From IMG/VR virus record IMGVR_UViG_3300022752_004098, positions 1-35,501 of that record: a DNA stretch of 35,501 nt, one strand, 5' to 3'. The stretch's first letter is position 1, and every line of letters starts with the position of its first letter. The notes beneath the pieces are model-generated. The model was not told the DNA's origin. It ran no database searches and worked only from the letters and a program-made list of their open reading frames with translations. This DNA comes from a virus. Below, one piece after another: positions 1-35,501 of this stretch. The translations under genes were made by a program, and so were the position numbers.

Positions 1-143
1 TGGTCGCGTACCTGGTCGCAGGATCGGCGCCGGTCGGGCTGCAGCTGGACGCGGTCGCGATGCTCGAGGGCGCGCTCCGCTGGCACGGGCAGACCCCATC
101 ACCCGCCGGATATGCCGGCTACCACGTGGAGGACAGCGCATGA
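1..143 (+). CDS. 3' end of small late protein (partial; complete copy at 34369-34713)
   Basis: The frame is open from base 3 to a TGA at 141-143 and matches the last 46 codons of the gene at 34369-34713. The visible end is rich in Ala, Gly and Leu, and its last four residues (VEDSA-type end) differ from the other copy. The stop overlaps the next ATG as ATGA, so the two are probably translationally coupled. The function is unknown. It lies just upstream of the lysis genes at the end of the late operon. Confidence 0.7.
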   Translation, partial: VAYLVAGSAPVGLQLDAVAMLEGALRWHGQTPSPAGYAGYHVEDSA

Positions 144-346
144 CGGACGCCAAAATCGAGGCACGGGCAGAGGTCCGCGCGGCGCTGATCGGCCTGGCGC
201 GGCTGGCTGCGCGGGCGCTGGCCTACTCAGTCGGTGGGTACACCCCACGCGAGATCGCGACACTGGCGGCCGAGGCCGTCGCCGTCGCAGCCGATCTGAC
301 TGAGGCAGTCGCTGAGCTGCGCGCAGCTCGGCAGGCGGACCAGTGA
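140..346 (+). CDS. Small Ala-rich helical protein upstream of endolysin
   Basis: This is a 68-residue protein, almost entirely predicted helix, with alternating Ala/Leu and acidic/Arg residues (for example AEVRAALIGLARLAARAL) and a Gly-Tyr-Thr break near residue 33. It has no obvious membrane segment, because the hydrophobic runs are interrupted by Arg and Glu. The ATG overlaps the preceding stop as ATGA, and its own stop overlaps the endolysin GTG. The copy at 34710 differs by two residues (A/S at 4, A/V at 62), showing that the reading frame is under protein-level constraint. I do not recognise a family. Its position suggests an accessory late or lysis-associated role, which is only inference. 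Confidence 0.75.
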   Translation: MTDAKIEARAEVRAALIGLARLAARALAYSVGGYTPREIATLAAEAVAVAADLTEAVAELRAARQADQ

Positions 347-783
347 CGGCCTATCGGTGGGGCGCGACGTCGACGTCGCGGCTGCTGACCTGTCATCCGC
401 TCCTGGTCGAGCTCTGGCAGCGCGTGATCGTGCGGCCGGGGCTGCCCCACGACCTGACCGTCGTGTACGGCCACCGGTCGCACGCTGAGCAGGCGGCGCT
501 CTACGCGCGGGGCAGGACTACACCTGGGCCGCGCGTCACCAATGCCCGGCCGGGGCAGAGCAAACACAACACCACGCCGTCACAGGCGATCGACGTCATC
601 CCGATCGTCGCGGGCCGACCGTCGCCGGCCGACTGGGGGCCGATCGAGGCGATCGTGCCACACGTCCGCGCCGAGTGGATGGCGATGGCGGCAGAGGGTC
701 GTGTCCCTGTAGGCGTCGAGCTCGTGTGGGGCGGCGACTGGGCGCTGCGCGACGGCGCACACTGGGAGCTGCGCGGGGTCTGA
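343..783 (+). CDS. Endolysin, M15-family L-alanyl-D-glutamate peptidase type
   Basis: The 146-residue protein shows the M15 (VanY/CwlK-like) zinc peptidase pattern. It has YGHRSHAEQAALYARGRT at residues 42-59, then GQSKHN with His75, followed by A-I-Asp84 as the second zinc ligand. Near the end WGGDW precedes His140, the third ligand. The spacing between His75 and Asp84 is the longer SKHN-x-x-P-S variant known in many phage M15 lysins. Enzymes of this group cut peptidoglycan stem peptides to release progeny. The start is GTG overlapping the previous TGA. No signal peptide is visible, so release through a holin is expected; a holin-like gene follows at 860. The second copy at 34913-35353 differs at five positions, none of them a predicted ligand. 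Confidence 0.93.
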   Translation: MTAYRWGATSTSRLLTCHPLLVELWQRVIVRPGLPHDLTVVYGHRSHAEQAALYARGRTTPGPRVTNARPGQSKHNTTPSQAIDVIPIVAGRPSPADWGPIEAIVPHVRAEWMAMAAEGRVPVGVELVWGGDWALRDGAHWELRGV

Positions 784-814
784 CTCTGGGTCTCGGGCCG
801 GTCAGAGCGACACG

Positions 815-823
815 TGATAGCCT
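815..823 (+). promoter_or_regulatory. Possible extended -10 promoter element before holin-like gene
   Basis: TGATAGCCT fits an extended -10 (TGN-TANNNT) in the 76-base spacer between the endolysin and the holin-like gene. The corresponding spacer in the other copy keeps TGATAGCGT although the rest of the spacer has diverged more than the genes. A similar TGATAGGCT lies before the tape measure gene at 22837. No clear -35 is present. A ribosome binding site, GGAGG, follows at 851-855. Confidence 0.35.
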
Positions 824-859
824 GTCACTGGGCCCTGACTGTCGGCCCGTGGAGGCGCA

Positions 860-1213
860 GTGATCGCTCAGGTAGACCCCGTCGCTCTTGCCCCTTACCT
901 GGCAGGTCCTGGCGCTGCGACACTGGTGCTGCTGATCGTCGGGGCGGCCTGCTATCGGCTGGTCGTCTCGCACCTGGTCCCGATGGCCGCGACCACGATC
1001 GATCGGCACCTGCGGCAGATCGACAGCCTGATCGAGTCACAGCGCGTAGAGGCGCAGCAGACGGCTAAGGCGCTGGCGAGCCTCGATAAAGCCGTCCGCG
1101 CCCTCGAGCGGCGCATCGCGCAGGCCGACGGCGGCACAGGGTGGAACGACGGCGACGGCGGCAGCATCGCGCGGCGGCCTACCATCGATGGGGATGGGCG
1201 CATCAAGCCCTAA
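860..1213 (+). CDS. Holin-like single-pass membrane protein
   Basis: The protein has 117 residues and starts at GTG, with GGAGG five bases upstream. Residues 12-38 form one strongly hydrophobic segment (GAATLVLLIVGAACYRLVV). A charged helical or coiled-coil region follows at about 46-90 (IDSLIESQRVEAQQTAKALASLDKAVRALERR), then a Gly/Asp-rich tail. A short membrane-anchored protein with a cytoplasmic coiled coil directly after an endolysin is the usual position of a holin or holin-like lysis protein. The family itself is not recognisable, so the call rests on topology and context. It is the last gene of the rightward late operon; a terminator follows 43 bases after its stop. Confidence 0.6.
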   Translation: MIAQVDPVALAPYLAGPGAATLVLLIVGAACYRLVVSHLVPMAATTIDRHLRQIDSLIESQRVEAQQTAKALASLDKAVRALERRIAQADGGTGWNDGDGGSIARRPTIDGDGRIKP

Positions 1214-1225
1214 GCGATAGGTGGC

Positions 1226-1256
1226 CGTGTGCGCCTATGCGTTGCGGTCGCACACG
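1226..1256. other. Inverted repeat between convergent operons
   Basis: An 8-bp perfect stem, CGTGTGCG at 1226-1233 and CGCACACG at 1249-1256, encloses a 15-base loop. It lies directly between the ends of the two convergent operons and next to the terminator hairpin. It could serve as the terminator stem for leftward transcripts, but no T-tract follows on that strand. Confidence 0.45.
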
Positions 1257-1289
1257 CGGGGCCCGCATGGTGTGGGCGCCGCGTTTTTT
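1256..1289 (+). terminator. Rho-independent terminator of late operon
   Basis: GCGG-g-GCCC at 1256-1264 pairs with GGGC-g-CCGC at 1274-1282 around a 9-base loop. A G and a run of six T (1284-1289) follow directly. It lies 43 bases after the stop of the last rightward gene. The T-run overlaps the TAA stop of the convergent gene (1288-1290), a very compact arrangement. Confidence 0.85.
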
Positions 1290-1560
1290 ATCGGCGGTGC
1301 TCGCCGCGTTCGATGCCCTGCACCAGCGTCCACGCGGACCGGCCACCCTGACAGCGCAGCCACGCCACCACGGCGGCGCGCTCGCGGGCAGCCCCGGCGG
1401 CCTCGCCCTCGGCGCGGGCCTCTGCGATGGCGTCAGTCAGCACATCGGCGGACCCGGCGTCAGCGACGACGATCAGATCGCGTCCGCAGGTGAGACAGCA
1501 GCGGTCGTCGTCGCAGGCGCTCACGAGCCCGCACCCTAAACACACAGCTACTGCACCCAT
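1288..1560 (-). CDS. Small Cys-rich, zinc-ribbon-like protein
   Basis: This is a 90-residue protein, last gene of the leftward operon. The N-terminus carries Cys7-x2-Cys10, Cys16, Cys21, Cys22-x2-Cys25, a pattern that could hold one zinc ion between two CxxC knuckles. Residues 35-65 are an Ala/Glu-rich helix, and a short C-terminal segment contains CQGG and Trp residues. The ATG at 1560 overlaps the upstream stop as TGATG; a GTG one codon earlier is an alternative start. The family is unknown. Small zinc-ribbon proteins of phages often bind nucleic acid or host proteins, but nothing here decides that. Confidence 0.6.
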   Translation of the reverse strand: MGAVAVCLGCGLVSACDDDRCCLTCGRDLIVVADAGSADVLTDAIAEARAEGEAAGAARERAAVVAWLRCQGGRSAWTLVQGIERGEHRR

Positions 1561-1892
1561 CACTCACCCCCTCGCACCGTCCGGCGCACCCCTGGACCCA
1601 CGGACCACACATGGTCGGCAGCCTGAGGCTGCCAATAGGCGCCGCGCTCGGGGCAGGGCAGCGCCGCGGCCTGCGGGACTGACGGGGCGCACCGCCCCTC
1701 TTTGGCCATCTCCCACACGACCAGGGCCTCGGCGGCCTGCTGTGCGCCGCTCTGCTGATAAGCGATCTCCGCGAGCTCGAGGTCGCGCTGCGTCAGCGCG
1801 TCGAGGTGCGCGTCGAGCTGGTGGGCGGCGATGGCGACCGCGGCGACGATCAGAGTGATGATCCCGCGGACGGCTTTGTCGATCGAGTGCAT
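1560..1892 (-). CDS. Small single-pass membrane protein
   Basis: The protein has 110 residues. The ATG at 1892 is preceded by GGAGCCGACC, the same initiation cassette used by several other genes here, so I prefer it to an ATG 27 codons upstream. Residues about 6-24 (VRGIITLIVAAVAIAA) form a transmembrane segment, followed by a helical region (LDAHLDALTQRDLELAEIAYQQ) and a Pro/Trp-containing tail with one Cys pair. The function is unknown. The shape could fit a membrane-anchored early protein, such as one acting on the host envelope, or a lysis accessory protein. It is on the early leftward strand, not with the endolysin. Confidence 0.6.
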   Translation of the reverse strand: MHSIDKAVRGIITLIVAAVAIAAHQLDAHLDALTQRDLELAEIAYQQSGAQQAAEALVVWEMAKEGRCAPSVPQAAALPCPERGAYWQPQAADHVWSVGPGVRRTVRGGE

Positions 1893-1918
1893 GGTCGGCT
1901 CCATAAAGCAGGCGAAAA

Positions 1919-2221
1919 TCAGGATTCCCAAGAATCCGGGATCGAGTTCCAGATCTTTGCAGCGGTCTCCCACGCGCAGTGGGCGTCATACCACCCGCTG
2001 GTCTCCTCGTCGTGATCGGCAAGGAAGTGACAGCGGCTGCGGTGCTCGTCGTACGCGTCACTGGCGGCGTTTTCCGCGGCCGACCGCTCGTCGACAGCAG
2101 CGTCGTACATGGACTCGGCCTCGGCCTCGTCGGTCGTGGTCAGGAACACGCGCACAGCGGCGCGCGCGCGATCTGCAGAGGCGGTGGCAGCGGTCAGGGA
2201 CTGGTAAGCGAGGCGGGTCAT
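1919..2221 (-). CDS. Small acidic protein of unknown function
   Basis: This is a 100-residue Ala/Asp/Glu-rich protein. The middle is probably helical (TTTDEAEAESMYDAAVDERSAAENAASDAYDEHRSR). The C-terminus is rich in Trp, His and Cys (CHFLADHDEETSGWYDAHCAWETAAKIW), with two widely spaced Cys. The start is ATG at 2221 with GGAGCCGACC directly upstream, and a tandem decamer repeat lies immediately before that ribosome binding site. No family was recognised. Confidence 0.6.
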   Translation of the reverse strand: MTRLAYQSLTAATASADRARAAVRVFLTTTDEAEAESMYDAAVDERSAAENAASDAYDEHRSRCHFLADHDEETSGWYDAHCAWETAAKIWNSIPDSWES

Positions 2222-2230
2222 GGTCGGCTC

Positions 2231-2280
2231 CTGCGGGTCAAGTCGGGTCAGATCGGGTCAGATCAGGTCAGAACGGGTCA
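2231..2280 (-). repeat. Five tandem decamers (consensus GATCGGGTCA)
   Basis: Five head-to-tail 10-bp units occupy 2231-2280: CTGCGGGTCA, AGTCGGGTCA, GATCGGGTCA, GATCAGGTCA, GAACGGGTCA. On the coding (minus) strand each begins with TGACC. The first unit contains the TGA stop of the upstream gene, and the last runs into the ribosome binding site of the next. So the whole gap between the two genes is repeat. Confidence 0.9.
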
Positions 2281-2535
2281 GTCGGCGCGGTAGATAAAAT
2301 ACTCGGCCTGCCGATCTTCCTCGCCGCCCGCGTCGCTGAAATGCAGGCCGATCGCCTGGAGCGCAGCGTCGATCTCGGCGACGCGCGTGGCGGTCTCGGC
2401 ATCATAGTCGCAGGCAGGACCGGCATACACAACGTCGAGGCTGACGACGACCTTGTCATCGTCAATCCGGCTGGCGTAGATCGCGCCGCTACGGGTCAGG
2501 GTGTCGAGGGCAGCGGCGATACGGTCGGTGGTCAT
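2278..2535 (-). CDS. Small protein of unknown function, first gene after leftward internal promoter
   Basis: This is an 85-residue protein with a mixed alpha/beta look: a helix at 4-15, beta-like VVVSLDVVYAG at 29-39, a helix at 48-60 and an acidic end. The ATG at 2535 has AGGAG six bases upstream; an upstream in-frame ATG (2568) has no such site. A promoter-like sequence with repeated elements lies upstream at 2589-2626. No family was recognised. Confidence 0.6.
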   Translation of the reverse strand: MTTDRIAAALDTLTRSGAIYASRIDDDKVVVSLDVVYAGPACDYDAETATRVAEIDAALQAIGLHFSDAGGEEDRQAEYFIYRAD

Positions 2536-2588
2536 GGTCAGCTCCTGCGGGGCGGTGGGCCGCGGCATTGATCGCCGCCGGCCCCAAT

Positions 2589-2616
2589 GTCATACCACGC
2601 TGCACGAATGCTGCAA
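2589..2616 (-). promoter_or_regulatory. Leftward promoter-like sequence
   Basis: On the minus strand TTGCAG (2616-2611) is followed, after 16 bases, by TATGAC (2594-2589). The same -35-like hexamer TTGCAG/C occurs in the divergent early region and before the capsid gene. The -35 overlaps the middle of three GCTGCA repeats, so a regulator bound there could control it. A predicted start near 2582 would give a leader of about 45 bases to the gene at 2535. Confidence 0.45.
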
Positions 2617-2651
2617 GTGTGCTGCACTACAAATAATCAAACAAAGTGCAG
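2599..2651. repeat. Three GCTGCA repeats at 11-bp period plus 7-bp inverted repeat
   Basis: GCTGCA starts at 2599, 2610 and 2621, exactly 11 bases (about one helical turn) apart, so all three sites lie on one face of the DNA. Next to them CTGCACT (2622-2628) and AGTGCAG (2645-2651) form a 7-bp inverted repeat around an A-rich 16-base spacer, locally unusual in this GC-rich genome. The array overlaps the leftward promoter-like sequence and looks like a cooperative operator. Confidence 0.65.
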
Positions 2652-2666
2652 AACGCCGTCCGCTGG

Positions 2667-2942
2667 CTATTCCTCGCCTGGCACGACGAGCACCGGCCGA
2701 CCCTGGCGCTCGAGCACGACCAGGGCCCGCCGCACGACCCAGGACCAGTCGCGATCGTCGATCCGGTGGTAGTCGTGCCTGAGCTCGTCGACGTCGTCGG
2801 GGCTGCACCGCCTGGCAGTCCCCGCGATCTCGGCGATCTGGTCAGCGATCGTGTAGGCCAGATCGTCGAGCTGGTCCGCCCGGAGGCTGGCGCGCTCGAG
2901 TCGGGCGTGCACGGCGAGCGCGTGCGAGGGGGGCCAGGTCAC
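2667..2942 (-). CDS. Small helical protein of unknown function
   Basis: This is a 91-residue protein. Residues 8-45 are mainly helical (ARLERASLRADQLDDLAYTIADQIAEIAGTARR). The C-terminal part is Asp/Arg/Trp-rich (DYHRIDDRDWSWVVRRALVVLERQGRPVLVV) and could form a small alpha/beta unit. The GTG start overlaps the upstream stop (GTGA), so it is coupled to the gene at 2939-3511. The family is unknown. Confidence 0.6.
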   Translation of the reverse strand: MTWPPSHALAVHARLERASLRADQLDDLAYTIADQIAEIAGTARRCSPDDVDELRHDYHRIDDRDWSWVVRRALVVLERQGRPVLVVPGEE

Positions 2943-3511
2943 GCGACACCACGCAGCAGCGCGATCGTGCGCTCGTGGTCGGCGATCCGTCCTGCGGCGA
3001 CGGCCTCGAGGTCGTGCAGGTGCTGCCGGGCGCGGTCGATCTCAGCGCGCAGATCGGCGTCGCTGAGATCGACGTGACGTCGCGTCGGCGCCACGCTCCG
3101 GATCAGCTGCGGTTGCTCTGGCGACGGCGCAGGCGCAGGCGCCGCCTGCCCGTGCAGGTGCGCTGCGGGCAGCAGCTCGGCGCGTGCGCTCTCGAGGATC
3201 GTCTCGTCGGTGGCGTCGAGTGCGAAACGCCGCCACCAATAGACGGGCCCGCGGGCCTGCGGTGCGCGATAATAGCACCTGGCGATCCGACAGCCAAAGG
3301 CCGGCGCGTCATAGATATAGCTCCGTCCGTACTCGATATGCCGGCCCGCGCCGTCATCGGGCACGTCGAGGATCTGTCGCACGATCTGCCCAGCCCGCCG
3401 GCCTGCCTGACCGGTCAGGACTGCAAATAGGTGAAAATCAAGCGGGGCCCACGTATCGCGCGAAATGGACGTGATCAGTACGCGCTGGGCGCTCTCGTCG
3501 AGGTGAACCAT
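2939..3511 (-). CDS. Unknown leftward early protein
   Basis: This is a 190-residue protein. The N-terminal 105 residues look globular, with aromatic and Cys residues (LDFHLFAVLTGQAGRRAGQ; IEYGRSYIYDAPAFGCRIARCYYRAPQ; VYWWRRFALD). A Pro/Ala-rich linker follows at about 117-135, then a C-terminal charged helix (DADLRAEIDRARQHLHDLEAVAAGRIADHERTIALL) that could be a coiled coil. The ATG is preceded by GGAGTCGACC, a variant of the recurring initiation cassette. I do not recognise the family. It sits between the recombination genes and the small unknown genes. Confidence 0.65.
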   Translation of the reverse strand: MVHLDESAQRVLITSISRDTWAPLDFHLFAVLTGQAGRRAGQIVRQILDVPDDGAGRHIEYGRSYIYDAPAFGCRIARCYYRAPQARGPVYWWRRFALDATDETILESARAELLPAAHLHGQAAPAPAPSPEQPQLIRSVAPTRRHVDLSDADLRAEIDRARQHLHDLEAVAAGRIADHERTIALLRGVA

Positions 3512-3529
3512 GGTCGACTCCGAAGGTGC

Positions 3530-3555
3530 GCCCGCCGAGATCCCGGTCGGCGGGC
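3530..3555. other. Perfect 9-bp hairpin between leftward genes
   Basis: GCCCGCCGA (3530-3538) and TCGGCGGGC (3547-3555) form a perfect stem with an 8-base loop in the 81-base gap between two leftward genes. No T-tract follows on the minus strand. It could be an RNA-processing or partial termination element that lowers expression of downstream genes. Confidence 0.55.
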
Positions 3556-3592
3556 TGGGGGAGTGGCGCCGGGGCGCGGTGGGGTCAGGTGA

Positions 3593-4138
3593 TCAGGCCA
3601 GCGGGTCGACGTCGTCACCGGGCGCGCCCCACGGGTCGAGCTCGTCGGCGCCATCGGTCGCGGCATCGGTCGCAGGGGCTGCCTCAGAGGCCGGCACACC
3701 TGGCAGCCCCTCGACTGCAGCGGGCAGCTCTGGCACGGCCGCGAGTGCGGCGTCGACGCTCGGCGCGTCGACCGGAGCCGGGGCAGGCTCGGCGGCGCGA
3801 CGGCGGCGACCACGGCCGCGCGCGGGCGCGGCGTCGCGAGTCAGACCGGCGAGCGGATCGGGCGCGGTCTGGGCGACGCTGGCGACGGCAGGCGCGGCCT
3901 CGACAGCTGGGGTCGGGTCTGGCAGCGGGTCAGGCGTCGGGTCAGGCTCCGGCACAGCCTCGACCGCCTGCGGGCGGTCGAGCGGGCGCTCGAGCCCATA
4001 GACGGCGGCGTCCTCAAGCTCCCGCACGATATCGCGCAGATGATCGTACGCCTCGGCTTTTGCGAGCAAAATGGCCCGATCGGTGTCGCGCGCAGCGCGG
4101 ATCAGCTCGTCAACGTATGCGAAAACGTGCATAGTCAT
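3593..4138 (-). CDS. Ala/Pro-rich protein with acidic C-terminal tail
   Basis: This is a 181-residue protein. The first 55 residues are an amphipathic helical region (MHVFAYVDELIRAARDTDRA; LRDIVRELEDAAVYGLERP). The middle is low-complexity Pro/Asp/Ala with repeated PDPTP and PDPLP, followed by a basic patch (RGRGRRRRAAEP) near residue 108. The end is acidic and hydrophobic (DDVDPLA). The ATG overlaps the upstream stop (ATGA). An acidic tail next to recombination genes recalls the protein-interaction tips of single-strand-binding proteins, but no OB fold is evident, so that is only a suggestion. It could be an unrecognised recombination partner. Confidence 0.6.
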   Translation of the reverse strand: MTMHVFAYVDELIRAARDTDRAILLAKAEAYDHLRDIVRELEDAAVYGLERPLDRPQAVEAVPEPDPTPDPLPDPTPAVEAAPAVASVAQTAPDPLAGLTRDAAPARGRGRRRRAAEPAPAPVDAPSVDAALAAVPELPAAVEGLPGVPASEAAPATDAATDGADELDPWGAPGDDVDPLA

Positions 4139-4800
4139 TCCTCGCCGCGTGGTGCGGCTTCGTTGTGGTGGTCGGCATTGTCATCGGTTGCGGTGCTGGC
4201 AGACCCACGTATAGCGTCGCAGATCGCCTGAGGGCCTGCCTCACGGCTGCGCAGGCGCAGCGCCAGACGTCCACGGGCGATCCGATCTGTGGGGATCTGC
4301 ACTGGCTGGGGCAGCGCGGCGAGGTGCTGTGCGAGTGCAGCCTCTGTCGCCTGGAGCTCGGCGAGCACCACCGCGAGCGGGTCACCGGTAGGCAGCAGCC
4401 GGACGCGGGCCGGCGGTTTGCGCGCGCCGAGGTGGATCTGCAGATCGCGAGGTGCCTCGAGCACGGGGCTGCCGAGCACGCGCACGCCGCCGATCACCTT
4501 CGCGCCGACTTTGACGTCGCGGTCGTGGTACAGCGTGATCGGCTGACCACGCCACGCCGAGACGCGCGGACCCCAGAGGGCGTCGAGGCAGCCCGCCGTC
4601 GTGCGGCAGGGGAGCCAGGGCTTGACGCGCTCGGCGAAATATATGACCAATCGGTCACGGTCCTGGCCGGTTTTCGGGTCGGTTACGGCCTCGACGAGTG
4701 CCCGGTCGATCGTCAGGGTCCGCCCCTCGACCGGCAGATCAGGTCCGGTCAGGTAGCGTCCGCCAAAAAGTACGCGGTAGTCGAGATCGTCGTCAGTCAC
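4135..4800 (-). CDS. Conserved phage-family protein partnered with exonuclease
   Basis: The protein has 221 residues. The GTG at 4800 has GGAGG six bases upstream and overlaps the exonuclease end (GTGACTGA); an ATG at 4833 is further inside the exonuclease gene and less well placed. The core shows a pattern I know from phage proteins near recombination genes: YFAERVKPWL, an Asn/Thr-like TTAGCLDALWG, then WRGQPITLYHDRDVKVG and GGVRVLGSPV. Such proteins are probably small beta-barrel or OB-like domains. The C-terminal half is Ala/Leu/Arg-rich and helical. The role is probably DNA recombination or replication support together with the exonuclease, which is inference from neighbourhood. It is not a recognisable RecT, Bet or Erf annealing protein. 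Confidence 0.65.
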   Translation of the reverse strand: MTDDDLDYRVLFGGRYLTGPDLPVEGRTLTIDRALVEAVTDPKTGQDRDRLVIYFAERVKPWLPCRTTAGCLDALWGPRVSAWRGQPITLYHDRDVKVGAKVIGGVRVLGSPVLEAPRDLQIHLGARKPPARVRLLPTGDPLAVVLAELQATEAALAQHLAALPQPVQIPTDRIARGRLALRLRSREAGPQAICDAIRGSASTATDDNADHHNEAAPRGEE

Positions 4801-5665
4801 GATAGGCCTCCGTGTAGTCGTCGTCGTCGCCATAGGCCCACGCGGGCAGCTCGAGCGCGACAGTCTCTGGCGCCTGGCCTGGCCACACGCCGGCAGTCTC
4901 AGCCGCTGCGATCCGCGCGAGGGCCTCGTCTCGCAGGCGGGCCCCTGTCCAGATCGCGCCGTCGAGCTCGTGCGAGCCGAGGTAGTACACGCCGACGTCG
5001 ACGATGGGTTTAGTTTCATAGCAGACGAGGTACGCGTCGATCGGCGCAGGCGCGAGCCCCTGTGCAGCCTCGATGGCGCGCAGGCCGGCGGCGTAGTGGG
5101 CGGCCTGCCCGTGGTAGTGGTAGCGCGCGACAGTGGCCGCCATTTTGCGGGGCTGCAGCGACTGGACTGCCTTGAGGTCGACGATCACGCGGCGGTCTCG
5201 CGACCACACGAGACGATCGAGCCTGCCCTTATGGACGCGGCCGCCCTCGCTCCAGACGACAGTCGATTCAGACCATGCGCGCCCGCCCTCTGGCGCCTGC
5301 AGGAGTGGCCCGGCAACAGGATGGGCAGCGACTGCGGCGGCGACCGCACGGGCGGTCTCGTCGGCGCTGGCCGTGATCCAGGTCACGTGCGGGTCCGCCG
5401 CGCAGGCAGCGTCATACTCCCGTCCCCTGCGGGTGGCCCCAGTCCAGACCCGATACCGATCGGCGTAGGTCTCGGGCTCCAGCACGGCCGCGTGCATCGC
5501 ATGGTGACCGCTGAAATCGGCGTCTGACGGTGCGCTCTCGCCGTCGACCGCGAGCCGGTAGTGCCTGGCAGAAGTCAGCGCGTGCTTGAGCGTCGACCAG
5601 TTCAGCCCCGGCAGCGATTGATACCGATCAAACGGCAGATCCACCAAAAGACGAGCCCCTGTCAC
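4793..5665 (-). CDS. RecE-type (exonuclease VIII, PDDEXK) exonuclease
   Basis: The 290-residue protein has the features of the phage PDDEXK/RecE-like nuclease family. LNWSTLKHALTSARHYR at 21-37 matches the usual N-terminal substrate-binding motif. HAAVLEPE follows around 58-65. The catalytic core is Glu133 (SESTVVW), Asp150 (KGRLDRL) and Asp163-x-Lys165 (IVDLKA), then the QAAHYAAG motif near 187-194. Such enzymes resect double-stranded ends to leave single strands for annealing, as in phage Red/RecET systems. The GTG start overlaps the preceding stop, and the next gene starts within its last codons, so it is the core of a translationally coupled block. Catalytic residues look intact. Confidence 0.9.
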   Translation of the reverse strand: MTGARLLVDLPFDRYQSLPGLNWSTLKHALTSARHYRLAVDGESAPSDADFSGHHAMHAAVLEPETYADRYRVWTGATRRGREYDAACAADPHVTWITASADETARAVAAAVAAHPVAGPLLQAPEGGRAWSESTVVWSEGGRVHKGRLDRLVWSRDRRVIVDLKAVQSLQPRKMAATVARYHYHGQAAHYAAGLRAIEAAQGLAPAPIDAYLVCYETKPIVDVGVYYLGSHELDGAIWTGARLRDEALARIAAAETAGVWPGQAPETVALELPAWAYGDDDDYTEAYRD

Positions 5666-6096
5666 GAGGCACCGCCGACAGCGCGCCGTCGATCCTGAAT
5701 CAGCCGGGCGGTCTCTCGGAGCAGCACGCGATCGGGACTCTCGGCGACGGCGCCGATCCAGGCGTGGCGCAGCAGGTACACGACGGACTCCAGCTGCGCG
5801 AGCTGGTCAGTGTGCAGGGTCTGCGCCAGACCCTGCAGCCGACGCGCGACGCCGATCCGATAGCTGCCGGGGTCGCACGTCGGGGCGTCGCGATCGTCGA
5901 GGATCAGCCCGGCGAGCACTTCACGCGTGCGAGTGTAGGCGACGCCGCCCCAGTCGGCGCGCAGGAGATGGGCGACGTCGGCGCGGACGTCGGCGGGCAG
6001 GGAGTGGGCGACTGACAGCGCGACGGCTGCCTGCAGCGCGTGGCTGGCCCGCTCTCGGGTCGCAGTGCTGCGCTCTGTGCTGGTAGTGCGGGACAC
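5662..6096 (-). CDS. First gene of leftward operon, unknown
   Basis: This is a 144-residue protein, mostly helical, with Arg/Leu-rich segments (RERASHALQAAVALSVAHSLPADVRADVAHLL; TDQLAQLESVVYLLRHAWIGAV). The GTG start has AGGAGG five bases upstream. A promoter-like sequence with start near 6118 precedes it. Its first position in the early operon would fit an early regulator or host-takeover protein, but no helix-turn-helix is evident. The frame stays open far upstream on this strand, antisense to the next operon, but codon content and the ribosome binding site support the short form. Confidence 0.65.
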   Translation of the reverse strand: MSRTTSTERSTATRERASHALQAAVALSVAHSLPADVRADVAHLLRADWGGVAYTRTREVLAGLILDDRDAPTCDPGSYRIGVARRLQGLAQTLHTDQLAQLESVVYLLRHAWIGAVAESPDRVLLRETARLIQDRRRAVGGAS

Positions 6097-6124
6097 TGGG
6101 TCCTCCTGGTCAGGGTGCAAGAGA

Positions 6125-6153
6125 TGTGTAGCACTGGCGCAGCGCGGGTGCAA
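6125..6153 (-). promoter_or_regulatory. Leftward early promoter
   Basis: On the minus strand TTGCAC (6153-6148) is separated by 17 bases from TACACA (6130-6125). The spacing is ideal for a primary sigma factor, and the element lies 29 bases before the GTG of the first leftward gene, with AGGAGG in between. Confidence 0.5.
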
Positions 6154-6161
6154 CCCCGGCG

Positions 6162-6209
6162 AAAAAAAAACGCGGCGGTATTGCAGCGGCGGCGCGGCAG
6201 TGGTACACC
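6162..6209 (+). promoter_or_regulatory. Rightward early promoter with upstream A-tract
   Basis: TTGCAG (6181-6186), a 17-base spacer and TACACC (6204-6209) lie 20 bases before the coiled-coil gene start, with GGGAGGT at 6216-6222 as ribosome binding site. A run of nine A (6162-6170) just upstream could act as an UP-like element. The -10 lacks the final T, so the match is moderate. Confidence 0.45.
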
Positions 6210-6228
6210 GGCGCTGGGAGGTCGACTG

Positions 6229-6918
6229 ATGCCGCGAAAAAAGAGCCCGCCACCAAGAGAGACAGCAGAGCGCGACGAGATCGTTGGTGCGCTCCTGTAC
6301 GCTGAGCACTGCCCCACGATCGAGGATCTGGTGGTGCGGCTGCACCGGCAGCTCGACCTGACCACGTCCGCCCTCGAGGCCACGTCGCAGGCGCTGCTGT
6401 CTCTGCGGCAGACCGTGACCGAGGTGCAGCAGGACCGCGATCGGGCGCGTGACCGGGCGGCGCAGATCGAGGCACAGCGGGCCGCCGAGTCGCAGCGTCT
6501 GGCGCTCGAGGCCGTGCGGCTGGCCGACGAGGTGGCACGAGCCCGTGAGGCGGCCGAGGCGTCGGACAGTAAGGCGCGCGCGGCGAGACAGGCGGCTGAT
6601 AGTGCTTGCAAGCTGGCTGCAGAGGCGCGCAAAACGGCGCAGGATACACGCGATATCCTCGGCGCGCGCGAGATTCCGACCGGCAAAAAGCCAAAAGTCA
6701 GCCCCGATGATGCGTGGGCGTGGCTGCGCCTCGAGCGCAGCGTCCGGCCGGAGCTCGGACCCCTGACCCGCGATCACCTGGCCGACCCGCGCGCGGCCGA
6801 CCTGCTGTCGGTCGTGTACCGAGCCCAGCGGGCACCGCTGGGCCTCGAGCGCGCCGACGCGATCCGCGATCTGCGGGCCGCACTGCAGATCACCCGTGCA
6901 CGACTGGAGACACCGTGA
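6229..6918 (+). CDS. Coiled-coil protein, first gene of replication operon
   Basis: This is a 229-residue protein with a basic N-terminus (PRKKSPPP) and a long coiled coil over about residues 30-145, dense in Ala, Arg, Glu and Gln (VQQDRDRARDRAAQIEAQR; ADEVARAREAAEASDSKARA). A C-terminal domain from about 160 to 229 is Arg/Asp/Leu-rich (DDAWAWLRLERSVRPELGP). The start has a good GGGAGGT. Heading the replication operon suggests a DNA-associated or structural accessory, for example an origin or replisome adaptor, but no family is recognised. Its end overlaps the next gene (GTGA). Confidence 0.65.
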   Translation: MPRKKSPPPRETAERDEIVGALLYAEHCPTIEDLVVRLHRQLDLTTSALEATSQALLSLRQTVTEVQQDRDRARDRAAQIEAQRAAESQRLALEAVRLADEVARAREAAEASDSKARAARQAADSACKLAAEARKTAQDTRDILGAREIPTGKKPKVSPDDAWAWLRLERSVRPELGPLTRDHLADPRAADLLSVVYRAQRAPLGLERADAIRDLRAALQITRARLETP

Positions 6919-7598
6919 CAGACCATGATCTCGAGTTCCGCCCTCACGTCCCGTATACGTCGCCCCCACCGATCCGCGTCGGGGACCCGATCGCCGCGCG
7001 TGGCTACGCGTGGCCAGAGGCACGCGACGGCGGCGTGATCTACGTCGGGATCGACCCAGGACAGCGCGGGGCGATCGGCGGCGTCCGCGTGGCTGTGCCT
7101 GGTCCGCGGCAGGCCCCCAGACTCGTCGCGGGCGTGGTCTGCCACGCGGGCGGGCCGGACGGCTACCAGGCAGGCGCGCGGCACCTGGACGCGCGGCGGG
7201 CAGCTCTGGCGATCGAGCACGTGGTCGCGGCTCTGGGGCCTGCCCCACACGTGCTCGTCGGCCTCGAGGCGCTGGGGCGTCGGCCCGGCGAGGGCGTGGT
7301 CTCGACGTCGACCGCCGGGCAGGCCTGGGGCGTGTGGCAGGCGGTGCTCGCACTGCGGGGCTGGACGGCTCGCACGGTCCAGACCCAGGCGGTCGACCGC
7401 GTGCTCGGGCTGCAGCCTGTCGGCCGCGCGGCAAGGAAAATGCTCGTCATCTACAGCACAGTCGAGGTCCTGGCCGGCGCGACGCACGTCGCACCTGCTG
7501 CCTGGCGGCAGGTCCTGACCCCGACACGCGCCCGCACGATCTCGGACGGGGCCGCGGACGCCCTCTGGATCGCCCTCGGGCTGGCGCGGGGGCTGTGA
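6915..7598 (+). CDS. RuvC-like Holliday-junction resolvase / RNase H-fold nuclease
   Basis: This is a 227-residue protein. YVGIDPGQRGAIGG at 43-57 gives the first catalytic Asp (Asp47) on beta-strand 1. GLEAL places Glu118, and ISDGAADALWIALGLA at 209-224 supplies the Asp211/Asp215 pair typical of RuvC, all in the expected order. Such enzymes cut four-way junctions made during recombination and replication of phage concatemers. GTG start, coupled to the gene before; its stop overlaps the methyltransferase-like start. About 40 extra residues precede the fold. No clear frame damage. Confidence 0.85.
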   Translation: MTDHDLEFRPHVPYTSPPPIRVGDPIAARGYAWPEARDGGVIYVGIDPGQRGAIGGVRVAVPGPRQAPRLVAGVVCHAGGPDGYQAGARHLDARRAALAIEHVVAALGPAPHVLVGLEALGRRPGEGVVSTSTAGQAWGVWQAVLALRGWTARTVQTQAVDRVLGLQPVGRAARKMLVIYSTVEVLAGATHVAPAAWRQVLTPTRARTISDGAADALWIALGLARGL

Positions 7599-8191
7599 TG
7601 GGGCGCGACTCTCTCGATCGGTACTACACCCCGGATGCCCTGGCGGACACCTGCCTGCAGGTGCTGGTCGAGCGCGTCGGGGTACTGCCTGAGGTAGTGC
7701 TCGAGCCGTGCGCAGGCGGCGGCGCGTTTGGGCGCGCGGCGCTGCGGCTCGGAGTCGGCCACGTCCGCGGCTGTGACGTCGATGCTGGCGCGCAGCCCGG
7801 CTACCCCTGCGCGCTGTCGAGCGCGGCAGACTGGCGCCCGCACTGGGCGCCGCGGCTGCCCGGCGACGTGTGGATCGTCACGAATCCGCACTACGCCGGC
7901 ATTTATGACACGGTCAGGACGATGCGCGCGTTGCAGGAGTACACCCGCGCACGGGTGCTGGCGCTGCTGCTACGGGCGACCACAATCGAGCAGCTGCTGC
8001 ACCGGGGCGACCCGCCCGCCGCGCTGTGGGTCAGTGACCTACGGCCGCGCTGGGGCGGGCCCGGCGGCGCTGCGCTGACCAGCGGCGATACCTGCGGGTC
8101 TGTGCTGGCTGTCTGGGGGCGATCTCCGCTGCGCACGGCCACGACGATTCACCCTATGCCTGCGTGGCGCGTGAAGGGGCGGGCGGCATGA
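7598..8191 (+). CDS. Small N6-adenine DNA methyltransferase-like protein
   Basis: This is a 197-residue protein. RYYTPDALADTCL at 8-20 is the usual lead-in of phage adenine methyltransferases. EPCAGGGAFG at 36-45 is the SAM-binding motif I, and GCDVD at 58-62 supplies the acidic motif II. The catalytic motif IV reads NPHY (96-99) instead of the usual NPPY/F, so activity is plausible but not certain. It is short for a full methyltransferase and lacks an obvious target-recognition domain. Within the replication operon it could protect phage DNA from restriction or mark replicated DNA. TGATG start overlap with the RuvC-like gene; ATGA overlap with the helicase. Confidence 0.75.
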   Translation: MGRDSLDRYYTPDALADTCLQVLVERVGVLPEVVLEPCAGGGAFGRAALRLGVGHVRGCDVDAGAQPGYPCALSSAADWRPHWAPRLPGDVWIVTNPHYAGIYDTVRTMRALQEYTRARVLALLLRATTIEQLLHRGDPPAALWVSDLRPRWGGPGGAALTSGDTCGSVLAVWGRSPLRTATTIHPMPAWRVKGRAA

Positions 8192-10131
8192 AGGCGCTCC
8201 CCTGCCCCCCAGGCCAGACTCCGCGTCTCTGGCAGACCCTCGCTCTGGGCGCGCTGCGCGACGCCGTACGCGGCGCAGGCCTGCGATCGGTCGTGATCAC
8301 GGCGGCGACTGGCACCGGAAAAGGCACGCTCCTGGCCGGTCTCGTCGCGCTCTACGTACAGGCGCGGCTGCGTGTGCTGGTCCTCGTGCACCGCGACGAG
8401 CTGATCCGCGATCTGGCGGGGCGCTGCAGCCTCGTCGGCGTCAGCTGTGGCATAGTGAAAGGCGCTGAGAACGGGATCCGGGCGCAGGCGGTGGTCGCGT
8501 CTGTGCAGTCGCTGCGCGGCGATCGGCTGGCCGAGCTGGGCCGCGTCGATCTCGTGATCGTCGACGAGTGTCATCACGCTCTGGCGCCCACGTATCAGTC
8601 GATCCTCGAGCGCGTCGCCTCCGTGCGGCAGTCCCTGGGACTGGGTCCGGTGCTGCACCTGGGACTGACCGCGACGCCGTTTCGCACCGCAAAAAGCGGC
8701 GGCGTCTCCGGACTCGGCGAGGTCTACCAGGCGATCGTGTACGAGCACGGGCTGCGCGAGGCGATCCTGGCCGGCGATCTCGTCGTGCCTCAGGCGATCC
8801 GCGTCGATACCCACGTCGAGCTGGAAACGCTGCAGGTGCGAGGCGGCGACTACGCCGAGGCCGATCTCGAGAGGCTGATCGACCACGACGAGCGAAACGC
8901 CGTCGTCGCAGACTGGTACGTCGCCAACGGCGGCGGGGCGCGTTTTCTCGGCTTTGCGGTATCGGTCGCACACGCTGAGCGGCTGGCGACTGCACTGCAG
9001 GCGCGCGGGGTCGCCTGTGAGGCGGTGCACGGCGGCCTACATCACCGAGATCGGGCGGCTCGGATCGCGGGGCTGCGGTCGGGTGTGCTGCAGGGTCTGA
9101 TCTCCCGCGATCTGCTTTTTGAGGGCTTCGACGCGCCTTTTGTCTCAATGCTTCTTGCGGTTCGGCCGACGGCGTCGCAGATCATCGCGCAGCAGCTACT
9201 CGGGCGCGGTCTGCGACTGCACCCCGGCAAAACCGGCTGTCTCGTCGTCGACTTTGTGCGGTATCTCGACGTCCTCGATCTCTCGACACTGCCCGGCCTG
9301 TCAGATCGAGGGACTGCCCCACAGACTACGGCCCGCACGCTGCAGCCTGGCGATCTGGTCGTGCATCGGTACGATGATCACGGCGTCGGGCAGATCCTGC
9401 AGCTGGTCGAGCACGCCGACGCACTGGCGCTCGTGCGCTGGCGGCCGACAGAGCCCGACGCGGTCGACCGCCGGCACGGCCTGGCAGAGCTGACCCGCGC
9501 GCCGAGGGCGGCCGTCGAGCTCGTGCCGATCCCGCTGCGGGTCACCGGCACGACCGAGACCCCGATCGCGATCCTGCCTGGCAGTGATGGTCGGCGGGCG
9601 TGGCCTTGGGTCGCGCTCGGCGCTGGCACGGGCCGCGACGTCCGGCGCTGGGTCGCTGTCGGCGAGCGGCACAGCGACCAGCCGACCCCAGAGGGACGGC
9701 TCGAGCGGCTGATCGTCGTCTGCGTCGAGACCTCGGGCGGGTGGGTGCTCTGGGCGGTCGAGGTGATCCGCGACAGCTCACAGCTCGACGGGGTGCGCTA
9801 CCGGGCGACACGTCCGCGAGATCCGGGACAGCGAGAGCCGATCGTCGAGCCCGGCGCGCTGGGTCGACTGGGCCGGATGCGGGCGGGAGAGGCGGTGCTC
9901 GCGCGCGCGCGGCTGGCACCGCCAGATCTCGCGGCGCCCTGGCGGCAGACCCCAGCGTCGGACGCGCAGATCCGGCGGCTGCGCGCGCTCCGGTACGCAG
10001 GCGCGACAGAGTCACTCACACGAGGCGAGGCGTCCGCGCTGATCGGCGCGGCGGAGGGCTGGCGGGCTGTGGTAGCCGCGCGAGCCGAGAACAGGCGACA
10101 GCACGGCAAAGGAGGCAACAATGGGGCGTGA
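8188..10131 (+). CDS. SF2 DEAD/DEAH-type helicase (DECH box)
   Basis: This is a 647-residue protein. Walker A is ATGTGKG (40-46); the Walker B box is VDECH at 125-129, TAT is motif III at 161-163, a motif V-like DLLFEGFDAP is at 308-317, and QLLGRGLR at 336-343 is motif VI. This order is that of SF2 helicases of the UvrB/type I restriction family (ResIII-like). From about 350 a C-terminal extension of nearly 300 residues follows, Arg/Leu-rich with beta-like stretches and unrecognised by me. It could bind DNA or a partner. Its place between methyltransferase-like and primase-polymerase genes suggests a role at the replication fork or in origin opening. Confidence 0.88.
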   Translation: MKALPCPPGQTPRLWQTLALGALRDAVRGAGLRSVVITAATGTGKGTLLAGLVALYVQARLRVLVLVHRDELIRDLAGRCSLVGVSCGIVKGAENGIRAQAVVASVQSLRGDRLAELGRVDLVIVDECHHALAPTYQSILERVASVRQSLGLGPVLHLGLTATPFRTAKSGGVSGLGEVYQAIVYEHGLREAILAGDLVVPQAIRVDTHVELETLQVRGGDYAEADLERLIDHDERNAVVADWYVANGGGARFLGFAVSVAHAERLATALQARGVACEAVHGGLHHRDRAARIAGLRSGVLQGLISRDLLFEGFDAPFVSMLLAVRPTASQIIAQQLLGRGLRLHPGKTGCLVVDFVRYLDVLDLSTLPGLSDRGTAPQTTARTLQPGDLVVHRYDDHGVGQILQLVEHADALALVRWRPTEPDAVDRRHGLAELTRAPRAAVELVPIPLRVTGTTETPIAILPGSDGRRAWPWVALGAGTGRDVRRWVAVGERHSDQPTPEGRLERLIVVCVETSGGWVLWAVEVIRDSSQLDGVRYRATRPRDPGQREPIVEPGALGRLGRMRAGEAVLARARLAPPDLAAPWRQTPASDAQIRRLRALRYAGATESLTRGEASALIGAAEGWRAVVAARAENRRQHGKGGNNGA

Positions 10132-10774
10132 CGAGGTGCAGACAGTGCAGGTAGACGGCGTCTGGTACGCGCGCGGGATCGGAGGCGAGCTCACGTGGCG
10201 ACGCGGGACGCAGGCGCTGAGGCTGTCGCGGCAGCGGGTGACACTGCCGCCCGGCGTAGACGAGCCGCGCGCGGGGCAGCCCCCGGTCCTGTCTCCGATC
10301 GAGTACGTCGCGGTGGACGTCGAGGGATGGCTGCACCTCGACGACGACGGGCGCCTGACGGGGCTACACGTGTGCGACTACGACGTGCACACCATGCTCG
10401 AGGCGTGCCGGGCGGCGGACGTCGTCGCCGCGCCCGGCTGGGGCACGGTCAGTCTGCAGGGCTATCTCGTGCTGTCGCAGATCCACGGCGCTGGGGTCGC
10501 GCTGGTCGTACGCGCTGGCCTCGTGGCGGCCGAGGGTATCTGGCGGGACGTCCTGAGCCGGTACGTGGGGCAGGATCTGCTGCAGGTGACGGCGCACTGG
10601 ACGCCGTCCACCGGGGCTGCAGTGCAGCACCTCGCCCGCTCGTACGCGATCGCTGACGCCCGCGCGATCGGAGAGGGGGCCGCCTCGAGAGAGGCGATCG
10701 GCGCGCGTGACCGCCTCGCCAGCGCACGGGCAGTCGCCGCGGCCGCGCTCGGGACGGTCGGAGGTGCGCGGTGA
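10121..10774 (+). CDS. Unknown replication-operon protein
   Basis: This is a 217-residue protein with AAAGGAGG five bases before its ATG; the start overlaps the helicase end. Beta-rich N-terminus (VQTVQVDGVWYARGIGGELTWRRG), then two similar short segments: WRRGTQALRLSRQRVTLPPG here and FNGRRVHLPPGYV in the next gene share a valine/leucine-PPG turn. The middle (VEYVAVDVEG-like, DYDVHTMLEACRAADVV) is mixed; the C-terminus is Ala/Arg-rich helix. No family recognised. Likely a replication accessory by position. Confidence 0.6.
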   Translation: MGRDEVQTVQVDGVWYARGIGGELTWRRGTQALRLSRQRVTLPPGVDEPRAGQPPVLSPIEYVAVDVEGWLHLDDDGRLTGLHVCDYDVHTMLEACRAADVVAAPGWGTVSLQGYLVLSQIHGAGVALVVRAGLVAAEGIWRDVLSRYVGQDLLQVTAHWTPSTGAAVQHLARSYAIADARAIGEGAASREAIGARDRLASARAVAAAALGTVGGAR

Positions 10775-10962
10775 CTGGCGCAGCGACTGAGGTGTCGTCG
10801 GTCCTCGAGCTGGTCCGGCAGACCCGCACCCTGCCGATCGGTGCACGTCTGCTCGGGGTCCTGCGCGATGATGGCTCGGCTGTCGTGATTTTCAATGGCC
10901 GCCGGGTGCACCTGCCGCCCGGCTACGTGCGCGCGATCGCGTCTGAGGTGCACGATGGATGA
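10771..10962 (+). CDS. Small protein upstream of primase-polymerase
   Basis: This is a 63-residue protein. A short helix (VSSVLELVRQTRTLP) is followed by beta-like DGSAVVIFNGRRVHLPPG and an acidic end. GTG start overlapping the previous stop (GTGA); its stop lies inside the start region of the primase-polymerase. The RxVxLPPG turn echoes a segment of the preceding protein, which may indicate related small domains. Function unknown. Confidence 0.55.
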   Translation: MTGAATEVSSVLELVRQTRTLPIGARLLGVLRDDGSAVVIFNGRRVHLPPGYVRAIASEVHDG

Positions 10963-13567
10963 CACGGCGACAGCGACAGCGGCGGCGGCGGCGGCGCTCG
11001 AGTACGCCCGGCGCGGGTGGCGGGTCCTGCCGCTGCACAGCGTCGATGGGCTGGGGCAGTGCACCTGCGGGCAGGTCGACTGCAAGAGCCCGGCAAAGCA
11101 CCCGAGAACGCCGGATGGGGTCCGCGGCGCGTCGAGCGATAGCTCGATCGTCGCGGCATGGTGGCACCGGTGGCCCGACGCGAACGTGGGGATAGCGACG
11201 GGGCCAGAGTCTGGCGTCTGGGTCCTCGATCTGGACCGACCGCACGATGACGAGGCCGATGGCGGAGACGCGGTCCTGGCGGTCGACCTCGACGCGATTG
11301 ACCGTGCCGCGGTCGCGCACACGGGCAGCGGCGGGCAGCACCTGATCTACGCGTGGCCGTCGTCGGGGCCGCCCGTGCGCAGCCGAGCTCGCGTCCTCGA
11401 TGTGGACGGACGGCGCGCCTCGGTCGATACCCGCGGGGTCGGCGGCTATATCGTCGCCCCGCCGTCGATCCACGCGACCGGCAGGCCCTACACCTGGGTG
11501 CAGCCTCCGGGAGACGAGCTGCTCGAGGCGAGCCGCACCCTGCTCCGTGCCGTGACCCGGCAGCGGGAGGCTGCCCCTGCCGCGTCTGTCGCCCCTCAGA
11601 CCGCGTGGACGTGCGAGGACACTACACGGGCCGCCCGGTACGTCGAGGGCGCTCTGAGGCGAGCCTGCGAGCGTATGGCGGCCGCCACGCCGGGCACCCG
11701 ACACGCGGCCCTACTCCGCGAGGGGGAGACGCTGGGCGGCTGGGTGCACCTCGGGGTCTGCCCTGAGCAGGTGATCGTCGAGCAGCTCGCGGCGGCAGCA
11801 CAGGCGGCCGGCGTCGAGGAGGCCGAGGCCCTCCGGACTGCCCGCGACGCTGTCACGCACGGTCAGGAGCGCCCACGGGGCCTGCCTGAGTCGTCGAGAC
11901 AGCCGAGCGACAGCGGGCCCGGCTGGGATGACGCAACTGAGATCGACGATCTGCACGATGACTGGTCGGACGAGGACTACGTGCCCGGTGTCGGTCACGA
12001 CGTCGAGGAGGAGGACCCTGAGATCAGCGGGGCACGCGTCCTCGGCAGGCCCCAGATCGTGATCTCGGGGCGGCAGCCGCGCGACGTCGTCGCAGACGCC
12101 CGCCGCGCTCTCGCGGACCTGAGCGGGCCGGGTCGGCTGTACTCACGCGACGGCCGGATCGTGCAGGTCGTGATCACGGAGCACGGCCCGGCGATCCGCG
12201 AGGTGGGCGGCGATCAGCTCACAGCCTGTCTGCTCGAGGCGGCAGATCTCGTGGAGCTGAGGCGCCCACGGGCGCGAGAGGCGACAGCGGGAGAGGCGCT
12301 GCTCGAGGAGCCGGCGCGCGCCGTGCCCGGCTACCTGCTACCCGCCGTCCTCGGCACGCGCGATGACTGGCTGCCCCTGCTGTCGCGCGTGGCGACCGCG
12401 CCCTACTACGACGCCGACGGCCGTCTCGTCAGCGTCGAGGGGTACGACGCCGCGAGCCGCGGCTATCTCTCCGAGGGGCTCGTGCGGCAGCGGCTGACAG
12501 TGGATGAGGCGCGGGCCGTGATCGACGACTGGATCGGCGATTTTCCGTTCGTTTCGCGGGCGGACCGAGCACACGCGATCGCTTTTGCCCTGACTCCGAT
12601 CGTCCGCGAGCTGATTCACGGGCCCGTCCCGATGACGGTTTTCGAGGCGCCGGCCCCCGGCACCGGTAAATCGCTGCTCATGCAGGTTTTGGCGACGGCG
12701 GCCACCGGGCGGCCTGTCGAGCCGACGCCGATGTCAACGCAGGAGGACGAGCGGCGAAAGGCCATGGGCTCGATGCTCTCGGAGGGTCGGCCGGTCGTGC
12801 TGCTCGACAACGTGCGCGGGCACCTGCACGATCCGGCGCTCGAGGGCGTGCTCACGAGCTATCCGACCTGGTCCGATCGGCGGATGGGCGGGCAGGAGCG
12901 GCTACGCGTGCCTGCGACGGCGGTTTGGGGATTGTCTGGTAACAACCTGACGATGAACTCGGACCTCGCGCGGAGGACGATCACGGTGCGGCTCGACGCA
13001 CGGTGCGCCCGCCCGGAGGCCCGCACAGGCTGGCGACACGCAGATCTACTGCGCTGGACGGCAGACCAGCGCGATCTGCTGCTCTCGGCCCTGCTGACGC
13101 TCGTGCAGACGTGGCAGCTCGAGAGCCGACCGGCGGGGTCTGCGACGCTGGGCTCGTACGAGGCGTGGGCCCGCGTCGTCGGCGGGATCCTCGCGGCGTG
13201 CGGGATCGAGGGGCTGCTCGAGGAGCGCGACACGCGGGCTGAGACGGCAGACCCTGAGACCGCGGAGTGGATCGGCCTACTGCGGCTCTGGCAGGTCGAC
13301 GTCGCGCTCCGCGGTCGGCGGTCCGCGGGCGAGCTCGCGGCGGTGTGCAGCGATCGCGGGCTACTGCTCAGCGTCCTCGGTGATGGGCAGCCCCTGTCGC
13401 GGGCCCGCCGGATGGGGGCGGCGCTGGGACGGCTGCGCGGGCGGGTTTTCGATCTGGGCGACTGTGAGGCGGAGGTCGTCGGCGGCGGGATCTTGCACGG
13501 CGTCGTCACGTACGAGGTGCGGGCGATCGATCGGCAGCCGCGCGCGGGGCAGGTCCTGAGCCTGTAG
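10955..13567 (+). CDS. Primase-polymerase fused to AAA+ helicase (replication initiator)
   Basis: This is an 870-residue protein, start at ATG 10955 with GAGGTG upstream. Residues 11-185 carry a bifunctional primase-polymerase (Prim-Pol) domain: YARRGWRVLPLH, a Cys/His-type CTCGQVDCKSPAKHPRT loop, Asp92-x-Asp94 (VLDLD), His129 (GGQHLIY) and DTRGVGGYIVAPPS at 158-171, which fit the known active-site layout. A linker region with an acidic stretch (320-358) follows. The C-terminal ATPase has Walker A PAPGTGKS near 566-573 and Walker B VVLLDNV at 614-620. Such fusions start replication in plasmids, satellites and some phages and unwind their own origin; the candidate origin lies directly downstream. 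No DNA polymerase gene accompanies it. Confidence 0.9.
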   Translation: MDDTATATAAAAAALEYARRGWRVLPLHSVDGLGQCTCGQVDCKSPAKHPRTPDGVRGASSDSSIVAAWWHRWPDANVGIATGPESGVWVLDLDRPHDDEADGGDAVLAVDLDAIDRAAVAHTGSGGQHLIYAWPSSGPPVRSRARVLDVDGRRASVDTRGVGGYIVAPPSIHATGRPYTWVQPPGDELLEASRTLLRAVTRQREAAPAASVAPQTAWTCEDTTRAARYVEGALRRACERMAAATPGTRHAALLREGETLGGWVHLGVCPEQVIVEQLAAAAQAAGVEEAEALRTARDAVTHGQERPRGLPESSRQPSDSGPGWDDATEIDDLHDDWSDEDYVPGVGHDVEEEDPEISGARVLGRPQIVISGRQPRDVVADARRALADLSGPGRLYSRDGRIVQVVITEHGPAIREVGGDQLTACLLEAADLVELRRPRAREATAGEALLEEPARAVPGYLLPAVLGTRDDWLPLLSRVATAPYYDADGRLVSVEGYDAASRGYLSEGLVRQRLTVDEARAVIDDWIGDFPFVSRADRAHAIAFALTPIVRELIHGPVPMTVFEAPAPGTGKSLLMQVLATAATGRPVEPTPMSTQEDERRKAMGSMLSEGRPVVLLDNVRGHLHDPALEGVLTSYPTWSDRRMGGQERLRVPATAVWGLSGNNLTMNSDLARRTITVRLDARCARPEARTGWRHADLLRWTADQRDLLLSALLTLVQTWQLESRPAGSATLGSYEAWARVVGGILAACGIEGLLEERDTRAETADPETAEWIGLLRLWQVDVALRGRRSAGELAAVCSDRGLLLSVLGDGQPLSRARRMGAALGRLRGRVFDLGDCEAEVVGGGILHGVVTYEVRAIDRQPRAGQVLSL

Positions 13568-13583
13568 TCGTCGGGTCTGCCTC

Positions 13584-13617
13584 GAGGGCGGCGCTGGGGT
13601 GACCTGGCGCCGCCCTC
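13584..13617 (+). terminator. Strong GC hairpin after primase-polymerase gene
   Basis: An 11-bp perfect stem, GAGGGCGGCGC (13584-13594) and GCGCCGCCCTC (13607-13617), with a 12-base loop lies 17 bases after the stop codon. There is no T-run, so it may be a U-less terminator, a transcript-stabilising end or part of the origin. Confidence 0.5.
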
Positions 13618-13813
13618 TGCGTGTCTGGAGTACGCGCGATCAATCCTGCAGCGCCGCGGCTGGGTGGGATGGGGGCTGCCGAGGTGGGATAGACGGCCGC
13701 TGGGTGGGATGCGATCGGCTATCCCACCTCGTCGACAACACTGTATGGCAGACCCTAAACGTCGCGCTGGGTGGGATAGGTGGGATAGGTGGGTAATCAA
13801 TGCGAGGGGAGAA

Positions 13814-13872
13814 ATGCATATACGTAGTTATACGTATACGTAGATGTACGTACGTGTGCGCGCACGCACGTG
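13814..13872. other. Alternating purine-pyrimidine tract at centre of iteron array
   Basis: Three stretches alternate purine and pyrimidine: 13814-13826, 13829-13842 and 13844-13872 (29 bases without a break). The middle one contains the 12-bp palindrome TACGTATACGTA. Together they are less GC-rich than the surroundings. The sequence type favours Z-DNA or cruciform extrusion and easy melting, which suits an unwinding element framed by inward-facing iterons. Confidence 0.75.
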
Positions 13873-13941
13873 GGCGAGTGGCCGATTTATCCCACCTATC
13901 CCACCCCGCACGCTTACTATGACGTTGTGGTCGGCATTCAG

Positions 13942-13975
13942 GCGAGGTGGGATAGCTTTTTCTATCCCACCTCGC
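13942..13975. other. 14-bp perfect hairpin of two opposed iterons
   Basis: GCGAGGTGGGATAG (13942-13955) pairs exactly with CTATCCCACCTCGC (13962-13975) around the loop CTTTTT. A minus-strand copy would be nearly the same stem with an A-rich loop. It could be a single-strand initiation site, a cruciform or a transcript hairpin. Confidence 0.8.
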
Positions 13976-14005
13976 GGGGTGGGATGCGCCGCTATCCCAC
14001 CCCGC
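13974..14005. other. 12-bp perfect hairpin of two opposed iterons
   Basis: GCGGGGTGGGAT (13974-13985) pairs exactly with ATCCCACCCCGC (13994-14005) around an 8-base loop. It directly abuts the previous hairpin, and flanking bases differ (GAGG against GGGG) while each stem remains perfect, so base pairing appears selected. Confidence 0.8.
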
Positions 14006-14207
14006 TCCCCACCCGGCCGCGCCGGTTGCCCCCCCGCTGGCAGGTCCTGCCGCGGGGATGGCTTGCTCGACGGCGACGTCGGCGGTAGTGTGGCCGGGCG
14101 CTGGGGGGCCGGGGCCCCGCAAATGTCCGGTTTTGCGCACGCACGGTCAAAAAATCCAAGATCTTACAGCACGATAGCCGCCCACGACCGGGCCGCTCGA
14201 GGTGCAG

Positions 14208-14966
14208 GTGCAGACGTCGTCAGCCGATCCGCCGCGTCACGCGCCCTCTGGGGCAGCCCCACGCACGCGTAGAGATCAGCTCGTCGAGGAGGTCCGCGAG
14301 TGGGAGCAGCTCGCGGCCGAGTGCGGGGACGCCCGGCCAAAAGAGCGCCTCGATATGCTGCGGCAGCTGCAGCAAAAACGCGCAGAGCTGCACGCACACG
14401 ACGCCGCGCAGCGGATCAAGGCACTGGACGTTGAGCGCGCAGCGCGCGAGCGGTCCGCGCTGGCGCTGTCGGCGGGCTCGCACGTGGCAGCGCTCGGGCA
14501 CGCGCGGCAGGCTGAGCAGGAGCGGCTCGCGCGGGAGGAGCGCGAGCGCGCAGCGCGAGACCAGGCGCTCGCGCGGGAGACGCCGGCGTCGGCGCTGGCG
14601 CAGCTCGTGGAGCGACTGCGGGCTCTGCCGGCCGGGCAGCTACGGCAGCTCGTCGACGGGATCGGGTCTGCCCTGCACCTCGCACCCGGTGTGCCCTGTC
14701 CGTGCTGCGGGCGGCCGACTGCAGAGGTGCAGCTCGAGGCGCCGGCTGCAGTGTCGGCGGCAGCCCCGGCCCTGCGGCCGGAGTGGATGCCGGACGCCCT
14801 GAGCCCGTCAGAGGCGCCTGGAGCCCGCCCAGTCGTCGGGGCTGCCCCTGTGCTGGCGTCGGCACCGGGCGCGGTCCTGGCGGCGCCGGGCGCGGCAGGC
14901 GGGGTACAGCGGACGGGCCCGCGGCCGGCGCGTCGGGTGGTTGGCGCGCCGACGGGTGACACGTGA
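14208..14966 (+). CDS. Putative terminase small subunit (by position)
   Basis: This is a 252-residue protein. GAGG stands five bases before GTG at 14208; a GTG two codons earlier is possible. The first 125 residues are strongly helical and charged (TRRDQLVEEVREWEQLAAE; EQERLAREERERAARDQALARE), a coiled coil. A short Cys motif CPCCGR lies near residue 160, and the rest is Ala/Pro-rich and flexible. Lying directly before and overlapping the large terminase gene (GTGA) is the classic place of TerS, which recognises pac/cos DNA. No clear helix-turn-helix is seen, so the call is positional. It could instead be an unrelated coiled-coil DNA-packaging or head protein. Confidence 0.5.
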   Translation: MQTSSADPPRHAPSGAAPRTRRDQLVEEVREWEQLAAECGDARPKERLDMLRQLQQKRAELHAHDAAQRIKALDVERAARERSALALSAGSHVAALGHARQAEQERLAREERERAARDQALARETPASALAQLVERLRALPAGQLRQLVDGIGSALHLAPGVPCPCCGRPTAEVQLEAPAAVSAAAPALRPEWMPDALSPSEAPGARPVVGAAPVLASAPGAVLAAPGAAGGVQRTGPRPARRVVGAPTGDT

Positions 14967-16582
14967 CCGAGACCAGCCCCGCGGCAGAGCCTCCGGCCGA
15001 GGTCGACCTGCTGCAGCCCGACGATCCGATCTGGGCTGCGTGGCAGGCCCTCGAGCGCTACCAGGCTGCGGCCGAGCGCGACCCGCTCGCCTGTTTCCAC
15101 CCGACGGCGCCCCAGCGCGCGTTTTTTGCCTGTCGCGCGCGCCGCGTGCTGTTTCGCACCGGGAATCAGATCGGCGGCAAAACGACGGCGGGATGCGTGA
15201 TCGCGCTGTGGTACGCGACCAAGAGACACCCCTATCGGCGGATCCCCTCGGGGCCGACGCTGATCGCGTTTATCTGCGTAAATCGGGCGCAGAGTCTGGC
15301 GATCCAGCGCAAGCTCTGGGAGCTCGCACCAAAAGCGAGCCTCGCGCCGGGTCAGGCGTTCCACCCCACGAATGGCCTGAATGCGAATAATCCTGCACTT
15401 AGGTTCGTGGACGGGTCGGTGATCTACGTACGGACCGAGGAGCAAGGCGCTAAGGGCATGGCCGGGAGTACGCTGCACCTCGTGATTTACGACGAGCCGC
15501 CCAAGACACGGCAGCTCTACTCGGAGCTCGAGCGGCGTCTCACGCGAACGGGCGGGCCCATCCTGCTCACGATGACCCCGGTGAACGCCCGCGTGGACTG
15601 GATCCGCGAGATGGCCGAGTCTGGCGCGATTGTCGACCTGCATTTTCGGGCGACGCCGGAAAATTGCCGACTGGCGGACGGTACTGTGCTGACGGTGCCA
15701 GATCCCGACACGGGCGACTACACGCCGATGGACGCGCGATGGTTGGCGAGCGAACGCGCCAAAATAAATCCAGTCGAGGAGCCGGTCCGCATTGACGGCG
15801 AGTGGGAGTTTCGCGCGCAGGGCGCCATTTTCAGCGGTTGGGATTCGGCCCGTATGCTCGTGCCGCGCCTGCTCGACTCCGAGTCGGGACCGACGGCGTG
15901 GCAGGATGCGCAGCTTGCGCCCCAGCCTCCGGGGCAGCCCCCACGGCGCGCGTTGGGGTTCGAGTACGTCCTCGGCGTGGACTACGGCACTGACAGCCTG
16001 CGGACGTCCGCGGTGCTCTGCGCCGTCGCTCACGACCCCACGGCAGACCCGCGCGACACGCGCGAGACGCGGGTCTGGGTCGTGGCGGAGTACGTGCCGA
16101 CCAGTGCGACGACAGTCGAGATGGACGCGGACGCGATCCTCGGGATGCTGAGTGCGCAGGGCCTGCGGTGGAGCGATCTCTCGGGCGTCTACGGCGATAA
16201 AAAGTTGACCGACGCGAGCGGCAGAGAGACGCGCAAAAGCAACGGCATGCTGGCGTTCCAGATCGCGCAGCGTCTGGGTGTCGGGTCGTCGATCCTGCGG
16301 CCCCTCGTGCTGTCGGCCAAAAGACAGCCGGGCGTGGGGCGACTCGGCCGCGAGGGTGCGCTGTGGCCGTCCGTGCACTGGATCAACGGCCTGATGATGC
16401 GCGGGCAGCTACTGGTCGACGCGCAGTGTGAGCACGTGCAGCGCGCGATCGAGACCTGGGACGGCACCGAGCGCCACAAGAGCAAAGACGCGCTCGACGG
16501 TCTGAGGTATGCTCTGGTTACGCACTGGGCGATGGCGCGGCGCCGCGGCGGGATCGCGGCGCCTGCCCCGCGTCTATGGTAG
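14963..16582 (+). CDS. Terminase large subunit
   Basis: This is a 539-residue protein with the two-domain TerL layout. The ATPase has a Walker A variant GNQIGGKT at 67-74, Walker B LVIYDEP at 173-179 and coupling motif LLTMTP at 201-206. The RNase H-fold nuclease has Asp340 (LGVDYGTD) and a C-terminal KSKDALDGLRYAL with Asp509/Asp512. TerL pumps DNA into the prohead and cuts it. GTG start overlapping the upstream stop; the portal gene follows after 8 bases. It is complete and all motifs are intact. Confidence 0.95.
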   Translation: MTETSPAAEPPAEVDLLQPDDPIWAAWQALERYQAAAERDPLACFHPTAPQRAFFACRARRVLFRTGNQIGGKTTAGCVIALWYATKRHPYRRIPSGPTLIAFICVNRAQSLAIQRKLWELAPKASLAPGQAFHPTNGLNANNPALRFVDGSVIYVRTEEQGAKGMAGSTLHLVIYDEPPKTRQLYSELERRLTRTGGPILLTMTPVNARVDWIREMAESGAIVDLHFRATPENCRLADGTVLTVPDPDTGDYTPMDARWLASERAKINPVEEPVRIDGEWEFRAQGAIFSGWDSARMLVPRLLDSESGPTAWQDAQLAPQPPGQPPRRALGFEYVLGVDYGTDSLRTSAVLCAVAHDPTADPRDTRETRVWVVAEYVPTSATTVEMDADAILGMLSAQGLRWSDLSGVYGDKKLTDASGRETRKSNGMLAFQIAQRLGVGSSILRPLVLSAKRQPGVGRLGREGALWPSVHWINGLMMRGQLLVDAQCEHVQRAIETWDGTERHKSKDALDGLRYALVTHWAMARRRGGIAAPAPRLW

Positions 16583-16590
16583 GTGGACTG

Positions 16591-18183
16591 ATGATCTCTC
16601 CGCGCCCCCCGTCGTCGTCTCCCTACGCCCGACCGCCGGCCGACGTCGAGCACACGCAGCTCCGACTGCGACTGCTCGACGGGCAGGCTGTCGAGGATCA
16701 GCGTCTCTACGTGCGGCGGCGCGTGGGCGAGGTCCGCGCGCGTGCGTGGGGTCAGCCTCAGCGCGCGACCTGCCCGCTCGCAGATCTGGCGGCGGCTGTC
16801 AGTGTGCTCTACACGGCAGACCCCACCGTCTCGCACCCTGTCGCGGTGGAGAGCGACGGCGGCCGGCTGGTCGTCGCGGACGTCGTCGAGCGTCTGCGCG
16901 TGTCTGGATGCTGGCAGGTGCTCGCCGAGGCGCAGCGGTTGACCGAGGCGCTAAACGAGACGGCGGTCCACGTCGACGTCGAGGACGGCGCCGTCGTCTG
17001 GCGCGTCGTGACTCCCGATCTCCTCGAGGGCGTGTCGCTGCCCGGCCGACCCGGCGAGCCCGGTCTGCTGCGCGAGTGGCGGCCCCGCACTGTCGCTGGT
17101 GTCCTGCAGTGGTGCGCCGATGAGTATGACGTGCGGGACGTCGATCGGCCGGTGTTCAGGATCGTCGACGCGGACGGCGCCGACGTTACCGCGCTCACGA
17201 TCGGCGGTGACTACACCGGCGACGCGTACCCTTGGCGCTACAGCCCGACCCCGCGGTATCCGCTGGGGCGGCCGTTTGTGCCCTATTCGCTGCGGCACGC
17301 CGATCTCGCACCGCGCCGGCTGTTTTCTGCGTGGGGCCGTGTCGAGACTGTGGACGCCACCCTCGAGGCTGGCGCGATCGACACGATGATCTCGCACGTG
17401 TGCTCGCAGGCCAGTTTTCCGACGACGTACGCGGTGGGCTGCCGGCTGGCGGCTGAGCAGATCACGCTGAGCGACGGTCGTGTCGTGGCACGTGCACCCG
17501 TGCTCGACCCCGCGGCGATCCACGAGCTCGAGGCGACGGGTGAGGCTGGAGTGCAGCCCCGGATCGATGTGATCCGGAATGAAACCGACCCGCTGGTCCT
17601 GATGGACGTCAGCGAGCGGATCGTCGCACGCTGCGCGACTGCGTGGGGTCTCGGGCCGAGTGACGTCCAGCGCACGAGCGCAGACGCGCGCAGTGGTATC
17701 GCGCTGGCTGTCAGCAGCGAGGGACGGCGTCGGATGCAGGCGAGTCGTGCGCCTGTGTATCGCCCCCACGACGAGCGGCTGATCGGCAAGATGGCGGCTT
17801 TGCTCAATCGCGCGGCAGTCGGTGGGATCGTGACCCGGCCGGAGTCGGGCTGGCAGGTGGCCTACGCTCTGTCTCCGCTGTCACCCCAGGAGCGGTCGCA
17901 GCGACAGGCAGAGGCGCAGGCCCTGTACCAGCTCGGCGCGATCACACTGGCAGAGCTGCGGGCGCAGATCCTGGGCGAGACCCCGGCACAGGCGCAGGCG
18001 GCGCTCGCCGCCGTCCGCGACGAGCGCACCGCCGCGGCAGCCCCAGCTCGTGACCTGGTCAGAGAGGCGGCGCAGGACGCGGTCGACGCACTGGCAGACG
18101 GGGAGGACGGGCTGACTGTGCGGGCTCTACTTGCCGCGGTGCTCGACGATCAGAGTAACGACGTGATCGAGGATGACGTCTGA
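16591..18183 (+). CDS. Portal protein
   Basis: This is a 530-residue protein directly after TerL. The ATG at 16591 has TAGGTGG just upstream; an ATG at 16576 has none. Early residues form an Arg/Gln-rich helical entry, then alternating beta and helix. RYPLGRPFVPYSLRHADL, VDATLEAGAIDTMISHV and a long C-terminal helix region (SPQERSQRQAEAQALYQLGAITLAELRAQIL) match the shape of ring-forming portal proteins, which end in a tunnel or barrel helix. Length is ordinary. The portal is the DNA entry ring at one capsid vertex. The call combines sequence pattern and position. TGATG overlap with the next gene. Confidence 0.85.
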   Translation: MISPRPPSSSPYARPPADVEHTQLRLRLLDGQAVEDQRLYVRRRVGEVRARAWGQPQRATCPLADLAAAVSVLYTADPTVSHPVAVESDGGRLVVADVVERLRVSGCWQVLAEAQRLTEALNETAVHVDVEDGAVVWRVVTPDLLEGVSLPGRPGEPGLLREWRPRTVAGVLQWCADEYDVRDVDRPVFRIVDADGADVTALTIGGDYTGDAYPWRYSPTPRYPLGRPFVPYSLRHADLAPRRLFSAWGRVETVDATLEAGAIDTMISHVCSQASFPTTYAVGCRLAAEQITLSDGRVVARAPVLDPAAIHELEATGEAGVQPRIDVIRNETDPLVLMDVSERIVARCATAWGLGPSDVQRTSADARSGIALAVSSEGRRRMQASRAPVYRPHDERLIGKMAALLNRAAVGGIVTRPESGWQVAYALSPLSPQERSQRQAEAQALYQLGAITLAELRAQILGETPAQAQAALAAVRDERTAAAAPARDLVREAAQDAVDALADGEDGLTVRALLAAVLDDQSNDVIEDDV

Positions 18184-18512
18184 TGCCCCGCACGATCCGG
18201 CCCCCAGAGGACGTCGCACGGGCGGCCCGCCGAGGGCTGGAGCTGCGCGCGTCGCTGCCTCCGTCTCGCCGCGGCGGGACTGAGATCGGCGTCCGGCGCG
18301 CGGTGCAGCTGGCTAATCGCCAGCCTGTCTCAGCCTCGACGATCGAGAGGATGGTCGCGTTTTTTGCGCGGCACGAGATCGATCGAGAGGGCGAGGGCTG
18401 GGGCGTAGACTCCCGCGGCTGGCAGGCCTGGCTACTCTGGGGCGGCGACGCTGGCAGAGCCTGGGCCACGAAATGGCGCGATAAGATGCACAAAGGAGCC
18501 GACCATGAGTGA
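18183..18512 (+). CDS. Conserved phage protein (RGGTxxGVRRA family)
   Basis: This is a 109-residue protein. RRGGTEIGVRRAVQLANR, TIERMVAFFARHEID and WQAWLLWGGDAGRAWATKW form a pattern I have seen in many phage and plasmid proteins, where it occurs alone or fused to larger domains. Its biochemical role is not established to my knowledge. Placed between portal and scaffold, it may assist head assembly or be injected. ATG overlaps the portal stop; the scaffold gene starts inside its last codons. Confidence 0.7.
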   Translation: MPRTIRPPEDVARAARRGLELRASLPPSRRGGTEIGVRRAVQLANRQPVSASTIERMVAFFARHEIDREGEGWGVDSRGWQAWLLWGGDAGRAWATKWRDKMHKGADHE

Positions 18513-19125
18513 AGACACACAGACTCAGGCGCCGCCCGTCGCGGCAGCCCCTGCACCCCAGATCGACCCCGACGAGGAAGCACTTCTATCTGCGCGATCG
18601 ATCCCGGCCGATAGGTTCCGGCAGGTCATCGGGCAGCGAAACGAGGTGCGCACAGCTCTGGCCGCGGCAGAGGCGCGGGCCGCCGAGCTCGACCGGCGGG
18701 CGGCTGCGCTCGAGGCCGATCTGCAGACTGAACGGCGGTCACGGTCTCGCCTCGAGGTCCGCGCCGATCTCGGGATCGATGACGACGACGACGCCGATCG
18801 CGTGCTGACGGCGTGGGAGCGCGCGACGGCCGATCGTGCACCGGCCGATCGGCCGCGCGTGCGTGACTGGATCACGAGCGAGGGCGTGCTCGACAGCCTG
18901 CCCCGGTCGATCCGCACGGCGTATGGGTCTGCGTGGCAGAGCGCCGGGGTGCAGGCGACCGTCCCCGCGTCGCGGCCTGTGGCTGGTGCCTCTGCTGCGC
19001 AGACCCAGCCGACGCCGTCGACCAGTCGGGGCACGGCCCCCGCGCCGGGCGGGTCGCGCGTCGATCCTGGCGCGGCGCTGACTGCTGAGCAGACCGCGCA
19101 GCTGTGGCGCCGTCTGGCGCGATGA
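18505..19125 (+). CDS. Scaffolding protein
   Basis: This is a 206-residue, acidic, Ala-rich protein with AAAGGAGCCGACC before its ATG. A coiled coil runs from about 40 to 85 (RQVIGQRNEVRTALAAAEARAAELDRRAAALEADLQTERR). A low-complexity Thr/Pro/Ser/Gly linker follows near 150-185, and a short C-terminal helix AEQTAQLWRRLAR could bind the coat protein. Composition, coiled coil and position before the major capsid gene are the usual signs of an internal scaffold. No protease gene is seen nearby, so release without cleavage is likely (inference). Confidence 0.8.
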   Translation: MSEDTQTQAPPVAAAPAPQIDPDEEALLSARSIPADRFRQVIGQRNEVRTALAAAEARAAELDRRAAALEADLQTERRSRSRLEVRADLGIDDDDDADRVLTAWERATADRAPADRPRVRDWITSEGVLDSLPRSIRTAYGSAWQSAGVQATVPASRPVAGASAAQTQPTPSTSRGTAPAPGGSRVDPGAALTAEQTAQLWRRLAR

Positions 19126-19126
19126 C

Positions 19127-19155
19127 TTGCAGCGCCCCTGCGCCGCGGCTACTGT
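19127..19155 (+). promoter_or_regulatory. Promoter before major capsid gene
   Basis: TTGCAG (19127-19132), a 17-base spacer and TACTGT (19150-19155) form a good primary-sigma promoter match. It shares TTGCAGCG with the rightward early promoter. Expected start near 19162 gives a leader of about 110 bases that begins in a palindrome. An extra promoter would raise capsid protein above its operon neighbours. Confidence 0.55.
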
Positions 19156-19159
19156 GCGA

Positions 19160-19183
19160 GGGACTGCCTACGTAGGCAGACCC
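19160..19183. other. 16-bp perfect palindrome at the capsid transcript start
   Basis: CTGCCTACGTAGGCAG (19164-19179) is a perfect palindrome; GGG-a before and a-CCC after extend it to 24 bp with one A/A mismatch. It starts only 8 bases after the -10 element, so it is either an operator at the transcription start or a 5' RNA stem that protects the message. No T-run follows, so it is not a simple terminator. Confidence 0.75.
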
Positions 19184-19234
19184 CCCACGGCTCACCACCG
19201 GTATCGGGTGTAGGGGCGGACGAGATCTCACCCA

Positions 19235-19248
19235 GGCGCGATCGCGCC
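19235..19248. other. 14-bp perfect palindrome in capsid leader
   Basis: GGCGCGATCGCGCC is a perfect palindrome 23 bases before the capsid ATG, ending 11 bases before the GGAG ribosome binding site (19260-19263). As RNA it would form a short hairpin near the site. GCGATCGC is frequent in this genome, so chance is possible. Confidence 0.5.
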
Positions 19249-19270
19249 GTCTCTCCCCCGGAGTGCCAAC

Positions 19271-20227
19271 ATGGCAACGACCTACACTTCGCAGGCTGTC
19301 ACCGACAACCTTTTGCCCTATTCCACCGTCCTTGCGACCAGCGGGTTCCTGCAGGCGATCCAGGACGAGCTGAGCCTCCTGGCCCACCCCGCGATCGTGG
19401 ACGTCGCTGGTCTGATGCCCCCCGACTTTTTTGTCGGAGCGCCGACCAACGCCACGTTCCGTATCCCGGTGGATATGGCCACCCCTTTGATGACGTCGAC
19501 CACCGAGACGACTGACGTGGTCGGCCCGACCACGATCGACTACTCGACCGCGACTATCAGCACTGGCGCGTATGATATCGCTTTTGGCGTGAGTGACGAG
19601 CTCCGCCGTCGCGACGCTGTGAACGGCTATCAAGTCGTTCGGATCGCGGGCAAGATCGCGCAGTCTGCGCAGTTGACCGTGACCAACCTGATCGTCGCTC
19701 TGGCCGGCTCGGCCTCGAGCTCGGTCGGCACGTCTGGCAGCCCCCTGACCTGGGATATCGTGCTCGAGGGTCGGGACGATATCGTCGCCGCCGGTCTGTC
19801 GGCCGCCACCGGGCCGTTTGTCGCGATCCTGCACCCGGCGCAGTGGGCGCTCGTGCGGCAGGACCTGGCCGCTGCTACCGGTGCCCGCGCTGAGCGCCGC
19901 GAGCTCGATATTGCGCAGATGTCGATGCCCGTCGGCTATCAGGGCAGCTATGACGGGATCGACGTCTACACCTGCGACCGCGTGGCGCTGAGCTCTGGCG
20001 ACTATACCGGCATGGTGTTCGCCGCTGGCGCGATCGGCCGTCTGCTGGTGCCCCCGGCCGCCGCGGCGACCAGCGAGATCCGCGTGCTCGATCTGAGCCC
20101 CGTCTGCGCCGTCGAGGAAGTCCGCAACGCCGCGGACAAGTCGATCCAGCTGAACGGTCAGATGACCGTCGGCGTCAGCATTTTGCGGCAAGAGCTGATC
20201 CGCGGCGTCGTCTCGACCGGCGCGTGA
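19271..20227 (+). CDS. Major capsid protein
   Basis: This is a 318-residue protein in the expected place after the scaffold. Features of the HK97-type coat fold include an N-terminal helical arm (TDNLLPYSTVLATSGFLQAI), a long beta-rich middle and a spine-helix-like segment (GYQVVRIAGKIAQSAQLTVTNLIVALAG), then a beta-rich C-terminus (MVFAAGAIGRLLVPP). Length and mild Lys content are usual. Codon choice shifts here: Lys is AAG and Phe is mixed TTC/TTT, unlike the replication genes, consistent with high expression. Own promoter and structured leader precede it. The exact family cannot be named without a search. Confidence 0.85.
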   Translation: MATTYTSQAVTDNLLPYSTVLATSGFLQAIQDELSLLAHPAIVDVAGLMPPDFFVGAPTNATFRIPVDMATPLMTSTTETTDVVGPTTIDYSTATISTGAYDIAFGVSDELRRRDAVNGYQVVRIAGKIAQSAQLTVTNLIVALAGSASSSVGTSGSPLTWDIVLEGRDDIVAAGLSAATGPFVAILHPAQWALVRQDLAAATGARAERRELDIAQMSMPVGYQGSYDGIDVYTCDRVALSSGDYTGMVFAAGAIGRLLVPPAAAATSEIRVLDLSPVCAVEEVRNAADKSIQLNGQMTVGVSILRQELIRGVVSTGA

Positions 20228-20236
20228 TCACTGATC

Positions 20237-20289
20237 CCCCGTGCCTGATAGCACCGGGGCCCACTCTCTCTCGTCGGGCCTGATAGCCC
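20237..20289 (+). other. Two hairpins with identical CTGATA loops after capsid gene
   Basis: Stem one pairs CCCCGTGC (20237-20244) with GCA-c-CGGGG (20251-20259) with one bulged base; stem two pairs GGGC (20276-20279) with GCCC (20286-20289). Both loops read CTGATA. A pyrimidine-rich tract CTCTCTCTCG separates them. This could be a partial terminator or a processed 3' end that sets capsid level apart from downstream genes. Confidence 0.5.
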
Positions 20290-20301
20290 CCGGAGCCGAC
20301 C

Positions 20302-21177
20302 GTGTCTGTACTACTCCCCCGCCGACCAGCTGCCCCCCAGGCGGCGCAGCTCGGTCTCCGTCTCCCAGCCTCGCCGGCTTTTACAGCGATGGCGCACCCG
20401 TCGAGCTGGTCGCTCGTCCGCGATAACGGCGGCGTCTGGTATCTCCTGCCCCGGCTCGTGCAGATCGTGCATATGGTCGGGGTGAATGGGGTGCGGGTTA
20501 GTCGGGGCGAGGATGGCCGCCCTGTGGCAGACCCCAGCGAGGCGATCCGCGATCGACAGGCGCAGGGCTGGGTCCTCGTGCCTGAGGTCGACGTCTACGC
20601 ACACGGGCAGACGTGGGGACACTACTGTCTGGGTCACCGCGTCGTGACAGGTGTCGCGTATCGGTGGGCGTGGGAGTCCCCCCAGGTCGCCCACGGTCGA
20701 TCTGTGGTACAGGTCGACCGCGACGCCGAGGTCGCGTTTAGGCGGTGGGTCGGGTCCGATCTGTTGGGGCTGCCTGAGTGTCCCGATGATCTGGCCGACG
20801 CGCACCGGCTGAAAATGCGTGACTCTGCGCTGCGTCTCGGCGTCGAGGCGCAGACGCGCCCATCGTCGGCGCGGCGTCTCGAGCACCTGGCAGCGCAGCT
20901 GGTGTCGCTGGGCTGGGCGGACGGGATCGATCTGCCGGCCCCGCGCGAGCGCCGGCCTCTGGGTCGGGCAGTGACCCCGCCCCCCGCGGCAGCCCCGACC
21001 GTCGATCTAGCGGCCGCCCTGGCGGCGCTGGGTCTGACCAGCGACGATCTCGCCGAGCTCGTCGCGCGCCGATCTGCGGCGTCTCCGGTGGGGGCCCTGG
21101 TCGGCTCCACCCCGCCGGGCGACGCCGCTCTCGACGACGGCGACGACACCCCAGCCCCGCGCCGTCGTCGGGGCTGA
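20302..21177 (+). CDS. Head-proximal structural protein, unknown
   Basis: This is a 291-residue protein with GTG start and GGAGCCGACC upstream. The first 150 residues are beta-rich with Trp and Tyr (GGVWYLLPRLVQIVHMVGVNGVRVSRG; YRWAWESPQVAHGRSVVQV). A helical stretch follows, then Pro/Ala linkers and a C-terminal Asp-rich then basic end (DDGDDTPAPRRRRG). It sits between capsid and neck genes, where decoration, head-fibre or adaptor proteins occur. I do not recognise the family. The flexible end recalls surface-displayed head proteins. Confidence 0.6.
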   Translation: MSVLLPRRPAAPQAAQLGLRLPASPAFTAMAHPSSWSLVRDNGGVWYLLPRLVQIVHMVGVNGVRVSRGEDGRPVADPSEAIRDRQAQGWVLVPEVDVYAHGQTWGHYCLGHRVVTGVAYRWAWESPQVAHGRSVVQVDRDAEVAFRRWVGSDLLGLPECPDDLADAHRLKMRDSALRLGVEAQTRPSSARRLEHLAAQLVSLGWADGIDLPAPRERRPLGRAVTPPPAAAPTVDLAAALAALGLTSDDLAELVARRSAASPVGALVGSTPPGDAALDDGDDTPAPRRRRG

Positions 21178-21195
21178 CAGACTCAGGAGGTCCCC

Positions 21196-21975
21196 GTGCC
21201 CGCTACGCAGTATACCCTCGACCTGCGGGGCCCCCTCGAGCTCGTCCGCGGGCAGACCACGACACTGACCCCTAAGCTATTTTCGGAGGCGGCGACTGAG
21301 GTCACCCCGACCAGCTGGACCGGGTCGCTCTGGTATGAGCAGGCGCAGCTACTGACGGGCACTGGATCGGGCGCTGTGGCGCTCGCCCTGGCGATCCCGG
21401 CGACCTATGCACTGTCCGATGACTATGAGGTGAGGTGGTCGATCGTGCACGCGGCAGGCCGGCTCGAGGTCCGGCAGGCAGCGACGGTCTGCCTCTCGGG
21501 TCTGTACCCGACGCTGACGGCCGCCGAGATCTACGCGCGGGCCCCGGCCCTCAATCCCGCGGCGACCGGCGCTCTCAGGATCTGGGGCGCTGGTCAGTCG
21601 ATCCTCACGCTGGCAGCGGAGGCCTGGCGCGACGTACTGCAGGAGCTCCGCGCGCGGGGCGTGCGGCCGCGGCTGATCACCCAGCCGGAGGATCTGCGGG
21701 GCGTGCACCTGGCGCGGACGATGGCTCTGTGCTGGCGCAGTGTCGCGACGTCCCTCAACGATTCGACGTACTTGGAGCACGCCCGCGACGCCGACACTGA
21801 GTATCAGCAGCAGTGGGCGCGTCTGTCTCTGCGGCAGGCCCCACCGGATCAGCGGGACGGCGGTGCGGCGCAGGCTGGCGGTAGGGCCCCGCTCCTGGGC
21901 GGCGCGTGGCAGGACTACGCCGCGGGCAGGTACTGGGGCGAGCCTGGTCAGGGTCGCCGCGGAGGTGTCCTGTGA
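21196..21975 (+). CDS. Neck/head-tail connector-like protein with beta-rich N-terminus
   Basis: This is a 259-residue protein, GTG start with AGGAGG five bases upstream. Residues 5-95 look like an immunoglobulin-like or beta-sandwich domain (YTLDLRGPLELVRGQTTTLTPKLF; YALSDDYEVRWSIVHAAG). The C-terminal 150 residues are helical (AAEAWRDVLQELRARGVRPRLITQPEDL; TMALCWRSVATSLND) and resemble head-tail adaptor proteins of the neck. GTGA overlap with the following gene, so part of a coupled neck block. Named by position and shape, not by firm homology. Confidence 0.55.
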   Translation: MPATQYTLDLRGPLELVRGQTTTLTPKLFSEAATEVTPTSWTGSLWYEQAQLLTGTGSGAVALALAIPATYALSDDYEVRWSIVHAAGRLEVRQAATVCLSGLYPTLTAAEIYARAPALNPAATGALRIWGAGQSILTLAAEAWRDVLQELRARGVRPRLITQPEDLRGVHLARTMALCWRSVATSLNDSTYLEHARDADTEYQQQWARLSLRQAPPDQRDGGAAQAGGRAPLLGGAWQDYAAGRYWGEPGQGRRGGVL

Positions 21976-22436
21976 GTCGGTGGGAGGGCACGCTCTCGAG
22001 CCTGCGGCAGACCGCGATCTCGGCGCTGGCGGCTCGGTCGGCGCTGGTCGGGGCCGTCGACCAGGACCCGCCCGATACGGGCGGGCTCGCACCCGATCCG
22101 CTCGTCGCTGGTCGCGTTTTTGTGGGCGTGTCGGCGCTGACGGCGCGACAGTCTGGACGTGCCGATACCCCGGCAGAGATGGTCCTCTCGACCGTCACCC
22201 TCACAGCCCGCGGGTACGTGCGGCGACAGCCGACAGACCGGACGCGCGTCAGCGGCGACGGTCTGGCGCACAGCTACGACGAGTGCCTGGACCGCGCCGA
22301 GCTGATCCTGCTGGCCCTGTACTACGCGATTCCGGTCACGACGTCGACGATCGCGGTGCTGCAGGAGGATCAGCTCTGGCGGCTCGAGGTGACGTGTCAG
22401 ATCGAGTGGACCCCGACTGTGCTGGGGGCCCCGTAG
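21972..22436 (+). CDS. Neck / tail-completion-like protein
   Basis: This is a 154-residue protein. GTG start overlaps the previous stop (GTGA). A helical N-terminus (GTLSSLRQTAISALAARSALVGAV) is followed by beta-rich segments (VLSTVTLTARGYVRRQ; WRLEVTCQIEWTPTVLGAP) with a short Asp/Glu helix (SYDECLDRAELILLALYYAIPV). The size and position between connector and HK97 gp10-like genes fit a stopper or tail-terminator protein. The stop TAG overlaps the next GTG (TAGTG). No firm family. Confidence 0.5.
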   Translation: MSRWEGTLSSLRQTAISALAARSALVGAVDQDPPDTGGLAPDPLVAGRVFVGVSALTARQSGRADTPAEMVLSTVTLTARGYVRRQPTDRTRVSGDGLAHSYDECLDRAELILLALYYAIPVTTSTIAVLQEDQLWRLEVTCQIEWTPTVLGAP

Positions 22437-22822
22437 TGGCACGCGATCGGGCAGAGATCACCGGCCCGCTGGCAGACCCCACACGGGCGATCGTGCAGAT
22501 CCGGGCACGGGTGACCCAGCTGGTCGCGACTGATGCCTCGACGATCTACCAGGAGGCAGACAGTCGCTGGCCGATCCGCACTGGTCGCAGCAAGGCAGCG
22601 CTATTTTCGCGAGACGAGTCGGGCGGTGCGCTGGTGGTTTTTCGTCTGGGCTGCGGCGTCGACTATGCGCGGTTCATCAAGAGCCTAAAGGTCGGCAAAA
22701 AATCGGCGGGCGAGTGGCGGCACGTACTGACCCGCGAGCTGGGCGACCCGGTGCGGGCGGCGCGGCGCACGCTGGGGCCGCGGGCCGCCGAGATCGCGGC
22801 CGAGGTCCTGACCGATCTGTAG
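22436..22822 (+). CDS. HK97 gp10-like neck/tail protein
   Basis: This is a 128-residue protein; GTG start overlapping the previous stop. WPIRTGRSKAALF near 48-60, GCGVDYARFIKSLKVGKKSAGEW and a C-terminal helix (RRTLGPRAAEIAAEVL) are the signs of the HK97 gp10-like family, which includes neck and tail-completion proteins of siphoviruses. It joins head and tail. The next gene is the tape measure, 41 bases downstream. No frame defect. Confidence 0.7.
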   Translation: MARDRAEITGPLADPTRAIVQIRARVTQLVATDASTIYQEADSRWPIRTGRSKAALFSRDESGGALVVFRLGCGVDYARFIKSLKVGKKSAGEWRHVLTRELGDPVRAARRTLGPRAAEIAAEVLTDL

Positions 22823-22836
22823 GGTCTGCCCTGGCG

Positions 22837-22845
22837 TGATAGGCT
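22837..22845 (+). promoter_or_regulatory. Possible extended -10 element before tape measure gene
   Basis: TGATAGGCT fits TGN-TANNNT in the 41-base gap before the tape measure start. The same TGATAG core lies before the holin-like gene at 815. No clear -35, so this may be a weak promoter or chance. Confidence 0.3.
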
Positions 22846-22863
22846 CGGGCGTGGGGGTGTAGC

Positions 22864-25455
22864 GTGGCCGACTCAGTCGTCTCTCTCGGGCTCGACCTGT
22901 CGGCGTTCGATGCGACGCTAAAACAAGGGTTTGACGGGCTCGGCAAGGGTGCGCAGCGCGCGTTGGCACAGGCGAAGGCGGCGGCGGCGCAGGCGGCCCG
23001 CGAGTCGGCCGCGGCACTGCGGCAGCAGCTCACGCTGCAGGCGCAGGCGGCACGCGACCAGAGCCGGGCGCAGGCTGACCAGCTGCGGGCAGAGCAGGCG
23101 CTGACCCGCGAGACTGAGCGCCGGGCAGCAGAGCAGGCGCGGGCAGCCCGACAGCTGTCAGGTCTGGCAGCGGGCAGGACTGAGGTCGAGCGACTGACCT
23201 ACGCATATCGCGAGCAGATCGCGGAGATTCAGCGGCTCGTCGAGGTGACCGGCGACCAGCAGGCCGGCGCAAAGGCGGTGGCCGCGGCTACGGCGCAGTA
23301 CCAGGCACAGATCAAGCAACAGACGACGGAAGTCAAAAAGACGACCGGCACGTCATATGCGTTTGGTCAGCAGGTACAGAGCCTGCGAAAAAACTTCCTC
23401 GATCTGGCGCAGGGTATCGGCGCCGGGCAGTCCCCGCTTATGGCCTTGCAGCAGCAGCTGCCGGCGATCGCCGAGGCGGCTGTGCAGTCCGGCGATGCGG
23501 TAGGGTCACTGCGCGCCGCTTTTGCACCGCTGCTGACGGTGGTCTCGGCGATCGCGGCACCGCTGGCGATCGCGGCAGTGGCGGCCGCGGCGCTCGGGAC
23601 TGCCTATGTGGTCGTGGCCAATCAAACGGCAGCAGCCTCGACGTCTACGGCGGGACTGATCCAGCAGGTCGAGGCCAGCCGGGCGGCGCTCGACCGCGCC
23701 CGCGCGTCGGCACAGGCGCAGGCGTCGGCACTGCGCAGTCTGGCAGAGGGCGCGGCGACCGCCGAGGAAGATCTCGCCGTCCTTGTCGGGACCGCCGATC
23801 GGCACGAGGTCGCGATGCGCCGCGAGATCGCCGCGCTCGAGGATCGCACCCGCGAGACGGCGCTCGCCGCGACTCAGCAGCTCGCCGCGACACGTGTGGC
23901 ACTGCAGAACGAAAAGACGCTCTATGCCAACGTAAACGCGTCAGTCACGGCGCGGGCCGAGGCATCCAGGCGGATCAAAATCCTCGAGGGTGAGGTCAGG
24001 GCGCAGGAGACCGTAGTCGAGACGGCGCGGACAGATCTCGAGCGTCAGCGGGAGGCGATCCGACTGAGCGCCGAGTACAGGCGCGAGCTCGAGGCCAGTA
24101 ACGACGCGCTCGACAAGCGAGACAAAGCGACGCGCAGAGCGACTCAATCGACGATCGCAGACAGTCAAGCGATCAAAACGTCGACCGAGCGTTTCGCCGA
24201 GTTCGCCGATCAGGTGTCCGACGTCGTGCGCCTGTTCGACGAGGCGTCGTTTTTGACCCTGCCGGCCGATCTGGTCCCGCGGCAGACCCTCGACACACTG
24301 CGCGACCTACAGACCCAGATCGACAGACTGGTCCCGCCGCGGACACTGACCCAGCTACAGCAGATCGAGCTGCTGCTGTCAGACGTCGGGCGGCAGATCC
24401 CGACAGAGCAGACCGCCGAGTGGACGGCGCGGCTGCTGCAGGCGCGCGATGCGGCCGCAGCGGTGGACTTTTCGGCGGCCGACGCCGGTATCGCCGACGC
24501 GGTCGCGCAGCTCGACGAGCTCGCCGACAGCCTAAGAGTCGGCGACGATCTGCTGCGCGGGGCAGTCGGTGGCGCTCGGAGTCTAGCCGAGGGTCTGTCG
24601 GCGGCGGCCGGGATCGACTTCTCGGCGTTTACGTCACTGCAGGGATTCAGCACGTTTTTGATTCAGACCGCCGGGCAGGCTGTCGAGGCGCAGCGCGCAG
24701 CTGCAGCCGGTCTGGCAGAGGCACGGGCCGACCTGTCGGCGGCGCTGGCGACAGGCGACGCCGAGGCGATCGCAGCTGCGCGGGCGGCTCTCGGCGAGGC
24801 TAAGACCGCGCTGCAGGACGCGCGCCCCTATGCCTTTGTTCAGGATCTACTGACGGGCGCGGCTGATTTTGTCGGCGCGATCGTGGCGCAGCTGCCCGCG
24901 GTGGTCGACGGGCTCGTCGCGGCACTGCCGGATCTGATCGACGCGCTGGTCGACGCGATCCCTCAGATCATCGTCGCGCTCGTCGAGGCGATCCCGATTG
25001 TCGCGACTGAGCTGGCGATCGCACTGGCGATCGAGCTGCCGATCGCGATCGTCAAGGCACTGCCCGATATCGTAAAGGCGCTGGGGAAGGGTATTGTCGA
25101 GGCGTGGCGCCGCTCTGGCACGGCGATTCGTGACCTACTGCGCGACGTACTGAGGGAGATCACGACTGGTGGACGCGCCGATACCAGGACGTTCGGCGAC
25201 ACCCCTGGACCCGTCCGCGTCGGGCCTCTCGGCGCGCGCGTCAGCCCCGGCGACTACGTGGTCGCGGCGCGGTCACGTGAGGGTCTGGCGGCGCAGACTG
25301 GCGGCGGTGGCGCGGCTGGGTCTGTGACCGTGCTGCTCGACGTCCGCGACGGTCCGGTCGCTCTGGGGCTGTCCCGTGCAGTCACGCGCGAGATCGGACG
25401 GTCGGGGCTGGGGCGTGATAGCACAGGGCGGCGCAGCCCCTACGCGCGGAGGTGA
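22864..25455 (+). CDS. Tail tape measure protein
   Basis: This is an 863-residue protein with GTG start and GGGGGTG upstream. N-terminal VVSLGLDLSAFDATLKQGFDGLG is usual in tape measures. Ala/Gln-rich coiled coil spans 20-135 and again about 300-460. A short FGQQVQSLRKNFLDLAQGIG plus SPLMALQQQLPAI block near 160-205 is shared by phage tape measures. A hydrophobic segment lies at about 225-260, and another long one at about 660-745 (FVGAIVAQLPAVVDGLVAALPD; TELAIALAIELPIAIVK). It sets tail length during tube polymerisation; at about 1.5 angstrom per residue the tail would be near 130 nm. It is complete. Confidence 0.92.
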   Translation: MADSVVSLGLDLSAFDATLKQGFDGLGKGAQRALAQAKAAAAQAARESAAALRQQLTLQAQAARDQSRAQADQLRAEQALTRETERRAAEQARAARQLSGLAAGRTEVERLTYAYREQIAEIQRLVEVTGDQQAGAKAVAAATAQYQAQIKQQTTEVKKTTGTSYAFGQQVQSLRKNFLDLAQGIGAGQSPLMALQQQLPAIAEAAVQSGDAVGSLRAAFAPLLTVVSAIAAPLAIAAVAAAALGTAYVVVANQTAAASTSTAGLIQQVEASRAALDRARASAQAQASALRSLAEGAATAEEDLAVLVGTADRHEVAMRREIAALEDRTRETALAATQQLAATRVALQNEKTLYANVNASVTARAEASRRIKILEGEVRAQETVVETARTDLERQREAIRLSAEYRRELEASNDALDKRDKATRRATQSTIADSQAIKTSTERFAEFADQVSDVVRLFDEASFLTLPADLVPRQTLDTLRDLQTQIDRLVPPRTLTQLQQIELLLSDVGRQIPTEQTAEWTARLLQARDAAAAVDFSAADAGIADAVAQLDELADSLRVGDDLLRGAVGGARSLAEGLSAAAGIDFSAFTSLQGFSTFLIQTAGQAVEAQRAAAAGLAEARADLSAALATGDAEAIAAARAALGEAKTALQDARPYAFVQDLLTGAADFVGAIVAQLPAVVDGLVAALPDLIDALVDAIPQIIVALVEAIPIVATELAIALAIELPIAIVKALPDIVKALGKGIVEAWRRSGTAIRDLLRDVLREITTGGRADTRTFGDTPGPVRVGPLGARVSPGDYVVAARSREGLAAQTGGGGAAGSVTVLLDVRDGPVALGLSRAVTREIGRSGLGRDSTGRRSPYARR

Positions 25456-25458
25456 CCA

Positions 25459-28400
25459 GTGGCCGAGCTCCCCCAGCCCTGGCTGACTGTGATCCTGCAG
25501 CCCGACCCGCTGATCAGCGGCGACACCCTCGTCGCGGTCGGCGGCGGCGCGTCCGATTCGACCTACACCCTGGCGGCCCCGTGTGCAGGCCGGCCTGAGT
25601 GGCAGCAGACGGCGACGGGCACGTCGCCGACGCTCGGCACGCGGGGTCCTGACCTGCGGCCGGTCACGACTGGCACACAGGAGACCGGGCAGGCGATCGT
25701 CGTGTCGCGCGCCGGTATGCCCGGCGAGTCGCTGGACGTCGTGGCGGGGCTGCGCGAAAATGGTGACTATGTCTTTTATGGGTGGTCTCAGCCCCAAGTG
25801 ATTGAGCACGTCGGCGCCGCCATTCTGGATAAGGGACAGGACGGCGTACACAATGCGGACGGCGTCGAGACAGATGACGGATACGCCCTTTTCGTTTGGG
25901 CGACCAATACGCAGATCCGCTGTCGACGGTGGGATACCAAGTCGCACGGATGGGCGGCATCGGCGGTAACGATCGCCGACGACACTGTTTTCGTTACGTC
26001 TGATGCAGCAGCCCCCAATATCGCCCCGGTCTGTGGCGTCGTGCGGCTGCGGTCGGGCCGGCTGCTCGTGGTCGGCGTCGGTCGGGTGGTCGGCGCTGAT
26101 CTGTCGCTGATCAGCTACTGGTCAGACGACCACGGGCTGACCTGGCGCAGCGGGAGCCTGCAGGCGGTCGACACGGCGATCGGGTCACTGCTGACCCCTA
26201 CGGGGCTGGCGCTGGGGTATGACCGGGTCAGGGATACTGCCCTCGTGATCCTGACTGTGCCCTACGGTGACGGGCAGACCCCGACTCCTGGCTGGGCGCA
26301 GTACGCGTCCTCGGACTCGGGCGCGAGCTGGTCGCTGGTCGAGTGGTACGGCGACGGCGCACCGGCTGGACCCGATCCGTCGCCGCCTAAGATCCTCGCA
26401 GACCCGCGGGCCGGTGGGTACACGATCGCGTCGGTGGAGACGTCGGCGGGCGATAGCCTCGTGCTGCGCCGTCTCGGCAGCCCGTACCTGCCGATCTCAG
26501 AGGCCGACGTCGAGACGCTGATCACGCTCGGCACGGCGGCGAGCGCGCCTAAGTGGGTCGCGGGCTGGAGCGACGCGCAGGGCGTGCTCTGGTATGCCGC
26601 GGCCTCGACGAGCTCGTCGGCGATCCGCCTGACCGCGAGTCGTGACGGCGGCGCGACCTGGCGGCTGGTCGAGACGTACCCCTATGCCGACCCGGTGGGG
26701 CTGCCGACGCGCTGTGTCTGTGCCCCAGTGCGAGACCAGGTGGTCTGGGCGGCGACTGACACCGCGCGCACCGCCTGGACAGCGCAGCAGCTGCTGATCT
26801 GGGAGTCGGGCGGCTGGCAGCAGCTCTGTCAGCCCCGCGTCGCTGGCGACTACCCTCACGAGCTGCGGGCGTGGCTGGTCGACTGGGTGCCGTGGGAGCT
26901 GCCGACGCTCCTGGGCTGGACGCTGGCTGGCACGGCTGGCACGCTGGCGACCAGTGGCGCACCGGCGCTGACTCTGCCGGCCTCGACTCAGTCGCAGTAC
27001 TACCGGACCCTATCTGGCGCGGCGACACTGGCGCTCGGCGTGATCTGTCACGCGGAAGTCAGTGAGTTTGCGGGGTCGGTCGACGCGCGACTGACCTATA
27101 TCCGGGTGCGGGTTGGGACCGCCGACGTCGAGGCGCGGTTATCGCCGACAAAAATCAGACTCTGGGACAACGTCGCAGCCGCCGCGATCGGGTCAGATCA
27201 CACACTGTCGGGTGGCAGTGGTCACCGCTACCACGTGAGGATCGCAGTGCAGGGTCTGCGTGCGTCGCTGCATGTGCGCCGGAATGACCAAAGAACCTGG
27301 CATCTCGTCGCGTATGGGGCGATCGGCGTGGCTGGCGCGGCGACGTATCGGATCGACTGGGGACACGCGACGCCGGGCGGCGCGACGTGGGGCACGTCTA
27401 AGTGGCACAGGGTCAGCTACACCGAGGATGCCGGCTACGGCGCGCTCGACGCTGTGACTGATACCCCTGCCTCTGGGCGTCTACTCGAGGGCGCCTGGCA
27501 GTCCCTCCCCGGCGCTCTGCTGCCTGACCCGTCTGCGCGGCTGCCTCTTTTTGAGGGTCTATACGTACACGCGGCGGGCGGGCCTGGTCTGCGGGGCGAG
27601 CGGTGGACGATCGCGGTGGACGATCGGCACGCGGCCGACCACGTCACCACGCGGCCGATCGTCGAGCGGTGGGAGTCGGCCGGCACGACAGCGCAGCGGA
27701 TCGTCTGGGCGCCGGCTGGCACGCTGGCACACCACCCCGGCGGGCACAGCGTCGGCCTGGCGCTTTTCGGGTGCAATTTTCGCGAGGCTGCCCTCGAGGG
27801 CTGGACCGGCGCTGCGTGGGTGACCGTCGCGCAGCTCGATCTCGGGCTGACTGGTCTGGCGTACACGCGGTCGGGCGACACGATCCGCGCCGCGGTCGGC
27901 GGGACTGCCCGGCCCCTGCAGCGGTGGCAGGACCTGCGGGGCGCGACTGTGATCCTCGACGGGACCTATCGACGCGTGATCGCCGATGCGGTCGGCGGCA
28001 CCTGGTCTGCAGGCGCGTCGGCGACCGCTACGCTGCGCCTGGAGGGCGTGACCGGGGCTGAGCCTGTCAGTGGCACCGCGACGATCCTGCTGACTCAGGG
28101 CGCGGCTGTGCGGCTGGGACACGTCACCGGATACAGCCGGTGGTCGATCTACCTGCCCTCGCAGTCGACGGTATCGGGTACGTTCCGGATCGGCCGCGCT
28201 GTGATCGGCACGGCCCACGTGCTCGGGCAGCGCCCCAGCTACGGGCGCGTCGAGACCCGCGAGGTGCAGGGTGAGACTGTGCAGGTCCCCGGCCTGACCC
28301 GGTCTCGGCGTCTGGCGCCGACGCGGCGTCGGTGGCGCGTGTCCTGGGTCGAGGGCGTGGTCTCTCGGCGCGGCCTGGCAGCCCCCAGCTACACCGCCGC

Positions 28401-28671
28401 GGGCGGCGCGGCGCAGGTGGTAGCCGGTGACCTGTCGGCGATCGACGCGCTGACTGAGGTCGCAGGTGGCGGTCTGTCGCAGCTGGTATACCTGCCACGC
28501 GTCGATCACACCCAGGGCGCCGCGTCGGCTGAGACTGTGCTCTGCCTCGGGCGCGACCGCTGCGCGCTGGTGACGCTGCAGGGCACACCCCAGACAGAGC
28601 AGGTCTGGGGGCAGGAGGCCGGGCACGAGGTCGTGCGGGTGAGTGAGATCGAGCTCGAGGAGGAGCCGTGA
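25459..28671 (+). CDS. Very large tail protein with Asp-box (sialidase-like) propeller and LamG-like region
   Basis: This is a 1070-residue protein; GTG start just after the tape measure stop. Three Asp boxes of the S-x-D-x-G-x-T/S-W type stand at 222-229 (SDDHGLTW), 284-291 (SSDSGASW) and 394-401 (SRDGGATW), and intervening beta-strands fit a sialidase-type beta-propeller over about 90-460. A beta-rich region near 500-650 resembles a concanavalin/LamG-like jelly roll (YIRVRVGTADVEARLSPTKIRL; GHRYHVRIAVQGLRASLHVRR). The C-terminal 400 residues are beta-rich and unassigned. No sialidase FRIP motif was seen, so glycan binding is likelier than sialic-acid cleavage. A virion tip or side-fibre role is inferred from its place. 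Confidence 0.75.
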   Translation: MAELPQPWLTVILQPDPLISGDTLVAVGGGASDSTYTLAAPCAGRPEWQQTATGTSPTLGTRGPDLRPVTTGTQETGQAIVVSRAGMPGESLDVVAGLRENGDYVFYGWSQPQVIEHVGAAILDKGQDGVHNADGVETDDGYALFVWATNTQIRCRRWDTKSHGWAASAVTIADDTVFVTSDAAAPNIAPVCGVVRLRSGRLLVVGVGRVVGADLSLISYWSDDHGLTWRSGSLQAVDTAIGSLLTPTGLALGYDRVRDTALVILTVPYGDGQTPTPGWAQYASSDSGASWSLVEWYGDGAPAGPDPSPPKILADPRAGGYTIASVETSAGDSLVLRRLGSPYLPISEADVETLITLGTAASAPKWVAGWSDAQGVLWYAAASTSSSAIRLTASRDGGATWRLVETYPYADPVGLPTRCVCAPVRDQVVWAATDTARTAWTAQQLLIWESGGWQQLCQPRVAGDYPHELRAWLVDWVPWELPTLLGWTLAGTAGTLATSGAPALTLPASTQSQYYRTLSGAATLALGVICHAEVSEFAGSVDARLTYIRVRVGTADVEARLSPTKIRLWDNVAAAAIGSDHTLSGGSGHRYHVRIAVQGLRASLHVRRNDQRTWHLVAYGAIGVAGAATYRIDWGHATPGGATWGTSKWHRVSYTEDAGYGALDAVTDTPASGRLLEGAWQSLPGALLPDPSARLPLFEGLYVHAAGGPGLRGERWTIAVDDRHAADHVTTRPIVERWESAGTTAQRIVWAPAGTLAHHPGGHSVGLALFGCNFREAALEGWTGAAWVTVAQLDLGLTGLAYTRSGDTIRAAVGGTARPLQRWQDLRGATVILDGTYRRVIADAVGGTWSAGASATATLRLEGVTGAEPVSGTATILLTQGAAVRLGHVTGYSRWSIYLPSQSTVSGTFRIGRAVIGTAHVLGQRPSYGRVETREVQGETVQVPGLTRSRRLAPTRRRWRVSWVEGVVSRRGLAAPSYTAAGGAAQVVAGDLSAIDALTEVAGGGLSQLVYLPRVDHTQGAASAETVLCLGRDRCALVTLQGTPQTEQVWGQEAGHEVVRVSEIELEEEP

Positions 28672-30332
28672 CGTCTGCCCTAATCCTCGTCGCCGACACG
28701 TCTGCAGGGCTGATCTGCCTCACGGACGGCGACGCGCTCGTCGTGTCGCACCCCACGCGCGCCACGATCGACGCGCTGCCTGGTCTGTCGGTAGAGACCG
28801 AGATCGATCTGCTGCTGTCCACCGGCGACGAGTCCGCCCCCCGGCAGATCCGCGTCAGCCTGTCGACGCTCGAGGTCCTGCCCTGGGATCTGATCGGAAT
28901 CGCTGAGCTGCATCTCGCCACGCCGATCGGCGACGAGGTGTCGATCAGTGACCGCACGCTGATCGCGCGCGGCTGGCTCGACGAGATCACCGCGGACGGC
29001 CTCACACTGTCGGCGACACTGCGCGACGATCCCCTCGACGATCGCGGGCAGATCCTCGACCCAGGCGCGACGGTCCGGCCTCAGACCTGGCCGCGGACGG
29101 ACGCACAGCGGGCGGCAGATCTTGAGCCGGCGTTCGTCGGGTCGCCGGCCTCGCAGCCTCAGATCGAGGGCGCGAGCTATCCTGTGCTGATCGGTCGACC
29201 TGGTCAGGCGATCCCGTATCGGGTGACTGGTGTCGGGCTGATCACCACGGCGGCACCTGCAGCCCCGGCGCTGCTGTGCGAGACCAGCGATAGCGCGACA
29301 GTCCTGTCCGATCATCGGCTGATCGTGTCGGCGGGGCGGATCGACGCCGCGACAGTGCAGCGCGTATCCATCGATCAGACCGGGGCCCCGACGATCGAGA
29401 CGTGCACTGTCGAGGTCGGGCATGACAGAGAGGGACGCGTCGTGTCGCTGATCTCGCCGGGGTCGGCGCTGGATATACCGGGCGAGGATGCGGAGTCGTG
29501 GATCTGCCTACCGTCTGGCGCAGGTATCCGTGACCCCTACGGCGACGGTCCCCTGCGGCGCGCTGACCACGTGATCCGCTGGGCGCTGGATCGCTCGACC
29601 CTGAGACTCGACCGCCGGCAGATCCCCAGACTGTCGGCTCTGCGGGCCTATCAGATCGACACGGCGGTCTACAGCCCGGCTGGGGCGTGGGCGTGGCTGA
29701 GCTCGCAGGTGCTGCCGTATCTGCCGGTCTCGATCTCAGTCGGGCCGGCCGGCCTCTACCTGTGGCCGCACCTGTCGAGCTGGTCGCGTGAGTCGGCCGG
29801 GCGGCGTCTCGAGGTCGGCCTCGACTGTGAGAGGGTAGGTCCCGTGGTCGGCGCGCAGCTGGCGCTGACTTCGCGCGTCACTGTGCGGTATGCCGTCGAT
29901 GCGCGGTCAGGTGACTACCGGCGGTCGGTGACTCTGGCCGGGCGGCGCGAGACACACGACGGGCCGGAGGTGCTACTCGACCAGTGGGCCCGCCGTGCGG
30001 CGCAGCTGGCACCGCCTGGCAGCCCCCGCGCGGTCACGATCGACTGCCCGTGCACCGCTGACCCGGTGACTGCAGTCGCGATCGCACAGGACACGATCCG
30101 GCGGGCCTGCCGACCGTCTGCGGCGGTCGAGCTCGTGGTCGACGCCGAGACCGCGGCCGACCTACTGCCTGGCGACGTGATCGATCTGGTCGATCCGACA
30201 CTGCCGACCGCGAGCAACGGGACGCTGGCGACGGCTGCGCAGATCGAGCGCGTGCGCTACACTGCAGGCGCGGCCCTGCTGTCCGTCCGCTGGTACGCGG
30301 CGCTCGGGCTGGATCTCCCGTCCTACACCTGA
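28668..30332 (+). CDS. Tail hub / baseplate-like protein
   Basis: This is a 554-residue protein with GTG start overlapping the previous stop; GAGGAGGAG is upstream. Beta-rich throughout: LICLTDGDALVVSHPTR; ISDRTLIARGWLDEITADG; YPVLIGRPGQAIPYRV. The end, LLPGDVIDLVDP followed by IERVRYTAGAALLSVRWYAALG, is typical of tail-tip hub or Dit/Tal-like proteins. It probably forms the ring at the tail end on which fibres sit. Function called by position after the tape measure and by overall beta-rich pattern. Confidence 0.6.
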   Translation: MTSALILVADTSAGLICLTDGDALVVSHPTRATIDALPGLSVETEIDLLLSTGDESAPRQIRVSLSTLEVLPWDLIGIAELHLATPIGDEVSISDRTLIARGWLDEITADGLTLSATLRDDPLDDRGQILDPGATVRPQTWPRTDAQRAADLEPAFVGSPASQPQIEGASYPVLIGRPGQAIPYRVTGVGLITTAAPAAPALLCETSDSATVLSDHRLIVSAGRIDAATVQRVSIDQTGAPTIETCTVEVGHDREGRVVSLISPGSALDIPGEDAESWICLPSGAGIRDPYGDGPLRRADHVIRWALDRSTLRLDRRQIPRLSALRAYQIDTAVYSPAGAWAWLSSQVLPYLPVSISVGPAGLYLWPHLSSWSRESAGRRLEVGLDCERVGPVVGAQLALTSRVTVRYAVDARSGDYRRSVTLAGRRETHDGPEVLLDQWARRAAQLAPPGSPRAVTIDCPCTADPVTAVAIAQDTIRRACRPSAAVELVVDAETAADLLPGDVIDLVDPTLPTASNGTLATAAQIERVRYTAGAALLSVRWYAALGLDLPSYT

Positions 30333-30349
30333 GTTCTCCTGGAGGCACC

Positions 30350-30871
30350 ATGGCAAATGTCGCGACCAACAAGAGCGCCCGACTCTACTTCTCCGATGGG
30401 GGCGGCACCCCAAACACTTTGCTGGTCAGCCCGATGGAGGGCGACGTCGAGTACACCCCAGGCGAGGTGTCGATCCTCGAGGTGCTGGATCGCGGCAGCC
30501 CGATCGCGAACGGTGAAGGGGTGCTCGAGGAGTCGGTTGGCCTGGCTGAAATGACGTTCACGATCTACGTGAAAGAGCTCAATAACAGCGCGAGCTCCCC
30601 CGACTGCGTGCTGCGCTGGATGCGCAATACGTCGGACTCGAGCGCGTCGGCGCTCTCGGGCGTGTGGTCCTCGACCACGACCCGCACTGATGGCCGCGCG
30701 ACTGTCGATATGGTGTACTACCCGCTGGGCACCGGGGCTGGAAAACCGTCCTACAAGCTGGACGACTGCATGCTCGTCAGCAAGACGATGGCCGAGGGCA
30801 GCCCCTCTCTGTTTTCGGTGACTCTCCGCTCGACTACCCAGTCGGAGTGGCAGCTCACCGCCGCGACCTGA
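30350..30871 (+). CDS. Major tail tube protein-like
   Basis: This is a 173-residue protein with GGAGG four bases before its ATG. VATNKSARLYFSDGGGTPNTLLV and VSPMEGDVEYTPGEV, with MTFTIYVKEL and FSVTLRSTTQSEWQL, form a beta-sandwich pattern as in siphovirus tube subunits. Codon choice is like the capsid gene (AAG three of five Lys, TTC two of three Phe), fitting high expression. In most siphoviruses the tube gene precedes the tape measure; here it follows tape measure and hub, which is unusual. Alternative: another abundant virion protein. Confidence 0.65.
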   Translation: MANVATNKSARLYFSDGGGTPNTLLVSPMEGDVEYTPGEVSILEVLDRGSPIANGEGVLEESVGLAEMTFTIYVKELNNSASSPDCVLRWMRNTSDSSASALSGVWSSTTTRTDGRATVDMVYYPLGTGAGKPSYKLDDCMLVSKTMAEGSPSLFSVTLRSTTQSEWQLTAAT

Positions 30872-30898
30872 TCACTGATCCCACGATAGGAGCCGACC

Positions 30899-31201
30899 AT
30901 GCCTCTGTTCACCCCTGGTATCCTGGGCCTCGACCTGCTCTCGCAGGCGGCAGCCCGTCGCCCTCTGGCTGTCAGTGCGCTCGTCGTGCGCTGTCAGCGC
31001 GCGGGCGGCCTCGATCGCCCGGTCGCACCCAGCACCGTCGAGGCCCTACTCGACGAGTCGCAGGAGTGGCTCGGGCAGTGCGCCGAGGCCGGGGCTGACC
31101 CGTCGCCGGCCGAGATCGAGGCGGCGTTTTCATGGCTGCGGACGCGGACCCCGGTCGCGACTGTCGCCGATACCGTCCCTCAGTCGCCCTCGCAGAGCTG
31201 A
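30899..31201 (+). CDS. Tail assembly chaperone-like protein, first frame
   Basis: This is a 100-residue protein with GGAGCCGACC before its ATG. It is helical and acidic (STVEALLDESQEWLGQCAEAG; AEIEAAFSWLRT), and lies directly after the tube-like gene and overlaps the next frame by 70 bases in the -1 register. This gene pair looks like the G/GT chaperone genes of long-tailed phages. No standard slippery heptamer is seen, so frameshifting is uncertain. The assignment is mostly positional. Confidence 0.5.
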   Translation: MPLFTPGILGLDLLSQAAARRPLAVSALVVRCQRAGGLDRPVAPSTVEALLDESQEWLGQCAEAGADPSPAEIEAAFSWLRTRTPVATVADTVPQSPSQS

Positions 31202-31404
31202 TCTGCGAGGGCTGGCAGTGCTCCGGCGACCCGGAGCTCGTCTACACCCTCACCCCTGACCGTCTACACCTGCTGCTCTCTGCCCGCGCCCGCCTGCACG
31301 CCGATCACGTCCTCGCCTCCGCGTCAGCCTCACCGGCGCAGCGGGCGCGCGCGCGGCACCTGCTCCACACTGCTGTCGGTGGCAGCCCCGACACAGACGA
31401 CTGA
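31132..31404 (+). CDS. Tail assembly chaperone-like protein, second frame
   Basis: This is a 90-residue reading frame, -1 relative to the preceding gene, open from 31099. The ATG at 31132 has only a weak GAGG ten bases before, so it may be made by coupling or as a fusion. ALAELICEGWQCSGDPELVYTLTPDRLHLLLSARARLH is a helical pattern that recalls the T part of chaperone pairs. Composition fits a real gene. No homologue is named with confidence. Confidence 0.5.
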   Translation: MAADADPGRDCRRYRPSVALAELICEGWQCSGDPELVYTLTPDRLHLLLSARARLHADHVLASASASPAQRARARHLLHTAVGGSPDTDD

Positions 31405-31455
31405 CCGGCCGTCCCTCACCCAGTCCCGCGCGCGGCCCGCGGGCAGGAGTCACAG

Positions 31456-32037
31456 ATGCGCACCATCACCGTAGGCGCTACCCGCGCTGCTACCATCCGC
31501 GAGATCCGCGGCGGGACTGTCCTGGTCCTCGCCCCCAGTGTGCAGCTCAATCTCCCCAAAGTTGTCGGCGATGACTATATCGTCACCATCAAAAGCAGCG
31601 GCGCAAGCTGCGCGATTCGCGCACAGACCAGCGGTCTCGAGATCGGCGAGGGCGCGACCAGTGGCAGCCCCCTCAAGCTCACCCTGTCGACCGCCGCGGT
31701 GACCCTCCTGGCCGGCGAGGTCCGTCAGTACGTCTGGTCTGACTCTGTCGGCGGCTGGCTGCTGATCTCCCGGTCCTGCCCCCCGTCGACAGTGCGGCTC
31801 GGCAGCCTCGAGCCGGCCCTCGTCGGCACTGGCAACGGCGCGGTCGTCAATTTTGATCTTCCGTCCGCGGGTGTCGCTGCTGTCATGGTGGCTGTCGCTG
31901 GCGCAGTGCAGGCGCCCGCCGACTACTCGATCTCTGCGGGTGCTGGCACCGGCGGCGTCGACCGTCTCGTGATGGGGACCGCCCCCAGCGCCGGCCAAAA
32001 GGTCGTCGTGCACTACCTGCTCAAAACGACGGCCTGA
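31456..32037 (+). CDS. Tail fibre / tip-associated protein
   Basis: This is a 193-residue beta-rich protein with CAGGAGT upstream. IRGGTVLVLAPSVQLNLP and VVGDDYIVTIKSSGASCAIRA open it. The C-terminal VAGAVQAPADYSISAG, then DRLVMGTAPSAGQKVVVHYLL, is the nGvxQxPxDYxvs/ aPxxGxxVxvxY motif found in phage fibre and tip proteins. It is probably part of a fibre base. Strong hairpin follows the gene. Confidence 0.6.
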   Translation: MRTITVGATRAATIREIRGGTVLVLAPSVQLNLPKVVGDDYIVTIKSSGASCAIRAQTSGLEIGEGATSGSPLKLTLSTAAVTLLAGEVRQYVWSDSVGGWLLISRSCPPSTVRLGSLEPALVGTGNGAVVNFDLPSAGVAAVMVAVAGAVQAPADYSISAGAGTGGVDRLVMGTAPSAGQKVVVHYLLKTTA

Positions 32038-32050
32038 TCGACTGACTACA

Positions 32051-32080
32051 CCCCAGGGCAGTCCCCGCCCTGTCCTGGGG
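32051..32080. other. 11-bp hairpin between tail fibre genes
   Basis: CCCCAGGGCAG (32051-32061) pairs with CTGTCCTGGGG (32070-32080), one pair being G-T, around an 8-base loop. It lies 13 bases after a stop codon, with no T-run after it. It may end or shield the upstream message. Confidence 0.6.
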
Positions 32081-32111
32081 AGTCCTCGAGCGCGGGGCAG
32101 AGAGGTGACCA

Positions 32112-32441
32112 GTGGCAGCGACTGACTACAGTGCAGTGACTCGGGGGTCGGGTTTCGCAACACGTCGGGCCTCTCTGCCCGCAAGCGCCGGAAACGTCCG
32201 GCAGATCATCCTGCCTCAGTGGTGTCGGGTGGTCCTGCTCTCGATCCGTGACTCGTCGGGCGTGGCCGGCGACGGCGCGGTCGCGAGCACTGGGACGGAC
32301 GACGCGGCGCAGTCGGCGCAGGCGCTGCGGATCGGTGCCGGCACCGGCCTCGAGCTGCAGCTGACCCCAGGCGGCGGCAGTGTCTACGTGTCCGGCCCTG
32401 CAGGCGGGACCGTCGATCTCGTGCTCGCTCGGGTGGGGTGA
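32112..32441 (+). CDS. Small virion-associated protein, unknown
   Basis: This is a 109-residue protein with GTG start; AGAGG lies upstream and GGTGACCAGTGGC repeats the initiation context of the large Asp-box gene. Beta-rich and Ser/Gly/Ala-rich (VRQIILPQWCRVVLLSIRDSSG; LELQLTPGGGSVYVSGPAGGTVDLVLARVG), like a small jelly-roll or head-fibre type domain. Sits between fibre genes. Family unknown. Confidence 0.55.
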   Translation: MAATDYSAVTRGSGFATRRASLPASAGNVRQIILPQWCRVVLLSIRDSSGVAGDGAVASTGTDDAAQSAQALRIGAGTGLELQLTPGGGSVYVSGPAGGTVDLVLARVG

Positions 32442-32444
32442 CCG

Positions 32445-34184
32445 ATGGCGCCGTCTTTTGTGCCTCTGTCAGTGTCTAGCGGTGCTCTGCCCGCCCTCAC
32501 CGCGCCGACGTCACCGGCGCAGGGCGCGGCCGAGGCTGCGGGCACGACCACCAAAAGCCTCACGTGGACACACCCCGGCGCACCGGCCGGCGTGACGTAC
32601 AGCCTCACGGCGCGTAACGTCAACACTGGCGCGAGTGTCACGCCGTCCTCTGGGTCAGGTCTCGGGCCCTGGGTCCTGCCTGTCAGTGATGGCGTCGAGA
32701 TCACGGTCACACTGACCGCGACGCGGACGGCTGACTCGCAGACCGCGACTTCGGCCACGTACTACCTCGCCGTGTCGCCGGCCCCTGCGCTGTCCTGGGC
32801 AGTCCCCGCGGCTGCGGCGGTGTCGTCTGGCACGACGTCGGCGACGGTCACGTGGGCGACCCCGACGGGCGGCACGGCCCCCTACACCTATGGCGCCGCG
32901 TCTGTGGTGTACGACTCGCAGGCGGCCTCGACGACGGCAACCCTGTCGACGTCTGGGGCCGGCGCTGGAGCGACGACGATCTCGGGCCTCGTCAACGGGC
33001 AGACCGTGATCCTCAGTCGCACCGTGACAGACGCGGCGAGCTCGTCGGTGACTGTGCAGGGTGTCGCGACGGTCGGCGCGACGTCGGCCACGATCACCCC
33101 AGGGACTGCCCCGGCGGCGCAGACTCTGGCGGCCGGCTCGACGTCGGCGACGATCGGGACCTGGGGCGCGCCGTCGGGCGGCACTGGGCCCTACACGTAT
33201 GCGGTGACAGAGCTGGGCGGGTCGGGCGTCATAATCGGCGGGTCAGGCCTCGGGCCGTGGTCGGTTACCGGGCTTAGTGACGGCGTGACCTATGCGTTTT
33301 TGCTGACGGTCACGGACAGCTTGAGCGCCAAGGGCTATTCGGTCGTCACTGTGGCAGTCCGGCGGGGGGCGACGGTCGGTGGGTGGACGGTGGTCGATTC
33401 CATCGATTTCACGGACTCGAACTGGACTGCGCTGTCGTCGACTGATGCGACGGCCTCTACGAGCGCATGGCAGCATGTGCTCTATAGGGCTGATGGGGTC
33501 ACTCCGAGGGCATACATTTACAACAACGTGACCGATGGGCGGACCCTGTCGCTAAGCCCGTCGGGTCAAGGGCTGACGCTCGTCAATAGCGCGATCACGG
33601 TGCAGCCGACGATCGGCGTCTGGCCCGTGGGCTGGGATTCGCTGCGTGGGGGTTCGCGGCGCGATGCATGGATGATGGAGGCCATTTTCGGTGGTGACGA
33701 GCCGAGCGGGGTTGGCGCGTTCGGGCATCACTGCAATCTCAATACCAACACCACGACAGCGGTTAGCACACCTGGCACCGGCGCACGGGTAATCAATACG
33801 TCGGGCAATATGTCGGTTCGCGCGGCGAGCTACATCACATCGTTTGCGGATCAAGCGATCCAGACGCTAACGGCTGGCGCGACGCGGGCATACACCTGCG
33901 GGGTCCAGGTCACGATCGCAGATAGCCGCCGGCACGATATCCATATCCGACCGGGCGCGACTGACTTCGGCGATCCTCAGACTGGGCAGCGCGTGCGGGT
34001 GCAGGCGACGAGCACGGCGATGACCGCACCCGGCGCGGACGTCACGACGTCAGCATCGTGGTTCGCGACGTCGATCTCGGCACGTGCGAAATGCTGGCTC
34101 TATCACGACGGGTCTGCCACGAGCGGCAGTAACGTCCGGCTGCTAAAGCTGCGGCTCCTCCGCAAAATCGATGGGAGTCTTTGA
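32445..34184 (+). CDS. Putative receptor-binding protein with repeated beta-sandwich domains
   Basis: This is a 579-residue protein. The N-terminal 300 residues are Ser/Thr/Ala/Gly-rich with immunoglobulin or fibronectin-III-like repeats. The segment SGLGPW, then a short variable run and SDGV, occurs near residues 70 and 265, and TATSATYY-like and TSATITPG-like strands recur. From about residue 305 (base 33360) the protein changes: WTVVDSIDFTDSNWTALSS begins a globular, aromatic, less GC-rich domain (a sampled line at 33721 is 57% GC). An N-terminal stalk and a different tip is the usual plan of receptor-binding proteins. The tip may have been exchanged by recombination. Confidence 0.65.
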   Translation: MAPSFVPLSVSSGALPALTAPTSPAQGAAEAAGTTTKSLTWTHPGAPAGVTYSLTARNVNTGASVTPSSGSGLGPWVLPVSDGVEITVTLTATRTADSQTATSATYYLAVSPAPALSWAVPAAAAVSSGTTSATVTWATPTGGTAPYTYGAASVVYDSQAASTTATLSTSGAGAGATTISGLVNGQTVILSRTVTDAASSSVTVQGVATVGATSATITPGTAPAAQTLAAGSTSATIGTWGAPSGGTGPYTYAVTELGGSGVIIGGSGLGPWSVTGLSDGVTYAFLLTVTDSLSAKGYSVVTVAVRRGATVGGWTVVDSIDFTDSNWTALSSTDATASTSAWQHVLYRADGVTPRAYIYNNVTDGRTLSLSPSGQGLTLVNSAITVQPTIGVWPVGWDSLRGGSRRDAWMMEAIFGGDEPSGVGAFGHHCNLNTNTTTAVSTPGTGARVINTSGNMSVRAASYITSFADQAIQTLTAGATRAYTCGVQVTIADSRRHDIHIRPGATDFGDPQTGQRVRVQATSTAMTAPGADVTTSASWFATSISARAKCWLYHDGSATSGSNVRLLKLRLLRKIDGSL

Positions 34185-34372
34185 TGACCGCTGCATACGA
34201 GTGGCAGATCCCACACCCAGAGCCCGACGGGACCGTCTCTGTGGTGGTCAGGCTGACCGTCGCCGAGGCGGCCGCGCTCGTGACCGGCCCGGCGCAGTCT
34301 GACCAGATCGCGGTCGACGTCCAGACCGTCCTGCAGGCGGCAGCCGCGGCCGGCGAGCTCGTGCTCCCGTGA
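34184..34372 (+). CDS. Small protein after receptor-binding gene, unknown
   Basis: This is a 62-residue protein. ATG overlaps the previous stop (TGATG) with GGGAG upstream. Beta-like YEWQIPHPEPDGTVSVVVRLTV is followed by an Ala-rich helix (VAEAAALVTG; VQTVLQAAAAAGELVLP). The segment could be a chaperone or tip accessory for the receptor-binding protein, a common neighbour, but that is inferred only from position. Confidence 0.55.
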   Translation: MTAAYEWQIPHPEPDGTVSVVVRLTVAEAAALVTGPAQSDQIAVDVQTVLQAAAAAGELVLP

Positions 34373-34713
34373 CCGACCTGGCCCACCACGACTGCGGGCC
34401 CTGCCTGACTGGCGCGGACCCGGTCGCGCTGCACCTGCCCCGATCGCTGTCGCCGGTGGCGCGCGATCTGGTCATGGCGCGGCTGCGGCAGGGCGAGCGC
34501 ACGTACGGCGGGCCCCTGCGTGTGGGCTGGCCTGAGGCGTCGATCGAGGCGGTGCAGGAGGCGGCCGACCTGGTCGCGTACCTGGTCGCAGGATCGGCGC
34601 CGGTCGGGCTGCAGCTGGACGCGGTCGCGATGCTCGAGGGCGCGCTCCGCTGGCACGGGCAGACCCCATCACCCGCCGGATATGCCGGCTACCACGTCGG
34701 AGACGGCGCATGA
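34369..34713 (+). CDS. Small late protein, complete copy of the gene cut at position 1
   Basis: This is a 114-residue protein with GTG start overlapping the previous stop (GTGA). A short HxxCGPC motif opens it (AHHDCGPCLTGADPV), followed by helix ARDLVMARLRQGERTYGGPLRVGWPEASIEAVQEAADLVAYLVAG and an Ala/Leu-rich end. The GERTYGGPLRVGWPEASIEAVQEAADLVAYL segment resembles phage proteins that carry an RxRxxYG-like motif next to an Asp/Glu-rich helix, as in small MazG-like or dATP/dGTP-processing relatives, but the full motif set is lacking, so I leave the function open. Confidence 0.6.
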   Translation: MTDLAHHDCGPCLTGADPVALHLPRSLSPVARDLVMARLRQGERTYGGPLRVGWPEASIEAVQEAADLVAYLVAGSAPVGLQLDAVAMLEGALRWHGQTPSPAGYAGYHVGDGA

Positions 34714-34916
34714 CAGACTCAAAAATCGAGGCACGGGCAGAGGTCCGCGCGGCGCTGATCGGCCTGGCGCGGCTGGCCGCGCGGGCGCTGGCCTACTCAG
34801 TCGGTGGGTACACCCCACGCGAGATCGCGACGCTGGCGGCCGAGGCCGTCGCCGTCGCAGCCGATCTGACTGAGGCAGTCGCTGAGCTGCGCGTAGCTCG
34901 GCAGGCGGACCAGTGA
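34710..34916 (+). CDS. Small Ala-rich helical protein, second copy
   Basis: The 68-residue counterpart of the gene at 140-346, differing at two residues (Ser4, Val62). ATGA overlap with the preceding gene is kept. All remarks on the first copy apply; the near-identical protein despite base changes shows the frame is real. Confidence 0.75.
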   Translation: MTDSKIEARAEVRAALIGLARLAARALAYSVGGYTPREIATLAAEAVAVAADLTEAVAELRVARQADQ

Positions 34917-35353
34917 CGGCCTATCGGTGGGGCGCGACGTCGACGTCGCGGCTGCTGACCTGTCACCCGCTCCTGGTCGAGCTCTGGCAGCGCGTGATCG
35001 TGCGGCAGGGGCTGCCTTACGACCTGACCGTCGTCTACGGCCACCGGTCGCACGCTGAGCAGGCGGCGCTCTACGCGCGGGGTAGGACGACACCTGGGCC
35101 CCGCGTCACCAATGCCAAACCGGGGCAGAGCCGCCACAACACATCGCCGTCGCAGGCGATCGACGTCATCCCGATCGTCGCGGGCCGACCCTCGCCGGCC
35201 GACTGGGGGCCGATCGAGGCGATCGTGCCACACGTCCGCGCCGAGTGGATGGCCATGGCGGCAGAGGGTCGTGTGCCTGTAGGCGTCGAGCTCGTGTGGG
35301 GCGGCGACTGGGCGCTGCGCGACGGCGCACACTGGGAGCTGCGCGGGGTCTGA
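34913..35353 (+). CDS. Endolysin, second copy (M15 family)
   Basis: The 146-residue counterpart of the lysin at 343-783. Differences are Q for P at 32, Y for H at 36, K for R at 69, R for K at 74 and S for T at 78. The zinc-ligand positions His75, Asp84 and His140 are unchanged. Substitutions are conservative and lie outside the WGGDW end, as expected between strains under the same constraint. Confidence 0.9.
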   Translation: MTAYRWGATSTSRLLTCHPLLVELWQRVIVRQGLPYDLTVVYGHRSHAEQAALYARGRTTPGPRVTNAKPGQSRHNTSPSQAIDVIPIVAGRPSPADWGPIEAIVPHVRAEWMAMAAEGRVPVGVELVWGGDWALRDGAHWELRGV

Positions 35354-35384
35354 TCGTCGAGACAGAGCCGATCAGAGCAGCACG

Positions 35385-35393
35385 TGATAGCGT
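35385..35393 (+). promoter_or_regulatory. Possible extended -10 element, second copy
   Basis: TGATAGCGT corresponds to TGATAGCCT at 815-823. The TGATAG core and last T survive in a spacer that otherwise has many changes and one length difference. Confidence 0.3.
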
Positions 35394-35428
35394 GTCGCTG
35401 GGCCCTGTCTGCGGGCCGTGGAGGCACA

Positions 35429-35501
35429 GTGATCGCACAGGTGGACCCCGTCGCCCTCGCGCCCTACCTCGCAGGTCCTGGCGCTGCGACACTGGTGCTG
35501 C
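35429..35501 (+). CDS. Holin-like protein, partial (5' end; complete copy at 860)
   Basis: The frame begins at GTG with GGAGG upstream and runs to the window edge. The first 24 codons match the gene at 860-1213 with synonymous differences. Cut by the end of the window. Confidence 0.6.
   Translation, partial: MIAQVDPVALAPYLAGPGAATLVL

Follow-up and report, generated by a model that had tools for sequence, protein, structure and literature searches.

The origin of P4 comprises two separate cis regions (ori/crr). The winged-helix domain of the P4 alpha protein binds repeats at this origin (PMC4234260). Through their C-terminal domains, SaPI Rep and Cch2 bind iterons that lie downstream of the respective genes, and two hexamers are proposed to load at these sites (PMC7581432). 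pRN1 depends on a stem-loop of 100 nt located 3' of the gene for its Prim-Pol-helicase; the same study also noted a stem-loop in phage BIP-1 (PMC4234260). In Streptococcus phage Sfi21, the 302-bp noncoding region ('PER') that follows the primase/helicase genes carries an annotation as replication origin and functions as an origin on its own (PMC6356513). In this region we find two tandem GTAACTAA pairs, one at L095:6577/6585 and the other, in the opposite orientation, at 6664/6672, with an AT-rich core between them.

The window analyzed here, 35,501 bases long, comprises an entire viral record. Directly after a fused Prim-Pol-helicase gene it carries an array of GGTGGGAT octamers, which, judged from its sequence and that of its relatives, is very probably this phage's origin of replication, served by the Prim-Pol-SF3 initiator. 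The preliminary description had proposed an origin here, and its proposal is supported by relatives of the virus, by the arrays at 73 of 75 helicase loci described below, and by the annotated origin of Sfi21.

Like the window array, the Sfi21 origin lies directly 3' of primase/P4-family helicase genes and has opposed tandem octamer pairs and an easily opened core. It differs in its word, in an AT-rich core without a long alternating tract, and in having Prim-Pol and helicase as separate genes. The iterons of SaPI and SCCmec Cch2, likened by published description, also come straight after the gene for a D5-type initiator helicase (the window helicase model resembles SaPI5 primase-helicase, Z 13.6), but the words are others and the Cch2 site consists of only three short direct repeats. 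pRN1 likewise has a fused Prim-Pol-SF3-winged-helix protein (a winged-helix-like end is predicted for the window protein), an origin directly 3' of the gene, and a long stem closed by a large loop (PMC4234260), whereas it is described as a stem-loop without iterons and no alternating core is reported. P4 alpha, again by description, is a primase-helicase with a winged-helix domain that binds origin repeats; its primase, unlike that of the window, is of the TOPRIM type. The parallels with Sfi21, SaPI/Cch2, and pRN1 indicate that the window element is a variant of an already known kind of origin. The earlier statement that no described origin is known with this exact layout does not hold: inverted tandem iterons surround an easily opened core at Sfi21, and the essential pRN1 stem-loop and the iterons downstream of SaPI rep genes are further precedents.

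The iteron array and its core

The GGTGGGAT octamer occurs in 12 exact copies between 13663 and 14001 (7 on the plus strand and 5 on the minus strand), with partial copies extending the array (Table 1). The entire record holds 14 copies, compared with a mean of 1.05 and a maximum of 4 in shuffles. The array begins 96 bp 3' of the Prim-Pol stop codon (13567), so that multiple short iterons adjoin the initiator gene. On these points the preliminary description was accurate: it had counted twelve octamers in both orientations, placed them right after the primase-polymerase/helicase gene, and described inward-facing tandems with 9-bp spacing (13770/13779 against 13889/13898). The start of its interval also stands, and its end, 14005, falls a few bases past the last exact octamer. 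The left outer pair 13703/13721 is offset by 18 bp.

Table 1. Coordinates of the array and of neighboring genes in the window
Feature	Position	Strand	Details
SF2 helicase gene	8164..10131	+	Upstream of initiator; vir525 (archaeal virus) has this gene order
Prim-Pol + helicase gene (890 aa), proposed initiator	10895..13567	+	
Left outer iterons	13663..13728		Plus 13663, 13683, 13703; minus 13721; kept in three relatives
Left spacer	13729..13769		Sequence diverges among relatives
Left inner arm	13770..13795	+	Tandem 13770, 13779, third (partial) copy 13788 (GGTGGGTA); 9-bp period
Core	13796..13888		51% GC vs 70% for the genome; holds most of the lowest-GC 60-mer, plus TACGTATACGTA
Alternating purine-pyrimidine (Z-DNA-prone) tract, 29 bases	13844-13872		Longest in record, next 14
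Right inner arm	13889..13905	-	Tandem 13889, 13898, opposing left arm
Right outer iterons	13946..14013		Plus 13946, minus 13964, plus 13978, minus 13994, partial minus 14008

An 18-base probe retrieved eight contigs from IMG/VR. In three of these, the relatives G002, G003, and G004, the Prim-Pol-helicases are 66-74% identical to that of the window and the array lies directly 3' of the gene. Alignment with these three relatives shows that octamers, spacings, and inner arms are retained, while most intervening bases differ. The distance between outer and inner iteron starts is 47-49 bp on both sides; that from 13721 to 13770 is 49 bp, as in the relatives. Words and spacings kept amid diverged spacers are the pattern of putative binding sites under selection. 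In DNA searches, no named phage showed direct similarity to the array, and a helicase scan with the near-identical profile A5 returned known relatives only. A match in L004, with low GC, a single tandem pair, and no array, was discarded as a chance occurrence.

Folding of the inner element yields a 24-bp stem with a loop of ~95 nt (z -7.1), comparable to the stem-loop that pRN1 requires (PMC4234260). The protein might thus read this large inner-arm structure, as in the pRN1 model, with the repeats mattering only through pairing. We consider this unlikely, as the outer iterons contribute nothing to the stem, yet the word is kept in nearly all copies while the spacers have diverged, and a stem has no need of tandem repetition at 9 bp.

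On the reading of the array as an origin with word-specific binding sites, the iteron sets flank what appears to be an easily opened core. The less-GC tract noted between the arms is confirmed: the record's lowest-GC 60-mer starts at 13793 (38% GC, against about 70% for the genome). TACGTATACGTA occurs once, at 13831-13842. The 29-base alternating purine-pyrimidine run, also noted earlier, is indeed located between the inner arms, and its length was unmatched in 200 shuffles of the array region (0/200). Core GC is lower than locus GC in 25 of 27 lineages. In 26 of 49 Prim-Pol clusters, no alternating run in the whole locus is longer than one within the 400 bp 3' of the gene (1.5 expected by position), usually ~100-150 bp past the stop codon; coding DNA may disfavor such runs, and other intergenic regions would be the fairer control. 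The longest run follows the gene in 7 of 11 clusters (66 of 75 loci) of the helicase-picked set. Compared with shuffles of the same 400 bp, the run reaches p 0.05 in 28 of 59 regions and 0.01 in 22. The overall alternation fraction of the cores is not elevated (0.51 versus 0.52), indicating that the signal is one local tract and not the whole core. These tracts vary in sequence between lineages (e.g., ATGTGTGTGCGCATATGTGCGCACATG and CACACACGCGCATGCGCGCACGCACGCACG), and many lineages have no long alternating tract.

We tentatively suggest, with the odds somewhat against it, that the alternating tract could be a conserved working part in which selection acts on a physical property (formation of Z-DNA or a B-Z junction in negatively supercoiled DNA) rather than on the sequence, and that in GC-rich viruses this tract would replace the AT-rich unwinding element of D5-helicase origins such as that of Sfi21. 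Whether a Z-prone tract can stand in for an AT-rich unwinding element is a question that these loci raise. A literature search of incomplete coverage found nothing on point that links Z-DNA to iteron or phage origins.

GC skew in phages often merely follows transcription. A skew switch at the array, which the preliminary description had put forward as a check, is absent; skew is positive on both sides of 13.7 kb and across most of the genome, making this the one prediction that failed. The ends of the record (1-931 and 34571-35501) are 94% identical with two gaps, and the unit is therefore probably ~34.6 kb. This imperfect terminal redundancy could stem from circular permutation combined with variation between strains, or from a repeat that has diverged. 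Between 16576 and 34184, most of the tested structural-module proteins have no PHROG match, as in a poorly sampled virus lineage.

The proposed initiator and the iteron word

The proposed initiator consists of an N-terminal AEP Prim-Pol domain (Pfam match, E 1.6e-36), a D5-like SF3 helicase, and a putative C-terminal winged-helix-like domain. The helicase half has no informative sequence match in Pfam or PDB, including a PDB search with the window profile, and profile comparison with P4-family helicases revealed no sequence relation. The fold search did relate them. A helicase-half model built from 36 relatives (pLDDT 87) matches the SaPI5 primase-helicase, vaccinia D5, and the C-terminal region of NrS-1 with Z scores of 12-14 (SaPI5, 13.6; vaccinia/mpox D5/E5, about 13.5). 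These matches place the window helicase family in the P4/D5 group by fold, and the initiator is accordingly predicted to have a D5-type SF3 helicase, a fold that large eukaryotic DNA viruses employ as well. The C-terminal end of the model is predicted to form three helices and a beta hairpin, and its C-terminal part aligns to SaPI5 chains.

The iteron word differs between lineages, allowing residues that track it to be sought in the protein. Across 36 non-redundant proteins whose iterons carry GGGAGG or GGAAGG (A2-type set, outside the window clade), such residues have a mean z of 3-4 in the helicase/C-terminal half and 0.2-0.5 in the Prim-Pol half. This supports, but does not prove, a link of iteron class to the helicase/C-terminal half rather than to the Prim-Pol half, because relatedness is uncorrected and the gene end physically adjoins the array; such physical linkage could account in part for their joint inheritance. 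Arrays are also found beside helicases without a fused Prim-Pol, in RcapNL, AmM-1, and Pan4.

Both results bear on the possibility that the iterons are template sites where the Prim-Pol domain starts primers, and not duplex sites for the helicase half. NrS-1 polymerase starts primers at TTTGGTTA or GTGG, and GGTGGGAT includes GTGG, which is among the best NrS-1 priming motifs (PMC8718748). Further, in 25 of 33 lineages the G-rich strand tends to point to the core, an orientation that would send primers outward. A priming role is nevertheless improbable: the helicase half, not the Prim-Pol half, appears to predict the iteron class, arrays occur where no Prim-Pol is fused, and GTG is absent from most iteron words (e.g., TGGAAGG and TGGGAGG).

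If the iterons are instead duplex sites within an origin, the C-terminal winged-helix-like domain of the Prim-Pol-SF3 helicase would bind GGTGGGAT as duplex, and the opposed inner tandem arms, ~100 bp apart, would position two self-loading hexameric helicase rings face to face. The low-GC core with its alternating tract would be opened by these rings under negative supercoiling, and the Prim-Pol domains would prime the exposed strands, allowing two forks to depart. The outer iteron pairs probably serve as extra binding sites or in firing control.

Two other functions were weighed. Several iteron pairs form hairpins and the region is flanked by two genes of a single operon, as might be expected of an operator or terminator controlling replication-gene transcription. 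No T run follows any iteron hairpin, however, and the symmetric layout, the easily opened core, and the match to the Sfi21 origin would be left unexplained, which makes such a role very improbable. Least probable of all is a packaging (pac/cos) or partition site, where repeats are common: the terminase large subunit gene starts ~1 kb downstream (14963), but the array follows the helicase gene even in viruses with other downstream genes, and the iteron word appears to track the helicase.

Distribution of the layout among virus lineages

The loci for the class survey were picked by protein alone. At least five two-orientation 7-mers are present in the 430 bp after 78 of 109 fused Prim-Pol-helicase genes, compared with 66 of 5787 control windows. 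A strict layout (tandem pair, gap, inverted tandem pair) was detected in 15 of 49 protein clusters and in none of 1960 shuffles or 2414 control windows; with a relaxed layout, the counts are 27 of 59 versus 4 of 2356 controls. Picking loci by homology to the window helicase half alone gave a two-orientation array after the helicase domain at 73 of 75 loci (9 of 11 clusters), again with words that differ between lineages. The words include TGGGAGG, TGGAAGG, CGGAAGG, CGAGGGT, GACAGTT, and others. Some loci, such as L055 and L193, have no array by these measures. The helicase genes of Rhizobium phage RR1-A, a Thermaerobacter plasmid, RcXuper, and phiAsp2 likewise have no array after them.

Arrays were also identified beside the P4-family helicases of the named phages AmM-1, RcapNL, Mae-JY28, and Pan4, and probably phi105. 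The archaeal virus vir525 (Methanosarcinales) has a matching gene order and a GCGGGTAT array. The preliminary description had suggested looking for the array beside Prim-Pol genes in relatives; it is found there, and the opposing case of relatives without an array was not borne out. Across the surveyed loci, the layout of these putative origins is constant while the repeated word changes between virus lineages, and the class is widespread.

Three aspects look new: how broad the class is, the constant layout under changing words, and the conservation in the core of an alternating tract that diverges in sequence. Single cases (Sfi21, SaPI, P4, and pRN1) become one origin class that can be found from sequence alone and spans tailed viruses of bacteria and archaea. 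It provides a large natural collection of initiators matched with iteron words, from which to learn how D5-type helicases read and open origins.

The array and alternating tract of L255 (4224-4572) and its relatives lie in frame within the 3' end of the helicase gene, and the arrays of some other clusters are placed likewise. The element is thus not always a free-standing noncoding one, and in L255 a candidate origin would be written into the coding sequence of its initiator. L018 (7414-7530) has three tandem copies of GCGGGGGAT opposing three inverted copies ~65 bp apart, directly after the helicase domain and within an open frame.

In Bordetella phage BIP-1, a GTTTGCCTC pair opposes a GAGGCAAAC pair around a core with CATACGTGTACATG (L264:2602-2716, corresponding to AY526909 26,601-26,715), ~460 bp past the gene. 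This site may make a better candidate origin than the stem-loop published for this phage.

Four GGTGGGAT copies each are present at L008:1590-1715, L009:467-592, and L010:7660-7785, as outward-facing pairs around an AT-rich core of ~100 bp. No recognized helicase gene adjoins these pairs, and the L008 site is upstream of a terminase gene. Finally, L003 (2596-2850) carries ten copies of GTGGGATA directly 3' of the gene for a DUF5906 helicase. The strand polarity is opposite and the core is alternating; this virus combines another primase-helicase type with a nearly identical iteron word.
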